A DNA stretch of 64,000 nt, taken from assembly GCA_029981855.1 (NCBI GenBank), contig JARRCS010000018.1:1-64000 (forward strand), given 5' to 3'. The translations under genes were made by a program, and so were the position numbers. The notes beneath the pieces are model-generated. The model ran no database searches. It was not told where the DNA came from and saw nothing but the letters and a program-made list of their open reading frames with translations. Every line of letters starts with the position of its first letter. Within the stretch, counting starts at the first letter, position 1. Of this stretch, positions 1 to 64,000 are shown piece after piece. The DNA is from Halanaerobiales bacterium (GTDB lineage: Bacteria; Bacillota; Halanaerobiia; Halanaerobiales; DTU029).

Positions 1-130
1 GAACCCCTCCAATATACGTACATTTGTTTATTTATTCATATTATAACACATATGTTCTCTTTTGTGAAGGGTTTCCTGTTTAAACTTAATAACCAAGTAT
101 TTTTTTTTTGCTGAGAAGGAGAGGATGTAA

Positions 131-1318
131 ATGACATTCAGGGAACATATGAAAAAGGGGCTAGGTTTAAATAATCTCGGGCATGCCTATAATGATATTT
201 ACTTTTTAATCATTCCCCTGCTTCTACCCTTTTTAAAAGCGGAGTTTAATCTAACCTATGCCCAGTCAGGGTTGATTTTGACAGGTCACCTCGGTGTGCG
301 TTCTCTTTTTTCATATATCAGCGGTCATCTGGGTGATAAATATGATAAAAGATTTATAATCTCCGCCGGCTTTATTATCTCATCATTCTTTCTTGCCAGT
401 TTAATTCTGGCCGGAAGTATCACCAGTGTAGTTGTTTATTTATTATTACTTGCTATCGGGGTAGCAACTTTCCATCCCCTGGCAACGGCAATGGCGGGGG
501 AGGATGCCGTACCGGAATATCGGGCCTTTCATATGGGCATCTTTGAAACTACAGGGGCAATTGGTATAATACTGGCCAGTTTAACCTTTGGTTTAGCTGT
601 TCAAAACTGGGGCTGGCGTCAGACTTGTCTTTTACTTTCCCTACCGGGGCTACCACTGGCCTGGGCCTATCTGAAAATAAAGAAAGAAGAGGTAGACCCA
701 CTCTCAATAGCAGAGAATAATGTAGATAGATTTTACATCATATTATTTATTATTGCCAGGGGGATCAGAGGCCTGGGGATAGGGGTTATCATGTCTTTCC
801 TGCCGACTTACGGGACCGACCATCTGGGTTTATCTGCCGGGGCAGTTTCCTGGCTGATGACGCTATTTTTTATTGGAGGTATATTTGGTGCCCTGGGTGG
901 TGGCTGGCTTTCAGATAAAAGCAGTCCTCTCTTACTTGTCTGGGTAACTACGGTTATTACTGTTCCACTAACAATATTAATTACCTATACTGGTAGTCCT
1001 TTGATAGTGTATATATTGGTTTTTATCTTTGGGATAGTAAATAGCGCTTTTTTTACACCTCAGAATTGCTGGTTAACAATGGTAAGTACGGTAGCAACCA
1101 GGGGAAAGGTTCTCGGTGCGGCCTTTCTGATAGAAGGTTTTTCAAATACGATTTCCCCTGCCCTTTTCGGCTGGATTGCTGATAATATCGGTCTGGCAGG
1201 TTCCTTCCGCTGGTCCGTGGTTCCGGTTGCTTTGAGTCTTATTTTTTTCCTGAAGCTATATAACCTCCAGTTGAGAGGTGAATTAAGCTGCAGGAAGTAT
1301 GAAGAATTGTGCTCTTGA
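131..1318 (+). CDS. MFS transporter
   Basis: A 395-residue integral membrane protein with about 12 hydrophobic segments in two halves split by a charged loop near residues 185-200. A motif A-like loop (GHLGDKYDKR, residues 66-75) lies between TM2 and TM3, and a related GGWLSDKSS occurs in the second half. These are hallmarks of the major facilitator superfamily. The substrate cannot be read from the sequence; drug, sugar-acid or carboxylate export or import are all possible. The ATG is preceded by AAGGAGAGG. The gene is followed by its own gap containing the iclR promoter, so it is probably not part of the glutamate synthase operon, although a regulator of the IclR family next to a transporter often controls it. 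Confidence 0.85.
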   Translation: MTFREHMKKGLGLNNLGHAYNDIYFLIIPLLLPFLKAEFNLTYAQSGLILTGHLGVRSLFSYISGHLGDKYDKRFIISAGFIISSFFLASLILAGSITSVVVYLLLLAIGVATFHPLATAMAGEDAVPEYRAFHMGIFETTGAIGIILASLTFGLAVQNWGWRQTCLLLSLPGLPLAWAYLKIKKEEVDPLSIAENNVDRFYIILFIIARGIRGLGIGVIMSFLPTYGTDHLGLSAGAVSWLMTLFFIGGIFGALGGGWLSDKSSPLLLVWVTTVITVPLTILITYTGSPLIVYILVFIFGIVNSAFFTPQNCWLTMVSTVATRGKVLGAAFLIEGFSNTISPALFGWIADNIGLAGSFRWSVVPVALSLIFFLKLYNLQLRGELSCRKYEELCS

Positions 1319-1324
1319 ATTTAC

Positions 1325-1353
1325 TTGACAGCTAATAGATATTTAGGTATAAT
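1325..1353 (+). promoter_or_regulatory. Sigma-70-type promoter of the iclR/glutamate synthase operon
   Basis: TTGACA (1325-1330), 17-base spacer, TATAAT (1348-1353): a consensus match. Transcription would start near 1360, giving a leader of about 185 nt before iclR. Confidence 0.8.
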
Positions 1354-1359
1354 AAAAAA

Positions 1360-1478
1360 AATTGGTCTTTAATCATAATGATGGCTCTTATGTCGAGAAA
1401 AATTTCTCGCTACATAAGGATGAGGAATCATAACAGCCGTATTAAAATTATGCTACCGCCAGGTAGGTATTTTTTTAT
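1360..1478 (+). promoter_or_regulatory. Structured leader with possible attenuator
   Basis: The leader holds a two-part stem: CTTATGT pairs with ACATAAG and, inside it, CGAGAAA pairs with TTTCTCG (about 1388-1420). Flanking segments ATGAT and GGCT could pair with downstream ATCAT and AGCC in crossing order, which would be a pseudoknot. It ends in CTACC-GCCA-GGTAG (1453-1466) followed by a run of seven T. Promoter, folded domain, short hairpin and U-tract in this order look like a riboswitch or attenuator. It does not match any riboswitch consensus I can recall. The terminator stem is short, so regulation is inferred. Confidence 0.45.
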
Positions 1479-1485
1479 CCGCCAA

Positions 1486-1521
1486 TTTCATAATGTGATA
1501 ACTTAATTTCACAATGCGAAA
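1486..1521 (+). promoter_or_regulatory. Tandem operator-like palindromes before iclR
   Basis: TTTCATAATGTGATA (1486-1500) and TTTCACAATGCGAAA (1507-1521) are two near-copies, 21 bases apart, of an imperfect palindrome TTTC-N7-GAAA. Their size and tandem placement just before the regulator gene suggest an autoregulatory operator for the IclR protein. The assignment to IclR is inferred from position. Confidence 0.5.
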
Positions 1522-1546
1522 TCAAGGGATTTAGGGGGTATAATAT

Positions 1547-2329
1547 ATGAAGGAGAGGAATATAGTACAGTCAGTCGTTAAGGCGATGAAGATCTTCGAA
1601 GAGCTGGCCTATAATGGGGCACCCCTTTCCTTAAGCAGGTTGAGTCAGAGGGTTGATATGAATATCAGTACCGTTCACCGTCTAATCAATACCCTGGTAA
1701 AACTAGGTTATGTTATGCAAAATACAGAAGGTTACTATTGCCTGGGTATGCATGCCTATGAAACTGCAGATATAATCAATCATAATTTTGATTTAAGAGA
1801 GCTTGTACGGCCTTACCTTGAGGAGATCCAGGCCAGCTGTAATGAAACTACTAACCTGGTAGTTCTGGAGGATAATCAGGTGGTTTACCTTGATCAGGTT
1901 GAATCGACCAAAATGGTCAGGATGTTTGCCAGTGTGGGAAGTAAAGGGCCTGCCTATTCTACCGGTTCGGGTAAGGTTTTGCTTTCCTATTTAAGCAAAA
2001 AGGACCTGGAGGAGTATATCAATAAAACCAATTTTATTAAATATACCGAGAATACAATTGTCGATCCGGAAAAGCTTAAAGAAGAGCTGGCCGAGATTAG
2101 AAAGCGGGGTTATGCCTTAGACTTTGAGGAGATGGAAAAGGGTGTCTGCTGTGTAGCTGTGCCGGTTATAGGTAAGGGTGGCAGGCTGCTCGGGGCTATC
2201 AGTGTCTCCGGCCCGGCAACCAGAATGACCAAAGAATATATGGATCAGGTCTTAATTCCTCTGGTAAAGGGGAAGGCAGCTGAAATAAGGTTAAAGCTGG
2301 AGAAAGGATATAGACCAATAAATAAATAG
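1547..2329 (+). CDS. IclR-family transcriptional regulator
   Basis: 260 residues, the usual length for the family. Residues 1-70 form the winged helix-turn-helix (APLSLSRLSQRVDMNISTVHRLINTL), and about 85-250 form the IclR ligand-binding domain, with GSGKVLLSYL and the effector-pocket region RGYALDFEEMEKGVCCVAVPV. It would bind DNA as a dimer or tetramer and respond to a small organic acid or similar ligand, which is unknown here. It starts the glutamate synthase gene run (18 bases to the next gene), so control of that operon, and perhaps of the MFS gene, is likely. GGGGG lies 8 bases before the ATG. Tandem palindromes immediately upstream are its probable own operator. Confidence 0.9.
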   Translation: MKERNIVQSVVKAMKIFEELAYNGAPLSLSRLSQRVDMNISTVHRLINTLVKLGYVMQNTEGYYCLGMHAYETADIINHNFDLRELVRPYLEEIQASCNETTNLVVLEDNQVVYLDQVESTKMVRMFASVGSKGPAYSTGSGKVLLSYLSKKDLEEYINKTNFIKYTENTIVDPEKLKEELAEIRKRGYALDFEEMEKGVCCVAVPVIGKGGRLLGAISVSGPATRMTKEYMDQVLIPLVKGKAAEIRLKLEKGYRPINK

Positions 2330-2347
2330 AAATGAGAGGTGGAGTAG

Positions 2348-3448
2348 ATGAGAAGAATACCTGAAGAAAAGATAATGTCAGGTTGTGCTATCAGCGGAAT
2401 CCTGGACAGAAAAGGGAGAAGGTTTTCAGGGGAAGAGATTATAAAATCTATTGCCCTGATGCATGACCGGTCAAATGGACTGGGTGGCGGTTTTGCCGCT
2501 TACGGTATCTATCCCGAATACAAGGAACAGTATGCTATCCATATGTTTTACGATGACCTTCAAGCCAAGGAAGAGGTTGAGGATTTTCTGGAGCGACACT
2601 TTATGATTTCACTTGCTGAAGAGATCCCGACCAGAAAGGTGAAAGCGATAACCAATTCACCGCTTATCTGGCGCTATTTTGTCCTCCCCGATCAGCATAA
2701 GCTGGAGCAGGCTAATCTGAGTGAGGATGATTATGTGGCCCGGTGTGTTTTTAAGATTAATGATCAGTACCGGGGTGCCTTTGTTGTTTCCAGCGGTAAG
2801 AATATGGGTGTTTTTAAGGGGGTAGGTTACCCTGAAGATATTGGTGAGTTTTATCAGTTAGAGCAGTATGAAGCCTATCTCTGGACTGCTCACGGGAGAT
2901 TTCCGACAAATACCCCTGGCTGGTGGGGAGGGGCTCATCCCTTTACCCTGTTGGACTGGTCGATTGTGCATAATGGAGAGATTTCATCTTACGGAGCCAA
3001 TAAGCGTTATATCGAGATGTTTGGCTATAAGTGTACGATGATGACTGATACTGAGGTTATTACCTATCTTTTTGACCTGCTTTTACGCAAACATAAACTA
3101 CCTCTGGAACTGGTAGTTAAGGCTGTAGCCGCCCCTCTCTGGAGTGAAATAGACAGGATGGGGGAGAAAGAAAAGAAGATTGCCAGCGGAATCAGGGCCG
3201 TCTATGGCAGTACCCTATTGAACGGTCCATTCTCAATAATCCTGGGACATAAGAATGGTTTTGTTGCCTTAAATGACAGGATAAAATTGCGGCCGCTGGT
3301 TTGTGCTGAGGATGGAGAAAGACTTTATGTAGCCAGTGAGGAATCGGCTATCAGGGAGATCTGCCCCGAACCGGAGAAGGTCTGGGCACCTCGGGGTGGA
3401 GAACCGGTAATCGGACTATTAGAAGGGAGTAGTGAGGAATGGCTTTAA
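2348..3448 (+). CDS. Glutamate synthase, glutaminase (class II amidotransferase) subunit
   Basis: 366-residue stand-alone equivalent of the N-terminal domain of GltB. It would hydrolyse glutamine and pass ammonia to the FMN subunit. The Ntn-type nucleophile is Cys13 in MSGCAISGI, so a 12-residue leader must be removed, as is usual for this class. Later segments include TAHGRFPTNTPGWWGGAHPF and HNGEISSYGANKRY, typical of the GATase II substrate pocket. The start with GAGGTGG before ATG is used; the internal Met10 would leave only three residues before Cys. It overlaps the next gene by 10 bases, implying translational coupling. This split form is typical of archaea, Thermotogales and clostridia. 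Confidence 0.9.
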   Translation: MRRIPEEKIMSGCAISGILDRKGRRFSGEEIIKSIALMHDRSNGLGGGFAAYGIYPEYKEQYAIHMFYDDLQAKEEVEDFLERHFMISLAEEIPTRKVKAITNSPLIWRYFVLPDQHKLEQANLSEDDYVARCVFKINDQYRGAFVVSSGKNMGVFKGVGYPEDIGEFYQLEQYEAYLWTAHGRFPTNTPGWWGGAHPFTLLDWSIVHNGEISSYGANKRYIEMFGYKCTMMTDTEVITYLFDLLLRKHKLPLELVVKAVAAPLWSEIDRMGEKEKKIASGIRAVYGSTLLNGPFSIILGHKNGFVALNDRIKLRPLVCAEDGERLYVASEESAIREICPEPEKVWAPRGGEPVIGLLEGSSEEWL

Positions 3449-4941
3449 GTTATAAAAATCCTGAATTCCTGATTGAAAGGGATTATGATAAATGTATTAA
3501 TTGTCGGGTATGTGAAAGACAGTGTGCTAATGAGGCCCATTATTATGATGAAGATCTGGATAAGATGATGGCTATCGATAAAAATTGTGTTAACTGTCAC
3601 CGCTGTGTCACCCTTTGTCCGACTGATGCTTTAAGGATCAGAAAATATCCCCTGGAGTTTAAGGAGAATTATAACTGGACCGGGGAGATGATTAATAATA
3701 TCTATAAACAGGCAGAGACAGGTGGGGTTTTGCTGACCGGAATGGGTAATCCCACGAAGAAGAAGATCTACTGGGATCATCTCCTCCTCAATGCCAGCCA
3801 GGTTACTAATCCCTCGATCGATCCTTTAAGGGAGCCGATGGAGCTTAAGACCTTTTTAGGGCGTAAACCGGAAAGGCTTGAGTTTGATCAGGAGGGGAAT
3901 ATTACCAATCTACCACCCCAGATAGAGCTGGAGACTCCGATTATGTTCTCGGCCATGTCCTTTGGCTCGATCAGTCTTAATGCCTGTAAATCACTGGCCC
4001 GGGCAGCCAGCGAGATGGGAATCATGTATAATACCGGTGAAGGTGGCTTGCATCAGGAATTATATCAGTATGGCGCCAACACGATAGTTCAGGTTGCTTC
4101 CGGGCGTTTCGGTGTTCATCAGGAATACCTGGATGCCGGAGCGGCCATCGAGATTAAGATCGGACAGGGGGCCAAGCCAGGTATCGGGGGACACTTACCC
4201 GGAGAAAAGGTAGGAGAAGAGGTATCAAGAACCAGGATGATTCCTAAGGGGACCGATGCCTTATCCCCGGCACCCCATCATGATATCTATTCGATTGAGG
4301 ATCTGCGGCAGTTAATCTATGCCCTGAAGGAGGCAACAGATTATGAAAAACCGGTCTCGGTCAAGATCTCGGCTGTCCATAATGTGGCAGCTATTGCCTC
4401 CGGAATTGCCACTGCCGGGGCTGATATAATTGCCATCGATGGTTACCGGGGAGGAACCGGGGCAGCACCGACCATGATTCGGGATAATGTCGGTATACCG
4501 ATTGAGTTAGCCCTGGCTGCCGTTGACAGCCGTCTGCGGGAGGAAGGACTCCGTAACCAAGTCTCTCTAGTAATCGGCGGCTCGATCAGAAATAGTGCGG
4601 ATATCGTTAAGGCGATTGCCCTCGGTGCCGATGCCGTCTACATCGGTTCTGCTGCGCTGATTGCCCTGGGCTGTCATATGTGCCAGAAGTGCTATACCGG
4701 AAAATGTAACTGGGGAATTGCCACCCAGCGGCCTGACCTGGTTAAGAGGTTGAATCCGGAGATAGGTACGGAGAGGCTGAAAAACCTGATCAGGGGCTGG
4801 TCCCATGAGATCAAGGAGATGCTGGGTGGAATGGGCATTAACGCCATCGAGAGTTTAAGAGGAAACCGTTTGATGTTAAGAGGAATAGACCTCAACGAGA
4901 AGGAACTGGAGATACTGGGGATTAAGCATGCAGGAGAGTAA
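3439..4941 (+). CDS. Glutamate synthase, FMN/Fe-S catalytic subunit
   Basis: 500 residues. The N-terminal part carries two ferredoxin-type 4Fe-4S motifs (CINCRVCERQC and CVNCHRCVTLC, residues 19-55). The rest is the FMN-binding TIM barrel of GltB, with MFSAMSFGSIS, GEGGLH, IKIGQGAKPGIGGHLPG, AIDGYRGGTGAAP and the C-terminal Cys cluster HMCQKCYTGKC. It converts 2-oxoglutarate plus ammonia to glutamate using electrons delivered through the Fe-S centres. This 'archaeal-type' architecture, with fused ferredoxin domain but no amidotransferase or GXGXG domain, requires the neighbouring subunits. Its ATG overlaps the end of the glutaminase gene. Confidence 0.93.
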   Translation: MALSYKNPEFLIERDYDKCINCRVCERQCANEAHYYDEDLDKMMAIDKNCVNCHRCVTLCPTDALRIRKYPLEFKENYNWTGEMINNIYKQAETGGVLLTGMGNPTKKKIYWDHLLLNASQVTNPSIDPLREPMELKTFLGRKPERLEFDQEGNITNLPPQIELETPIMFSAMSFGSISLNACKSLARAASEMGIMYNTGEGGLHQELYQYGANTIVQVASGRFGVHQEYLDAGAAIEIKIGQGAKPGIGGHLPGEKVGEEVSRTRMIPKGTDALSPAPHHDIYSIEDLRQLIYALKEATDYEKPVSVKISAVHNVAAIASGIATAGADIIAIDGYRGGTGAAPTMIRDNVGIPIELALAAVDSRLREEGLRNQVSLVIGGSIRNSADIVKAIALGADAVYIGSAALIALGCHMCQKCYTGKCNWGIATQRPDLVKRLNPEIGTERLKNLIRGWSHEIKEMLGGMGINAIESLRGNRLMLRGIDLNEKELEILGIKHAGE

Positions 4942-4948
4942 AAATATC

Positions 4949-4976
4949 CTAACATCTCTCAAACATCTATTTTATT
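4949..4976 (+). repeat. Dispersed repeat R1 (right-end fragment)
   Basis: AACATCTCTCAAACATCTATTT begins about 10 bases after the FMN-subunit stop and matches the right-end consensus of the dispersed family, but the terminal GCAGTT is lost. It looks like a decayed copy. Confidence 0.5.
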
Positions 4977-5034
4977 TTATGAGGATTATATAATTAGAAG
5001 TAGGTAGTATTTTTTGTAGTATTATTATTTTGCT

Positions 5035-5050
5035 TGACATTAAAATGTCA
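5035..5050. promoter_or_regulatory. Perfect 16-base palindrome TGACATT-AA-AATGTCA
   Basis: It lies 22 bases before the ferredoxin-subunit start codon. The same 7-base half-site recurs, in the opposite arrangement, at 8179-8205 before the Nfn genes. It could be an operator shared by two redox operons. Confidence 0.4.
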
Positions 5051-5071
5051 GGATGAGGAGGGTTACCAAGA

Positions 5072-5575
5072 GTGAAGAAGGTATATGCGAGAGAAGAGTA
5101 CTGCCTTGGCTGTAAGCTCTGTGAGGTTTACTGTGTTACCAGCCATTCCGAATCCAAAGATGTTGTTAAGGCTCATAAAATGGAGGAGATTACACCCAGG
5201 GTTATAGTTGAATCCACAGGAGAGGTATCATTTGCCCTGCAGTGCCGTCACTGTGATGATGCCCCCTGTACTAAAGCCTGTATTACCGGGGCTTTACAGA
5301 AGGACCCGGAAACAGGGATAGTGGGTTATAATCAGGAGAAATGTGTGGGCTGCTGGACCTGTATTATGACCTGTCCTTACGGGGCGATAAAAAGGGACGA
5401 ATATGGTCGGAGTATAATCTCCAAATGCGATCTCTGCATAGAAACGGGTGAACCGGTCTGTGTGGTCAATTGTCCCAATAATGCACTGGTATTTATAGAT
5501 CTGGCAGAGAAGCAGGGTGAGGGAGTAGAAGAGCAGGATAAATTAGTAAAAGAGCAGGGGGGGTGTAGAGATTGA
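5072..5575 (+). CDS. 4Fe-4S ferredoxin subunit (HycB/DmsB-like)
   Basis: 167-residue iron-sulfur protein with four cysteine clusters: CLGCKLCEVYC, CRHCDDAPCTKAC, CVGCWTCIMTC and CDLCIETGEPVCVVNC. This layout binds up to four 4Fe-4S clusters and is typical of electron-transfer subunits of molybdopterin enzymes and of the clostridial glutamate synthase module. The start is GTG with GAGGAGG upstream. It overlaps the FAD oxidoreductase by four bases (TTGA), so the two probably form one complex carrying electrons from NAD(P)H to the FMN subunit. That role is inferred from position; the motifs themselves are clear. Confidence 0.88.
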   Translation: MKKVYAREEYCLGCKLCEVYCVTSHSESKDVVKAHKMEEITPRVIVESTGEVSFALQCRHCDDAPCTKACITGALQKDPETGIVGYNQEKCVGCWTCIMTCPYGAIKRDEYGRSIISKCDLCIETGEPVCVVNCPNNALVFIDLAEKQGEGVEEQDKLVKEQGGCRD

Positions 5576-6906
5576 ATTACGTGATAATCGGTAATTCAGC
5601 AGCTGGGATAGGAGCTGTTGAAGGAATCAGAAAGTATGATCAGCAGGGGAAGATTACCATTATAGCCGATGAGCCCTATCATACCTATTCCAGGCCTTTA
5701 ATCTCCTATTATCTGGCTGGAAAGGTTAACCAGGAGCAGATGAAGTTTAGACCGGATGATTTTTATGAGAAAAACAGGGTTGAGACTATTCTGGGAAAGA
5801 GAGCGGTTAAAATAGATCAATCCAGTAAAACCGTTAGTTTAGAAGATGGGCAGCAGATTGGTTTTGATAAATTACTGCTGGCTACGGGAGGCAAACCCTT
5901 TATCCCCCCGATTAAGGGTAGTGAGATGGAGAATATCCTTACCTTTATTAAAATGGATGATGTCAGGGCTATTGCTGAAAGGCTTGAAACTGCAGGAGTT
6001 AAAGATTGTCAGGGAAGAGAAGATTACCCGGAAAAAGAAAGGACTGTGGTTACAGGGCATGATCAGCTAAGGCCGGTTAAAGCAGTCATTCTGGGGGCTG
6101 GTTTGATCGGACTGAAGGCGGCTGAGGCCCTGGTTAAACTTGGAGTTAAAGTAACCGTGGTTGAACTGGCAGACCGGGTTCTGAGTACCATCCTGGATCA
6201 TGAGGCAGCAGCCCTGGTTCAATCTCATTTAGAGGATAAGGGTATTAGCTTTGAACTGGAAGATACTATCGAAGAGTTTATCGGTGAAAAGGCGGTCCGG
6301 AAGGTAAGGTTAAAGTCCGGTTTTGTAATCAATTGTGACCTGGCAATTGTAGCTGTGGGGGTAAGGCCTAAAGTTAACCTGGTTGAAGGTACCGGGATAG
6401 AGATCAACCGCGGAATACTGGTTAATAAAAAGATGGAGACGAATATAGAGGATATCTATGCCGCTGGAGATGTTGCCGAAGGTTATGATATGTTAAAAGG
6501 GACGGCCGGGGTAATTCCTATCTGGCCCAATGCCTATAATCAGGGGCTGACTGCTGGAGAGAATATGACCGGTGCAGATAAGACCTATGAAGAGGGTTTT
6601 GCCCGCAATTCCATTGGATTCTTCGGCTTGCCGATGATAACGGCCGGAATTATCAACCCCGAAGGTGATGAATATGAAATACTGGTAGATAAAGCGGTTG
6701 AAGATAATACCTACAGAAAGGTTGTACTCAGGGATGATAAGATAGTTGGCTTTATCTATCTAAATAAAGTTGACCGGGCCGGAATTCTCACCGGTCTAAT
6801 CAAGGAACAGCAGGATATTGGTGATATTAAAGAAAAGATACTGGCTGATGATTTTGGCTATCTTACCTTCAGTGAGGAATGGAGAAGGGCGAAACTGTGG
6901 AAATAA
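5572..6906 (+). CDS. NAD(P)/FAD-dependent oxidoreductase
   Basis: 444 residues, TTG start overlapping the previous stop. The FAD-binding GNSAAG dinucleotide motif is at residues 7-12, a second (NAD) motif GAGLIGLKAAEAL near 176-188, and the closing FAD motif IYAAGDVAEG near 299-308. The fold is that of the rubredoxin reductase/NirB-type pyridine-nucleotide disulfide reductase family, without a redox disulfide. A stretch of about 30 residues before the second motif (DCQGREDYPEKERTVVTGHD) looks like an extra loop compared with usual members. Beside the Fe-S subunit and glutamate synthase, it most likely supplies NAD(P)H electrons, replacing the GltD subunit. Confidence 0.87.
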   Translation: MNYVIIGNSAAGIGAVEGIRKYDQQGKITIIADEPYHTYSRPLISYYLAGKVNQEQMKFRPDDFYEKNRVETILGKRAVKIDQSSKTVSLEDGQQIGFDKLLLATGGKPFIPPIKGSEMENILTFIKMDDVRAIAERLETAGVKDCQGREDYPEKERTVVTGHDQLRPVKAVILGAGLIGLKAAEALVKLGVKVTVVELADRVLSTILDHEAAALVQSHLEDKGISFELEDTIEEFIGEKAVRKVRLKSGFVINCDLAIVAVGVRPKVNLVEGTGIEINRGILVNKKMETNIEDIYAAGDVAEGYDMLKGTAGVIPIWPNAYNQGLTAGENMTGADKTYEEGFARNSIGFFGLPMITAGIINPEGDEYEILVDKAVEDNTYRKVVLRDDKIVGFIYLNKVDRAGILTGLIKEQQDIGDIKEKILADDFGYLTFSEEWRRAKLWK

Positions 6907-6910
6907 GGAG

Positions 6911-6997
6911 AAAATAGAGGTTTTCGATTGCAGAAACCTTCTTTTTACCTGCGCATAGATGGTTTCTGCATCAGGTCATCGAGGCCGTCGCAGCGGA
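6911..6997 (+). repeat. Dispersed repeat R2 (left end and core)
   Basis: Starts four bases after the oxidoreductase stop. AAATAGAGGTTTTCGATTGC matches the family's left end, followed by the core hairpin GAAACC...GGTTTC (about 6931-6966) and the ATCGAGGCCGTCGCAG module. The right end is not recognisable. An open frame that runs through it (TTG at 6928) is not part of the downstream protein. Confidence 0.75.
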
Positions 6998-7053
6998 AGA
7001 TTGTTGATCTGCCTATGGTTTACAACTTATCATTAAGGAAGAAGGTGAGAAGA

Positions 7054-7791
7054 ATGGCTGTAATCGATGCCCGGGGAATCTATTACCGGGATCTAAATAA
7101 ACAGGTTAAGGAACTGGTTGATGCTGGTGAACGGAAGGTAGTACTTAATAATATTAACGGCCAGCGCTATCTGGGTGATGGTTTAAAGGGGCCGGCCAGA
7201 CTGGTTATAAACGGTACACCGGGTAATGATCTGGCCGCCTTTGCCAGTGATATTGAGATCACCGTTAACGGTAACGGGCAGGATGGAATCGGTAATACGA
7301 TGAATGATGGGAAAATAGTTGTTCACGGTGATGCCGGTGATATTATCGGGTATGCCATGAGGGGCGGTAAGATCTATATTAAAGGCAGGGTTGGTTACAG
7401 GGTTGGAATTCATATGAAGGGCTACCGGGATAAACAGCCTACTATTATAATCGGCGGCTCGGCCGGTGATTTCTTAGGTGAGTATATGGCCGGTGGCCGG
7501 TTGATTCTCCTTGGTCTTGGCCTGGAAGAGAGTGAACCGGTTGTCGGGAATCATGTCGGTGTTGGTATGCATGGTGGTGTAATCTATATTCGCGGAGAAG
7601 TAAAACCGTATCAGGTTGGTCTGGAGGTTAAGGTCTTCGAGGCAAATGAAGACGATAAAAGGGAATTGAGGAATCTTTTATCCGATTACTGTCAGGAGTT
7701 TGGCTATGATCTGGAAGAAGTTATGAATGCCCAATTCTCCAAACTCATTCCGGTTTCCAGCAGGCCCTACGGAAACCTGTATGCATATTAA
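7054..7791 (+). CDS. Glutamate synthase, GXGXG (alpha) domain subunit
   Basis: 245 residues made of the right-handed beta-helix of the GltB C-terminal domain. Repeated Gly pairs are visible, as in GNGQDGIGNTMNDGKIVVHG, GDIIGYAMRGGKIYIKG, GVGMHGGVIYIRG. In complete GltB this domain is structural and supports the ammonia tunnel; as a separate subunit it completes the split enzyme encoded upstream. The open frame extends 42 codons further upstream, but that part lies in repeat R2 and has no ribosome site, whereas GAAGGTGAGAAG stands directly before the ATG at 7054 and the sequence MAVIDARG fits family starts. A strong terminator follows. Confidence 0.9.
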   Translation: MAVIDARGIYYRDLNKQVKELVDAGERKVVLNNINGQRYLGDGLKGPARLVINGTPGNDLAAFASDIEITVNGNGQDGIGNTMNDGKIVVHGDAGDIIGYAMRGGKIYIKGRVGYRVGIHMKGYRDKQPTIIIGGSAGDFLGEYMAGGRLILLGLGLEESEPVVGNHVGVGMHGGVIYIRGEVKPYQVGLEVKVFEANEDDKRELRNLLSDYCQEFGYDLEEVMNAQFSKLIPVSSRPYGNLYAY

Positions 7792-7876
7792 GCAAATGAC
7801 GGTTTTATAGTTTTTAAGGATTGTATACTAATCGAAATAGAAGATTTAACAAAATAATATTGAGTTTTCTAAAAAG

Positions 7877-7904
7877 AAACCGGGTGATTAAAGCCCGGTT
7901 TTTT
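7877..7904 (+). terminator. Rho-independent terminator of glutamate synthase operon
   Basis: AACCGGG (7878-7884) pairs with CCCGGTT (7894-7900), loop of nine, followed by TTTT. Confidence 0.9.
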
Positions 7905-8049
7905 GGTGGTTTAGTGGGTAAGGTTTATTTTTTGCACAATATTTTTCAACTGCTGGTTTTATTATTCTATAGGGCTAAGAAAGTTTTGACTTAAAATAAA
8001 GCTAATATAATTATTATATTTGTGAAAATTAGAACTTATTTCTGCGGGG

Positions 8050-8078
8050 TTGCAATTTTCTTAGAAAGCTGCTATACT
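8050..8078 (+). promoter_or_regulatory. Promoter candidate for nfnAB
   Basis: TTGCAA (8050-8055), 17 bases, TATACT (8073-8078). It would give a leader of nearly 390 nt before nfnA. Confidence 0.55.
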
Positions 8079-8178
8079 ATAATTGTTAAAAAAATAACAA
8101 AGAAAGTTAAAAAGATGACAAGATTGGTTTCTGGCCATAATAATCAATTTTCAACTATAAATAAAGGTTTTAGTGGTC

Positions 8179-8205
8179 ATTAATGTCAGTAAAATTGACA
8201 TTAAT
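8179..8205. promoter_or_regulatory. Perfect inverted repeat ATTAATGTCA-N7-TGACATTAAT
   Basis: Ten-base arms. It contains the TGACATT half-site also seen at 5035-5050, and would lie inside the transcribed leader of nfnAB, so it could be an operator or an RNA hairpin. Confidence 0.45.
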
Positions 8206-8396
8206 AAGTTGGTCTAATGGTCTAACAAACTGATCTAACACAGTATTTATTTTATTTCCTTAATATGAGAAAGTTTTCACAAGAACATAATTTCCTCGTG
8301 TATCACCGGACTGATCTTTGACATATTTTCTTTATTATATTTTCCTATAAATTACTAATTGTTAATCTTTAGTTTCAGAAAAAATCAGTTTTCACA

Positions 8397-8437
8397 GTAG
8401 ATAGGAATTCTCTTACCTAAAAAGTTTTCCTATCTAC
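8397..8437 (+). promoter_or_regulatory. Inverted repeat before nfnA ribosome site
   Basis: GTAGATAGGAA (8397-8407) and TTCCTATCTAC (8427-8437) pair perfectly, with a 19-base loop. The stem ends about 18 bases before the AAAGGGG ribosome site. Confidence 0.5.
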
Positions 8438-8468
8438 CAAAAATAATAAATTAAAGGGGTGAGAAAAG

Positions 8469-9320
8469 TTGTATAAGATACTGAAAAAAGAAGTTTTAGC
8501 TCCTGAGATTACCCGTTTTAAGGTTGCAGCACCGGAGATTGCTGCTAGTGCTGAGCCGGGTCATTTTATAATTGTCCGGGTTGATGAAAAAGCGGAAAGA
8601 ATTCCTTTAACAATTGCCGACTATGATAAGAAGGAAGGGACCATCACCATCATTGTTCAGGCAGTGGGATTTAGCAGTCGGCAGATATGTAACCTGGAAA
8701 CCGGTGATAGCTTTTTGGACCTGGTAGGGCCTTTAGGAAAACATATCTCCACAGAAGGTTATAAGAAGGTGATCTGTGTAGCAGGTGGATTAGGTGCGGC
8801 CCCGCTATATCCCAAGGCTAAATCCCTGGCCGAAAATGGAGCAGAGATTATCACTATTCTGGGAGCCAGGACCGGGGAATTATTGATTTTGGAAGAAGAA
8901 TTCTCCGCCCTGAGCAAGGAATTATATATTACAACTGATGATGGCTCCAGAGGACGGAAGGGTTTTGTAACTGATGCCCTGAGGGATTTACTGGAAGAGG
9001 ATTCCGATATAGATTTAGTGATTGCTATAGGCCCGATGGTGATGATGAAGTTTGTCTCGGAACTGACGAAACCTTACGGTGTTAAGACAATGGTCAGTTT
9101 GAATTCGCTGATGGTTGACGGAACGGGTATGTGTGGCGGTTGCCGGGTAACCGTCGGGGGAGAGACTAAATTTGCCTGTGTTGACGGTCCGGCCTTTGAC
9201 GGCCATTTAGTGGATTTTGATGAACAGTTAAGACGTCAGAGGTTTTATGCCCGTTATGAAGAAGAGGCTAAGGTTCATGGCCATGCCGGGGGTGAGTATC
9301 AATGCCATCTGCAACAATAA
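8469..9320 (+). CDS. nfnA: NfnA/SudB-type flavoprotein subunit (ferredoxin-NADP reductase family)
   Basis: 283 residues, TTG start with AAAGGGGTG upstream. A ferredoxin-reductase FAD domain covers about 1-95 and an NAD domain 98-215 (VAGGLGAAPLYP). A C-terminal 2Fe-2S Cys cluster (GTGMCGGCRVTV ... FACVDG) is near 218-240. The family is the small subunit of NADH-dependent reduced ferredoxin:NADP+ oxidoreductase, or of sulfide dehydrogenase/GltA-type enzymes. With the overlapping partner it would interconvert NADH, reduced ferredoxin and NADPH by flavin-based electron bifurcation in the cytoplasm. Which physiological reaction applies cannot be decided by sequence alone. Confidence 0.88.
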   Translation: MYKILKKEVLAPEITRFKVAAPEIAASAEPGHFIIVRVDEKAERIPLTIADYDKKEGTITIIVQAVGFSSRQICNLETGDSFLDLVGPLGKHISTEGYKKVICVAGGLGAAPLYPKAKSLAENGAEIITILGARTGELLILEEEFSALSKELYITTDDGSRGRKGFVTDALRDLLEEDSDIDLVIAIGPMVMMKFVSELTKPYGVKTMVSLNSLMVDGTGMCGGCRVTVGGETKFACVDGPAFDGHLVDFDEQLRRQRFYARYEEEAKVHGHAGGEYQCHLQQ

Positions 9321-10693
9321 GAACCAAGATGCCGGAACAAGACCCAAAAGAAAGGATCCATAATTTTAATGAGGTTGCCTTAGGATACTCAAAGGAAGAT
9401 GCTCTGAAGGAGGCGGAGCGCTGTCTCCGGTGTAAAAAACCGGCCTGTGTTAAGGGCTGTCCCGTTGGAGTTGATATTCGCGATTTTATCGCTCTGGTTG
9501 CGGAAGGTAAGTTTGTTGAAGCGGCCAGAAAGATTAAGGAGAAGAATAATCTGCCCGCCGTCTGCGGCCGGGTCTGTCCCCAGGAAGAACAGTGTGAAGC
9601 AAAGTGTATTCTGGGAATCAAGCAAGAACCAGTGGCCATCGGCCGTCTGGAGCGGTTTGTGGCTGATTATGCCCGGAATATGGAGGAAACAAAGAGGGTA
9701 GTCACCGGTGATAAAGGTAAGGTAGCGGTTGTTGGCTCCGGTCCGGCCGGACTGACTGTGGCGGCAGACCTGGCTAAAAAGGGTTATCAAGTTACCATCT
9801 TTGAGGCCTTTCATAAACCCGGCGGGGTTTTAACCTATGGTATCCCGGAATTCAGGCTGCCCAAGGAAATTGTCCAGGATGAGGTAGATAAGATTAAAAG
9901 ATTAGGGGTAGAGATCAAGCTCAACCATGTTATCGGGAAGATTAAGGGTATAGACCAGTTATTTGCTGAGGGTTATGATGCCGTCTTTGTAGGGACCGGG
10001 GCAGGATTACCGAGGTTTTTAGGTATAGAAGGGGAGAATCTCAACGGTGTTTATTCTGCCAATGAGTTCCTAACCAGGGTTAATCTGATGAAGGCCTATA
10101 AATTCCCCGAGTTTAAGACCCCGGTATATGTCGGTAAAAAGGTTGCCGTCGTTGGTGCCGGTAATGTAGCCATGGATGCCGCCAGAACAGCCTTGAGACT
10201 GGGTGCGGAAGAGTCCATCATTGTCTACCGGCGCGGCAGAGAGGAGATGCCGGCCCGGGAAGAGGAGATTGAGCATGCTCGGGAAGAAGGGGTAGTGTTT
10301 AAATTATTGAATAACCCCGTAAGGATTATCGGTAATGATGAAGGTTTTGTCACCGGGATGGAATGTATTAAGATGGAATTAGGTGAGCCTGATGATTCAG
10401 GCCGGCGCCGGCCCATTTCTGTAGAAGGTTCTGAGTGGAGATTAGATGTTGATACGGTGATAATCGCCATCGGTCAGAGCCCCAATCCTATTCTATTAAA
10501 TGATACTCCTGATATTGAAACCTCTAAATGGGGTACAATTGTTGCCGAAGATCAGACCGGCCGGACCAGTAAGGAAGGGGTCTTTGCCGGCGGTGATGTG
10601 GTGACAGGGGCAGCAACGGTGATTGAGGCCATGGGGGCCGGTAAGAGGGCGGCCCAGGCTATTGATGAGTATATTCAAAAAAAGGTAATGTAG
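9302..10693 (+). CDS. nfnB: NfnB/SudA-type large subunit (GltD-like, 2x4Fe-4S, FAD)
   Basis: 463 residues. The N-terminal Fe-S domain has CLRCKKPACVKGCPVG and CGRVCPQEEQCEAKC. A GltD-type FAD/NAD module follows, with VAVVGSGPAGLTVAADLAKKG (second motif VAVVGAGNVAMDAARTALRLG) and the closing GVFAGGDVVTGAATVIEAMGAG. The gene overlaps nfnA by 19 bases. GltD and NfnB are close relatives, and the split glutamate synthase lies just upstream. The protein could therefore also serve as the electron input for glutamate synthesis, but the neighbouring Nfn small subunit favours the NfnAB complex. Confidence 0.88.
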   Translation: MPSATIRTKMPEQDPKERIHNFNEVALGYSKEDALKEAERCLRCKKPACVKGCPVGVDIRDFIALVAEGKFVEAARKIKEKNNLPAVCGRVCPQEEQCEAKCILGIKQEPVAIGRLERFVADYARNMEETKRVVTGDKGKVAVVGSGPAGLTVAADLAKKGYQVTIFEAFHKPGGVLTYGIPEFRLPKEIVQDEVDKIKRLGVEIKLNHVIGKIKGIDQLFAEGYDAVFVGTGAGLPRFLGIEGENLNGVYSANEFLTRVNLMKAYKFPEFKTPVYVGKKVAVVGAGNVAMDAARTALRLGAEESIIVYRRGREEMPAREEEIEHAREEGVVFKLLNNPVRIIGNDEGFVTGMECIKMELGEPDDSGRRRPISVEGSEWRLDVDTVIIAIGQSPNPILLNDTPDIETSKWGTIVAEDQTGRTSKEGVFAGGDVVTGAATVIEAMGAGKRAAQAIDEYIQKKVM

Positions 10694-10801
10694 CCCTTAT
10701 GTTGCTTTTGTTAATCAATAAATCAATAAACAATAAATTATTTGAAAAATAATTTTTGTAAAGGGGGGGTTCATATAGGCATAAAAAATGATCTATTAAT
10801 G

Positions 10802-10816
10802 GTTAATTAAATTAAC
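10802..10816. promoter_or_regulatory. Palindrome GTTAAT-TAA-ATTAAC before the alcohol dehydrogenase
   Basis: A perfect 15-base palindrome about 100 bases upstream of the start. It resembles the Rex redox-repressor box TTGTTAA-N4-TTAACAA, but the spacing differs by one and the flanks do not fit. It is a weak candidate operator. Confidence 0.3.
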
Positions 10817-10912
10817 GTAGAAATTAGACTTTATTTAGCGAAATTAATTTTAATGAAGGTGTTTTTGCAAGATCTCGTAAAGATAATGAATAAAATTAAG
10901 GGGGAATTATAG

Positions 10913-11971
10913 ATGAAAGGATTTGCTATGTTGGAAATCGGGAAGATAGGTTGGATCGAGAAGGAAAAACCGACAGCAGGGCCCTATGATGCAATTGTAA
11001 GACCTCTTGCCCTGGCTCCCTGTACATCCGATATTCACACTGTCTTTGAAGGCGGGATAGGCCAGAGGTATAATAGGATCCTGGGCCATGAAGCTGTGGG
11101 AGAAGTTGTTGAAGTTGGGAGTGAAGTAAAGGATTTTAAACCGGGTGACCGGGTAGTAGTCCCTGCTATTACACCCGACTGGAATACCCTTGAGGTCCAG
11201 GAAGGACGCCACCAGCATTCCGGTGGTATGCTAGCCGGATACAAATTTACTAATATTAAAGATGGAGTGTTTGCCGAGTTTTTCCATGTTAATGATGCTG
11301 ATATGAACTTAGCCCATCTCCCCGAAGGTATACCTTTAGAGGCGGCAGTTATGCTTACTGATATGGTAACTACCGGTTTTCACGGTACAGAAATGGCCGA
11401 TGTCCAGTTTGGGGATACCGTAGCGGTTATTGGTATAGGGCCGGTTGGTTTAATGGCAGTAGCCAGTGCCCAGCTAAAGGGAGCAGGAAGAATCCTGGCT
11501 GTCGGAAGCAGACCTGTCTGTGTTGAGCTTGCCAAGGAATATGGTGCTACAGATATTGTAAATTATAAGAATGGGGATATCGTAGAACAGATTATGGAAA
11601 TGACTGATGGGAAAGGTGTTGATGTAACAATTATTGCCGGTGGTTCGGTCAATGTAGCATCTGCTGCAGTAAAGATTACTGCTCCTAATGGAACAATCTC
11701 TAATATAAACTATTTTGGTGAAGGCGAGCATATACCCATACCACGTGCTGAATGGGGTTGCGGAATGGCTCACAAGACTATAACCGGTGGACTCTGCCCG
11801 GGGGGACGTTCCAGGATGGAAAGGCTAATCGAATTAGTTAAATATAACCGCTTTGATCCTGGTAAAATGGCAACCCATATATTTGAAGGCCTGGATAAAG
11901 TAGAAGAGGCCCTTTTACTGATGAAGGATAAACCTAAGGATTTAATTAAGCCTGTTGTACTTGTAGCTTAA
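10913..11971 (+). CDS. adh: NADP-dependent secondary alcohol dehydrogenase
   Basis: 352 residues, collinear with the well-known Thermoanaerobacter brockii enzyme, which I recall as also 352 residues and opening MKGFAML.IGK.GWIEKEKP. It interconverts secondary alcohols such as isopropanol or 2-butanol with ketones. Zinc ligands fit Cys37 (APCTSD), His59-Glu60 (GHEAVG) and Asp150 (MLTDM). The Rossmann motif GIGPVGLMAV is followed by GSRPVC, the Gly-Ser-Arg set that selects NADP. The ATG follows AAGGGGG. The gene stands alone with its own terminator and probably regenerates NADP+ in fermentation. The catalytic call is strong; in vivo substrate is inferred. Confidence 0.93.
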   Translation: MKGFAMLEIGKIGWIEKEKPTAGPYDAIVRPLALAPCTSDIHTVFEGGIGQRYNRILGHEAVGEVVEVGSEVKDFKPGDRVVVPAITPDWNTLEVQEGRHQHSGGMLAGYKFTNIKDGVFAEFFHVNDADMNLAHLPEGIPLEAAVMLTDMVTTGFHGTEMADVQFGDTVAVIGIGPVGLMAVASAQLKGAGRILAVGSRPVCVELAKEYGATDIVNYKNGDIVEQIMEMTDGKGVDVTIIAGGSVNVASAAVKITAPNGTISNINYFGEGEHIPIPRAEWGCGMAHKTITGGLCPGGRSRMERLIELVKYNRFDPGKMATHIFEGLDKVEEALLLMKDKPKDLIKPVVLVA

Positions 11972-11991
11972 AGATTATACTGTAGAATTGC

Positions 11992-12025
11992 GGCTGGTTT
12001 CCTTTAAGGGCCAGCCCTTTTTTTA
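11992..12025 (+). terminator. Terminator of the alcohol dehydrogenase gene
   Basis: GGCTGG (11992-11997) pairs with CCAGCC (12011-12016), followed by CTTTTTTT. Confidence 0.9.
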
Positions 12026-12071
12026 TGTTTACAAAAATAATCTATCTTCTGGTATATTCTTGGAGTATCAT

Positions 12072-12100
12072 TTGACAAGAACCCAAAAATACAATAGAAT
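12072..12100 (+). promoter_or_regulatory. Promoter of PPi-phosphofructokinase gene
   Basis: TTGACA (12072-12077), 17 bases, TAGAAT (12095-12100). It leaves a leader of about 145 nt. Confidence 0.7.
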
Positions 12101-12253
12101 TAAATTGATTCAATTTTATCTATCCAAATCATAACTTGCTGATTGTATTAAAGAAAAGGAAGAAGGTAATGAAAAATAGATTTCTTCTCTTGAACTTCTT
12201 GCCCACAGTAAATATTAATTTAAAGCAAGCGACTAAAAGGAAGGAGAATCTAG

Positions 12254-13540
12254 ATGAAGAAAAATGCTATTGTAGCTCAGTCGGGTGGACCGACACCGGT
12301 AATTAATGCCTCTCTCCAGGGGGTAATTGAGGGGTGTCTCTCCTATTCCGAACATATTGGAAATATCTATGCCAGCTGGCACGGGATTGAAGGTGTCCTG
12401 CTGGAGGAATTGATTGATATTTCCAGCCAGCCCCGGGAAGAGATTGAATTACTCCGTTACACCCCGGCAGCGGGGGCTATTGGAACCTGCCGTTATAAAC
12501 TGAAGGAGGAGAAGCAGGTTGAAGATTTTGAACGGATTATAGAGGTGTTCAGGGCCCATAATATAGGGTATTTCTTCTATATAGGCGGTAATGATTCCAT
12601 GGATACTGCCTATAAAGTCTCAGAGCTGGCCCGGGAGAAGGGTTTAGAACTGGTAGTTACCGGTGTTCCGAAGACCATCGATAATGATGTTGGTGATCCG
12701 GAATTTAAGATTATTGACCATACACCCGGCTACGGTAGTGCTGCCAGATACTGGGCCTATCTGATCCAGAACGTAAATGAGGAGAACAGGGGTATGTCCG
12801 TTTCCGAGCCCGTAGCTGTATTACAGGCCATGGGGAGGAAATCGGGTTTTATTACCGCCGCCTCAAGACTGGCCGACCCTGACAGGCAAATACCGCTTCA
12901 GCTTTATATGGCCGAGACGGACCACAATCTGGAGACCCTGGCGGAGAACGTCAACAGAGAACTAAAAAGAAGCGGACGTTGTATCGTTGTGGTTAATGAA
13001 GGATTTGATGTGGGGGCCCTCGGTGAGGCCCATGATGGTTTCGGTAACATTGAATACGGGGCCAGTAAAACTACCGCTGCCCAGGTTGTGGTCAACTATC
13101 TAAATGAAGTGGGCCTTAAGGCCAGAGGCCAGGCCACCGGCCAGGTACCCGGAGTAATCCAGCGCTCTACCTCGGCCTATGCCTCACGAGTGGATATTGA
13201 TGAGGCCTATCAAGTCGGCAAGAAGGCGGTAGAGATAGCAATCGAGGAAGGGACCGGCTGGATGGCTACCATATTGCGAAAACCCGGCAGTTCCTACCAG
13301 GTGTATTTTGACAAGGCACCTCTGGAGAAGGTAGCTAATTCGGTCAGATATCTCCCGGACCACTGGATTACGGAGGATGGCCTTGATGTTACCGATGATT
13401 TTATTCGCTATGCACAACCCCTGATCGGTGAAGGCTGGCCGGAGATCAGGATTGAGAAGGGACTGCAGCGGTTTGCCAGGTTTAATATTGAATTCATCGA
13501 GAAAAAGCTGCCTGCTTATATCCCGGTAAAGTTCAGGTGA
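12254..13540 (+). CDS. pfp: Pyrophosphate-dependent 6-phosphofructokinase
   Basis: 428 residues of the PfkA superfamily, near the length of the Thermotoga-type PPi enzyme. It phosphorylates fructose-6-phosphate with pyrophosphate, reversibly. Visible are the phosphoryl-donor loop AQSGGPTPVINAS, the motif GGNDSMDTA where ATP-dependent enzymes have GGDGS, and the catalytic PKTIDNDV. A bulky acidic or amide residue in the GGxDS motif blocks ATP and marks PPi use. AAGGAGAAT precedes the ATG. A promoter and terminator make it a single-gene unit. Together with the membrane pyrophosphatase encoded at 58.6 kb it suggests PPi-linked glycolysis. Confidence 0.92.
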   Translation: MKKNAIVAQSGGPTPVINASLQGVIEGCLSYSEHIGNIYASWHGIEGVLLEELIDISSQPREEIELLRYTPAAGAIGTCRYKLKEEKQVEDFERIIEVFRAHNIGYFFYIGGNDSMDTAYKVSELAREKGLELVVTGVPKTIDNDVGDPEFKIIDHTPGYGSAARYWAYLIQNVNEENRGMSVSEPVAVLQAMGRKSGFITAASRLADPDRQIPLQLYMAETDHNLETLAENVNRELKRSGRCIVVVNEGFDVGALGEAHDGFGNIEYGASKTTAAQVVVNYLNEVGLKARGQATGQVPGVIQRSTSAYASRVDIDEAYQVGKKAVEIAIEEGTGWMATILRKPGSSYQVYFDKAPLEKVANSVRYLPDHWITEDGLDVTDDFIRYAQPLIGEGWPEIRIEKGLQRFARFNIEFIEKKLPAYIPVKFR

Positions 13541-13624
13541 TTGTGAATTATCTTAATCATTATAGCTGACTTACTTCAAAGGATGAGATTGACTATTTGC
13601 TTCGCAAGTAGAGATAACTAAAAA

Positions 13625-13647
13625 AACCAGGGGATTTACCCCTGGTT
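13625..13647. terminator. Bidirectional terminator between pfp and glnK
   Basis: AACCAGGGG (13625-13633) pairs with CCCCTGGTT (13639-13647), loop of five. A tract on one side and T tract on the other serve both convergent genes. A smaller UUCG-loop hairpin lies at 13593-13611. Confidence 0.88.
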
Positions 13648-13693
13648 TTCAGGTTTTAGGGCTATATTTTAGGTTTTAAGGCTTTAAACTTTC

Positions 13694-14062
<369 letters not shown>

Positions 14063-14132
14063 TTAAAACCTCCATCCAATAAATTTCTTTTGACCCTTAA
14101 CCTGACTTTTTCATAGAGTTTTTGATTATTAA

Positions 14133-15455
14133 CTATTTGCCGATAGTAGCGGTGGGAAGGAAATCGGGATAAGAAACGGTACCGTGCTCTGAAGCATCCA
14201 GTCCTTCCAGCTCATCTTCTCTAGAGACCCGTAAACCTATGGTTGCATCGACGACTTTAAAGAGGATATAGGCCAGCGGGAAGGTCCAGATAAAGGCAGC
14301 GATAATACCCAGGAGCTGCACTCCGAGCAAGCTTAAACCTCCGCCGTAGAATAAACCGCCTTCAAGGGCGAATAAACCAACGGCTGCCGTACCGAAAGCA
14401 CCGCAGACACCGTGTACGGCGATAGCGCCAACCGGATCATCCACATGAACTCTGTCGAAGAACTCAACGGCATAAACTACAATCATTCCGGCCATACCAC
14501 CAATAATAACTGCTCCCAGGTTAGAGACACTGGCACAACCTGCTGTAATACCAACCAGTCCTGCCAGGGCACCGTTCATGGTCATACTAACATCAGGTTT
14601 CCCGTATTTCAACCAGCTAGTAATCATGGCCATTGTTGCCCCGGCTGCTGCCGCCAGATTTGTTGTTACCGCGATGGCACCTATACTTAAATCTGTTCCA
14701 GCCAGGGTACTACCGGGGTTAAAACCGAACCAGCCGAACCAGAGGATGAAGACACCGAGGGCGGCCAGAACGAGGTTATGTCCGGGTAAGGCATTGGGAG
14801 AGCCGTCCTCATTATATTTTCCGATCCTGGGGCCGAGTACGATTGCTCCGGCCAGGGCAGCCCAGCCACCTACAGAGTGGACCACCGTTGAACCGGCAAA
14901 ATCAATAAAGCCTAACTGACTTAACCAGCCGCCACCCCAGACCCAGTGGCCTACTACCGGATAAATAAATCCACTGATAACTATACTATAAATTAAGTAA
15001 CCGGAGAAGTTAGTTCTCTCAGCCATGGCTCCGGAGACAATTGTGGCAGCGGTTGCTGCAAACACCGTCTGAAAAATCCAGAAGGCCATTAGAGGTATCT
15101 CCAGCCCCAGGTGGGCAAAGGTATCCTGTAAAAAGAATCCCTTAGAACCGATAAAGGCATTTCCCGCCCCGAACATGATGGCAAAACCTACTGCCCAGTA
15201 AACAAGAGACCCGGTAGAGAAGTCCATTAGATTCTTCATAACGATATTACCGGCATTCTTGGCCCGGGTAAATCCTGCCTCAACCATGGCAAAGCCGGGC
15301 TGCATGAAAAAGACCAGAAAAGCAGCCAGCAGAACCCAGATAGTATCGATGGCTATCTGGTTACTCTTGGCAGTCGGTTCGCCCGCCAAAACGTTGAAAC
15401 TGAACAACATTAACAATAATAACAGAAATACAACAGAAACTACTCTCCTACTCAC
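14133..15455 (-). CDS. amt: Ammonium transporter
   Basis: 440 residues with a cleavable signal peptide (ending FNVLAGE) and eleven membrane segments, as in AmtB/NrgA. The twin pore histidines fit GSTVVHSVGG and GAIAVHGVCG. The conserved DFAG and FGWFGFNPGS segments are present. It brings ammonium into the cell for glutamine/glutamate synthesis and is regulated by the P-II protein encoded after it. The start is GTG with AAGGGGG upstream. A consensus promoter lies just upstream on the - strand. Confidence 0.95.
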   Translation of the reverse strand: MSRRVVSVVFLLLLLMLFSFNVLAGEPTAKSNQIAIDTIWVLLAAFLVFFMQPGFAMVEAGFTRAKNAGNIVMKNLMDFSTGSLVYWAVGFAIMFGAGNAFIGSKGFFLQDTFAHLGLEIPLMAFWIFQTVFAATAATIVSGAMAERTNFSGYLIYSIVISGFIYPVVGHWVWGGGWLSQLGFIDFAGSTVVHSVGGWAALAGAIVLGPRIGKYNEDGSPNALPGHNLVLAALGVFILWFGWFGFNPGSTLAGTDLSIGAIAVTTNLAAAAGATMAMITSWLKYGKPDVSMTMNGALAGLVGITAGCASVSNLGAVIIGGMAGMIVVYAVEFFDRVHVDDPVGAIAVHGVCGAFGTAAVGLFALEGGLFYGGGLSLLGVQLLGIIAAFIWTFPLAYILFKVVDATIGLRVSREDELEGLDASEHGTVSYPDFLPTATIGK

Positions 15456-15508
15456 TTTAAATACCCCCTTTGTAAAGTTTATGTTAGGTTTTTGTTATTT
15501 ATATGTGA

Positions 15509-15537
15509 AGTATAACATGATAATTCCTCTTTGTCAA
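15509..15537 (-). promoter_or_regulatory. Promoter of amt-glnK
   Basis: On the - strand: TTGACA (15537-15532), exactly 17 bases, TATACT (15514-15509). There is no sigma-54 type -24/-12 element. Confidence 0.85.
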
Positions 15538-15621
15538 GAAGAAATTTAATAAAATAACATAATCATAACATGTACGGCCGATTCATGGCGGGAAAGGGTA
15601 AGGTCTGGATTATTAGGCATT

Positions 15622-15653
15622 AAAAAATTCCATCCCCTGATAAGAGATGGAAT
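15622..15653 (-). terminator. Terminator of the 110-residue hypothetical gene
   Basis: On the - strand ATTCCATC pairs with GATGGAAT, 11-base loop, followed by TTTTTT. Confidence 0.88.
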
Positions 15654-15774
15654 CTCACGAAGGTATATTTGTATCTGTGAACCTTTCACCCAAATCAGAA
15701 ACAAGATTTGGATAAAGCTTCGCAGAAAAATAATACTGATGGAATTTTCTTGGGGTATTTTAGATAAACCTTTT

Positions 15775-16107
15775 CTAGCAGGCGTCATGCTGAATCGGTC
15801 TGATGCCGAAATTGTCCAGGTCAACCCTGCGAATTTTTTTATCTATCAGTTCTTTTTCCATATCATTCATAGCTTTTTTTATATTATCGGTTTTAATAAT
15901 CTTAACTTCGGGAAATCTTTCGAGATACTCCCGGACAAGTTCATTAATTTCTGATTCCGTGAAAAGATAGATATGTTCAAGTTGGCGTTTGTTCAGGTAT
16001 TTTTCTATACCCCGGGCATCAACAAGCCCTACTTCATTTCGGTAGGCAAAAAGCACATCCTCAGTCTGAAAGATTTGATTTATTTTTTTCAGGAGTCCTT
16101 TGAACAT
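15775..16107 (-). CDS. Hypothetical protein, 110 residues
   Basis: I do not recognise this protein. It is soluble, charged and probably mostly helical: MFKGLLKKINQIFQTED opens the chain, and the middle (TESEINELVREYLERFPEV) is amphipathic. No catalytic motif or metal site stands out. It is a real gene by its own AGAGGTGATAATAAG ribosome site, in-frame coding character and a strong terminator. It is a single-gene unit beside a disrupted small gene and an IS element, in the part of the window with the least conserved content. Confidence 0.6.
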   Translation of the reverse strand: MFKGLLKKINQIFQTEDVLFAYRNEVGLVDARGIEKYLNKRQLEHIYLFTESEINELVREYLERFPEVKIIKTDNIKKAMNDMEKELIDKKIRRVDLDNFGIRPIQHDAC

Positions 16108-16306
16108 CTTATTATCACCTCTAGCAGTATTATATCAAAAAAATTATAAATATTAAATATTGTAACTCGGATTTAGTAAGACGGGACATAAAATAAAAAT
16201 TTATAGAAAAGGTATAGAAAATAAATACTAGTTTTGAGACCTAAACAGTTGGAGGCCATGAGGGTGAAGAATGATATTAACATTAGACCGGAAGCTATTC
16301 AGTTTG

Positions 16307-16315
16307 TCATCTTTG
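16307..16315. repeat. Left target-site duplication TCATCTTTG
   Basis: Nine bases directly outside the left IS end, repeated at 17655-17663. IS256-family elements usually duplicate 8 or 9 bases. Confidence 0.75.
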
Positions 16316-17654
16316 ATGATGTCAAGAATTTTGTGTAAATGTTATTCATACCGTTCCTTGAAAAGTTGAAGAATTTCATCTTTAGCGTTCAGAAAGCCTT
16401 TCATCCGCCTTGTTGACCATTTTGCATTGTAATCTATCACTTTGAGATATATTAGTTTCTCTGCTGCTTTTTCATTGGGCAAACTGTTTGTGGGTCTTAA
16501 TCGTTTTCTAATTTCTTTAATGGTCCTCTCAATCCAATTAGTGGTATATATTGCAGGTTGTATGCTTGTGGGGTATTTGAAGAATGTCAATAGTTCATTT
16601 CTTTCTTCCCACCAGCTTTGAGTTAACCGGGGATATATGTTGCTCCATTTATTGATGAAATCTTCTAAAGCTTTTATTGCATATTCCCTGTTAGGCGAAC
16701 GATATATTGCTTTTAAATCTGTGATTACTTCTTCTTGATGTTTTTTGCGGACTTTGGCAATGCTATTTCTCACTTTATGTACAACACAGCGTTGGATATC
16801 TGCTTTAGGGAAGACTTTTAGAAAAGTTTCAGCTAAACCTGGCAGGCCGTCCATTACCCCCAGCAACACTTGCTGTAATCCCCTGGATTTTAAGTCCTGT
16901 AAAACTTCTTCCCATAAAGCCGCAGACTCTGTAGGGCCAATGTAAAAATCTAATATTTCACGATATCCTTCTTCGTCGATACCAATGATGATATATACTG
17001 CTTCATTATCCACATGTTCCCGCCGTAATTTTATGCTCATACCGTCGATAAACAAAACAGCGTATCTCTTTTTCAATGGCCGCTTATGCCACTTTTCAAT
17101 TTCCTCCAGGGCTACATCAGTAAGGTTACTAACTGTACTGGCGCTATATTTTGAACCATACATCTTTTCAATAATATCAGCAATATCCCGTGTCGAAAGT
17201 CCCCTGGCATACATGTTAATAATCATTTCTTCAAGCCAGTTATCACGGCGTTGGTAAGGTTCAAAAAGGGCGGTTTGAAATTCTCCATTACGATCCCTGG
17301 GCACTTTAAGATTTTCAATTTTTCCATATTTAGTATGAAGGTTTCTAGAGTAATATCCATTGCGGCTGTTATCAGAATTGCGACCTGAAGGTTCATGTTT
17401 TTCGTACCCTAAAAACTCAGTCAACTCAGCCTTAAGGAGCTTTTCAAGGAAATTTTGTATGAGATTTTTGACCAAATCATCAACATCAACTTGACCAGTT
17501 ACCAGTTTATCAAGTATACTGTTCATGAGGAATCCCTCCTTATGGTTGGGTTTTGTTTTGCAATAAATTTCTTCAACCATTCAAGGAAGGATTCCTTCTT
17601 TATATTTTAGTGTTTATTCAAAAAAATCGTTTACACAAAATATTATACACTACT
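16316..17654 (-). mobile_element. Complete IS256-family insertion sequence
   Basis: About 1.34 kb with one transposase gene on the - strand. The ends are imperfect inverted repeats: left TGTCAAGAATTTTGTGTAAA (from 16320), right, read inward, TGTATAATATTTTGTGTAAA (from 17649). They share 17 of 22 positions when the two final bases are included. The 9-base direct repeats TCATCTTTG lie immediately outside. The intact transposase and target duplication indicate a potentially active, recent insertion. Confidence 0.85.
16342..17526 (-). CDS. IS256-family (Mutator-type) transposase
   Basis: 394 residues from the ATG at 17526, preceded by AAGGAGGGATTCCTC. An upstream in-frame start at 17580 lacks a ribosome site. 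The family's DDE residues fit LFIDGMSIK, VMDGLPGL and the Glu in NWIERTIKEIRKRLRP, with the conserved C/H block (CVVHKVRNS) between them. The N-terminal GRNSDNSRNGYYSRNL with PRDRNGEFQT is characteristic of IS256 transposases. It is full length with no frameshift. Confidence 0.95.
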   Translation of the reverse strand: MNSILDKLVTGQVDVDDLVKNLIQNFLEKLLKAELTEFLGYEKHEPSGRNSDNSRNGYYSRNLHTKYGKIENLKVPRDRNGEFQTALFEPYQRRDNWLEEMIINMYARGLSTRDIADIIEKMYGSKYSASTVSNLTDVALEEIEKWHKRPLKKRYAVLFIDGMSIKLRREHVDNEAVYIIIGIDEEGYREILDFYIGPTESAALWEEVLQDLKSRGLQQVLLGVMDGLPGLAETFLKVFPKADIQRCVVHKVRNSIAKVRKKHQEEVITDLKAIYRSPNREYAIKALEDFINKWSNIYPRLTQSWWEERNELLTFFKYPTSIQPAIYTTNWIERTIKEIRKRLRPTNSLPNEKAAEKLIYLKVIDYNAKWSTRRMKGFLNAKDEILQLFKERYE

Positions 17655-17663
17655 TCATCTTTG
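17655..17663. repeat. Right target-site duplication TCATCTTTG
   Basis: Exact copy of 16307-16315, directly outside the right IS end. Confidence 0.75.
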
Positions 17664-17804
17664 CAACTATATTATATAAGCTAGATAGGGAAAAAGATTA
17701 TATAATATATGTTAAATAAGGAAAAAATAAATAGTTTGATATAGGAAAAAGTATGTCAGATTACCCTTACGATGAATATCTTAGTAACGAAAGGGTGAGA
17801 TTAA

Positions 17805-18245
17805 ATGAAGATAAAAATGGAAAAGGTTATCGATAGATTGCTCGGTATTCCCTATAAACATAATGGCCGTTCTTACCGGGGAGTAGATTGCTGGGGGTTA
17901 ATTTATCTATTTTTTGGAGAACTGGGAATTAACTTACCTGCCGATGATGGGGCCTATATCCCGGAAGACTGGTATTTGAAGGAACCCGGCCGGTATATCA
18001 GGGGACTAAGAACATTGGGTGATGAGGTCGGGCATTATGAACAATTACAGGTATTGGATTTACCCTATTTTTGTTTATTTAGAAATGTAATAACCCATTC
18101 CGGGGTGATGATTGATAACGAGAATTTTATTCATGTTTTAAGAGATAAAGAAGTAAGTATTGATAGTATGCGGAAGAGATACTGGAAGAGAAAATATGCC
18201 GGGGCCATCAGGCTGAGAGATGATCTGTCAAGAAAACTTTATTAA
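17805..18245 (+). CDS. NlpC/P60-like cysteine peptidase family protein
   Basis: 146 residues with the NlpC/P60 pattern: LLGIPYKHNGRSYRGVDCWGL carries the catalytic Cys30, and THSGVMIDNENFIHVL carries the His pair. Members cleave gamma-D-glutamyl-diaminopimelate bonds of cell wall peptides or act as phage tail-associated lysins. There is no signal peptide, so the protein is cytoplasmic or phage-like; no other phage genes are nearby. AAGGGTGAG lies before the ATG. A large hairpin follows. Substrate and role are inferred from the family only. Confidence 0.75.
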   Translation: MKIKMEKVIDRLLGIPYKHNGRSYRGVDCWGLIYLFFGELGINLPADDGAYIPEDWYLKEPGRYIRGLRTLGDEVGHYEQLQVLDLPYFCLFRNVITHSGVMIDNENFIHVLRDKEVSIDSMRKRYWKRKYAGAIRLRDDLSRKLY

Positions 18246-18258
18246 AATTGTATTATCT

Positions 18259-18297
18259 CCGGAAAACTATCCAGAAATTTTGCTGGATAGTTTCCGG
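18259..18297 (+). terminator. Long hairpin after the NlpC/P60 gene
   Basis: CCGGAAAACTATCCAG (18259-18274) pairs with CTGGATAGTTTCCGG (18283-18297), one bulged A. No T tract follows, so it may protect the mRNA end rather than terminate. Confidence 0.6.
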
Positions 18298-18330
18298 CAT
18301 CTATAAGCATCTCTATATTTTTCGTTCTCC

Positions 18331-18358
18331 TTGACATTATAGTATTTTCCTTTATAAT
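18331..18358 (+). promoter_or_regulatory. Promoter P1 of uvrBA
   Basis: TTGACA (18331-18336), 16 bases, TATAAT (18353-18358). Confidence 0.7.
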
Positions 18359-18392
18359 TATATAATGCTAAAATGTTTTTAGATTTTCGACA

Positions 18393-18431
18393 AAACATCT
18401 GTTTGCGTTTGAGTATATTATGTGTTAAAAT
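18393..18431 (+). promoter_or_regulatory. Second uvrBA promoter with LexA-like box
   Basis: TTGCGT (18403-18408), 17 bases, TAAAAT (18426-18431). The palindrome-like AAACATCTGTTT (18393-18404) overlaps the -35 element and resembles the Firmicute LexA box CGAACATATGTTCG, with several mismatches. SOS control of uvrBA is common, but the site is degenerate. Confidence 0.4.
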
Positions 18432-18443
18432 ATATATGGGTTA

Positions 18444-18471
18444 GTACCTGGAACGGGGCGTAAATGTGCCG
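18444..18471 (+). ncRNA. Leader hairpin motif shared with yvcK
   Basis: This 28-base segment matches 47116-47143 without gaps at 20 positions, and all eight differences are transitions. Its 3' half folds as GGCGU-AAAU-GUGCC; the yvcK copy folds as GGCGC-AGGU-GUGCC. It starts about 13 bases downstream of the second promoter. Its function is unknown. Confidence 0.4.
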
Positions 18472-18516
18472 CGAATTGTAAAATGAAGCTTCAGTGAGTA
18501 GAAGGTGAACATACCT

Positions 18517-20538
18517 ATGAATAATAATAGATTTATACTGTATTCCCCCTATAAACCCAAAGGGGACCAACCGCAGGCGATCGAGAAACTGGTCGAGGGA
18601 GTGAAGAGGGGTTACCGGCATCAGACCCTGCTGGGGGCCACCGGTACCGGTAAGACCTATGCCATGGCTGCAGTGGTGGAGAAGGTTAATAAACCTACCC
18701 TGGTAATAGCTCATAATAAGACACTGGCTGCCCAGCTTGCCAGTGAGTTTAAGGAGTTCTTTCCCGAGAATGCGGTAGAGTATTTTGTCAGTTACTATGA
18801 TTACTACCAGCCGGAGGCCTATGTGCCCCAGACCGATACCTATATCGAGAAAGATGCCTCCATTAATGAGGATATCGATAAACTCAGGCTGGCTGCGACC
18901 AGTGCCCTTTTTGAGAGAAGGGATGTCCTGATTGTAGCCAGTGTTTCCTGCATCTACGGCCTGGGTAATCCTGAGGATTACCTGGATCTCTCTTGCCACC
19001 TCAGAGTAGGTGAGATCAGGAATAGAGAGGATATCTTGCGGGATTTAACCTTGATGCAGTACAGCCGTAATGATATCGACCTTTCCCGGGGTCACTTCCG
19101 GGTTAAGGGGGATGTAATCGAGGTCTTTCCCGCCTATAAAGATATTGCCATCCGGGTGGAGCTCTTCGGGGATGAAGTCGACCGGATTACCCGGATTGAT
19201 ACCCTGACCGGAGAGATTTTAGGTGAGTTTAAGGAGATTACCATTTATCCCGCCAGCCACTTTGTCACCCCCGAGGATAAGATCAAAAGGGCGGTTAAGA
19301 CGATTGAGCAGGAACTTAAGGAGAGACTGGCCGAGCTAAGAGAGCAGAATAAGCTGGTGGAGGCCCAGCGGCTGGAACAGAGGACACGATATGATATGGA
19401 GATGCTCAGCCAGATGGGCTTTTGCTCGGGGATCGAGAACTACTCCCGCCACCTGGCTGGCCGGCCTCCGGGCTCGAGGCCGAAAACCCTCCTGGATTAC
19501 TTCCCGGATAATGATTTTCTGGTGTTTATAGATGAATCCCACATGACCATCCCCCAGATAGGGGGAATGTATGCCGGTGACCGTTCCCGGAAGGAGAAAC
19601 TGGTTGAGTATGGTTTTAGACTTCCTTCGGCCCTGGATAACCGGCCCTTAAACTTCTCCGAGTTTGAGTCTCTGGTCCCCCAGGCGATCTATGTTTCGGC
19701 TACCCCTGGCCCCTATGAACTGAAGCACAGCCAGCAGGTTGTCGAACAGATAATCAGACCTACCGGCCTGGTCGACCCCGAGGTTGAGGTTAGACCGGTT
19801 AAGGGGCAGATTGATGACCTGCTGGAGGAGATCAGGCTCGTTGTGGAACGGGATGAACGGGTCCTGGTTACCACTCTGACCAAGAGGATGGCTGAAGACC
19901 TGACCGAGTTTCTGGCAGAGGCGGGGATCAAGGTCCGTTATCTCCATTCAGATATAGATACTCTGGAACGCTCTGAGATTATCAGAGATCTACGTCTGGG
20001 CAAGTTCGATGTCCTGGTAGGGATTAACCTCCTGAGGGAGGGACTAGACCTGCCCGAAGTATCTCTGGTAGCTATTCTCGATGCCGATAAGGAGGGTTTT
20101 CTCCGTTCGGAACGCTCCTTGATCCAGACCATCGGTCGGGCAGCCCGTAATGTCAGGGGCAAAGTAATTATGTATGCTGATGAGATTACCGATTCTATGG
20201 CCAGAGCTATCGAGGAGACAGAGAGGAGAAGGGAGATCCAGCAGACATTTAACGAAGAACACGGTATTAAACCGGAGACCATTATCAAACCGGTACGCGA
20301 GGTTTTAAGGCCGGTGGAGATGGTGGTTAAGGAGACTGAGGAGATTAAGTATGATAGTGATCAGAAATCTAATGGCGCGGATAAGATTAGGGATCTTTCT
20401 CCACAAGAGATTGAGAACTTGATCCTGGAGCTTGAAGATGAGATGAAGGAGGCAGCCGATAACCTGGAGTTTGAACTGGCAGCCCAGATCAGGGATGAGA
20501 TCAAGGAACTGGAGGAAGAGTTAGCTAAATTGAGGTGA
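18517..20538 (+). CDS. uvrB: Excinuclease ABC subunit B
   Basis: 673 residues. DNA-damage verification helicase of nucleotide excision repair; it loads from UvrA2B onto damaged DNA and recruits UvrC. Motifs include Walker [15 protein letters not shown], the beta-hairpin region [23 protein letters not shown], the DEAH-type FIDESHMT, helicase motif VI (QTIGRAARN) and the C-terminal UVR motif that binds UvrC. ATG 18517 is chosen because GAAGGTGA lies 8 bases before it; a GTG at 18505 overlaps that site. It is directly followed by uvrA. Confidence 0.97.
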
Positions 20539-20543
20539 ATTTG

Positions 20544-23360
20544 ATGACAATAGACAAGATAATTATCAGGGGTGCTCAGGAGCATAATTTAAAGAATATA
20601 GATCTGGAGATTCCCAGGGACAAGCTAGTAGTTATTACCGGGCTCAGCGGTTCGGGAAAGTCTTCACTGGCCTTTGACACTATCTATGCCGAAGGGCAGA
20701 GGAGGTATGTCGAGTCCCTTTCGGCTTATGCCCGCCAGTTTCTGGGGCAAATGGAGAAACCGCGGGTAGAGTTTATTGAGGGGCTATCGCCGGCCATCTC
20801 TATAGATCAGAAGACGACCAGCAAGAACCCCCGCTCAACGGTGGGAACGGTTACCGAGATCTATGACTACCTCCGCTTATTATATGCCCGGATAGGTATT
20901 CCCCACTGCCCCCAGTGCGGGAAGGAGATCTCTTCCCAGACCGTTGATGAGATCGTTGATCAGGTCCTGGAACTGCCAGAGAGGACAAAGATCCAGGTGC
21001 TGGCTCCCCTGGTCAGGGGGAGAAAGGGTGAACACCAGCGTGTCCTGGCCAGAGCCCGGCGGGATGGGTTCGTCCGGGCCCGGGTTGACGGTGAAACCAT
21101 CTTACTGGGTGAGGACGAGGTTAATCTCGATAAGAACTTTAAACACGATATCGAGGTTGTCGTTGACCGGCTGGTAATTAAACCGGGCATCAGGGAGAGG
21201 CTAACCGATTCGGTAGAGACTGCCCTGGAGCACGGTGGAGGCCTGGTGATGATCGATGTTATCGATGAAGAGGAGTTAACCTTCAGCGAGAAGTTTGCCT
21301 GCCCTGACTGCGGAATTAGCCTGGAAGAGCTTTCTCCCAGAATGTTTTCCTTTAACAGCCCCTACGGGGCCTGTCCCAACTGTGATGGCCTGGGGATTAA
21401 GAAGGAGTTCGATCCCGAACTTATCCTGGATAGGGAGAGATCAATCAGTAATGGAGGGATTATTCCCTGGAGGAACTCCTCCAGCCGTTACTATCTCCAG
21501 TTACTAAAGGCCCTGGCCAGAGAATATAATTTCAGCCTCCATACACCTATTAAGGACCTGGATGATGATATTGTCGATATAATCCTCTATGGCTCGGAAA
21601 GGGTTCTTTCCTTCCCTTATACAAACCGTTATGGTAGGACCAGGCAGCACGATACCGTCTTCCAGGGGATAATCGGCTACCTGAAGAGAAGGTTGAGTGA
21701 ATCCGATTCACCCGGGGTACACCAGAAGATGGAGGCCTATATGGCTGAGCGCCCCTGTACTGTCTGTCAGGGGGGCAGGTTAAAGCCCGAAGTACTGGCT
21801 GTTACCATCGGTGGGCTTTCCATTGCCGAGTTTACCCGTTTTAATATCAAGGCGGCTCTCAGCTTTCTGGAGGAGCTAGAACTGGATGAGAGGTCCTACT
21901 TTATTGCCCGGGAGATCCTGAAGGAGATCAAGAACAGGCTCAGGTTCTTAGTCGATGTCGGGCTGGATTACCTTACCCTGGACCGCTCGGCGGGCAGCCT
22001 TTCCGGAGGTGAGGCTCAGCGGATCAGGCTGGCAACCCAGATCGGTTCTGGTCTGGTAGGGGTATTATATATTCTTGATGAACCGAGTATCGGCCTCCAT
22101 CAGCGGGATAATAACCGGTTGATCAGAACCCTGGAGCAGATCAGAGATGTTGGTAATACAGTAATTGTGGTGGAGCATGATGAAGATACTATCCGGGCCG
22201 CTGATCATATTATTGATATAGGACCCGGAGCCGGCAAGCACGGTGGTTATGTGGTTGCCGAGGGCTCTCTCAATGATATTATAGCCAGTGAGAAATCACT
22301 GACCGGTAGGTATCTCTCCGGGAAGGAGAAGATTCCCGTACCGAAAAAGAGGTATAAACCCAACGGTAAATACCTGGAAATCAGGGGAGCCCGCCAGCAT
22401 AACCTTAAAAATATCAATGTTAAGATACCTCTGGGCACCTTTACCTGTGTCACCGGGGTTTCCGGTTCCGGAAAGAGTACCTTAATTAATCTGACTTTAC
22501 AGCGCAGGTTGATGCAGCACTTTTATGACTCCACTCCCCGGCCCGGGGAACATGATGAAATTAAGGGGTTGGAATACCTGGATAAGGTGATTAATATCGA
22601 TCAGTCACCTATCGGACGTACCCCCAGGTCAAATCCGGCTACCTATACCAAGGTGTTTGATTATATCAGGGATGTTTATGCTAAAACACCAGAGGCCAGA
22701 AGGCGTGGTTATAAAAAGGGTAGGTTTAGTTTTAATGTTAAGGGTGGCCGCTGTGAGGCCTGCAGGGGTGATGGGATTATTAAGATCGAAATGCACTTCC
22801 TGCCAGATGTCTATATTCCCTGTGAGGTCTGCGGTGGTAAGAGGTACAACCGGGAGACCCTGGAGATCAAGTATAAGGGGAAAACGATTGCCGATGTCCT
22901 GGATATGACGGTAGAGGAAGCCCTGGAGTTCTTTAAAAATATCGAGCCGATTAAGAGAAGGCTACAGACTCTTTATGATGTCGGCCTGGGTTATATCCGG
23001 CTCGGTCAGCCGGCAACCACCCTCTCGGGGGGAGAGGCCCAGCGGGTTAAGATTGCTACCGAGCTGGGTAAAAAGAGTACCGGTAAGACAATCTATCTCC
23101 TGGATGAACCGACTACCGGACTCCATTTTGCCGATGTCAAGAAGCTGCTGGAGGTTTTACACCGCCTCCGGGAGGGGGGAAATACGGTAATCGTTATCGA
23201 ACACAATCTCGATGTGATTAAAGCGGCAGATTATATCATTGACCTTGGTCCTGAAGGCGGTGACCGGGGGGGTGAGGTAGTTGCTACCGGTACTCCTGAG
23301 GAGGTAGCTGAAGTTGCAGAGTCCTATACCGGACAGTTTCTGAAAAAGGTACTGCACTAG
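20544..23360 (+). CDS. uvrA: Excinuclease ABC subunit A
   Basis: 938 residues, the usual size. DNA damage sensor with two ABC ATPase modules ([14 protein letters not shown] near residue 35; [13 protein letters not shown] near 640), two ABC signatures (LSGGEAQR twice) and zinc-binding Cys clusters (CPQCGKE; CPDCG...[14 protein letters not shown]...CEVCGGKRY). It partners with UvrB encoded just upstream. GAGGTGAATTTG before ATG 20544 gives the ribosome site; an alternative GTG at 20535 would overlap the uvrB stop by four bases. Confidence 0.97.
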
Positions 23361-23390
23361 ATACTATAGGAATTTCCTTTTTGAAAACTG

Positions 23391-23588
23391 CAAATAGATG
23401 TTTACGATTGCAGAAACCTTCTTTTTAGTTGCGCATGGATGGTTTCACTGAAATCTTCTATTTATAAACGCATGGTTGATTTCAGTACTAGCACATCGAG
23501 TTGCGTCGCTGCACTAGCGTATCGAGCGCGTCACAGGAATATTTTTGATTCGCCTAAGTTCATCTCTCCAACATCTATTTGCAGTTAT
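23391..23588 (+). repeat. Dispersed repeat R3 (full-length copy, about 200 bases)
   Basis: The most complete copy. The left end AACTGCAAATAGATGTTT is followed by CGATTGCAG. Two related hairpins come next (GAAACC...GGTTTC, then GAAATC...GATTTC), then two related CATCGAG/TATCGAG modules. The right end AACATCTATTTGCAGTT is the exact inverse complement of the left end apart from one end base. It fills most of the uvrA-uvrC gap. Confidence 0.85.
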
Positions 23589-23644
23589 TGACAAAACCAG
23601 GACGGTCTGATGAGGAGATTATAAGTTTGTCCGGAGTGATCGCA

Positions 23645-25474
23645 GTGGAAGATATTAAGGAACAGCTAAAATTACTCCCCGATAAACCGGGGGTCTATCT
23701 GATGAAGGATGAAATGGGGGAAATAATCTATGTTGGTAAGGCTAAGTCCCTTCGCAAGAGGGTTAGATCTTATTTCCGCCGGGGTAATCATACCTATAAA
23801 ACCCGGATTATGATCGACCATATCACCGATTTTGATTATATTATTACCGATACCGAGGTTGAGGCCTATATACTGGAGGCTAATCTGATTAAAAAGTACC
23901 ATCCGCGGTTCAATATCAGGTTAAAGGATGATAAAACCTATCCCTTTATCAAGGTAACGGTTAATGAGGACTTCCCCCGTATTCTTAAGACCAGGATCGT
24001 TAAGAACGACGGGGCCCGTTACTACGGTCCCTTTGTCAATGTTGATGCCCTCTATAAGACCATCGATATCCTAAAGGATCTCTTTGCCCTGAGAACCTGT
24101 AAAAAGGACCTGAGGGCTGATAAACCGGAGGAGCGTCCCTGCCTCAATTACCATATCGGCAAGTGCCTCGGACCCTGTATCGGTGCTATTGATAAAGATT
24201 CTTACCGGCAGCTGGTTGACCAGGTCTGCCTCTTTCTCTCCGGCCATCAGGATGAATTAATTTCCCGGGTGGAGGAGAAGATGCATCAGGCTGCCCGGGA
24301 GAAGAACTTTGAAAAGGCGGCCAGGTTCCGTGACTCGATGCAGGCTCTAAAGAAGATTTCGGAACAGCAGAAGGTGATGAGCGAGAAGAATATCGACCAG
24401 GATGTAATTGCCCTGGCCAGAGATGAGGAGGAAAGGGCCTGTGTCCAGATACTGATCATCCGTAACGGGCGGCTAATAGGACAGGAATACTATATGATGG
24501 AGGGTTCCGAGGAGGAGTGTAACCCGGAGATTATGGGTTCCTTCTTACAGCAATATTACGAGCAGGCCCCCCAGTATCCCGATGAGATCTTGCTCAGTAC
24601 GGAAATTGAAGAGCCAGAGCTCCTGGCCGGCTGGTTAAAGGAGAAAAAGGGTAGAAGGGTTAGAATCCACCTTCCTGAACGGGGTGAGAAGAAACGCCTG
24701 GTGGAGATGGCAGAGAGGAATGCGACCGGGAACCTGAAGAAGGAGTCGGTTAAAAGGAAATACCAGGAATCGAGAACCGTTAAGGCAGTTTCTCAGCTGG
24801 CCGAATACCTCGGCCTTGCCAGGAGACCATCCCATATCGAGGGCTTTGATATCTCCAATATCCAGGGAACCGACCCGGTGGCCTCGCTGGTTGTCTTTAA
24901 GGAAGGATTACCTGCAAAACAGGAGTACCGCCGATTTAAGATCAGAACTGTCAAAGGCCCCAATGATTTTGCCATGATGCAGGAGGTAGTTGAGAGGCGT
25001 TACAGCCGTCTGCTGCGGGAAGGGCAAAAACTACCCGATCTGATTCTCATCGACGGTGGTAAGGGCCAGCTTAACGCTGCCTATGAAGTCCTCTGCAAAC
25101 TGGGCCTTTCTGAACTGGCTATTATCGGTCTGGCCAAGAGGGAAGAGGAGGTCTTTTTACCGGGCAAGAGTGAACCGGTTATTATCCCCCGTAATTCCTC
25201 TGCTCTTCACCTGCTGCAACGGGTCAGGGATGAGGCCCATCGCTTTGCAGTAAGTTACCACCGTAAACTCCGTTCCCGCCGGCTGACCCACACCATGCTG
25301 GATGATATCCCCGGGGTTGGGCCGAAGAGGAGACAGGCCTTATTACAGCATTTCGGTTCGCTGGGGGAGATCAAAAAGGCCAATATAAGCCAGCTGAAGG
25401 AGGTTGAGGGAATCAGTTCCAGGACAGCCAGGGTAATCTATGACTATCTCCAGGAGAATACCAGGCCATTTTAG
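23645..25474 (+). CDS. uvrC: Excinuclease ABC subunit C
   Basis: 609 residues from GTG 23645. It makes the 3' and 5' incisions around DNA damage. The GIY-YIG nuclease lies at the N-terminus (DKPGVYLMKDEMGEIIYVGKAKSLRKRV), followed by the Cys-containing region, a UVR motif, the RNase H-like nuclease (LILIDGGKGQLNAA) and C-terminal helix-hairpin-helix (LDDIPGVGPKRRQALL). The open frame extends upstream to a TTG inside repeat R3, but that segment is not UvrC-like; the chosen start gives MEDIKEQLKLLPDKPGVY, matching normal UvrC starts. TTG 23627 with GAGGAG is a second possibility. Confidence 0.95.
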   Translation: MEDIKEQLKLLPDKPGVYLMKDEMGEIIYVGKAKSLRKRVRSYFRRGNHTYKTRIMIDHITDFDYIITDTEVEAYILEANLIKKYHPRFNIRLKDDKTYPFIKVTVNEDFPRILKTRIVKNDGARYYGPFVNVDALYKTIDILKDLFALRTCKKDLRADKPEERPCLNYHIGKCLGPCIGAIDKDSYRQLVDQVCLFLSGHQDELISRVEEKMHQAAREKNFEKAARFRDSMQALKKISEQQKVMSEKNIDQDVIALARDEEERACVQILIIRNGRLIGQEYYMMEGSEEECNPEIMGSFLQQYYEQAPQYPDEILLSTEIEEPELLAGWLKEKKGRRVRIHLPERGEKKRLVEMAERNATGNLKKESVKRKYQESRTVKAVSQLAEYLGLARRPSHIEGFDISNIQGTDPVASLVVFKEGLPAKQEYRRFKIRTVKGPNDFAMMQEVVERRYSRLLREGQKLPDLILIDGGKGQLNAAYEVLCKLGLSELAIIGLAKREEEVFLPGKSEPVIIPRNSSALHLLQRVRDEAHRFAVSYHRKLRSRRLTHTMLDDIPGVGPKRRQALLQHFGSLGEIKKANISQLKEVEGISSRTARVIYDYLQENTRPF

Positions 25475-25613
25475 GGAAGCCGGGACAGAATCCGTGTTAA
25501 TTTTATTAATGAAATTGTCTTCTTAATATTATGTTCGATACTGTTGAGAAAAGGAGATTTGGGGAAAGTCATGAATAGCAGGCAGGTAGGCTATGTATGT
25601 TGAACTATACATG

Positions 25614-25642
25614 TTGACAAGATAAGTAAGTCGGGATATAAT
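25614..25642 (+). promoter_or_regulatory. Promoter of the ferredoxin gene
   Basis: TTGACA (25614-25619), 17 bases, TATAAT (25637-25642): a perfect sigma-70-type match. Confidence 0.88.
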
Positions 25643-25689
25643 ATTCTTTGGGTAAAGAACTGATCTTTCAATATTTATTGAATCACTGA

Positions 25690-25878
<189 letters not shown>

Positions 25879-25931
25879 AAACCTACATAACATAAAGCAA
25901 CCTGCTCCTTAAAAAGCAAATGGCTTTTTGA

Positions 25932-25970
25932 AGAAAATCGGAGATTTACTTTTCCGGTTTTCTTTTTTAT
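25932..25970 (+). terminator. Terminator of the ferredoxin gene
   Basis: AGAAAATCGG (25932-25941) pairs with CCGGTTTTCT (25953-25962) with one G-U pair, followed by TTTTT. Confidence 0.85.
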
Positions 25971-26115
25971 CATGGTTTGTTTCTTAGATAAAGGCAATAC
26001 TCCTTGACATCCTCCCGGTTATTTGCTTAGTTCCCAAAGATGGATTCTAGAAATAATAGATCTTCGGGTATGAACCTCATGAATAGTGGGTAAATTATTA
26101 CCGGAGGTGAAATCC

Positions 26116-26265
26116 ATGATCAAGGTCTACTGTGGAGTGAAGGAATGTAAGCATTTTGGGAACGGTCTCTGTCAGGTTGAAGAACTTCATATATCCAAGA
26201 ATAATAAAAAACCAGCCCATACTGAAGAGACAAACTGTATGAGTTTTGAGTCAAAATTATATTAA
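26116..26265 (+). CDS. DUF1540-like small Cys protein
   Basis: 49 residues with four cysteines (CGVKECKHFGNGLC and a later NCMSFE) in a spacing resembling DUF1540 domains. These are presumed metal-binding and are common in spore-formers and other Firmicutes. CCGGAGGTGA before the ATG is a strong ribosome site. Function is unknown; the Cys pattern suggests a zinc or Fe-S site. It lies alone between the ferredoxin terminator and lactate dehydrogenase. Confidence 0.7.
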   Translation: MIKVYCGVKECKHFGNGLCQVEELHISKNNKKPAHTEETNCMSFESKLY

Positions 26266-26368
26266 CAAATTGGCCTTTGGCCATAATTAGTAAAAAAATA
26301 ACTTTCTTGATATCAAGGGTAGAGACTCATTGCCTGGATATTAAAGAAGGCTGGGAGGAGAAGAGTTA

Positions 26369-27310
26369 ATGAAGGATAAAGTGGTAATTATAGGTGCCGG
26401 CTTTGTAGGCTCAACCACTGCCTATGCCATTATGAACTGGGGTCTTGCCTCTGAAATTGTGTTAATCGACCTTAATCAGGAGAAGGCAGAAGGAGAGGCA
26501 ATGGATCTCAATCATGGTACGGCCTTTGTTAAACCGGTAAAGATCAAGAGTGGTGATTACCAGGAATGCCGGGATGCCAGAATTGTTATTATTACAGCAG
26601 GAGCAAATCAGAAACCGGGCGAAACGAGACTGGATCTAGTTAAGAAGAATACAGAGGTCTTTAAGCGCATAGTGCCGGAGATAATAAGATATACCGATGA
26701 AACCATTCTATTAGTAGTAACCAACCCGGTTGATATATTAACCTATGTTACTCTGAGGTTATCCGGGCTGCCAGTTAACCGGGTTCTTGGTTCGGGAACC
26801 GTTCTCGATACATCAAGATTCCGCTATTTACTAAGCGAACACTGCGGGGTAAATCCCCGTAATATTCACGCCTATATCATAGGAGAGCATGGTGATAGTG
26901 AGGTTGCCGCCTGGAGTTTAACCAATGTAGCCGGTGTACCCTTTGCAAGGTACTGTGTAGTCTGCGGTAAAGAGTGTGGTTCGGAGGATTTCAAAGAGGA
27001 AATTGAAGAGAAGGTTGAGAATGCAGCATATGAAATTATAGAGAAAAAGGGTGCTACCTATTATGCGGTTGGCCTGGCGGTTGCCCGGATAGTGGAGAGT
27101 ATCTTTAGGGATGAGCATACCATACTAACTGTTTCAACCATTTTGGAAGGTCAATACGGACTAAAGAACATTGCCCTGAGCCTTCCCTGTATTGTGGGAG
27201 CCAATGGGATAGAGAAGGTATTAACCCTTGAGCTGGCTCAGGAAGAGGAAAAGGCTCTAAAGGAGTCAGCCGGGCTACTGAAAGAGGTTATCAAGGGGCT
27301 TAACATCTAA
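26369..27310 (+). CDS. ldh: L-lactate dehydrogenase
   Basis: 313 residues, tetrameric NAD enzyme reducing pyruvate to L-lactate. Rossmann motif GAGFVGST at 8-15 with Asp at the end of strand 2 (LIDLN) for NAD. The specificity loop reads ANQKPGETR: Gln rather than Arg at the key position marks lactate, not malate, dehydrogenase. The catalytic His is in IGEHGDSE, and Arg and Asp partners are present. GGGAGGAGAAGAG before the ATG. The terminator after it separates it from glyA. Confidence 0.94.
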
Positions 27311-27327
27311 ATTATTTTGCACAAAAA

Positions 27328-27398
27328 GCAGGATTTAACTCTTATTTGAAGAATTTATTAATAATTCTCTTTTAAGAGGGATCCTGTTTTTATTTTTT
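27328..27398 (+). terminator. Terminator of ldh
   Basis: GCAGGAT (27328-27334) pairs with ATCCTG (27381-27386), with an inner CTCTT/AAGAG stem, followed by a T-rich tract (TTTTTATTTTTTT). Confidence 0.85.
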
Positions 27399-27580
27399 TG
27401 CATCCACATTTCTAAGACAATACTGTAGGATTTTTGGAATGTCCGGGAAACCATGTTATGTGGATAACACAACCTTAATGCCAAGATTGTAGTACTCGGA
27501 GAGTGAAGTTTCCGGGTCAATTTGTTCAAAGTTACCAAATAAAATTGAGGTACTAATTTAATACGAAGGAGATGATATTT

Positions 27581-28831
27581 ATGAGTTTTTTAGAGAAGGT
27601 TGATCCTGAGATTGCCAGGTTGATTGACGAGGAGGAGGCAAGACAGCATCATAATATTGAACTGATTGCCTCGGAGAATTTTGTTAGTAAGGCCGTTATG
27701 GAGGCCGCTGGTTCCTGTTTGACCAATAAATATGCCGAAGGATATCCCCATAAAAGATATTATGGTGGCTGTGAAGTAGTGGATCAGGTAGAAGAACTGG
27801 CGATTGAAAGGGCAAAGATGCTCTTCGGTGCCGAGCATGTAAATGTTCAACCTCATTCCGGCTCACAGGCCAATCAGGCGGTATATTTTGCCACAGTACC
27901 CCCCGGTGGGACCATACTGGCAATGGATTTGACCCACGGTGGTCATCTAACTCATGGAAGTCCGGTAAATATCTCCGGAAAGTATTATAACTTTGTTCAT
28001 TACGGGGTTACCCATGACAGGGAGTTGATCGATTATGATCAGGTGGAAAAACTGGCTGTGGAGTATAAAGTGGATTTGATAGTGGCCGGGGCCAGCGCCT
28101 ATCCCAGGGTTATTAATTTTAAGAGATTTCGGGAAATAGCCGACCGGGTTGGGGCATTATTTATGGTCGATATGGCTCATATTGCAGGTTTAGTGGCAGC
28201 AGGTTTACATCCCAATCCTGTACCCGTAGCTGATTTTGTAACCACTACTACCCATAAAACCTTAAGGGGAACGAGGGGAGGTTTGATTCTCTGCAAGGAA
28301 AAATTTGCCAAAGAGATTGATAAGGCGATCTTTCCGGGTTTGCAGGGAGGACCCCTCCTGCATATTATTGCTGCCAAGGCTGTAACCTTTAAGGAGGCTC
28401 TAAGTGATGAGTTTAAGGAGTATCAGCAGCAGATTATCAAAAATGCCAGTGTGCTGGCCGGAGAACTGCAAAAGTACGGTATGAGGCTGGTTTCAGGTGG
28501 CACAGATAACCATTTAATGCTGGTGGACCTGACAAATATGGGTCTAACCGGTAAGGAGGCAGAGACGGTCCTCGACCGGGTGGGGATAACCGTTAATAAA
28601 AATACTATCCCCTTTGAAAAGAAGAGTCCTTTTGTTACCAGCGGTATCAGGCTTGGTACACCCGCTGTTACCACCAGGGGGATGAAGGAAGCCGAGATGA
28701 AACTAATAGCTAATTATATCTTTGAAACCTTCAAAAATATGGATAATGAAGAGCGGTTGGCCGAAATTAAAGAGAAGGTGCACCAGCTGTCAGCCAGATT
28801 TACAAAAGAGAGGGGATTGGATGCAGTATAA
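27581..28831 (+). CDS. glyA: Serine hydroxymethyltransferase
   Basis: 416 residues, PLP enzyme converting serine and tetrahydrofolate to glycine and methylene-THF. The N-terminal [13 protein letters not shown] and the PLP-lysine motif [15 protein letters not shown] are diagnostic. ATG 27581 is used because AAGGAGATG lies just before it; an ATG at 27572 sits inside that site. No T-box or glycine riboswitch pattern is visible upstream. The HAD gene starts inside its last codons. Confidence 0.96.
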
Positions 28832-29636
28832 ATTAGTGGCAATTGATCTAGATGATACTCTACTGGACAGAGACCAGGGCTTATCACCGGAGGCTATTTC
28901 AACAGTCAGGTTGCTTGAAGATTCAGGGGTAAAGGTGATTATTGCTACCGGCAGGATGCTGGTTTCGGCCATGCCCTATATTAAAGAATTGGGGTTGTCG
29001 GGGCCGATGATTACCTACAATGGGGCCTATGTTAAGAATATTAGCGATGGAACCCTGCTTTTTCATCAACCTATCAGGATGGACCTGGCAAGGGAGATTA
29101 TCGACTATGCTCTAGAGAATGACCTTCATATTAACATCTATCAGGATGATCAGCTCTATGTAGCAGAGAGGAACCGGGAAAGCAGGTATTATGAAAAAAC
29201 CTCCGGGGTAATGGCAAGAGTGGTTGGCTCTCTGCAGGAATTTATTGACCGGGATGTGATCAAGTTATTGATTGTTGAGCTGGACTGGCAGAGAAAACGC
29301 TACTATATGGACCTGCTGAAGGAGAAATTTTCTTCCCGGGTAACGGTAACCGAGTCCAAAAAAGCCTATATCGAGTTTATGGCCCCGGGGGTTTCTAAGG
29401 GCCGGGCCTTAAGGAAGGTTGCTGAGAATCTGGGAATTAAAAGGGAAGAGGTTATTGCTATCGGAGATAGCTGGAATGATCTAGAGATGATAGAATGGGC
29501 GGGCCTGGGAATAGTAATGGAGGGTTCCCCTGAAGAGCTTAAAAAGGAGGCTGACCTGGTCGCCCTTCCCCCTGACCGGGATGGGGTGCCTCTAGTCTTA
29601 AAGGAGATATTTGGAAAAATCCTTGACAAATATTGA
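28821..29636 (+). CDS. Cof-type HAD phosphatase
   Basis: 271 residues from ATG 28821, overlapping glyA by 11 bases, with AGAGGGG upstream. HAD motif [11 protein letters not shown], motif II IATGR, motif III Lys and motif [12 protein letters not shown] are complete, with the C2B cap typical of Cof/YbjI phosphatases. Such enzymes dephosphorylate sugar phosphates, FMN, PLP or similar compounds. Coupling to PLP-using glyA is suggestive of cofactor turnover but unproven. Confidence 0.88.
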
Positions 29637-29652
29637 CGTTCAGTTTTACAAT
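29623..29652 (+). promoter_or_regulatory. Promoter of the GlsB-like gene
   Basis: TTGACA (29623-29628), 18 bases, TACAAT (29647-29652). It overlaps the end of the HAD gene. Confidence 0.65.
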
Positions 29653-29687
29653 ATAGATAAGGGAAATTTTCGGAAATTTAATTTCCT

Positions 29688-30024
29688 TTGGGGGGCTTAA
29701 ATAAGAAGGGGGATTAAATATGTATTGGCTTGTATTGCTAATTGTCTCACTTCTGATGGCCTGGGTGTTAAGAGCAGTAACCAAAAGCCAGCAGGTTCCG
29801 GGGGGCTACTGGAATATCTTTGTAGGTAGTCTAATCGGGGCCTGGCTCGGTGACCTGATTTTAGGGAACTGGTGGCTGGTTGCCGGGTATAATCTAGTGG
29901 CGGGTATAATCGGTTCTCTGGTAATTGGGTGGCTCTACATCAAATTAATCAGTAAAAAGAAAGGGGTAGAAAAAACGGATACCCCTGAATAGTTTTACTT
30001 ATGGAACTGATATAAGCCCCCCAA
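29688..30024 (+). repeat. 12-base complementary UTR segments around the GlsB-like gene
   Basis: TTGGGGGGCTTA (29688-29699) in the 5' leader is the exact reverse complement of TAAGCCCCCCAA (30013-30024) after the stop. The two ends of this short mRNA could pair, covering the region next to the ribosome site. Confidence 0.5.
29720..29992 (+). CDS. GlsB/YeaQ/YmgE-like small membrane protein
   Basis: 90 residues with three hydrophobic segments rich in Gly (VGSLIGAWLGDLIL, NLVAGIIGSLVIGWLYIKLI) and a charged Lys-rich tail. This matches the transglycosylase-associated (YeaQ/YmgE) membrane family, often stress-induced, with no established enzymatic role. AAGGGGG precedes the ATG. Its mRNA ends carry the complementary G6/C6 segments listed separately. 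Confidence 0.7.
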   Translation: MYWLVLLIVSLLMAWVLRAVTKSQQVPGGYWNIFVGSLIGAWLGDLILGNWWLVAGYNLVAGIIGSLVIGWLYIKLISKKKGVEKTDTPE

Positions 30025-30136
30025 TTTAGATATATAACATACATAACATATATTTAGATTTCTTGATTCATATATATTATTAATGGATTAATTTGAGAGC
30101 GGTCGAGTTTTAAGATAAAGGAGGTGTAATTTTCAG

Positions 30137-30253
30137 ATAATACTATCACTTTATTCTTTAATTTCCGGATTACTTTGGGGGATAAAGGGCTTAATTCTTC
30201 TTTTAGTTGAGGGTTATATGTTGTTTATCTTTATTCTAAATAAGAGGATCTAA
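30137..30253 (+). other. Small membrane reading frame lacking a normal start codon
   Basis: After a perfect AAGGAGGTG (30118-30126), an open frame of 38 codons beginning at ATA 30137 reads IILSLYSLISGLLWGIKG followed by LILLLVEGYMLFIFILNKRI: very hydrophobic with a basic end, like a one- or two-span membrane peptide. No ATG, GTG or TTG lies at the right distance; ATA would be needed. It may be a dead gene, a frameshifted one or an unusual start. It ends 18 bases before the radical SAM gene. Confidence 0.3.
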
Positions 30254-30271
30254 ATAAGAGGAGGTTAGATT

Positions 30272-31651
30272 ATGGCTATTAATTTTAATTTTGCTAAAAG
30301 GTTTGCTGCTGAAAAGATTATAAAACTCGCTTTAAATTATATTGAAAAAGACCCCGATAAAAATTTTATTAAGATCTTGGACTTGCTTGATAAAATAGCC
30401 AGGACTGATACCCACCATGAAGAGATTGCAGCTATTCGTAATGCCTATGAAACCAATCCAGCTATCCGTCAGTATATTGATAAATTCAACCGGATTGCCC
30501 CCAGTTATAAAGAGGGGCTGGTGATGAACTTCTTTATTAATTCAGGTCTTTTGGGGATACCCTATCAGTTTAAGATGGCTGAGAAATTAGGAGTAGATGT
30601 GCCCTGGACTATCCTGATTGATCCCACCAGTGCCTGTAACCTAAATTGTACAGGCTGCTGGGCAGGAAAATATAATAAAAGCGATACCCTGGACTTCGAG
30701 ACAATTGACAGAATAATTACTGAGGCTAAGGAACTGGGGATCTATTTTATCGTACTATCCGGTGGCGAACCAACAGTTTATCCCTATCTCTTTGATATCT
30801 TTGAAAAACATAGTGATGTTGGTTTTATGATGTACACCAATGGTACCCTGATCGATGAAGAGATGGCCGATAAGATGGTCGAGGTCGGGAATATTACACC
30901 GGCTATCAGTATTGAGGGATTTAAAGAGGCAACAGATAAGAGACGTGGTGAAGGTGTTTTTGACAAGATAATGAAGGCTATGGACCTGCTCAGGGAGAAA
31001 GGGGTTGTTTTCGGGGCCAGTGTTACCGTCACCCGGGATAATGCGGAAGAGTTATTTGGAACCGATGACTTTATCGATATGCTGGTGGAGAAGGGGGCTA
31101 TCTATGCCTGGTCTTTCCACTATGTTCCTATCGGCAGTGATCCCAATCTTGATATGATGGTTACCCCGGAACAGAGGGCTATGCTGGCTGACCGGGTTCC
31201 TGAACTCAGAAGTAAAAAGCCTATCTTTATCGTAGATTTCTGGAATGATGGCACCTTCAGCGGTGGCTGTATTGCCGGTGGCAGGAGGTACTTCCATATT
31301 AATGCCAGGGGTGAGGTAGAGCCCTGTGCCTTTGTCCATTTTGCCGTTGATAGCATTAAGGATAAGAGCCTGAAGGAGGTTCTACAGAATCCGTTATTTA
31401 AATCCTATCAGAAACGGCAGCCCTTTAATGAGAATCTGATGCTGCCCTGCCCGATTATTGATAATCCACAGGCCCTGAGGGACATTGTTAAAGAATCCGG
31501 CGCCCATCCGACCCATACAGGGGCCGATACAGTACTCAAAGGAGAAGTGGCCGAAGGGCTGGACAAAATATCTGCTAAATGGGCGGAGGTCTCCAAACCG
31601 ATCTTTGCAGAAAGGATGGGTATCGAGATCGAGGAGAAAAAAGCTCAATAA
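30272..31651 (+). CDS. Radical SAM protein with C-terminal Cys region
   Basis: 459 residues. An N-terminal helical part (1-105) precedes the radical SAM core. The cluster motif is CNLNCTGC (CxxxCxxC) near residue 120, followed by GGEPTVYP and YTNGTLI. A second Cys set (GGCIAGGRRYFHINARGEVEPCAFVHF and LPCP) resembles a SPASM/Twitch auxiliary-cluster region. It produces a deoxyadenosyl radical; the substrate is unknown. Candidates include peptide or lipid modification. The neighbours give no pathway, and a strong terminator follows, so it is a monocistronic gene. Confidence 0.82.
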   Translation: MAINFNFAKRFAAEKIIKLALNYIEKDPDKNFIKILDLLDKIARTDTHHEEIAAIRNAYETNPAIRQYIDKFNRIAPSYKEGLVMNFFINSGLLGIPYQFKMAEKLGVDVPWTILIDPTSACNLNCTGCWAGKYNKSDTLDFETIDRIITEAKELGIYFIVLSGGEPTVYPYLFDIFEKHSDVGFMMYTNGTLIDEEMADKMVEVGNITPAISIEGFKEATDKRRGEGVFDKIMKAMDLLREKGVVFGASVTVTRDNAEELFGTDDFIDMLVEKGAIYAWSFHYVPIGSDPNLDMMVTPEQRAMLADRVPELRSKKPIFIVDFWNDGTFSGGCIAGGRRYFHINARGEVEPCAFVHFAVDSIKDKSLKEVLQNPLFKSYQKRQPFNENLMLPCPIIDNPQALRDIVKESGAHPTHTGADTVLKGEVAEGLDKISAKWAEVSKPIFAERMGIEIEEKKAQ

Positions 31652-31661
31652 GGTCTATTAA

Positions 31662-31690
31662 AAGGGCCTCTTTAGGAGGCTCTTTTTTTA
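31662..31690 (+). terminator. Terminator of the radical SAM gene
   Basis: AGGGCCTC pairs with GAGGCTCT (one G-U), TTTAG loop, followed by seven T. Confidence 0.9.
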
Positions 31691-31838
31691 CTCTAAAATA
31701 CCCTAAGAAAACTTTAGCTAATATCATTTATTAGGGTGGAAATAAATCGGGACTATTTATAATGTTTTTTCTTTTCTTTGTTTTTGGATATGCTCTTTGT
31801 TTTTTCGATAGTAGCTCCATCAGTTGAAACAGTAATAG

Positions 31839-31867
31839 TTTAAAACTAAATAATTATCTGTTATAAT
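31839..31867 (+). promoter_or_regulatory. Promoter of the YesL-like/glucokinase/hprK run
   Basis: TTTAAA (31839-31844), 17 bases, TATAAT (31862-31867). Confidence 0.55.
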
Positions 31868-31972
31868 TATAAATGTGGACAGGTCACCTGCCATCTAAAT
31901 CTTCTTTGTGATTTAGGTGGAAAGGTTCACTACACTATATTCAGAATAATTTTATCTCAGGAGGAAGTTATT

Positions 31973-32644
31973 TTGGCTGTACTTAATATTATAAAGAAAT
32001 CCTTTGTCCAGTTCTATGAACACCTCTTCAAATTGGTATTATTAGACCTTATCTGGTTTTTTCTGACTGCTGCAGGATTACTAATTGGCTATGCCGGTAT
32101 AACAAATAGCTTTCTTTTACCGGTTATTATCCCTTTAATATTTACAGGGCCCCTTTTTTTATCGGGTTTAGAGATTGCCGACCGGCTGATATTAAGGGAG
32201 GAAGTAGGAGTTAAGGATTTCTTTACCGGAATAGGCAGGTATTTTAAAAGAGGGTTGCTGGGTTTTTTATTCACCTCCGGTATCTACCTGATCTTAATTT
32301 TAGATTTAATATTCTTTGTGCAGAGGGGAAACAAGAATACAGTCATGCTGGTGATCGGTATTATCTTTTTTTATCTAATTATTTTTTTCAGTATGATGCA
32401 GTTATACTTCTGGGGGCTTTTGACCGTTCAGGATAAAGAGAAGATCGGGATAATTATCAAGCGTTCCTTTTTATTAACACTTGATAATGCCCTCTTTGCC
32501 TTCTTCTTGCTAATACTGATAGTTATTTTAACAGTAATTTTGATTATAACAGGAGTTGGTCTACCGGTCTTATTTATGGGTTTAACCGGTTTACTGCTCA
32601 GCAATGGAACAAGATATACTTTAGATAAATATAGAGAAGAATAG
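31973..32644 (+). CDS. YesL/DUF624-like membrane protein
   Basis: 223 residues with about five or six membrane helices and the layout of the DUF624 (YesL) family. An early helix pair is followed by the loop EVGVKDFFTGIGRYFKRG, and then alternating long hydrophobic stretches. YesL genes usually accompany carbohydrate transport and polysaccharide degradation genes; the function is unknown. TTG start with AGGAGG upstream. Next to glucokinase, HprK and alpha-glucan genes the usual association holds. Confidence 0.65.
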   Translation: MAVLNIIKKSFVQFYEHLFKLVLLDLIWFFLTAAGLLIGYAGITNSFLLPVIIPLIFTGPLFLSGLEIADRLILREEVGVKDFFTGIGRYFKRGLLGFLFTSGIYLILILDLIFFVQRGNKNTVMLVIGIIFFYLIIFFSMMQLYFWGLLTVQDKEKIGIIIKRSFLLTLDNALFAFFLLILIVILTVILIITGVGLPVLFMGLTGLLLSNGTRYTLDKYREE

Positions 32645-32683
32645 CAAAAATACTATAGAGAAGAATAGAGAGGGGATTGAATT

Positions 32684-33658
32684 ATGGCAGGGTACTTTTT
32701 AGGAGTTGATTTAGGCGGCACAAAGATCTTAACTGCAGTTGCAGATGAGCAGGGAAAGATCCTGGCCAGAAAAAAACTGCCGACCGAGGCTAACAGGGGT
32801 AATGACAGGGTTATTGAGAATATTATAGAGACAATTAGGAGTGTTTTAGCGGAAGTTGGCCTTAAAAAAGAGAATATTGTCCGGATGGGAGTGGGTAGTC
32901 CAGGTCCTCTCAATACTAAAGAAGGAATTATCTATCTTGCCCCTAATCTGGGTTGGGAGAATGTTCCTATCTCTAGAATCCTGGAGGATAGGACAGGTAT
33001 CTCCGTTATTCTGGAGAATGATGCTAATGCTGCTGCCCTGGGCGAAAAGTGGTTTGGTGCTGGTCAGGGGATAGATAATTTAATCTATATTACCGTTAGT
33101 ACTGGAATAGGTGGTGGTATCATTATTGACCGGAAGATCTACCACGGGGTTAATGATGGGGCTGGTGAGGTAGGCCATATGGTTATTGATCCTGATGGTC
33201 CGCTCTGTGGTTGCGGAAACCATGGCTGTTTTGAGGCCCTTGCCTCCGGAACCGCTATCAGTAGAAGGGGGAGGGAGGCAGTAGAGCGGGGAGAAAAGAC
33301 GCTTCTAACTGATCTCTGTGAGGGGGACCTTAATAAGATTGACGGAGGTCTGATTGCCCGGGCGGCTCAACTGGGGGATCAAGTAGCCCTGGATATCTGG
33401 TCTGAAGCTGGTTATTACCTTGGTCTCGGTTTTGCCAATCTGGTTAATATCTTCGACCCGGAGATGCTTATCCTGGGTGGCGGGGTGATGAAAGCCGGTG
33501 AGCTGATTATGGAACCGATGCTGGCTAGTTTAAAGAATTACTCCTTTAAGAGTGCCTTTAATTCTCTTAAAATACGTCAGGCTGCCCTCGGTGATGATAC
33601 CGGGGTAAAGGGTGCTATTGCCGTAGCTATGGGGGATAGATTGTATCGTGAAGGATAA
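32684..33658 (+). CDS. glcK: ROK-family glucokinase
   Basis: 324 residues. The phosphate loop is GVDLGGTKI (6-14) and the ATP-binding segment is STGIGGGIIID. The ROK zinc motif (GHMVIDPDGPLCGCGNHGCFEALASG) has His plus three Cys and an unusual catalytic-side order typical of bacterial ROK glucokinases. It phosphorylates glucose to glucose-6-phosphate. There is no DNA-binding domain, so it is an enzyme rather than a repressor. It overlaps hprK by 11 bases. Related sugars (mannose, N-acetylglucosamine) cannot be excluded. Confidence 0.88.
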   Translation: MAGYFLGVDLGGTKILTAVADEQGKILARKKLPTEANRGNDRVIENIIETIRSVLAEVGLKKENIVRMGVGSPGPLNTKEGIIYLAPNLGWENVPISRILEDRTGISVILENDANAAALGEKWFGAGQGIDNLIYITVSTGIGGGIIIDRKIYHGVNDGAGEVGHMVIDPDGPLCGCGNHGCFEALASGTAISRRGREAVERGEKTLLTDLCEGDLNKIDGGLIARAAQLGDQVALDIWSEAGYYLGLGFANLVNIFDPEMLILGGGVMKAGELIMEPMLASLKNYSFKSAFNSLKIRQAALGDDTGVKGAIAVAMGDRLYREG

Positions 33659-34571
33659 AAAGATTTCCGTAGTGGAGATAATTAATAAATTTTCGTTACA
33701 AGTACTGGCAGGTAATGCTGAGGATAAATATATTACTGTTAGCGATATCAAGAGGCCGGGAATTGAACTGGCCGGTTTCTGGAAGTATTTTGCCCCGGAG
33801 CGGGTGCAGCTTTTAGGCAGAACCGAGATTTCCTTTCTTCAGGAGCTTGACCGGCCAACCCTGAAGGAGAGGATTAAGCGGTTTTTAAGTTATGACCTTT
33901 CCTGTATAATTATTGCCAGAAACCTGGAAGTACCGGATATTTTAATTAAAGAAGCGGATAAAAGGGCCATCCCTCTCTTGCGGACACCTATCTCCACGAC
34001 AAGATTCTTAAGCCTGCTGACCAATTACCTGGAGGAGGTTCTGGCTCCGGAGAAAACCATTCACGGTGTTCTGGTTGATATTTACGGTATAGGGGTCTTG
34101 ATTAGCGGCAAGAGCGGCATAGGCAAGAGTGAGACGGCCATTCAGCTTGTTAAGAGGGGGCACCGGCTGGTTGCCGATGATGTAATTATAGTAAAAAAGA
34201 TCGGGGAAAGGGAATTAATCGGAATGGCTCCCGAGGTTTCCAGGTATTTTTTAGAGATAAGAGGCATAGGAATAATTAATGTCAGGACATTGTTTGGGGC
34301 CGGGGCGGTTCAGGATTCTTCCGTGATCAATATGATTGCTAAATTGGAGTTTTGGGATGAAGATAAGTTTTATGAACGCCTGGGCCTGGATAATAACTAT
34401 GATACGATTATGGGTATCGACATCCCGGAGGTAATTATTCCCGTAAAACCGGGTAGAAATCTGGCAATGGTCCTGGAAGTGGCGGCTATGAATATGAGAA
34501 TGAAATCAATGGGCTATAATGCCGCCCTAGATTTTTCAGCTAAGGTTAATGATAAGATGAGGGGAAGATAA
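33648..34571 (+). CDS. hprK: HPr kinase/phosphorylase
   Basis: 307 residues, GTG start inside the glucokinase end. The N-terminal domain (1-130) is followed by the kinase domain with Walker A SGKSGIGKSETA (about residue 153), the His region HGVLVDIYG and the signature LEIRGIGIINVRTLFGAGAV. It phosphorylates HPr on Ser46 in response to fructose-1,6-bisphosphate and PPi/phosphate level, controlling carbon catabolite repression through CcpA. Its link to PPi is of interest because this organism uses PPi in glycolysis. No HPr or CcpA gene is in the window. Confidence 0.95.
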   Translation: MKDKKISVVEIINKFSLQVLAGNAEDKYITVSDIKRPGIELAGFWKYFAPERVQLLGRTEISFLQELDRPTLKERIKRFLSYDLSCIIIARNLEVPDILIKEADKRAIPLLRTPISTTRFLSLLTNYLEEVLAPEKTIHGVLVDIYGIGVLISGKSGIGKSETAIQLVKRGHRLVADDVIIVKKIGERELIGMAPEVSRYFLEIRGIGIINVRTLFGAGAVQDSSVINMIAKLEFWDEDKFYERLGLDNNYDTIMGIDIPEVIIPVKPGRNLAMVLEVAAMNMRMKSMGYNAALDFSAKVNDKMRGR

Positions 34572-34592
34572 AAATAATCTGGAGGAAGGATT

Positions 34593-35492
34593 ATGGAGAA
34601 GGGTTTTTTCCCAATAATCATTACTTTAATAATGGTTCTATCTCTCTTTAATATGGTTAAGGCTGCTGAGGAAGACCAGGTTTTTTTTTCAATTACTGAT
34701 CCCACCGGTGATGACTACGGCCCCGGCACTTATAAATACCCCACCAATGAAGTGTTCCGATCCCATAAAGGCCTCTTTGATATAACCGGCTTCAGTGTTA
34801 AAAGGGATAATGAGGAATACTTATTGAGATTTAGTTTAAAAAAACTAACCAACCCCTGGAAGGGTAAATTCGGCTTTAGCCTGCCTTTAATTCAGTTATA
34901 TATCGACAACCAGGAAGGTGGTTCTACCGAATTATTTAAGGAGGGTGCCAATGTCAGACTGGACCCCAGATACCCCTGGGATAGGTTGTTAAAGATCTGC
35001 GGGTGGTGGGTCAGGGCCTATCAACCTGAAGACAGGAATAAGGAAGTAAATTTCTGGAATGCAGAAGAAAATCCCTGGGATGTCAGTGATGCTAGGGTTG
35101 AGGTAGAGGGTAATGATATCCTGGTCCGGCTCAAGGGGGAGGTTACCGGTAAAATGGAAAATGCCCGGGTTTATTTAATTGTCGGTAGTTTTGACCCCTT
35201 TGGTCCTGACCATTTCCGTAGTGTTGAAAGAGAGTTGTCTTCCTGGAGCTTTGCCGACCTGACCCATGATAATTTGGATAAGGCACCGCGGGTTATCGAC
35301 CTGGTCCTACCGGCTAACCGGGACCAGGCTGAAGTACTAGGTGACTTCGTTGATGATTATCCCCTTATCTATCCTTTTCAGATCAGGGAATCCGGTAATA
35401 TGTTTATTAGTTTAAATAAGCATCTCTATTTCCTACTGCTGTTGATTATTCCCCTGGTAATAGTGGTAAGGAAATATTGGCGGAATGTATAA
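34593..35492 (+). CDS. Exported, membrane-anchored glucodextranase C-terminal-like protein
   Basis: 299 residues: signal peptide (1-25, ending VKAAEEDQ), a beta-rich domain at 30-265 and a C-terminal membrane helix (LYFLLLLIIPLVIVV) with a basic tail. The domain resembles the C-terminal module of glucodextranase/pullulanases (PF09985, DOMON-like). It has conserved DPTGDDYGPGTYKYPT, GLFDITGF and IQLYIDN, and it binds sugar or heme in relatives. It probably binds alpha-glucan at the cell surface. It is the first of the glucan genes after hprK. Confidence 0.75.
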   Translation: MEKGFFPIIITLIMVLSLFNMVKAAEEDQVFFSITDPTGDDYGPGTYKYPTNEVFRSHKGLFDITGFSVKRDNEEYLLRFSLKKLTNPWKGKFGFSLPLIQLYIDNQEGGSTELFKEGANVRLDPRYPWDRLLKICGWWVRAYQPEDRNKEVNFWNAEENPWDVSDARVEVEGNDILVRLKGEVTGKMENARVYLIVGSFDPFGPDHFRSVERELSSWSFADLTHDNLDKAPRVIDLVLPANRDQAEVLGDFVDDYPLIYPFQIRESGNMFISLNKHLYFLLLLIIPLVIVVRKYWRNV

Positions 35493-35548
35493 ACTAAATC
35501 TTTTTAGCCATACTAAGAAGTAGCAAATATATAAGGGGGAAATAGCAA

Positions 35549-35860
35549 TTGAACGACCAGGGAATTAGTGTTAAGCCTACACCGATTACTGCTGGAGAGA
35601 GGGTAGAGGTAAGCTATAACGGTTTACTGGCCCAGTCAGGAGCTATGGAAGTCTATTTACATGCCGGTTTTGGGATGAATAATCTATGGGAAAATGTTCA
35701 GGATATCAAGATGGAAAGACAGGGGAATACCTGGAAGGCAAGTCTTGATATTGAAACCGATGAGAGATTTAATTTCTGTTTCCATGATAATGTTGGTAAC
35801 TGGGATAATAATAATGGTCGGAACTGGAGTTTTGAAGTCCATAATGGAGACCTTTATTGA
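35549..35860 (+). CDS. Single-domain starch-binding module (CBM25-like)
   Basis: 103 residues forming one carbohydrate-binding module: ITAGERVEVSYNG, LHAGFGMNNLWEN and FNFCFHDNVGNWDNNNGRNW match CBM25-type starch-binding domains, normally appended to amylases. Here it stands alone without signal peptide, so it would be cytoplasmic and could bind glycogen-like glucan. TTG start with AAGGGGG upstream. A terminator follows. Confidence 0.75.
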   Translation: MNDQGISVKPTPITAGERVEVSYNGLLAQSGAMEVYLHAGFGMNNLWENVQDIKMERQGNTWKASLDIETDERFNFCFHDNVGNWDNNNGRNWSFEVHNGDLY

Positions 35861-35903
35861 TGTTAGAAGAAATTAGTTAACTGTGCATAGTTTACGTAAA
35901 ATT

Positions 35904-35930
35904 AAAAGTCCCTGCAGAGGGACTTTTTGG
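35904..35930 (+). terminator. Terminator after the CBM gene
   Basis: AAAAGTCCCT (35904-35913) pairs with AGGGACTTTT (35918-35927), loop GCAG, then T. Confidence 0.9.
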
Positions 35931-35943
35931 TTTTCTTTATTTT

Positions 35944-35967
35944 TTGAAAACTGCAAATAGATGTTTG
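35944..35967 (+). repeat. Dispersed repeat R4 (left end only)
   Basis: AAAACTGCAAATAGATGTTT, identical to the R3 left end, lies directly after the terminator in a convergent gap. No core or right end. Confidence 0.7.
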
Positions 35968-36025
35968 GAAATTTTTTGTATATAAGTCTTGATGAATCGA
36001 AGGGAAAAACTTGGCCGAGCAAAAT

Positions 36026-36754
36026 TTACTTTTTCTCAACAAGTGTCAGGGAATCAGCCTTTAGCTCTTCTGCAAGCTTCCTCTCTTCAATATTTTTGAT
36101 CATAGCCAGGGTATCTATTTCAATTCTGTAACTATACCTCGATAATTCCTCAATTGTCATCCAGTGTTCATCTATAACATTAGATGGCTTTTCCAGGGGT
36201 GTTGTTATATTGTTGGAATGAGCCAGCGGGTAGAAGGCCCCCTCCTTTTTATAACCGATGGCCACACTGTATCTGGTATTGGCACTGGCATGCAAATACC
36301 AGCTAAGGGTATCATGGTTGATCTCGATATCGCTATATTTATCCTCTTTTTCATTAAATAGCCTTAAATAGGGTGTATTCTGAAAAAAGGATTGATCATT
36401 TATCTCCCAGTAAGCAAACAGGTAGTTGGGATCTTTAGCCAGTAACCGGATAAAGTCTTCACCATACCGTTCCTGCAGCTGGTAGTCCTTAATTATTCTT
36501 TCCAGGTGTTCTGTAAACTCTTCCCTCTTTTTTGGACTATCATAATTCTCCTCTTGCCCAATATTATACATTTCCTCTGGCTCAACTCCTAATCTTTTTT
36601 CATCAATTCCTATATCCCTTCCAACCTCCAGGTCCAGATCATTTAAGGGAAGCCGGTGGTCCCTTTCTTCTTCTCTTCTGGAAGCATAATAATAAAATAT
36701 TAAAAAACCTATTATTGCTAAAATTATAATTAAGATATTAAGATAGATATCCAA
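36026..36754 (-). CDS. DUF4912 protein with N-terminal membrane helix
   Basis: 242 residues. Residues 4-24 form a membrane anchor (ILIIILAIIGFLIFYYY). A charged linker leads to a DUF4912 domain from about 95 (IRLLAKDPNYLFAYWEI...). This domain is often found next to GH57 branching enzymes and glycogen genes and may be a carbohydrate-binding fold. TTG start with AAAGGAGGG, two bases after the GH57 stop, so the two are translated together. Function is unproven; a glucan-related role is inferred from position. Confidence 0.78.
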   Translation of the reverse strand: MDIYLNILIIILAIIGFLIFYYYASRREEERDHRLPLNDLDLEVGRDIGIDEKRLGVEPEEMYNIGQEENYDSPKKREEFTEHLERIIKDYQLQERYGEDFIRLLAKDPNYLFAYWEINDQSFFQNTPYLRLFNEKEDKYSDIEINHDTLSWYLHASANTRYSVAIGYKKEGAFYPLAHSNNITTPLEKPSNVIDEHWMTIEELSRYSYRIEIDTLAMIKNIEERKLAEELKADSLTLVEKK

Positions 36755-36756
36755 TA

Positions 36757-38364
36757 TTATCCCTCCTTTCTTAGCTTTTCTTTTGAGCGGTAGACTTTAA
36801 AATCAATTCGGGGAAAAATGTTATCACTTTTTTCCAGTTGCTGTAAAAAATCCTCCCTTATCTCATGGTTTTCAATCTCCTTTGCCAGCTGGAAAAAGTT
36901 ATGCAGGTGTTTTTTAGTCCGGAAGACGGCGTAATCAACCATTGTCCCGGCCTTCATGATAAAGGCCCAATCACTACTCTGGGCTAGTAGCAGTTCCCGG
37001 CAGAGCTGATTTAGTCCCCGGTAAAGAATCTCCCCGGGATCAGATAAATAATGATACCTATCGGCCAGATTTTTCATTTTGAATTCTGCCTGATGAAGAT
37101 GCCGGTAAATCCAGTCATTGGTACCATTTAACCAGACTTCATGATAACCCTTATAGCCCCAACTGGCTTCTGTGGGCATAGCTACCTGATTTTTGGGATA
37201 GAGATCCAGATACTCCGATGGGGTAATAGTTTTAATATCGTCCTGGTCATAATAGATCTTTTCCAATAAAAACTCCAGCCACTGGGGCCCTTCAAACCAC
37301 CAGTGTCCAAATAACTCTGCATCATAGGGGGCCACTACAATTGGCTTCCGGTCGAGAATCTGGCTTAAATACCTGATCTGGTGCTGGCGGTTAAAAAGAA
37401 AGTTTGCTGCATGCTCGGCGGCTTTTTCCCGACCATTATCCGGGTTATAGGGCTCTTTCCGGTTAGTTTTACCGGTAATTTTATAATACTTTAAGCCTGT
37501 ATGCTTACGGATACCTGAGGGTAAATACTCTTTAACATAATCATAATCCAGATCATAGCCGATATCTCTGTAAAACTCACGGTAATTATAATCACCCGGA
37601 TACCCCTCATCCGCACTCCAGACCTGTTTTGAGGATTCTATGTCCCTGCCAAAGGCCGCTACACCCGAGGGGGTATAGATCGGGGCAAAGAGTCCGTAAC
37701 GAGGTCTGGGGGTTGCGTAAAGGATACCGTGGCTGGAACTGATAAAATAACGGATATTGTTATCTGCCAGAATTGAATCCAGCCCGGGCTTAAAGCCGCA
37801 TTCGGGCAACCAGATTCCCTTCGGTCTTTCTCCAAAATAATGCTCGTAGGTCTTTATTCCCGTATTAATCTGGGCGTTCACGGCCTCATCCGTGAAAATT
37901 AAGGGGAGGTAGCCATGAGTTGCTGCCGAGGTTATAATCTCCAGTTTACCCCTATCCTGAAATTCTTTAAATCCCCTGAGGAGATTATTCTGATATTTAT
38001 CATGGAAAACATAATAGGCCTCCTTAAAGAGGTAGTTATACATCCTGGCCAGGCGGTTAAATTCCTCCTGCTGTGCGGTTCTATTGATCTCCTTTTCGCT
38101 CAGTTCGATTAATTTCTCGAGGTGTTTTTTATATCTCTGCTGTAAGAGCTCATCGTCCAGCATGTTAGCCAGTGATGGTGAGATATTTAAGGTTAAACGA
38201 AAATCAACCCCCTTATTAACCAGTCGATCCATAATATTTAATAATGGAATATAGGTCTCCGTGATGGCTTCATATAACCAGTCCTCGGCCAGCTCACCTT
38301 CCCGGCCATGCCGGACATATGGTAAATGAGCATGAAGGATTAGTGCCAGATAACCCTTTTCCAC
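36757..38364 (-). CDS. GH57 1,4-alpha-glucan branching enzyme
   Basis: 535 residues, the usual length of GH57 branching enzymes. The start HAHLPYVRHGREGELAEDWL is the GH57 N-terminal motif. The nucleophile fits Glu in GIWLPECGFKPG (about residue 194) and the acid Asp in APYDAELFGHWWFEGP (about 351). A C-terminal DUF1957 helical domain follows (WAFIMKAGTMVDYA). It transfers alpha-glucan segments to make alpha-1,6 branches. GTG start, GGGAGGGG upstream. It is divergent from the glycosyltransferase gene, sharing a control region at 38365-38506. Confidence 0.9.
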   Translation of the reverse strand: MEKGYLALILHAHLPYVRHGREGELAEDWLYEAITETYIPLLNIMDRLVNKGVDFRLTLNISPSLANMLDDELLQQRYKKHLEKLIELSEKEINRTAQQEEFNRLARMYNYLFKEAYYVFHDKYQNNLLRGFKEFQDRGKLEIITSAATHGYLPLIFTDEAVNAQINTGIKTYEHYFGERPKGIWLPECGFKPGLDSILADNNIRYFISSSHGILYATPRPRYGLFAPIYTPSGVAAFGRDIESSKQVWSADEGYPGDYNYREFYRDIGYDLDYDYVKEYLPSGIRKHTGLKYYKITGKTNRKEPYNPDNGREKAAEHAANFLFNRQHQIRYLSQILDRKPIVVAPYDAELFGHWWFEGPQWLEFLLEKIYYDQDDIKTITPSEYLDLYPKNQVAMPTEASWGYKGYHEVWLNGTNDWIYRHLHQAEFKMKNLADRYHYLSDPGEILYRGLNQLCRELLLAQSSDWAFIMKAGTMVDYAVFRTKKHLHNFFQLAKEIENHEIREDFLQQLEKSDNIFPRIDFKVYRSKEKLRKEG

Positions 38365-38506
38365 AATTTTCCCCTCCCGTAAATTTCTCTTATCTATTAA
38401 TATGCTTGTTCTACTCAGAGTTTATTCACAATCTATCATGAATAAAATGACTTTTCCTGAAGAATATTAAGAGAGAAGTGAAATAGAATACGGGAGGTAA
38501 ATATTA

Positions 38507-39772
38507 ATGAATATTTTAATGTTTTCCTGGGAATATCCACCGGTCAGTTATGGCGGATTAGCCCGCCATGTTCAGGATCTAAGTGAAGCCCTGGTAAATA
38601 TGGGACACAATGTCTATATTATCACCCAGGGTGATCATAATATACCTGAGGAGGAAGTAATTAATGGGGTTAAGGTTTATAGAACGAGTCCGGTTCAGAT
38701 CTCGGCCAATAACTTTATCGATAATATTTTACATTTAAACTTTCAACTGGTGGAAAAGGGGATCTATCTAGTCAATAGAATCGGGCATATTGATCTTATT
38801 CATGGCCATGACTGGTTAGTTTTCTGGTCCACAAGGGTGTTAAAACACGCCTTAATCAAACCGCTGATCTATACAATTCATGCTACAGAGTTTGGCAGAA
38901 ACCAGGGCATTTACAATGATATGCAAAGATATATTAATGACCTGGAATGGTACGCTACTTTTGAAGCCTGGCGGGTTATCGTCTGCAGCCAGTATATGGA
39001 GAGGGAGGTAAAGAACCTCTTTCAACTACCTGATGATAAGGTTGTCAAGATCCCTAACGGGGTGAATGAAGAAAACTACCGGGCGGAATACTCCGATATC
39101 TTCAGAAAGAAGTATACCAGCCCTGATGAAAAGATGGTTTTCTACGTCGGCAGGATTGTCAGGGAAAAGGGCATCCAGGTATTAATCCAGGCTATCCCGA
39201 AAATATTGAGTTCGGAGCCCCAGACAAAGTTTGTGATCGCAGGAAAGGGTCCCTATCTGGACAATCTAAAGGCCCAGGCAGATTATCTGGGGATTGCCAA
39301 CCGGATCTACTTTACCGGGTTTGTCAGTGATGAGACCAGAAATAAATTATACCGGGTTGCCGATGTTGCAGTCTTTCCCAGTCTTTACGAACCCTTCGGT
39401 ATTGTAGCCCTGGAGGCCATGGTTACCAGAACACCGGTGGTTGTCAGTGAAGTAGGTGGGCTGGCCGAGTTTGTTCAGGACCGTAAGAACGGGTTAACGG
39501 TTGGAGCCAATGACCCCCACGGGCTGGCTGAGGCTATTCTCTACCTGCTGAAAAACCCTGAGGAGGCTAAAAAGATAGCAGATAGGGGATATAGAATGGT
39601 CAGAGATAAATTTAGCTGGAATCAGATTGCTCTGGAAACACTCCAGGTCTACAAACAGGTACTGGACGAATATCAGGAGAGTAACTGGAATAAAGGTGAG
39701 GGTATAACAAATATGAATATAGATGAGGAATCACTGATCTATAGATATTTAATGAAGAAAAAATATAGTTAG
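38507..39772 (+). CDS. GT4/GT5-like glycosyltransferase (probable glucan synthase)
   Basis: 421 residues, GT-B fold. N-terminal [18 protein letters not shown] has the Gly-rich sugar-nucleotide loop typical of glycogen-synthase-like enzymes. The C-terminal domain has [15 protein letters not shown] and the donor-site [15 protein letters not shown] (E-x7-E). Such proteins sit with GH57 enzymes in clostridia and Thermococci and probably elongate an alpha-glucan. The donor (ADP- or UDP-glucose) cannot be read. GGGAGG precedes the ATG; the next gene follows after 10 bases. Confidence 0.82.
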
Positions 39773-39782
39773 GAGGAAAAAA

Positions 39783-42260
39783 ATGAAGGCGGTTATTATG
39801 GCCGGAGGCCAGGGAAGCAGGCTAAGACCCTTAACCTGTGACCTCCCAAAACCGATGGTTCCGATTGTAAACTATCCTGTGATGGAACATATTATTAACC
39901 TGCTTAAGAGGTATGGAATTACCGATATAGCAGTAACTACCTATTACCTGCCGGGTGTTATCGAGGATTACTTCGGTAAGGGAGAGAAATGGGGTGTAAA
40001 TCTTCATTACTTTATCGAGGAAGAACCGCTGGGAACGGCCGGGAGTGTTCATAATGCAGATCAGTTTCTAGATGAGACCTTCCTGGTAATCAGCGGTGAC
40101 GCCATTACCGACTTTGACCTGGAGAAAGGGATCAGTTTCCACCGGGAGAAGCAGGCGGACGCCACTCTGATTATGGCCAAAGAGGAGATCCCCCTGGAAT
40201 ACGGGGTAATTATGACCGATGAGCAGGGCGAGATTGTCCGTTTTCTGGAGAAACCCAACTGGGGCCAGGTTTTCAGTGATACCATTAATACCGGTATCTA
40301 TGTCCTTGAACCCAGTATCTTTGACCTCTATCAGAAGGGGGTCAATTTTGATTTCAGTAAGGATCTCTTTCCTTTGATGCTAAGGGAGAAGAAGCGGCTC
40401 TATGGAGTGGCTCTGGAAGGCTACTGGAATGACATCGGTAATCTAGAGGAATACTACCGGACCCAGTTTGATTTGCTGGAGGGCAGGATTAATCTGCCTA
40501 TTCAGGCCTGTAGTGTAATCGATGATAATATCTGGGTCGAGGACGGGGTTGAGATAGATGAGAGTGTCAGTCTGACCGGACCACTATATATTGGCAGGGG
40601 AAGCAAAATTGCTGGAGGTGTCCGGCTGGAAAAATCCGTTATTGGCAGGAACTGTCTGATCCATTCCCATGCCTCAATTAAAAGGAGTATTCTCTGGGAT
40701 AATAATAATATCGGTTCCCATGCGGAGATCAGGGGTGCCATTCTGGCTAATAATGTAACCCTGCAAGAGAGGACGGCCGTCTTTGATCGGACGGCTATCG
40801 GTAAAAAGGTCTTCATCGGCAGGGAAAGCAGGATTCAACCGGGGATTAAGATCTGGCCTGACAGGGAAATCGGCAATAAGATGGAGGTAGACAGGAGTGT
40901 TGTCTGGCCGGAATACTGGTCCAGACACCTCTTTAGTAACAGGGGGGTTGTTGGCCAGAGTAATATTGAGATTACCCCCGAGTTCGTAGCCAGTTTAGCC
41001 ATTGCCTATGCTTCCACCCTACAGAGGGGTGATGAGGTAGTGGTAGGTTCTGACAACTACAATATCAGTGATGCCCTGAAGAAAACCCTGACCGGTGGTC
41101 TGCAGGCCTCCGGGATTAAAGTGGTTGATATCGGTGAAAACATAACAGCTGTTACCCGTTACAGTGTTGTCAAACTGGCTGCCCGGGGCGGTGTTCATAT
41201 CCGGGTTAGTAACAGGGACCCGCAGAAGGTAATTATCGAGTTCTTAAATAGCCAGGGTGTCAGTCTCTCCGTTAACGAGCAGAAGGATATTGAGAGGAAG
41301 TTCTTGACTGAAGACTATAACAGGGTAGGGGTCAATGAGATAGGTGAATATTCCTATGCCCCGGAGATGGCAAAAAATTATCTCGAAGACCTTCTGCAGA
41401 ATATAAATCAGGAAGAAATTAGGCGGAATTACTTCAGTGTGGTGGTTGATTATGAACATGATAGCCTGGGTAATATCCTGCCCCTGTTTCTCAAGAGGCT
41501 TAACTGCCAGTTATTATCTACCAGAAACTGTTCTCAAAATAACCTACCCTTAAGTATAGAGGAAAGGCTGCAGGTCAAAGAGAGGGTTGCCAGGATTATG
41601 AGGGATAACCAGTTTAACCTGGGTATAATCATTGACCATAATGGAGAGGAGCTGCATCTGGTCAATAAGGCAGGAGAAGTACTCAGCAAGGCCCAGTACC
41701 AGCTTTTAATCTCATATATCCTGCTGGAGAAGGGGTTTAAGGAGCTTTATCTACCCTTAAATTCCCCCAAGGCAATTGAAACCCTGGCAGAAGGGTATGG
41801 AGCTAAGGTCCATTACACCCCAATTAATCCCCAGGTACCTATGGATAGATACTATAAGCAGCTTGCTAACAGGGAAGACCTGGATCCTCCCTATTTTTAC
41901 CCCTATACTGATGGTATTGCCGGTCTGGCACTGATCCTGGAGAGGATGGCCAGGGATGATCTCAATCTGGATCAACTCCTGAACCGGTTACCGGAGTTCT
42001 ATCTGAATAATGCGGAGGTTCCCTGTGACTGGAAGAGTAAAGGAAGGGTAATGCGTCATCTCAGTGAGGAGGCTGATAGAGATACTGAGTTGATAGATGG
42101 GATCAAGTTTAATCACCCCCAGGGCTGGGCTCTGGTCGTGCCTGATAGCGAGAGGCCAATCTTTCATGTCTTTGCCGAAGGAGAGGACCTGGAAACCGCC
42201 GAGAGTTTGACCGGATTTTATCTGAATAAGGTTAAAGAGCTGATTAATGGCTCGACCTGA
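39783..42260 (+). CDS. Sugar-nucleotidyltransferase fused to a degenerate phosphohexomutase
   Basis: 825 residues in three parts. Residues 1-235 are a nucleotidyltransferase with [20 protein letters not shown] and the metal Asp in VISGDAITD. Residues 245-380 are a left-handed beta-helix. Residues 385-825 are a phosphomannomutase/phosphoglucomutase-like region. In this last part the catalytic serine loop is replaced by [11 protein letters not shown] and the metal loop DxDxDR by IIDHNGEEL, so the mutase is probably inactive. Annotated relatives are called mannose-1-phosphate guanylyltransferase/phosphomannomutase. Position beside a glucan synthase suggests a glucose-1-phosphate enzyme. Confidence 0.85.
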
Positions 42261-42315
42261 TTTTCCTTTAAACTCATTCACAAAAAAATTTCAGACCTCT
42301 CTTCATATCTACTTG

Positions 42316-42398
42316 TTACTTTAACTTTGTTTAACCTGTTAAAGTAAGGGTAATAAAGTCTTTTTGTTCTTAAGGTCAGGTGGGTTAGTTGCCTGGCC
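42316..42398 (+). terminator. Two hairpins after the nucleotidyltransferase gene
   Basis: TTACTTTAAC (42316-42325) pairs with GTTAAAGTAA (42338-42347). GGTCAGG (42374-42380) pairs with CCTGGCC (42392-42398) and is followed by TATTTAT. One or both may terminate. Confidence 0.55.
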
Positions 42399-42409
42399 TA
42401 TTTATATGC

Positions 42410-42438
42410 TTGAATTAGTGTCAGATAAGTAGTACAAT
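42410..42438 (+). promoter_or_regulatory. Promoter of the squalene/phytoene synthase gene
   Basis: TTGAAT (42410-42415), 17 bases, TACAAT (42433-42438). Confidence 0.6.
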
Positions 42439-42473
42439 ATTAACATCAAGTGACATTTTTTGAGGTGTTTTTA

Positions 42474-43451
42474 ATGGAAACTGCTTTAAAATTCTGTAAA
42501 TCAATCTTACCGAAGGTTTCCAGGAGTTTCGCCCTGACCATACCGATGCTTGACCGGGATTTGTACAGGCCGGTCCTGATAACCTATCTGCAAGATAGAT
42601 TATTAGATAACTTTGAGGATGAGATCGACAGTCAAGATATATCTCTCGACGAGCGAATGGAGCTAATGGACCAGGTAGTTGAGTTATTTAATCCTGCTAG
42701 CGAGAGAGTGGAAGGGATTAGCGCCAGACTAAAGAAGTATGCTCCTCTGATGCCGGAAAATTCCTTAAGGCAATTAACAGAGAATGCCGCTTTGATCAGA
42801 GAGGCTTATGATAGCCTTGAAGAGAGTATCAAGCTATCCTCCTATAAGTGGTTGCAGGAGATGAACAGGGGAATGAAAAAATATCTGACAGTGGAGATTG
42901 AGACCTTTACCGACCTGGATGATTACTGTTACTATGTAGCTGGTACTGTTGGCGGTTTTTTAACCGATATCATTCTAATCAAGAGGGAATTGAATCAAGA
43001 CGACACCCTCAAGCTGCTGGATAATTTTAATGATGCCGGGATCTTTTTGCCGAAGATAAATCTGGTAAGGGATATCAAAAAGGATATCAAAAACAGAGAG
43101 AAAAATTTCTGGCCGCTCAAGAGTCTGGGTTTATCACCCGAGATTCTGCTTAATCCCGCTAATAAAGAGCTTGCCATGGAAGCACTGGCAGAGATGCTGG
43201 GTAGTATTAAAGCTCATATTAGTAACTTGATTACCTATCTGGAGGCATTACCTGAAAGCCTTTCCGGGTATAAAAGGTTTTTCTGTGTAAATAATGCCCT
43301 CGGGCTGGCTACCATTGAGAAACTGGAGAACAACCCGGCCGTTTTTTACGGCAATCAGGAGGTTAAGGTATCTAAATTAGAATTGCTGAAGATACTTAAG
43401 TCACCTGAAAGGGTGTTTTATGAGAAGGCAGCCTCTTTACAGAAGGTATAA
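42474..43451 (+). CDS. Squalene/phytoene synthase family protein
   Basis: 325 residues from ATG 42474 (GAGGTG upstream; a TTG/ATG eight codons earlier lacks a site). SRSFALTIPML opens the fold. The first Asp-rich motif is DNFED (about residue 45) and the second NLVRDIKKD, followed by REKNFWP, which is closer to squalene synthases than to phytoene synthases. It joins two farnesyl (or geranylgeranyl) diphosphates head to head. No desaturase, cyclase or other isoprenoid gene is nearby, so the final product is unknown. A repeat copy follows directly. Confidence 0.85.
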   Translation: METALKFCKSILPKVSRSFALTIPMLDRDLYRPVLITYLQDRLLDNFEDEIDSQDISLDERMELMDQVVELFNPASERVEGISARLKKYAPLMPENSLRQLTENAALIREAYDSLEESIKLSSYKWLQEMNRGMKKYLTVEIETFTDLDDYCYYVAGTVGGFLTDIILIKRELNQDDTLKLLDNFNDAGIFLPKINLVRDIKKDIKNREKNFWPLKSLGLSPEILLNPANKELAMEALAEMLGSIKAHISNLITYLEALPESLSGYKRFFCVNNALGLATIEKLENNPAVFYGNQEVKVSKLELLKILKSPERVFYEKAASLQKV

Positions 43452-43499
43452 ATCCCCCCGGATTAGTTAATAATTAATAATATCCAGAGTAAATTTAAC

Positions 43500-43556
43500 A
43501 AAACTACAAATAGATATTTACGATTCAGTAGAACTAACATCTATTTACAGTTATTC
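43500..43556 (+). repeat. Dispersed repeat R5 (short complete copy)
   Basis: AAAACTACAAATAGATATTT, CGATTCAGTAGAACT, AACATCTATTTACAGTT: both ends present and only about 15 bases of core. The ends are inverse complements, so the RNA is one hairpin. Confidence 0.8.
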
Positions 43557-43605
43557 CTGAACGGAAGTAAGGTACTATTTAATTAAGATAAAAGAGGGGG
43601 ATTTT

Positions 43606-44475
43606 ATGTGCTGGAGGAAGGCCATTTTAAATCCGTTTATTCTCGGCCCTCTACTTGCCGGAGTGATGGGTAATTTAAGTCTTGGTTTGATTACTGCGGG
43701 TTTGACCGTTTTAATCTGGGGTTTTTCAGCAGGGATAAATTTTATTGCCCTGACCACCATTTTACTGGTCACTTTAACGGGGAATATCAACCTGGAGATT
43801 ATATTTATTTACTCTATTAGTCTCGCTTTTATCATTAGAGAGGGGAAGGTATTGTCCTTTATTAATAATAAATTGACCTTAGGTCATAATTATTTAAGAG
43901 GAAGTTTCTTTAACATTAGAAATCTTATATACCTTATTGCCGCCTTTATTTCCGTTATTCTTTACCAGGGATGGGTTTTTTTTCTCGGCCTTATTCCTAC
44001 CCGGCTGTTAAATGAATTAAATATTGCCGGTGAAATAATGGTTCTGGCCGGGTTGCTGTTAACACTCTACAGAGGTCAGAGGTTAGTGAGAGGGCTGGGC
44101 ACGAAGCCAGACCCTGCTGAAACCGGGGGATTTATAGAGTTTATTTTAATCCTGATAACGGCTGTTCTGGGATTAAGGGGTAGCTGGTTAGTTTTTCCCA
44201 TCTGGCTAGCAGGGGTACTTTTTCTAAAATTGTTCCCCCAGGTAGAACATTATTTTCAAGGATTACAGCCAGAGACCGGTTATCTTCTTTTGCTGGCAGG
44301 GATCATCTATACCAGCTATCTCATCTTACCTTTAAACATATACCTGACAACGGTGATAATCGTTATCTCCTCTTTGGTAATCCTCCGGCTGCAGAGAAAG
44401 ATTCCTTTAATAGAGACGGTTTACGTCTCGGTAATTGTGGGGATTATTGCTGGTAGATTGGGGTTGTTGAGTTGA
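43606..44475 (+). CDS. Polytopic membrane protein, unknown
   Basis: 289 residues with about eight hydrophobic segments and few charges. The N-terminus (ILNPFILGPLLAGVMGNL, then SLGLITAGLTVLIWG) recalls the start of mannose-family PTS EIIC proteins, which have RPLVAGP...GLI.GA.L.LIW. This is a faint resemblance only; no other PTS component is present. AGAGGGGG before the ATG. It overlaps the PHP gene (TGATG), so the two are translated together. Confidence 0.55.
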   Translation: MCWRKAILNPFILGPLLAGVMGNLSLGLITAGLTVLIWGFSAGINFIALTTILLVTLTGNINLEIIFIYSISLAFIIREGKVLSFINNKLTLGHNYLRGSFFNIRNLIYLIAAFISVILYQGWVFFLGLIPTRLLNELNIAGEIMVLAGLLLTLYRGQRLVRGLGTKPDPAETGGFIEFILILITAVLGLRGSWLVFPIWLAGVLFLKLFPQVEHYFQGLQPETGYLLLLAGIIYTSYLILPLNIYLTTVIIVISSLVILRLQRKIPLIETVYVSVIVGIIAGRLGLLS

Positions 44476-45137
44476 TGCAGCTTAAAGGTGATTATCATAC
44501 CCATTCTCAATATAGTCACGGTAGGGGTAACCTCCCTAAGGAATTACTGGAGATCAAGGAAAAGGTCGAGAGATTACAGGCTGAATTCCCCAGGATAAAG
44601 ATTCTCTGCGGGGTGGAGGCTAATATTATCAATCATGATGGTGACCTGGATGTACCAGATGATATTTTAGAAGAACTGGATCTGGTGGCTGCCGGTCTTC
44701 ATCTGTTAATCATCCCTCCGGACCTGGTAACCGCCTGGAGATTAATTATTGCCAACAAGCTTATATACAGGTTCTTCCCCGGACGAAGGGAAGGGATCAG
44801 ACGCTGGAATACGGAGATGGTTATCAATGCAGTCAAAAGGCATAAAATAGATTTTATTACCCATCCGGGCTACCAGCTGGATATAGATACCTTTGCCCTG
44901 GCAAAGGCCTGTGCTGAGGAGGGCACCTATCTGGAGATTAATGCCAGACACGGTGAATTAACCAGAGGATTTGTCGAGGCAGCCAGTCAAACAGAGGTTA
45001 AATTTATAATTAATAGTGATGCCCATTCTCCGGAAGCGGTAGGTGAGCTTGCTCCGGGCTTAAAGATTGTCAGAGATCTTAAATTAGCCCCGGAGAGGGT
45101 TATCAACTTTGAAGGGTGGAGAAGAGATGGAAGATAG
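44475..45137 (+). CDS. PHP-domain phosphoesterase-like protein with an internal deletion
   Basis: 220 residues. Motif I is DYHTHSQYSHG, then a jump to LCGVEANIINHDGDLDVPDDILEELDLVAAGLH. Further metal ligands fit ITHPGY, INARHGEL and NSDAHSPEAVG. In ordinary family members about 40 residues holding motif II (ITDHGP) lie between SHGRG and the VEANI segment; they are missing here, with no frameshift. Loss of a metal-binding His/Asp may weaken or change activity. It is coupled on both sides: TGATG with the membrane gene and an 11-base overlap with the kinase gene. Confidence 0.75.
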   Translation: MQLKGDYHTHSQYSHGRGNLPKELLEIKEKVERLQAEFPRIKILCGVEANIINHDGDLDVPDDILEELDLVAAGLHLLIIPPDLVTAWRLIIANKLIYRFFPGRREGIRRWNTEMVINAVKRHKIDFITHPGYQLDIDTFALAKACAEEGTYLEINARHGELTRGFVEAASQTEVKFIINSDAHSPEAVGELAPGLKIVRDLKLAPERVINFEGWRRDGR

Positions 45138-46050
45138 AGTACTGGCAATTGTCAATCCGGTATCCGGCAACGGTAAGACCGGTAAGGCCTGGCCCGGGTT
45201 TGCAGAGCGTTTCCGGCAGGCGGGAATAGCCTTCGATACTGTCTATACCAGGTGGCCGAAACACGCTACTGAACTTGCCCGTAAGGGTCTGAAGCAGGGC
45301 TATAGCAGGATAATGGCTGTTGGTGGCGATGGTACGGTTAATGAGGTTGTTAACGGTTTTTTCGAGGACGAACACCTGCTAGTTTCTGACTCGAGATTAA
45401 TTGTTTTTTCCCGGGGCACGGGGTCTGATTATATTAAAAGCCTGGGAATTACCAACCGGGTGGAGGAGATTATCAGGGTTATTAAAAGAGACAGGGTAAA
45501 ATTTATTGATCTCGGTCTGATTACTTATGTTACTCATTCGAGAAATAGAGAAGAACGCTATTTTATTAATGTTGCTGACATGGGAATTGGTGGTGAGACA
45601 ACTAATCTGGTTAACCGGAGCTCAAAGCTTTTTGGGGGGCTTCTTACCTATCTTTTTGGGGCCTTGAGGGTACTGACTACTTATCAAAATAAGGTTATGA
45701 AGTTAACTATTGATGGAGAGGAGATCCTACCTGAAAGGTTAAACAGTGTCATGGTAGCAAATGGTGAATTTTTTGCCGGAGGTATGAGGATCGCCCCTGG
45801 GGCCGATCTGGAGGATGGCCGCTTTAACATCTTGAAAATAGGTGACCTGACTAAATTTGAGTTTATTACTAATATCATTAAGGCCTACCGCGGAACTCAT
45901 CTCACTCATCCCAAAGTTAATTACGTTTGCGGACGGGAGCTTAGTATTGATTCTGAGGAAAGGGTTCTAATTGAAGTCGACGGGGAGACCGTTGGTTACC
46001 TGCCTGCTAAATTCAAAATACTAGAAAAAAGACTACCTGTATGTTATTAG
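45127..46050 (+). CDS. Diacylglycerol/sphingosine kinase-like lipid kinase
   Basis: 307 residues from ATG 45127, with GGTGGAGAAGAG upstream. The catalytic-domain motifs are IVNPVSGNGK, VGGDGTVNEVVNG and FSRGTGSDY (usually LGTGND), then DMGIGGE and the C-terminal beta-sandwich with IEVDGE. The family phosphorylates diacylglycerol, undecaprenol or related lipids (DgkB, YegS). GTGSDY and ADMGIGGE with KS..FGGLLTYL belong to the YegS/BmrU branch. Substrate unknown. Confidence 0.85.
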   Translation: MEDRVLAIVNPVSGNGKTGKAWPGFAERFRQAGIAFDTVYTRWPKHATELARKGLKQGYSRIMAVGGDGTVNEVVNGFFEDEHLLVSDSRLIVFSRGTGSDYIKSLGITNRVEEIIRVIKRDRVKFIDLGLITYVTHSRNREERYFINVADMGIGGETTNLVNRSSKLFGGLLTYLFGALRVLTTYQNKVMKLTIDGEEILPERLNSVMVANGEFFAGGMRIAPGADLEDGRFNILKIGDLTKFEFITNIIKAYRGTHLTHPKVNYVCGRELSIDSEERVLIEVDGETVGYLPAKFKILEKRLPVCY

Positions 46051-46127
46051 CTGTAGAGTTTACTTTTCTTGTTTTGTGTTATAAAATATTAATAAGGGAG
46101 AGGGGATTTTTGAGAGGGAGATGAAAA

Positions 46128-46979
46128 ATGGAATTTTTAATTATTACAGGCATGTCCGGGGCAGGGAAATCAGTAGCCTTAGACTTTTTTGAAGATATGG
46201 GCTATTTCTGCATAGATAATCTGCCCCCAGCCTTAATCCATAAATTTGCCGAGTTGTGTCTCCACTCAGAGTTAGATAAAATTGCGGTAGTTAGTGATAT
46301 CAGGGGGCGGGAGTTTTTCGCTGCCCTTTTTAGTGAACTCTCTCAGCTTGAGAAGAGCGGGATTAAATATGAGATCCTTTTTCTGGAGGCTTCTGATGAG
46401 GCCTTAATCAGAAGGTATAAGGAGACCCGGCGGAAACATCCCTTAGATGAAGCCGGGCGGATCCTTGACGCCATTCATAAGGAACGTAAGTTATTGGAGG
46501 AGTTACGGGGAAAGGCCAGTATGATTATTGATACCTCCAAGTTGAGTAAAAAGGACCTCTATAATGAGTTGCAAAGAATCTACTCCTTCCATCAGATTGA
46601 TAAGCAGGCTATGTCGGTCTCGATCATCTCCTTCGGCTATAAATACGGAATCCCTCTTGATGCCGATATTGTTTTTGATGTCAGGTTTTTACCAAATCCC
46701 TATTATGTTAATTCCCTCAAGGACCATACCGGTCAGGAAGAAGCCGTCCAGGAATATATTATGAAATGGCCGATTACCGAAAAGTTTTACACTAAGTTAT
46801 TTGATCTGATAGAATTTTTACTGCCCGAATATCGGAAGGAGGGTAAGAGCCACCTTATGATAGCTATTGGCTGTACTGGAGGCAAGCACCGTTCGGTTAC
46901 CACTGCTATAAAATTGAAGGACTTTTTATTAAAAAAAGGATATCGGGTAATTGTGGAACATAAGGATATTAATAAGTAA
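46128..46979 (+). CDS. rapZ: RapZ-family nucleotide-binding protein
   Basis: 283 residues: Walker A TGMSGAGKSVAL (7-18) with FCIDNLPP, Walker B region, SFGYKYGIPLDAD and the C-terminal IGCTGGKHRSVT. In gamma-proteobacteria RapZ binds RNA and guides decay of the GlmZ sRNA; in Firmicutes (YvcJ) it is a GTPase linked to competence and cell wall metabolism. It starts the conserved rapZ-yvcK-whiA cluster. GGGAGATG precedes the ATG. A repeat copy separates it from yvcK. Confidence 0.95.
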   Translation: MEFLIITGMSGAGKSVALDFFEDMGYFCIDNLPPALIHKFAELCLHSELDKIAVVSDIRGREFFAALFSELSQLEKSGIKYEILFLEASDEALIRRYKETRRKHPLDEAGRILDAIHKERKLLEELRGKASMIIDTSKLSKKDLYNELQRIYSFHQIDKQAMSVSIISFGYKYGIPLDADIVFDVRFLPNPYYVNSLKDHTGQEEAVQEYIMKWPITEKFYTKLFDLIEFLLPEYRKEGKSHLMIAIGCTGGKHRSVTTAIKLKDFLLKKGYRVIVEHKDINK

Positions 46980-46986
46980 TCTCTTT

Positions 46987-47077
46987 GCAAACTGCAAATA
47001 GATGTTTACGATTGCAGAAACCTTCTTTTTACTTACGCATGGATGGTTTCAGCACTAGACTATCGAGGCCGTCGCAG
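46987..47077 (+). repeat. Dispersed repeat R6 (left end and core)
   Basis: Starts about 10 bases after the rapZ stop. AAACTGCAAATAGATGTTTA, CGATTGCAG, hairpin GAAACC...GGTTTC, then GCACTAGACTATCGAGGCCGTCGCAG in separate blocks. CCGTCG pairs with CGACGG at about 47096-47101, extending the structure toward the yvcK leader. No right end. Confidence 0.8.
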
Positions 47078-47115
47078 TAAAATTTAGGTATCCTACGACG
47101 GTCCGTAAGGGCCTG

Positions 47116-47143
47116 GTACCTGAAGTAAGGCGCAGGTGTGCCG
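47116..47143 (+). ncRNA. Leader hairpin motif shared with uvrB
   Basis: Second copy of the 28-base motif described at 18444-18471. GGCGC-AGGU-GUGCC hairpin, 35 bases before the yvcK start. Confidence 0.4.
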
Positions 47144-47177
47144 ATATGGTATTAAATTTGTTTTCGGGAGTGTTGGT

Positions 47178-48452
47178 ATGAGGATCTGGAAGTGGTTATA
47201 CCCCGGTATAGGGGTAAAAAGATGGATTTTTATTTTGCTGGTCTCCCTGAGCTTAATCAGTGCGGGAGTGGCCCTGCTAACCGGTTTTTATCTGGTAAGT
47301 TTCCTGGAAAAGGGAATTCTAAAAATTATCACTCCTTTGACAGGCCGTTTATCATCTATCGTAAATACGGTTTCTGCAATTATCTTAATAATTATTGGTC
47401 TTCTAGGGATTAACTGGGCACTGCAGGGGGTCTTCAATGGTTTAAATGAAAAACTATCTCATAATGAGGTTGTAGACCATCTTTATCAAAAAAAGGTTCT
47501 CCAGAAGGGCCCGAAGATAGTCGCTCTAGGGGGTGGTACCGGTCTATCCAACCTGCTGAGAGGGATAAAGAAGTATACCAGTAATATTACTGCTATAGTT
47601 ACTGTAGCAGATGATGGGGGAAGTTCCGGGAAGTTAAGGGATGAACTGGGGATGTTACCACCGGGTGATATCAGAAACTGCCTGGTTGCCCTGGCTGATA
47701 CCGAACCCTTAATGGAGCAGCTCTTTCAGTACCGTTTCAGCTCCGAGGGGCATCTGGTCGGACATAGTTTTGGTAACCTCTTTATCGCTTCACTGGCGGA
47801 AGTTCTAGGCGATTTTGAAGAGGCAGTTAAGGAGTCGAGCAAGGTACTGGCCATCAGGGGCCAGGTTCTTCCCGCTACCAATGAGGATGTTCGCTTAGGG
47901 GCCGTTTATACTGACCGGAGTCGGAAGATGGGGGAGTCGGTAATTCCTGAAGCAGGTAAGAGGATTGAAAGGGTCTTTTTAAAACCTTCCTCCTGCAAAC
48001 CGACAGCCGATGCCCTGGCTGCTATTAAAGAGGCGGATATTATTTTAATAGGGCCGGGGAGCTTATATACCAGTATTATACCTAATCTCCTGGTTGAGGG
48101 AATAGCCAGGGCAATTAAGGAGAGCCCGGCGATTAAAATATATGTCTGTAATGTAATGACTCAACCCGGGGAGACTACCGGTTATACGGTCAGTGACCAT
48201 ATTCAGGCCATCTTTGACCATAGTATGGCGGGTTTGTTTGATTATGTTATTGTTAACCGGGAAGAAAGTGCCGCTAATCTGGCCAAAAGATATGAGGAAG
48301 AGGGTGCCTTTCCGGTTAAAATAGATAGGGAGAAGATCTTAAAACAGGGGGTAAAGATTGTTGAAGGAGACCTCTTAACGAGTGAGGGGTATATTAGACA
48401 TGACCCCGTGGAACTGGCAAAGACCATTTTTAAAATCGCCGAAAGCAGGTGA
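47178..48452 (+). CDS. yvcK: YvcK/GlmR-family protein with N-terminal membrane domain
   Basis: 424 residues from ATG 47178 (GGGAG upstream); the frame extends further up only into repeat-derived sequence. Residues 1-110 contain two membrane helices (WIFILLVSLSLISAGVALL and IVNTVSAIILIIIGLLG). The YvcK domain follows: IVALGGGTGLSNLLRGI, VADDGGSSGKLR, PGDIRNC, GHSFGN and GPGSLYTSI. YvcK/GlmR binds UDP-sugars and stimulates glucosamine-6-phosphate synthesis and gluconeogenic growth. B. subtilis YvcK lacks the membrane part, so this one is anchored. Confidence 0.93.
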   Translation: MRIWKWLYPGIGVKRWIFILLVSLSLISAGVALLTGFYLVSFLEKGILKIITPLTGRLSSIVNTVSAIILIIIGLLGINWALQGVFNGLNEKLSHNEVVDHLYQKKVLQKGPKIVALGGGTGLSNLLRGIKKYTSNITAIVTVADDGGSSGKLRDELGMLPPGDIRNCLVALADTEPLMEQLFQYRFSSEGHLVGHSFGNLFIASLAEVLGDFEEAVKESSKVLAIRGQVLPATNEDVRLGAVYTDRSRKMGESVIPEAGKRIERVFLKPSSCKPTADALAAIKEADIILIGPGSLYTSIIPNLLVEGIARAIKESPAIKIYVCNVMTQPGETTGYTVSDHIQAIFDHSMAGLFDYVIVNREESAANLAKRYEEEGAFPVKIDREKILKQGVKIVEGDLLTSEGYIRHDPVELAKTIFKIAESR

Positions 48453-48462
48453 TAGAGAGGAT

Positions 48463-49392
48463 ATGTCTTTTACAGATGAGGTTAAACACGAAATTACCAG
48501 AATCCACGGCGAGGAATTACCAGAACTGGCTGCTTTAATCAGGATGAATGGCTCTATTCAGATTACTAAAAAAAAGCTGGCGGTCAAGGTCAGAATCTCT
48601 CACGGTGACCTGGCCCGGAAGGTTTACTCTCTAATCAAGAACAGTTTTAAGCTGAGGATCGAGATTGTTGTCAGAAGATATAATCATTTCTCCGGCCATC
48701 AGAATATCTATGAGCTGACCCTGCCACCTCAAAAGGCAATTAAAGCCTTTTTGACCGACCTCGGTTTCCTGGATGAAAAGAATAGACTTGTTTTCAGGAT
48801 TAAGGAGGAGTTTATTAATAACAGGGATTGCCAGCGGGCCTATTTAAGAGGGGCCTTTCTGGGGGGTGGTTCTGTTAATAACCCCAACAGTGAGTATCAT
48901 CTGGAATTCAGGTGTGAACACGAGAGTTTTGCCGAGGATCTAATCGATCTTTTAGCCAAGTTTGGCCTAAAAGGTCATTTAAATTATCATCACAATAAGT
49001 ATATAGTCTATTTCAAGAGTTTTGACGAGATAGTTACCATTCTTAATATCATCGGAGCCCACCAGGCCCTGCTGAAAATGGAGAATAAACGGCTTTTTAA
49101 GGAGCTGAAAAATGATGTTAACCGGAAGGTTAATTTTGAAACGGCTAATTTAGATAAAACGGTCAGGGCTGCCATGCTCCAGCTGGAGGATATCGAATTA
49201 ATTGAGACTAAAAGGGGACTAGATTCTTTGTCCAAAGGGTTAAGAGAGATAGCCCTTTTAAGAAAGAATAACCCCTATGCAAGTTTGCAAGAACTTGGGG
49301 AACTACTAGATCCGCCTATAAGTAAGTCGGGTGTTAATCATAGGATGCGCAGGCTTAAGAAGATTGCTGCCGGATTAAGGGGAGATAATTAA
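48463..49392 (+). CDS. whiA: Sporulation/division regulator WhiA
   Basis: 309 residues. The N-terminal LAGLIDADG-type homing-endonuclease-like fold (AYLRGAFLGGGSVNNPNSEYHLEF) has lost the catalytic acidic residues, as in all WhiA. The C-terminal helix-turn-helix is LQELGELLDPPISKSGVNHRMRRL. WhiA is a DNA-binding protein that affects cell division and chromosome segregation in Firmicutes. ATG 48463 with AGAGAGG. Its TAA overlaps the rpoN ATG by one base. Confidence 0.95.
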   Translation: MSFTDEVKHEITRIHGEELPELAALIRMNGSIQITKKKLAVKVRISHGDLARKVYSLIKNSFKLRIEIVVRRYNHFSGHQNIYELTLPPQKAIKAFLTDLGFLDEKNRLVFRIKEEFINNRDCQRAYLRGAFLGGGSVNNPNSEYHLEFRCEHESFAEDLIDLLAKFGLKGHLNYHHNKYIVYFKSFDEIVTILNIIGAHQALLKMENKRLFKELKNDVNRKVNFETANLDKTVRAAMLQLEDIELIETKRGLDSLSKGLREIALLRKNNPYASLQELGELLDPPISKSGVNHRMRRLKKIAAGLRGDN

Positions 49393-50696
49393 TGGATTTA
49401 GGTTTTAACTTAAATCTTGAGCAGAAACAAAATCTGGTAATGACACCTCAGTTACAGATGGCGATTGAATTACTTCAGTTTTCCAGCCAGGAACTGGAAG
49501 ATTATATTGAAGAAGAACTAAAGGCTAATCCTCTGCTAGAAAGGATGGAAAATCAGCTTAATGAGAGAGAGAATAGGGTAACTGATTATGCGGCAGATGA
49601 TGATGACCAGGAATATAATTATGAGAATTTTATTGCCCATAAACCGAACCTGCTGGAGTATCTCGAGAGTCAGCTTTATCAGGTTCTGGATGAAAGCGAG
49701 ATGAAGATCGGTCGCTATATCATTGGCAACCTGGATAAAAACGGCTTTTTAACCCTCTCCAGGGAGGAGATCTGTAGGAATCTTAAAATTGATAGGGAGA
49801 AACTGGATGATATCCTGCTCAGGATTCAGTATCTTGATCCGGTCGGGATAGCCACCAGTAATTTACAGGAAACCTTATTAGTTCAGTTAGATAGCCTGAT
49901 GCTGGATACAAGGCTGGCCGAGAGGATTGTCCGGGATTATCTGCAGGAGCTGGCCGATCATAATTACCGGAAGATAATTAAGGAAATCGGTGAGGATGAG
50001 AGTAAGGTTATGGGGGCCATTAATCTGATTAAAACCCTCAATCCCCATCCGGCAGCCGCTTTCAACCAGGATGAAGAGATAAAATATATTGTTCCCGACC
50101 TGATAGTTAAGAAGGTCAGGGGGGATTTTGTGATCATATCTAATGAAAGAACGAACCCCGTCCTGCGGATCAATCCTTATTACTATAAAATGCTCCAGGA
50201 GAGTAAGGGCGGTGAGGCCTATGATTTTCTCCAGAAACAATATAAATCGGCCCTCTGGTTAATCAGGAGTATCGAGCAGAGACGGATTACCATCTACCGG
50301 ATTGCCGAGGCAATTGTCAGTAAGCAGAAGGAGTTTTTCCATAAGGGTATCAAGCACCTTGCCCCCATGACGATGCAGGATATAGCCGATATGATTGAAA
50401 TGCATGAATCTACCGTCAGCCGGGCCACTACCGAGAAATACATACAGACCCCCCAGGGATTATATGAGTTAAAGTTCTTCTTTAACAGGGGGGTTAATAA
50501 TCTCTCTTCCGTCAGTATTAAGGCGATTATTGCCGAATATATCAAGAATGAGGATCCAGCCTCACCCTTAAGCGACCGTCAGATTGCCCGGCTTTTGGCC
50601 GAGAGCAGGGGGATGGAGCTTTCCCGGAGAACAGTTGCTAAATACCGGAATGAATTGGGGATTCCTTCATCGACCAGGAGGAAGAGGCGGAGCTAA
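49392..50696 (+). CDS. rpoN: RNA polymerase sigma-54 factor
   Basis: 434 residues. N-terminal activator region EQKQNLVMTPQLQMAIELLQ, core-binding domain, helix-turn-helix (MTMQDIADMIEMHESTVSRA) and the RpoN box SRRTVAKYRNELGIPSS near the C-terminus. It directs polymerase to -24/-12 promoters with an enhancer-binding ATPase; none is encoded in this window. It lies between whiA and cggR, a placement seen in several Clostridia. Its stop codon lies at the first base of repeat R7. Confidence 0.96.
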   Translation: MDLGFNLNLEQKQNLVMTPQLQMAIELLQFSSQELEDYIEEELKANPLLERMENQLNERENRVTDYAADDDDQEYNYENFIAHKPNLLEYLESQLYQVLDESEMKIGRYIIGNLDKNGFLTLSREEICRNLKIDREKLDDILLRIQYLDPVGIATSNLQETLLVQLDSLMLDTRLAERIVRDYLQELADHNYRKIIKEIGEDESKVMGAINLIKTLNPHPAAAFNQDEEIKYIVPDLIVKKVRGDFVIISNERTNPVLRINPYYYKMLQESKGGEAYDFLQKQYKSALWLIRSIEQRRITIYRIAEAIVSKQKEFFHKGIKHLAPMTMQDIADMIEMHESTVSRATTEKYIQTPQGLYELKFFFNRGVNNLSSVSIKAIIAEYIKNEDPASPLSDRQIARLLAESRGMELSRRTVAKYRNELGIPSSTRRKRRS

Positions 50697-50747
50697 AACT
50701 GCAAATAAAAATTTCCAAACATCTCTCCAACATCTTTTTACAGTTGT
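50695..50747 (+). repeat. Dispersed repeat R7 (short complete copy)
   Basis: AAAACTGCAAATAAAAATTT on the left, then CCAAACATCTCTCC and AACATCTTTTTACAGTTG on the right. The rpoN stop codon TAA (50694-50696) runs into the first A of the copy. Confidence 0.75.
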
Positions 50748-50859
50748 TTATTTACAGGTAAAGCAAGTTAAAGCTAATTCGTTTTTTAAAAAAAGCAGGA
50801 TTTTTTCAGTTCATCTAGAATATATAAAACTGGTAAAAGGTTATAGTCTTGTCTTTATT

Positions 50860-50895
50860 GGGACACCTTTGTTCCGATGGGACATTTTCGTTCCC
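50860..50895. promoter_or_regulatory. CggR operator (two tandem half-boxes)
   Basis: GGGAC-N7-TTCC at 50860-50875 and again at 50879-50894, 19 bases apart. This parallels the B. subtilis CggR site, where CGGGAC-N6-TGTC occurs twice. It ends 20 bases before the cggR ATG, ideal for autoregulation of the glycolytic operon. Confidence 0.75.
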
Positions 50896-50915
50896 GGTAA
50901 TGGAGTGTAGCAGAT

Positions 50916-51941
50916 ATGAAATATTTATTTAAAATCCAGGAAAAAATAGTACCGGAGTTAATATCTGTAGCTGAAAATCGGTATACTATATTGCGTAATA
51001 TCTATTATAACCAGCCTATCGGGAGAAGGGCCCTGGCTGAAAGGACCTGTATGAGTGAAAGAACAATCAGGAACGAACTGCATTTTTTACAAAGGAGGGG
51101 TTTGATCAATATCTCCAGGGCAGGAGCTGTTGTAACCCGAACTGGTTCTGATTTCTTAAGAGAACTGGATAAATATATTAAAGAGGTTAAAGGGATCAAA
51201 ATCCTGGAGGAGAAACTGAGAAAGGCTTTAGGGTTAAAAGAGGTATATATCGTTCCAGGCAATCTGGAGCATTCCACTATCAAGCAGGAGATAGGCCGCT
51301 TTACCGCCCAGTTAGTCAAGGATATGCTCCATGATGGGGATATTTTAGCCGTAACCGGGGGTTCAACCCTGGCCCAGGTAGCTAATTCTATGCGGGTTAA
51401 CGGCCAATCGCTGGATGTAATGGTCGTACCGGGAAGAGGGGGCCTGGGAGAAGAGGTAGAGATCCAGTCCAATACCATTGCGGCAACTATTGCCAAGAAA
51501 ATTGGTGGGAGATACCAGTTATTACATATTCCTGATAGTATTAAGGAAGAAAATGTTGACAGGATTCTGGCTGAGCCATCGATCCAGAGAATCTTAAAAA
51601 GCCTGCAGGGGGCAAATATTCTACTTCACGGAGTAGGTAGCGCCGAAGAGATGGCCCGGAGAAGGGATATGTCTCCCGAACAGATTACCAGGTTAATTGA
51701 GAACGGGGCTGTAGGTGAGGCCCTCGGTTATTATTTTAATGAAAAGGGTGAGATTGTTTATACTACTACCAGTGTTGGCCTCCATCTTGAAGACCTGAAG
51801 ACAATTGATCAGGTTATTGTTGTGGCCGGAAACCCAACCAAGGCCAGGGCTATTATCTCAGTGGTTTCACCAGAATACCATGATATACTGATTACAGATG
51901 AACTAACTGCTAAAGAGATTTTAAAATTGAAAAGGGGGTGA
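50916..51941 (+). CDS. cggR: Central glycolytic genes regulator
   Basis: 341 residues. The N-terminal winged helix (IGRRALAERTCMSERTIRNELHFLQRRGLI) is followed by a SorC-type sugar-phosphate domain: LAVTGGSTLAQVANSM, VVPGRGGLGEE, LLHGVGSAEEMARRR, and GEIVYTTTSVGL. CggR represses gap-pgk-tpiA-gpmI-eno and is released by fructose-1,6-bisphosphate. The operator lies just upstream. GGAG lies about 11 bases before the ATG. Confidence 0.95.
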   Translation: MKYLFKIQEKIVPELISVAENRYTILRNIYYNQPIGRRALAERTCMSERTIRNELHFLQRRGLINISRAGAVVTRTGSDFLRELDKYIKEVKGIKILEEKLRKALGLKEVYIVPGNLEHSTIKQEIGRFTAQLVKDMLHDGDILAVTGGSTLAQVANSMRVNGQSLDVMVVPGRGGLGEEVEIQSNTIAATIAKKIGGRYQLLHIPDSIKEENVDRILAEPSIQRILKSLQGANILLHGVGSAEEMARRRDMSPEQITRLIENGAVGEALGYYFNEKGEIVYTTTSVGLHLEDLKTIDQVIVVAGNPTKARAIISVVSPEYHDILITDELTAKEILKLKRG

Positions 51942-52031
51942 TAGACGGGGGTTTTTAAGCTATTACATATGATAGGTTTTTTCAGAAATGGAAAGGGTAC
52001 TTATAGTACATCTCTACAAAAATATAAATAG

Positions 52032-53057
<1,026 letters not shown>

Positions 53058-53077
53058 AGCCCGGTGAATATTAAACC

Positions 53078-53129
53078 TAAACCCTGTCATCAGTGCTAAG
53101 TATTATACTTAGTGCTGATGAAGGGGTTT
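53078..53129 (+). promoter_or_regulatory. Large hairpin between gap and pgk
   Basis: A 15-base stem CATCAGTGCTAAGTA / TACTTAGTGCTGATG (two G-U pairs, TTA loop), extended by TAAACCC/GGGTTTA. No T run follows, so it probably shields the gap message or marks a processing site rather than ending transcription. Confidence 0.6.
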
Positions 53130-53133
53130 ATCC

Positions 53134-53206
53134 CAACATTTCTTTAACATCTATTTGCAGTTGTTTGAAGATAAAAAGTAAGTTGCCGAACAGAGTGAGG
53201 CATTAA
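53134..53206 (+). repeat. Dispersed repeat R8 (right end with extended flank)
   Basis: CAACATTTCTTTAACATCTA then TTTGCAGTTG, followed by flank sequence (TTGAAGATAAAA ... TTGCCGAACAGAGTGAGGC) that also follows copy R10. It forms the pgk leader. Confidence 0.7.
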
Positions 53207-53232
53207 TTTAATAAATGGAGGTGGAAGAAGCA

Positions 53233-54420
53233 ATGAGGAAAAAAACCCTAAAGGATATAGATTTTAAAGGCAAGAAAACCCTGGTCAGGGTTGATTTTAA
53301 TGTTCCCCTAGAGGATGGCAGGATCACCGATGATACCAGAATCCGGGCCGCCCTACCGACAATTCAGTTTCTGGTCAGGGAGGGTGCCAGGGTTATTTTA
53401 ATGTCCCACCTGGGCCGTCCCAAGGGTAAGGTTGTTGATGAGCTGAGGATGGACCCGGTGGCGGAAAGGCTAGCCGATTTACTGGGCCAGGAGGTCAGTA
53501 AGGTCGATGACTGTATCGGAGAAGAAGTAAAGAAGGCAGTAGCCCAGATGAAGGATGGGGATGTTCTTCTGCTGGAAAATACCCGTTTCCATCCCGAAGA
53601 GAAGGCCAATGATCCCGAATTCGCCAGGGAACTGGCCAGTATAGCCGATGTCTTTGTCAGCGATGCCTTCGGCGCAGCCCACCGCGCCCATGCCTCGACG
53701 GTCGGGGTAACCGAATACCTGCCATCTGTAGCCGGTTTTCTCCTGCAGCGGGAGTTAGAAGCCCTGGGTGAGGTAATGGAGAATCCGGAGCATCCCTTTG
53801 TGGCAATTTTAGGCGGGGCCAAGGTCTCCGATAAGATCGGGGTTATTCGTAACCTGCTGGATAAGGTAGACTACCTGCTGGTGGGCGGAGGAATCGCTAA
53901 TACCTTCCTGGCTGCCCAGGGTTATGAGATGGGTGAATCCCTGGTGGAGGAAGATAAGCTGGACCTGGCCAGAGACCTGTTAAAAGAAGCGGAGGAAAAG
54001 GGTGTTGAGCTGGTAGTACCGACTGATGTTGTTATTGCTGATGAATTCAAACCGGATGCCAACTATAAGGTGGTACCGGTAGACCAGATACCGGCAGACT
54101 GGCAGTCCCTTGATAGTGGTGGAACAGAGACCCTGAAGAAATATACCGAGATCATCAAAAAGGCTAAAACCGTTATCTGGAACGGCCCCATCGGGGTCTT
54201 TGAGATGGATGCCTTTGCTAAGGGTACCAATGCCATTGCCCGGGCTCTGGCCGAATCGGATGCTAAAACCATTATCGGTGGTGGAGATTCAGCTGCCGCC
54301 ATTAAGAAGGCAGGACTTGAAGATAAGATGACCCATATCTCTACCGGTGGTGGTGCTTCACTGATGTTCTTTGAGGGCAAGCCATTACCCGGGGTAGAGG
54401 CCTTAGATGACCTGGAATAG
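53233..54420 (+). CDS. pgk: Phosphoglycerate kinase
   Basis: 395 residues. [44 protein letters not shown] and the C-terminal [15 protein letters not shown] and STGGGASL are all present. It makes ATP from 1,3-bisphosphoglycerate. ATG 53233 is chosen since GGAGGTG lies 8 bases before it; ATG 53215 overlaps that site. The tpiA GTG follows after 11 bases. Confidence 0.97.
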
Positions 54421-54431
54421 GAGGAGATATT

Positions 54432-55187
54432 GTGCGTAAACCGTTTATTGCCGGTAACTGGAAGATGAATAAAACACTCAGTGAGGCTGAAATTCTGGTT
54501 ACCGAACTTAAGGAAGAGTTGGCCGGTATAACAGAGGTAGAGATTGCCATCTGTCCACCGGCAGTTAACCTGACCAGGGTTTATGACCTTATCAAGGAGA
54601 GCAATATTAAGCTCGGGGCCCAGAATATGTACTGGGAAGAGAAAGGCGCCTTTACCGGTGAACTCTCGGGAGCGATGTTAAAGGAAGCCGGTGTTAGCTA
54701 TGTAATTATCGGCCACTCCGAACGGAGGGAATATTTTGCCGAGACCGATGAGGGTGTTAACCGAAAGGTACGGGCTGCCTTTAATTATGGTCTGACCCCA
54801 ATTGTCTGTGTTGGTGAGACCCTTAAAGAGCGGGAAGAGGGTAAAACCAATGATAAGGTCAGGGGTCAGGTTAAGGCTGCTCTGGCCGGACTGGATACCG
54901 GCCAGGTTGCCGAACTGGTGATTGCCTATGAACCTATCTGGGCTATTGGTACCGGCAGGTCGGCGACGGCCGGGGATGCCAACCAGGTAATCGGCTATAT
55001 CAGAGACCTGGTCAGGGAGGATTTTGGTGCTGCTGCCGATAAGATGAGAATCCAGTACGGGGGAAGTGTTAAACCCGATAATATTGAGGAATTAATGGCT
55101 GAAGAGGAGATCGACGGAGCCCTTGTTGGCGGGGCCAGTCTGAAGGCTAATTCCTTTGCCGAGATTGTCAGGGGGGCAATGAAATAG
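54432..55187 (+). CDS. tpiA: Triosephosphate isomerase
   Basis: 251 residues. AGNWKMNKT (Lys), IIGHSERREYF (catalytic His), AYEPIWAIGTG (catalytic Glu in the flexible-loop motif) and QYGGSVKPDN. It interconverts dihydroxyacetone phosphate and glyceraldehyde-3-phosphate. GTG start with AGGAGGAG upstream. Confidence 0.97.
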   Translation: MRKPFIAGNWKMNKTLSEAEILVTELKEELAGITEVEIAICPPAVNLTRVYDLIKESNIKLGAQNMYWEEKGAFTGELSGAMLKEAGVSYVIIGHSERREYFAETDEGVNRKVRAAFNYGLTPIVCVGETLKEREEGKTNDKVRGQVKAALAGLDTGQVAELVIAYEPIWAIGTGRSATAGDANQVIGYIRDLVREDFGAAADKMRIQYGGSVKPDNIEELMAEEEIDGALVGGASLKANSFAEIVRGAMK

Positions 55188-55232
55188 ATTAGCAGTTAAG
55201 GAAAATATTAACCGAAGAAAGGGGTGAGCAGA

Positions 55233-56774
55233 ATGGCTCGTCCGAGACCACTGGCCCTGATTATCCTGGATGGATACGGGCTAAGAGAGGAAAGGGAAGG
55301 GAATGCAGTAAGAAATGCCGCTACCCCCAATATTGACAGTTTATTTGCCGATTACCCCAATACCGTTCTGAGGTCTTCAGGAGAGGCAGTAGGCCTGCCT
55401 GAGGGACAGATGGGCAATTCAGAGGTCGGTCATTTAAACCTGGGTGCGGGCAGGATTGTTTACCAGGATTATACGCGGATTAATAAAGCAGTAACCGAAG
55501 GAACACTGGCAGAAAATGAGGTCTTAAATCAGGCTGTAAATAATGTTAAGGATAATAATAGCTCCCTACACCTGATGGGGCTCCTCTCCGATGGGGGGGT
55601 TCATAGCCACATTAATCATCTTTATGGGTTACTGGAAATGGCTAAAGATAAGGGACTGGATAAGGTTTATGTCCATGCCATTTTAGATGGACGGGATACT
55701 CCTCCGAAAAGCGGGGTCGAATATATGGAGCAGCTGATGGATAAACTGGAGGAGATCGGTGTGGGGGAAGTAGCCACCGTTAGCGGAAGATACTATACAA
55801 TGGACAGGGATAACCGCTGGGAGAGGACTAAAAAGGCTTATGATGCCATGGTTCTCGGCCGGGGTAAGCAAGCAACCGATCCCCTGACCGCCATCAGGAG
55901 TTCCTATGAAGAAGGTGTAACCGATGAGTTTGTTATTCCGGTTGTAATTAAGAATGAGGGAAAACCTGTGGCTACCGTTAAGAACGGGGATTCACTCATC
56001 TTCTTTAATTTCCGGGCAGACCGGGCCAGGCAGATAACGAGGGCTCTGGCGCTGGAGGATTTTGACCAGTTTGAGAGGGAAGAGCTCGATCCGTCCCGGC
56101 TTTATTTTGTCTGTATGACCGAATATGATGAGGACTTTGATCTACCGATTGCCTTTCCACCCCTGAATATTAAAAATGGTTTTGGGGAGATACTGAGTAA
56201 AAACGGTTTAAAACAATTGAGGATAGCTGAGACGGAGAAATATGCTCATGTTACCTTTTTCTTCAACGGTGGAATTGAAAAGACCTACCCAGGGGAGGAT
56301 CGGAAACTGATTCCCTCACCCAGGGTGGCAACCTATGACCTGAAACCGGAGATGAGCGCCTATGAGGTAACCGATGCCTTACTGGAGAAGATTACAGAGG
56401 ATAAGTATGATGTGATTATCTTAAACTTTGCCAATCCGGATATGGTCGGTCATACCGGCATTTATGAGGCAGCGGTTAAAGCCCTGGAGGCCGTTGATGA
56501 GTGTGTGGGCAAGATAGTTCCGGCTATTCTGGCCAAGGGTGGACAGATCCTGTTAACCGCTGACCATGGTAATAGTGAAAAGATGATGGATGAGGATGGT
56601 GAGCCCTTTACCGCTCACACCACCAGTCCTGTTCCCCTTATCTATATCGGGGGTCCCGACGGTGCCGGTTTGAGGCCGGGCAAATTGGCCGATATTGCCC
56701 CGACCATGCTGGAAATCCTGGGGATTGATATACCCGCCGAGATGACCGGCAAGTCCCTCCTGACGAGGGAGTAA
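55233..56774 (+). CDS. gpmI: 2,3-bisphosphoglycerate-independent phosphoglycerate mutase
   Basis: 513 residues. Alkaline-phosphatase fold: ALIILDGYG, phosphoserine site [16 protein letters not shown], metal site [15 protein letters not shown] and [10 protein letters not shown]. It converts 3-phosphoglycerate to 2-phosphoglycerate using manganese. ATG 55233 with AAGGGGTGAG; an upstream in-frame start at 55224 overlaps that site. Confidence 0.97.
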
Positions 56775-56795
56775 TCAAGCATCTCTTTCTTTTTT

Positions 56796-56830
56796 TAAAA
56801 CTACAAATAGATGTTTCCGATTCAGTGGAA
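56796..56830 (+). repeat. Dispersed repeat R9 (left end)
   Basis: AAAACTACAAATAGATGTTT then CGATTCAGTGGAA, closest to short copy R5. It lies between the gpmI stop and the eno ribosome site. Confidence 0.7.
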
Positions 56831-56846
56831 AATAAGTCAATAATAA

Positions 56847-58157
<1,311 letters not shown>

Positions 58158-58187
58158 CCAACTGGTTATGTTACCCCGTTCTGCTTA

Positions 58188-58245
58188 ACAGAAAGGGGGG
58201 CGCATTCTTCCCGGCCCTATAGAAGACGGGTTACCTGCGCCATTT
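58188..58245 (+). promoter_or_regulatory. Hairpin-rich eno 3' region
   Basis: GGCGCA near 58199 pairs with TGCGCC near 58236, with an inner CCCG/CGGG pairing. It precedes the eno terminator. Its role is unknown; it could be an mRNA 3'-end structure. Confidence 0.4.
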
Positions 58246-58250
58246 TGGAT

Positions 58251-58291
58251 GAGAAAGGGGGCACTGTTTTGGCCCCCTTTCTCAGTTGTTT
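58251..58291 (+). terminator. Terminator of the glycolytic operon
   Basis: GAGAAAGGGGGC (58251-58262) pairs with GCCCCCTTTCTC (58272-58283), a 12-base perfect stem, followed shortly by a T tract. Confidence 0.92.
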
Positions 58292-58314
58292 TTTTCTATT
58301 ACTTATGTTAAAAT
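58286..58314 (+). promoter_or_regulatory. Promoter candidate of secG-hppA
   Basis: TTGTTT (58286-58291), 17 bases, TAAAAT (58309-58314), starting within the T tract of the eno terminator. Confidence 0.55.
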
Positions 58315-58369
58315 AGATAAAGATGCAGGGAAGGTAATGAAACAAATTATAACCGGAGGTGAAGTGGAG

Positions 58370-58591
58370 ATGATAGTCTTGAAGATCTTTCATCTAATCG
58401 TAGCCCTGGCAGTTATTGCAGGTGTTTTACTCCAGTCAGGAAAGAGTGCCGGCCTATCCGGTGTTATCGATGGAGGAGCAACTACATTTTTCGGGAAAAA
58501 GAAGGGTTTAGATGAAAAGTTAAGCCGTTTTACAACTATTGTTGCAATTATTTTTATGATTACTTCACTAATACTAGCTTTTGTAAAATAG
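58370..58591 (+). CDS. secG: Protein translocase subunit SecG
   Basis: 73 residues, two membrane helices joined by the conserved VLLQSGKSAGLSGVIDGG. Part of the SecYEG translocon. ATG 58370 is set by the family length; CCGGAGGTGAAGTGGAG lies before it. The frame continues 28 codons upstream without homology. The eno-secG order is common in Firmicutes. Confidence 0.93.
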   Translation: MIVLKIFHLIVALAVIAGVLLQSGKSAGLSGVIDGGATTFFGKKKGLDEKLSRFTTIVAIIFMITSLILAFVK

Positions 58592-58608
58592 AATAGGGGA
58601 GGATAAAA

Positions 58609-60561
58609 ATGTACTTTTATACACCACTTATAGGAATACTGGCACTACTTTTTGCTCTTTATCTGGCTAATAAGGTAAAGGGGGCAGATAAAGGCACCCC
58701 AAAGATGGTTGAACTTTCCGGGGCAATCAATGAGGGGGCCATGGCCTTTTTAAGCAGGGAATACAGGATCCTGTCAATTTTCGTGCTGGTTGTAGCCATT
58801 ATTATGGGCTTTGTTCCCAGCCTTGGCTGGCAGACCGCTATTTCCTTTATTGTCGGGGCTATCTTTTCTGCCCTGGCCGGTTTTATCGGGATGCAGATTG
58901 CTACTAATGCCAATGCCCGGACAACTAATGCTGCCAGATCAAGTCTCAATAAGGCCCTCGATATTGCCTTTTCCGGTGGGGCCGTTATGGGAATGTCTGT
59001 AGTAGGGCTGGGCACCCTGGGCCTGGGTATCCTTTACATAGTCTTTTCCAATAATATAGACTATATTAGGGGTTTTGCCTTTGGGGCAAGTTCGATAGCC
59101 CTCTTTGCCCGTGTAGGTGGAGGTATTTATACTAAGGCCGCAGATGTAGGTGCTGACCTGGTCGGTAAGGTTGAAGCAGGGATTCCTGAGGACGACCCCA
59201 GAAACCCGGCAGTTATTGCCGATAATGTCGGTGATAATGTCGGTGATGTTGCCGGTATGGGTGCCGACCTCTTTGAGTCTTATGTTGGCTCTATTGTCGC
59301 CGCTATGACTTTAGGAACACTTTTAACTACCGACCATGTAATCTTACCCCTTTTACTGGCTTCACTGGGTATTATTGCTTCGATTATCGGTACCAGGTTT
59401 GTCAAAGCCGGGGAAGGTACTAACCCGGCCAAGGCTCTGGAGAGAGGAAATCTAATCAGCGGTCTTTTAACTATCATCGGTGCTTACTTCCTTGTTGACC
59501 GGTTAATCGGGGATCTGGGGATCTTTGCCGCCGTAGTTTCTGGTCTGGTCGCAGGGATCCTCATAGGTAGAATAACCGAGTACTATACCTCAGAACACTA
59601 TAAACCTGTTCAGGGAATTGCTGAACAGTCCCAGACCGGAACTGCTACCAATATCATTTCCGGACTGGCAGTTGGTATGCGCAGTACGGTACTACCGATT
59701 GTAGTTATAGCTCTAGCTATCTTTACCGCCTATTACTTTGGTTCCCTATACGGGATAGCCCTGGCAGCTGTTGGTATGTTAGCTACCACCGGGATGACCC
59801 TGGCTGTAGATGCCTATGGTCCGATTTCAGATAATGCCGGTGGGATTGCCGAGATGGCAGAACTGCCTCCGGAAGTGAGGGAGATTACCGATAAGCTGGA
59901 TGCAGTGGGAAATACTACCGCAGCTATCGGGAAGGGATTTGCCATCGGTTCGGCTGCCCTAACTGCACTATCATTATTTGCTGCCTTTTCAGCTGCTGTC
60001 AACCTGGAGGCGATCAGTTTAACCGAACCTGATGTGATTATCGGGCTCTTTATCGGTGCCATGCTTCCTTTCCTTTTCTCATCTATCACAATGCAGGCTG
60101 TTGGTAAGGCTGCCAATAAGATGATAGCAGAGGTCAGGAGACAGTTCAAGGAGATACCCGGTCTCATGGAGAATAAGGCGAAGCCGGATTATACCCGCTG
60201 TGTTGATATCAGTACGAGTGCAGCTTTAAAAGAGATGATTTTACCCGGGTTAATGGCGGTTATCATACCTATTATTATCGGGCTCTGGAGTGCTGAAGCA
60301 CTGGGTGGTCTGCTGGCAGGTGCCTTGAGTTCGGGTGTCCTACTGGCTATTATGATGGCTAATGCCGGTGGTGCCTGGGATAATGCTAAAAAGTATATTG
60401 AGTCAGGCCATTTCGGGGGTAAGGGTACCGAAGTTCATGCCGCAGCTGTAGTAGGTGATACGGTCGGGGACCCCTTTAAAGATACTTCCGGACCATCGAT
60501 GAATATTTTGATCAAGTTAATGACTATAGTTTCTCTGGTTTTTGCTCCATTATTTCTCTAA
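58609..60561 (+). CDS. hppA: Membrane-bound K+-dependent pyrophosphatase (H+ or Na+ pump)
   Basis: 650 residues with about 15-16 membrane helices. The PPi site includes [35 protein letters not shown] split across the loop. The motif [10 protein letters not shown] has Ala where K+-independent enzymes have Lys, so it should need K+. It hydrolyses PPi to drive H+ or Na+ export; Na+ pumps are found only among the K+-dependent group. It follows secG by 17 bases. Together with PPi-PFK it points to PPi-centred energy conservation. Confidence 0.95.
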
Positions 60562-60580
60562 TATATAACTCACTAATCCT

Positions 60581-60612
60581 GACCCTCTAAGTTCTAACTT
60601 AGAAGGTTTTTT
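60581..60612 (+). terminator. Terminator of hppA
   Basis: CTAAGTT and AACTTAG form a stem extended by CC/GG at the base, followed by TTTTTT. Confidence 0.85.
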
Positions 60613-60635
60613 AAAGGAAAAGGGAGGACATTTTT

Positions 60636-61607
60636 ATGGAGGATAAAGCTTACCCGATGTGTTTTGCCTGCGGGAGAGAAAACCCTATCTCTTTGAGACT
60701 GGATTTTAGAGCTGATGCTGAAAGGGCAGTGGCAGAATTTACACCGGATTCCCTTCATCAGGGATATGATGGTATCATGCATGGCGGCCTGGTGACAACC
60801 CTGCTAGATGAGGCCATGGTCAAGGCCGTCGGTTTTCAGGGAATTGAGGCAGTTTCTGCAGAGATAAAGGTAAGATTCAGGGATTCCGTTCCCATCAATG
60901 AAAAGGTAGTTATTAGCGGACTGGTAAAAAAAAGAAGGGGCAAAGTGATCTTTACTGAGGCCTATATAAAGAATGGTCAGGGGGAGACTCTTGTCCGGGC
61001 TGAAGGTAAGTTTATGCAGGTGAATAAAAACAAGATGAGTAAAGGAAAGATTAAGATGAATAGAGATGAAGCATATAAACTGGTAAAAGAGAAGATTAAG
61101 CAGAGGAATCTGGTAAAACACTGTCTGGCAGTTGAAGCAGTGATGAGAAGACTGGCAGAGCGTTTTAACGAGGATGTAGAAAAATGGGGTTTGGCCGGTC
61201 TTTTACATGATATTGATTATGAAGAGACCGCCGATGACCCGGAGAAACACAGTCTTTTAGGGGCTGAAATGCTGTCTGACCTGGGGCTGGATGATGATAT
61301 AGTTTATGCGGTCAAGGCACATAACCATGCTCATGGTTTGCCACGCAAGAGTCTGATGGATAAGGCTTTATATGCCAGTGATCCCTTAACAGGTTTAATT
61401 GTTGCAGCTGCCCTGATCCATCCCGATAAGAAGCTGGCCTCTATCGATACGGAATTTGTAATAAACCGTTACGGAGAAAAATCCTTTGCCCGTGGGGCTG
61501 ATAGGGATGTAATTGCCTCCTGTTCAGAGATGGGTTTAGAGTTAAAGGAGTTTATCGGCCTTTCTCTGGAAGCAATGCAGGGCATCTCCGATGACCTGGG
61601 ACTATAG
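60636..61607 (+). CDS. Hotdog thioesterase fused to an HD-domain hydrolase
   Basis: 323 residues in two parts. Residues 1-130 are a PaaI-like hotdog fold: CFACGRENPISL, SLHQGYDGIMHGGLVTTLLDEAM, and EIKVRFRDSVPINEKV. Residues 140-323 are an HD hydrolase of the HDIG type: AGLLHDIDYEET, EKHSLLGAEML, KAHNHAHG and DKALYASDPLTGL. An in-frame ATG at about residue 138 has AAAGGAAAGATTAAG before it, so the HD part could also be made separately. Neither substrate is known; acyl-CoA and nucleotide-type phosphates are family-level guesses. Confidence 0.85.
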   Translation: MEDKAYPMCFACGRENPISLRLDFRADAERAVAEFTPDSLHQGYDGIMHGGLVTTLLDEAMVKAVGFQGIEAVSAEIKVRFRDSVPINEKVVISGLVKKRRGKVIFTEAYIKNGQGETLVRAEGKFMQVNKNKMSKGKIKMNRDEAYKLVKEKIKQRNLVKHCLAVEAVMRRLAERFNEDVEKWGLAGLLHDIDYEETADDPEKHSLLGAEMLSDLGLDDDIVYAVKAHNHAHGLPRKSLMDKALYASDPLTGLIVAAALIHPDKKLASIDTEFVINRYGEKSFARGADRDVIASCSEMGLELKEFIGLSLEAMQGISDDLGL

Positions 61608-61645
61608 GGTTATAGTTTCTCAATAATGGTTATAATAGTCATAGA

Positions 61646-61711
61646 AATTAATATCTATTTGTAGTTATTTGAAGGTAAAATAAATTGCCTAATAGAAGTG
61701 AGGCATTATAC
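61646..61711 (+). repeat. Dispersed repeat R10 (right end with extended flank)
   Basis: AATATCTATTTGTAGTTATT followed by TTGAAGGTAAAA and TTGCCTAATAGAAGTGAGGC, matching R8 over more than 60 bases. It forms the rnr leader. Confidence 0.7.
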
Positions 61712-61726
61712 AGAGATGATCATTTT

Positions 61727-63847
61727 ATGAGTGCGAGAGAAAAAATACTTAAGTTTATGGGCAATCAGGCCTACCGCCCTATGACGGAAAAGGAATTGCT
61801 GGCAGAATTTAATATCCCCAAGGATCAGTATAAGTTTATGCAGAAATTATTGCATGAGCTGGTCGAGGAGGGATTTATCTTTCAGGATAAGAGCGGGAGA
61901 TACGGACTGCCGGAGAAGATGGACCTGGTTGCCGGCAGGCTGGAAGGGAATCAGCAGGGTTTTGGTTTCTTAATACCCGATGACCCGACCAGGGAAGATA
62001 TCTTTATCAGCCGCGAAAATATGCAGGGGGCAATGCATAATGATAAGGTTTTTGTCCGGATTTTACCACATCTTTCCGGTAAACGCCAGGAGGGTGAGGT
62101 AGTTAAGATCCTGGAGAGGGCCAACCACCGGATCGTGGGGAATTTTGAGAGAAACCGTTATTTCGGTTTTGTGGTTCCCGATAATAAAAGGATTTTTTAT
62201 GACCTTTTTATACCGAAGGAAGAAATGAGGGGTGCCAGACAGGGCCAGAAGGTGGTTGCCGAGATAACTCGCTGGCCGGATAGTAAGCGTAATCCCGAGG
62301 GCAGGATTGTGGAAATCCTCGGTTTTAAAGAAGAGCCGGGTGTGGATATTGAGGCCATCATCCGCCAGCTGGATTTACCCCAGGAGTTTCCGGCGGAGGT
62401 ACTCAGGGAGGTTGAGAAGTTATCCTTCGAGATTCCCGCAGAAGAGATAGAAAAGAGGTGTGACCTGCGCCAGTTACCGATGGTAACCATTGATGGAGCA
62501 GATGCTAAAGACCTGGATGATGCCGTCTCTATTGAAGATCTGGGGGAAGGTCTACTCAGGCTGGGGGTTCATATTGCTGATGTTTCCCATTACGTGCAGG
62601 AAGGTTCTGCCCTGGATAGGGAGGCCTTAAATAGGGGTACGAGTATTTATCTGGTTGACAGGGTAATCCCTATGCTGCCTGGGGAGTTATCCAATGGAAT
62701 TTGTAGCCTTAATCCCCGGGAAGACAGACTGGCCATCTCTGTTTTTATCACCTACCAGCTGGAGCCTTTAAAGATTATTGAGCATGAGATCGTCCCCAGT
62801 GTCATTAAGACTAATTACCGCTTAACCTATGATGAGGTCGGTGAGATTTTGCTAGATAATAACCAGGAGGTAATTGCCCGCTACCGGGATTTTGTTCCCC
62901 GGCTTAAGTTAATGAATAGGCTTAGGCAGGAGTTAAGAGAGGAGCGCTTTAATAGCGGTAGTATCGATTTTGATTTTCCGGAGGTAAAGGTGAGATTAGA
63001 TGAAGAGGGTAAGCCGGTTGAATTAATCAAGCTCAAACACGGAATTCCGGAGCAGCTGATAGAGGAATTTATGATTGCCGCCAACAGGGTCGTTACCGAG
63101 GATATGTCCTGGCGGGAGGTACCCTTTATCTTCAGGGTTCATGACCAACCGGATGTGGACCGGTTACTTGAGTTTAATCAGTTTATCCGTAATTTTGGCT
63201 ACCATTTAAAGGGGTTAAATAACGGGGTTCACCCCAGGGAACTTCAGGACCTGCTGGAGGCGGTTGCCGATAGACCTGAGGAGAGGGTTATTAATACCAT
63301 GTTATTGAGATCGATGAAGAAGGCTGTTTACAGTCCGCAGAATATCGGCCATTTCGGCCTGGCCCTGGATTATTATACCCATTTTACCTCGCCAATTAGA
63401 AGATACCCCGATTTAATGATCCACCGCATCATTAAGGAGGTACTGGCTAAAGGGTATCTGTCAAAGAAGAGGATTGAAGAACTGGAGAGCCGTTTGTACC
63501 AGATTGCCGAACATAGTTCCCTCCAGGAACGTAAGGCAATGGAGGCGGAGCGGGATTCGGTTGAGTTAAAGAAGATTGAATATATGGAGGATAAGGTTGG
63601 TCAGGAATTTACGGGGATTATCAGCGGGGTTACCAATTTCGGCTTTTTCGTTGAGCTGGAAAATACTGTAGAAGGGCTCGTACATGTAGAAAGCCTTAGG
63701 GCTGATTATTACCATTATGATCAGGAGCAGCAGTGCCTCATCGGTGAAAGGCTGAGGAAGGTCTACCGCTTTGGTGATAAGGTCCGGGTCAGGGTTAATC
63801 ATGTTAACCTGGATGAAAGGCAGCTTGACTTTGTTCTCGTAGAGTAA
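61727..63847 (+). CDS. rnr: Ribonuclease R
   Basis: 706 residues from ATG 61727. N-terminal winged-helix region, two cold-shock domains (about 70-215), RNB catalytic domain with DGADAKDLDDAVSI (metal Asp residues), and a C-terminal S1 domain (GQEFTGIISGVTNFGFFVEL). A 3'-5' exoribonuclease degrading structured RNA and, with tmRNA-SmpB, faulty messages; smpB follows. A TTG 14 codons upstream lies in repeat R10. The ribosome site at the ATG is weak (AGAGATGAT), so the start is uncertain by a few residues. Confidence 0.94.
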   Translation: MSAREKILKFMGNQAYRPMTEKELLAEFNIPKDQYKFMQKLLHELVEEGFIFQDKSGRYGLPEKMDLVAGRLEGNQQGFGFLIPDDPTREDIFISRENMQGAMHNDKVFVRILPHLSGKRQEGEVVKILERANHRIVGNFERNRYFGFVVPDNKRIFYDLFIPKEEMRGARQGQKVVAEITRWPDSKRNPEGRIVEILGFKEEPGVDIEAIIRQLDLPQEFPAEVLREVEKLSFEIPAEEIEKRCDLRQLPMVTIDGADAKDLDDAVSIEDLGEGLLRLGVHIADVSHYVQEGSALDREALNRGTSIYLVDRVIPMLPGELSNGICSLNPREDRLAISVFITYQLEPLKIIEHEIVPSVIKTNYRLTYDEVGEILLDNNQEVIARYRDFVPRLKLMNRLRQELREERFNSGSIDFDFPEVKVRLDEEGKPVELIKLKHGIPEQLIEEFMIAANRVVTEDMSWREVPFIFRVHDQPDVDRLLEFNQFIRNFGYHLKGLNNGVHPRELQDLLEAVADRPEERVINTMLLRSMKKAVYSPQNIGHFGLALDYYTHFTSPIRRYPDLMIHRIIKEVLAKGYLSKKRIEELESRLYQIAEHSSLQERKAMEAERDSVELKKIEYMEDKVGQEFTGIISGVTNFGFFVELENTVEGLVHVESLRADYYHYDQEQQCLIGERLRKVYRFGDKVRVRVNHVNLDERQLDFVLVE

Positions 63848-63972
63848 CCGGATTAAATTTCTATGGCCAGGGGTCAGTTCGTTCGAATTTAAATATTTAT
63901 ATAAAGAGTATTTTATGTAAGTTGATAATATGTTTATAATGTAAAGCAAGCTGGCTAAAGGGGAGAATCAAT

Positions 63973-64000
63973 ATGGCCGGTAAGGATATCAGGGTGATTG
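63973..64000 (+). CDS. smpB: SmpB, first nine codons (cut by window edge)
   Basis: MAGKDIRVI with GGGGAGAAT before the ATG. Position after rnr and the MA.K.I..I start fit SmpB, the tmRNA-binding protein. Too short for certainty on sequence alone. Confidence 0.65.

Follow-up and report, generated by a model that had tools for sequence, protein, structure and literature searches.

The repeat copy called R3 here, which lies between uvrA and uvrC in the window (a 64,000-nt stretch of a contig from a Halanaerobiales bacterium), is probably a nested mosaic of three layers, in which a non-autonomous mobile double hairpin resembling REP sequences, named U here, sits within a MITE-like element known only from this genome. 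Rather than lying next to each other, the two copies of U in R3 are nested: the 3′ arm of the first hairpin (H1) of an outer unit is split by a complete 63-nt unit between GGTTTC and TGCACTAG (Table 1). An earlier note had described the core of this repeat as modular and internally duplicated, and had read it as a functional RNA array rather than passive DNA. The observation is confirmed and sharpened and its interpretation is partly supported, the RNA array being the part without support; the core consists of mobile double hairpins.

R3 occupies positions 23386–23586, between uvrA (20535–23360) and uvrC, both assigned to gene families. Since matches of uvrC to relatives in the order start at residues 18–26 of its longest frame, the gene probably begins at the GTG at 23645 (letters checked), which would leave R3 wholly intercistronic. 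All the strings named in the earlier note are present, namely the hairpins GAAACC (23413–23418)/GGTTTC (23441–23446) and GAAATC (23450–23455)/GATTTC (23478–23483), followed by two related modules, ACATCGAGTTGCGTCGCTG (23493–23511) and GTATCGAGCGCGTCACAGG (23519–23537); the second hairpin follows at 37 bases (23413 to 23450), not at about 45 as estimated there. Overlooked was that the first hairpin and the last module are halves of one unit, parted by a complete second unit, the four modules being in order the outer H1, the inner H1, the inner second hairpin (H2), and the outer H2. Copies with a single unit read GGTTTCTGCACTAG without interruption, where R3 has 63 nt between GGTTTC and TGCACTAG; the same inner insert is found in two further copies of this genome (C11:4576 and C39:7242), the outer H2 being missing from the latter.

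Table 1. Features of R3 and of other copies of the element in the window (coordinates from the first base of the window)
Feature	Coordinates	Strand	Basis or remark
Left outer extension of the MITE-like element, ATACTATAGGAATTTCCTTTTTGAA	23361..23385	+	Like letters (ATACCATAGGAAATTCCTTTTTTGAA etc.) left of many other left ends; outer limit not fixed
Left inverted repeat, AACTGCAAATAGATGTT	23386..23402	+	17/17 complementary to 23570–23586
Outer U, 5′ part: H1 5′ arm GCAGAAACC, loop, 6/9 bases of the 3′ arm	23410..23446	+	Partial covariance match 23413–23446 (model 4–37); uninterrupted relatives
Inner U, 63 nt, complete: H1 arms ACTGAAATC/GATTTCAGT, ACTAG, H2 around ATCGA, end GTCGC	23447..23509	+	Covariance match 23447–23507, 72.4 bits (sequence in model)
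Outer U, 3′ part: last 3 H1-arm bases, ACTAG, H2	23510..23532	+	Follows on from GGTTTC as where U is single, GGTTTCTGCACTAG
Remnant of the element's own core, ACAGGAATATTTTTGATTCGCCTAAGTTCATCTCTCC	23533..23569	+	Like the core after GATTCAG in U-less copies
Right inverted repeat (AACATCTATTTGCAGTT on + strand)	23570..23586	-	Pairs with left 17-bp end
Single U in a decayed element copy (presumed R2)	6930..6989	+	Covariance model, 78.3 bits
Single U in an element copy with differing right half (presumed R6)	47014..47073	+	Covariance model, 81.6 bits; left end 46990–47006
Short 51-bp element copy without U	43502..43552	+	End pairing
Short 49-bp element copy without U	50697..50745	+	End pairing

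The covariance model recognizes one full and one broken unit in R3; its training set held the inner R3 unit and the units of R2 and R6, and the broken unit was not part of it. The copies presumed to be R2 and R6, credited by the earlier note with one module of each kind, do each carry one full unit. That the second R3 hairpin is related to the first beyond chance is borne out by 45/61 identities to a single unit elsewhere in the genome, and the comparison of the inner R3 unit with the single unit of another genomic copy scores 28, equalled by none of 2000 dinucleotide shuffles (mean −7.3, maximum 8); the shuffles and the other genomic copies thus speak against a unique random similarity, the outcome that the note had set against its own proposal.

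U is a double hairpin of 57–64 nt, composed of H1 (9-nt arms and a conserved loop of ∼20 nt), ACTAG, H2 around ATCGA, and CGTC. In this genome, nhmmer retrieves 46 unit matches at 36 places in the sampled stretches and the covariance model 50 matches genome-wide. Several H1 arm types occur (GCAGAAACC, GCAAAAACC, GTCTAAACC, GTCGAAACC, and ACTGAAATC), each with its own complement, and units are found singly, in tandem, nested, or as chimeras whose 5′ and 3′ arms are of different types, an outcome expected of recombination within arrays. The arms covary strongly. Among 29 units of this genome (36 near-complete nhmmer units, minus 5 that were incomplete or had large indels and 2 that were identical), in an unfitted alignment, 8 of 13 pairs have changed on both sides, with 52 such cells versus 16.3 (sd 3.7) after shuffling; with relatives included (86 units, 80 distinct, in an alignment fitted to the model) the figures are 12 of 13 pairs and 262 cells versus 77.2 (sd 7.1). 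As RNA, the 206-nt R3 repeat is predicted to fold better than 200 of 200 shuffles (z −4.6 for the + strand, −4.4 for the − strand), and with DNA parameters z is −4.7; by our reading of the predicted structures, much of this stability would come from the 17-bp ends. No Rfam family reaches its gathering score in the window, and at 31 loci from this genome and its relatives none covers U, only the tRNA and tmRNA models touching its first bases.

The outer element has the hallmarks of a MITE: inverted-repeat ends (17 bp), no coding capacity, and many dispersed copies. A search for its end pattern, AACTRCAAATAGATGTT at ≤1 mismatch, gives 239 matches across the 2.59 Mb of this genome (0 for the reversed control); 37 other genomes of the order, none of them congeneric, together yield a single one. 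The sampled stretches of this genome hold 119 left and 105 right ends (≤2 mismatches), forming 165 clusters; 67 copies were paired using looser ends, 65 of which span 44–275 bp, and the other two end pairs, 435 and 534 bp long with coding-like DNA between the ends, may be false. Conserved letters reach past the 17 bp on both sides of the ends, and inspection of the flanks by eye, with the outer limits of the element not fixed, revealed no clear target duplication. The left ends lead into U1 (34), an intact core (25), a shortened core (16), the right arm directly (17), or other sequence (27), and the site of U in the left arm can be read in both states, empty as GATT-CAGTGG and filled as GATT-GCAGAAACC...CGTCG-CAG.

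Outside frames, 105 of 160 clusters are co-oriented with both neighbouring frames and 12 are opposed; element orientation equals the majority gene strand of the contig in 142 of the 160, and in 20 of the 25 where the flanking genes disagree (convergent or divergent). This last agreement implies that the bias follows replication at least as well as transcription, a reading limited by crude gene calls, made with a simple longest-frame caller, and by a strong gene strand bias. End-type calls of decayed copies may be wrong, as at 35949–35988, an element end where the inner letters look like an inward-reading right arm; compared with its neighbours, this copy may have been inverted or rearranged. 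Six contigs (C4, C9, C16, C18, C24, and C25 of this genome, G000) end inside or beside the outer element, a pattern that would arise if long identical copies had interrupted the assembly, and an autonomous partner of the element could be hidden at those contig ends.

Under the reading that we favor, this MITE-like long palindrome, present at ∼165 places in the sampled stretches, would be the first layer of R3, a U inserted into its left arm the second, and another U, placed within the first one directly after a TC, the third. U is more widespread than the inverted-repeat element that flanks it, and its range extends through the class: the first covariance model matches 25 of 37 other genomes of the order (E ≤ 1e-3) and the second 34 of 58 other genomes of the class (E ≤ 1e-5), the E-values of both being rough. 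Under stricter filters, 10 of 398 genomes across the phylum matched U, all ten being listed as the present genome or its kin in the family, order, or class, and none lying outside the class. The relatives' units analyzed below come from 99 stretches with 162 matches at E ≤ 0.05.

Insertion of U without a long target duplication can be read from copies of an OrfB_IS605-family gene in genome G013. Two copies are empty (L422 and L447: CCCTC/TGCTGTT, the slash marking the junction), and a third (L433) is filled, reading CCATC/ACTGAGCC...CCGTCGC/TGCTGTT, with a 58-nt U after TC and no duplication; the 365-aa frame that is intact in L422 is split up into shorter ones in L433. Two further comparisons of filled and empty sites, in G010, are less clean, with a few bases differing at the junctions. 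The inner junction of R3, TTTC/(63 nt)/TGCACTAG, has the same form as the G013 insertion. These cases bear on a passive account, in which modules are gained and lost when imperfect palindromes slip or recombine, and U itself does not transpose. Such an account would suit the chimeric units, the core deletions between short direct repeats, and the many arrays that end in partial units, but it has to contend with the clean insertion into a tnpB-type gene whose paralogs are uninterrupted, with the presence of U at many unrelated sites in 35 genomes (this one included), and with a nesting that has two precise junctions; we consider it improbable.

The number of units also turns over at an orthologous locus. 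The fabG-acpP spacer (gene families confirmed in G017) holds zero to three units in 14 genomes: none in G016, G019, and G021, a partial one in G013, about one in G010, G017, and G015, two in G020, G012, and G022, and three decayed ones in G018. In the remaining genomes (G009, G011, and G014) units are nested, a U (ACAAATC...GTCAC) splitting the 3′ arm of another U at C/AGCAC; measured from CTAG, the cut in the host unit (GACTC/AGCACTAG) falls where it does in R3. A further nested-looking unit, in L363, lies at a matching place and possibly shares the same descent. Two independent hits on one of ∼60 positions in U are at most suggestive of a site preference; the three nested copies of this genome may represent one event and those of the Halanaerobium family another, so that the preference rests on two, perhaps three, events. 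The stepwise gain or loss of hairpin units proposed in the earlier note is borne out by the single, tandem, nested, and chimeric units of this genome and with the varying number at fabG-acpP; we suppose that tandem units, once formed, would expand and shrink by slippage or unequal exchange.

Over all insertion sites, 86 of the 103 distinct flanks to which 116 arrays were reduced have a C immediately before U (61 a TC), against a flank background of 20% C; when related flanks are collapsed to 30, C precedes U in 24 by our count. Two considerations run against the preferred reading at this point. The junction C may belong to the unit, since linkers in tandem arrays also read NC, and tandem duplication without transposition could explain the arrays, though not the dispersed sites.

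Among the places where U is found, the 3′ ends of tRNA and tmRNA genes stand out. ARAGORN, applied to 22 stretches (of the 99) chosen partly for tRNA-like flanks, gives 12 cases in 11 stretches in which the last four bases of the gene double as the first four of U (tRNA in L351, L370 twice, L375, L377, L380, L381, L382, L398, L409, and L415; tmRNA in L418); in L402 the RNA gene and U overlap by one base. The 12 units start with ACCA and the 3′ arms of their H1 end in GGT or AGT, so the CCA could be paired in the tRNA precursor. The encoded CCA of these genes lies within the hairpin arm of U. A target duplication of ACCA, suggested by the tRNA cases, was dropped because the match between unit start and right flank does not exceed that of shuffles over 30 collapsed sites (P ∼0.12); more simply, the original tRNA end may have been displaced rightward, the unit itself beginning with ACCA.

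U is likewise present in the rpsH-rplF spacer (gene families confirmed) of this genome (L294, C10:7418–7477) and of G011 (L399), and L355, L388, and L410 carry it after the same rpsH end; the arm types differ among these copies, and the four relatives belong to another family. It also occurs inside IS605-type ends, in a tnpB-type gene, and inside another hairpin repeat of G005. The latter is a separate repeat family, a GAGAAATT...AATTTCTAG hairpin that carries U at one fixed place (L391, L395, L396, L400, L408, L411, and L414), with units that end in GCCAAG, not CCGTC.

Positions such as these invite the view that U is a functional RNA module, whose hairpins, at gene 3′ ends and in intercistronic spacers, would act in RNA protection, processing, or termination and whose number would tune expression (fabG-acpP, rpsH-rplF, uvrA-uvrC). 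The covariation of the arms, the occurrence in conserved-operon spacers (fabG-acpP, and rpsH-rplF both here and in relatives of another family), and the placement at tRNA and tmRNA ends all agree with it, and we compared non-Watson–Crick pairs by strand, an A-C pair in a unit antisense to genes being a G-U pair on the transcribed strand. The split by gene direction used 133 distinct of 150 aligned rows from the 162 matches, with the outermost pair left out because A-C is common there (39/132 cells). Relatives' units antisense to both flanking genes show A-C 19 versus G-T 7, and sense units show A-C 1 versus G-T 3. Among the 80 distinct units pooled before any such split, those of the present genome, where most copies are sense, show G-T 15 versus A-C 7 (those of relatives, G-T 10 versus A-C 24). 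This lean toward wobble on the transcribed strand fits, weakly, hairpins that are tolerated or selected in transcripts, the counts being small and the units related. Other tallies go against it: pooled over 80 distinct units, G-T 25 versus A-C 31; at tRNA ends, A-C 4 versus G-T 2; in mixed contexts, A-C 9 versus G-T 6. Among 30 clusters with at least two units, 18 are antisense to both neighbours and 2 are sense. Moreover, U occurs in both orientations, 3 of the 14 genomes have no unit at fabG-acpP, one U breaks a tnpB-type gene, and related units inflate the counts; we hold a functional RNA module to be unlikely. Of the contrast drawn earlier between a functional RNA array and passive DNA, the denial of passivity survives, in that the covarying arms are not those of unconstrained filler; the RNA array itself gains no support, as U enters new sites (the tnpB-type gene, other repeats) in the manner of a mobile element and the strand test is weak.

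Returning to a mobile U, its insertion might take place while one DNA strand is single and the hairpin exposed, 3′ to a pyrimidine-C, with the enzyme, for example a nuclease of IS200/IS605 type, supplied in trans; copies would then survive in spacers and at RNA-gene ends because hairpins presumably do little harm in transcripts. Y1 transposase matches are present in 30 of the 38 genomes of the order, and the U model applied to 20 Y1 loci finds U only in L421, L422, L423, and L433, in or beside an IS605-type element, so no dedicated transposase for U emerged from the Y1 loci scanned in the order. Three genomes that have U (G024, G025, and G031) give no Y1 match. Frames of 180–291 aa, labelled RAYT-like by us on the strength of that length, number 17 among those listed, and U is absent within 1.5 kb of the 15 that were scanned; the one frame tested against the NCBIfam model for REP-associated tyrosine transposases (L424) scores 77.5 bits, the cut-off being 80. 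RAYTs were accordingly rejected as the mover, given these 15 loci and the genomes with U and no Y1 match; the same two results count against our preferred reading. That U might nonetheless be a CGTC- or GTAG-type REP moved by a RAYT draws on its H2, a small palindrome flanked by CTAG or TTAG (5′ foot) and CGTC (3′ foot), on its residence in spacers like the REPs of PMC3733652, and on the RAYT-like genes of relatives; the tag letters, the side of the tag, the stem length, and the layout all differ, which together with the loci lacking U makes this, too, a poor candidate.

More speculatively, and we offer this only tentatively, U may represent a novel class of mobile elements, ∼60 nt long and devoid of a transposase, whose targets are hairpins (those of U among them) and the ends of RNA genes. 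Its insertion points would be one fixed position in its own 3′ arm and the position immediately after the acceptor stem in tRNA and tmRNA genes, where ACCA, its first four bases, would become the discriminator and the CCA end; mobilization would occur in trans, on single-stranded DNA or via an RNA copy. Short palindromic repeats have long been puzzling where no transposase is evident, and U brings to the problem a precise pair of filled and empty sites, a single position at which it nests in itself, one locus with turnover between species, and a subtype fused to tRNA ends whose CCA, before processing, would be part of the stem of U. The mover, the target rule, and any effect on RNA maturation are thereby directly testable in cultured Halanaerobium.

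Among known systems, U resembles the CGTC and GTAG REPs as characterized in PMC3733652, and falls outside both definitions. The CGTC REPs (Di Nocera 2013, PMC3733652), which include RPE-4 and RPE-6 of Rickettsia and dRS3 of Neisseria, are described in section 6 of that paper as palindromes with stems of 8–9 bp, A/T pairs first, and a terminal unpaired CGTC tag at one end; they lie in spacers, and their mover is left open there. U is similarly a short dispersed palindrome in spacers and sometimes genes, with CGTC beside a hairpin and no dedicated transposase found. Unlike those repeats, its H2 has a modelled stem of 4 bp with a first pair that is mostly G-C and with CGTC at the 3′ foot in unit orientation, so that it departs from the superfamily in tag and stem while sharing the lack of a dedicated transposase; further, U fuses H2 to an H1 with a conserved loop of ∼20 nt, and its units stand head-to-tail and nested. 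The main text of PMC3733652 names none of Halanaerobium, Acetohalobium, and Halothermothrix. With the GTAG REPs and REPINs that accompany RAYTs, U shares a hairpin with a TAG-containing tetranucleotide at its 5′ foot, a non-autonomous nature, and an extragenic location; its tetranucleotide is CTAG or TTAG (consensus cTAG), and it lacks the RAYT gene flanked by the repeat that, with a GTAG-type tag, defines that group, none of the 15 RAYT-like loci scanned carrying U.

A closer precedent is found in Halanaerobium itself. In PMC7290912, 64-nt hairpin inserts (LI and RI) are reported at two places in the IS605 tnpB of Halanaerobium hydrogeniformans, with no part of the insert found outside tnpB in that genome and no family assigned; these are very probably U units, as G010, which judging partly by its inserts is probably this species, has two such inserts at similar places. 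Besides these inserts, the matches listed from the open-licence literature on Halanaerobiales and on palindromic repeats include no account of the U family. Compared with IS200/IS605 elements (Y1 HUH), U is inserted after TC without duplication in one clean pair, and over all sites only the C is common; a target of C or TC is looser than the tetra- or pentanucleotide of that family. The BOX elements of pneumococcus are modular, with a middle module in variable number, and their modules are not known to nest; arrays of U are likewise modular with variable unit number, a likeness of layout. Finally, the mitochondrial hairpin and double-hairpin elements treated in PMC2800124 differ from U in being organellar; as described there, they are thought to be mobile, occur in tandem, and lie in RNA genes and in some cases within coding genes, and U, by description alone, resembles them in being tandem, at RNA genes, and in a coding gene.
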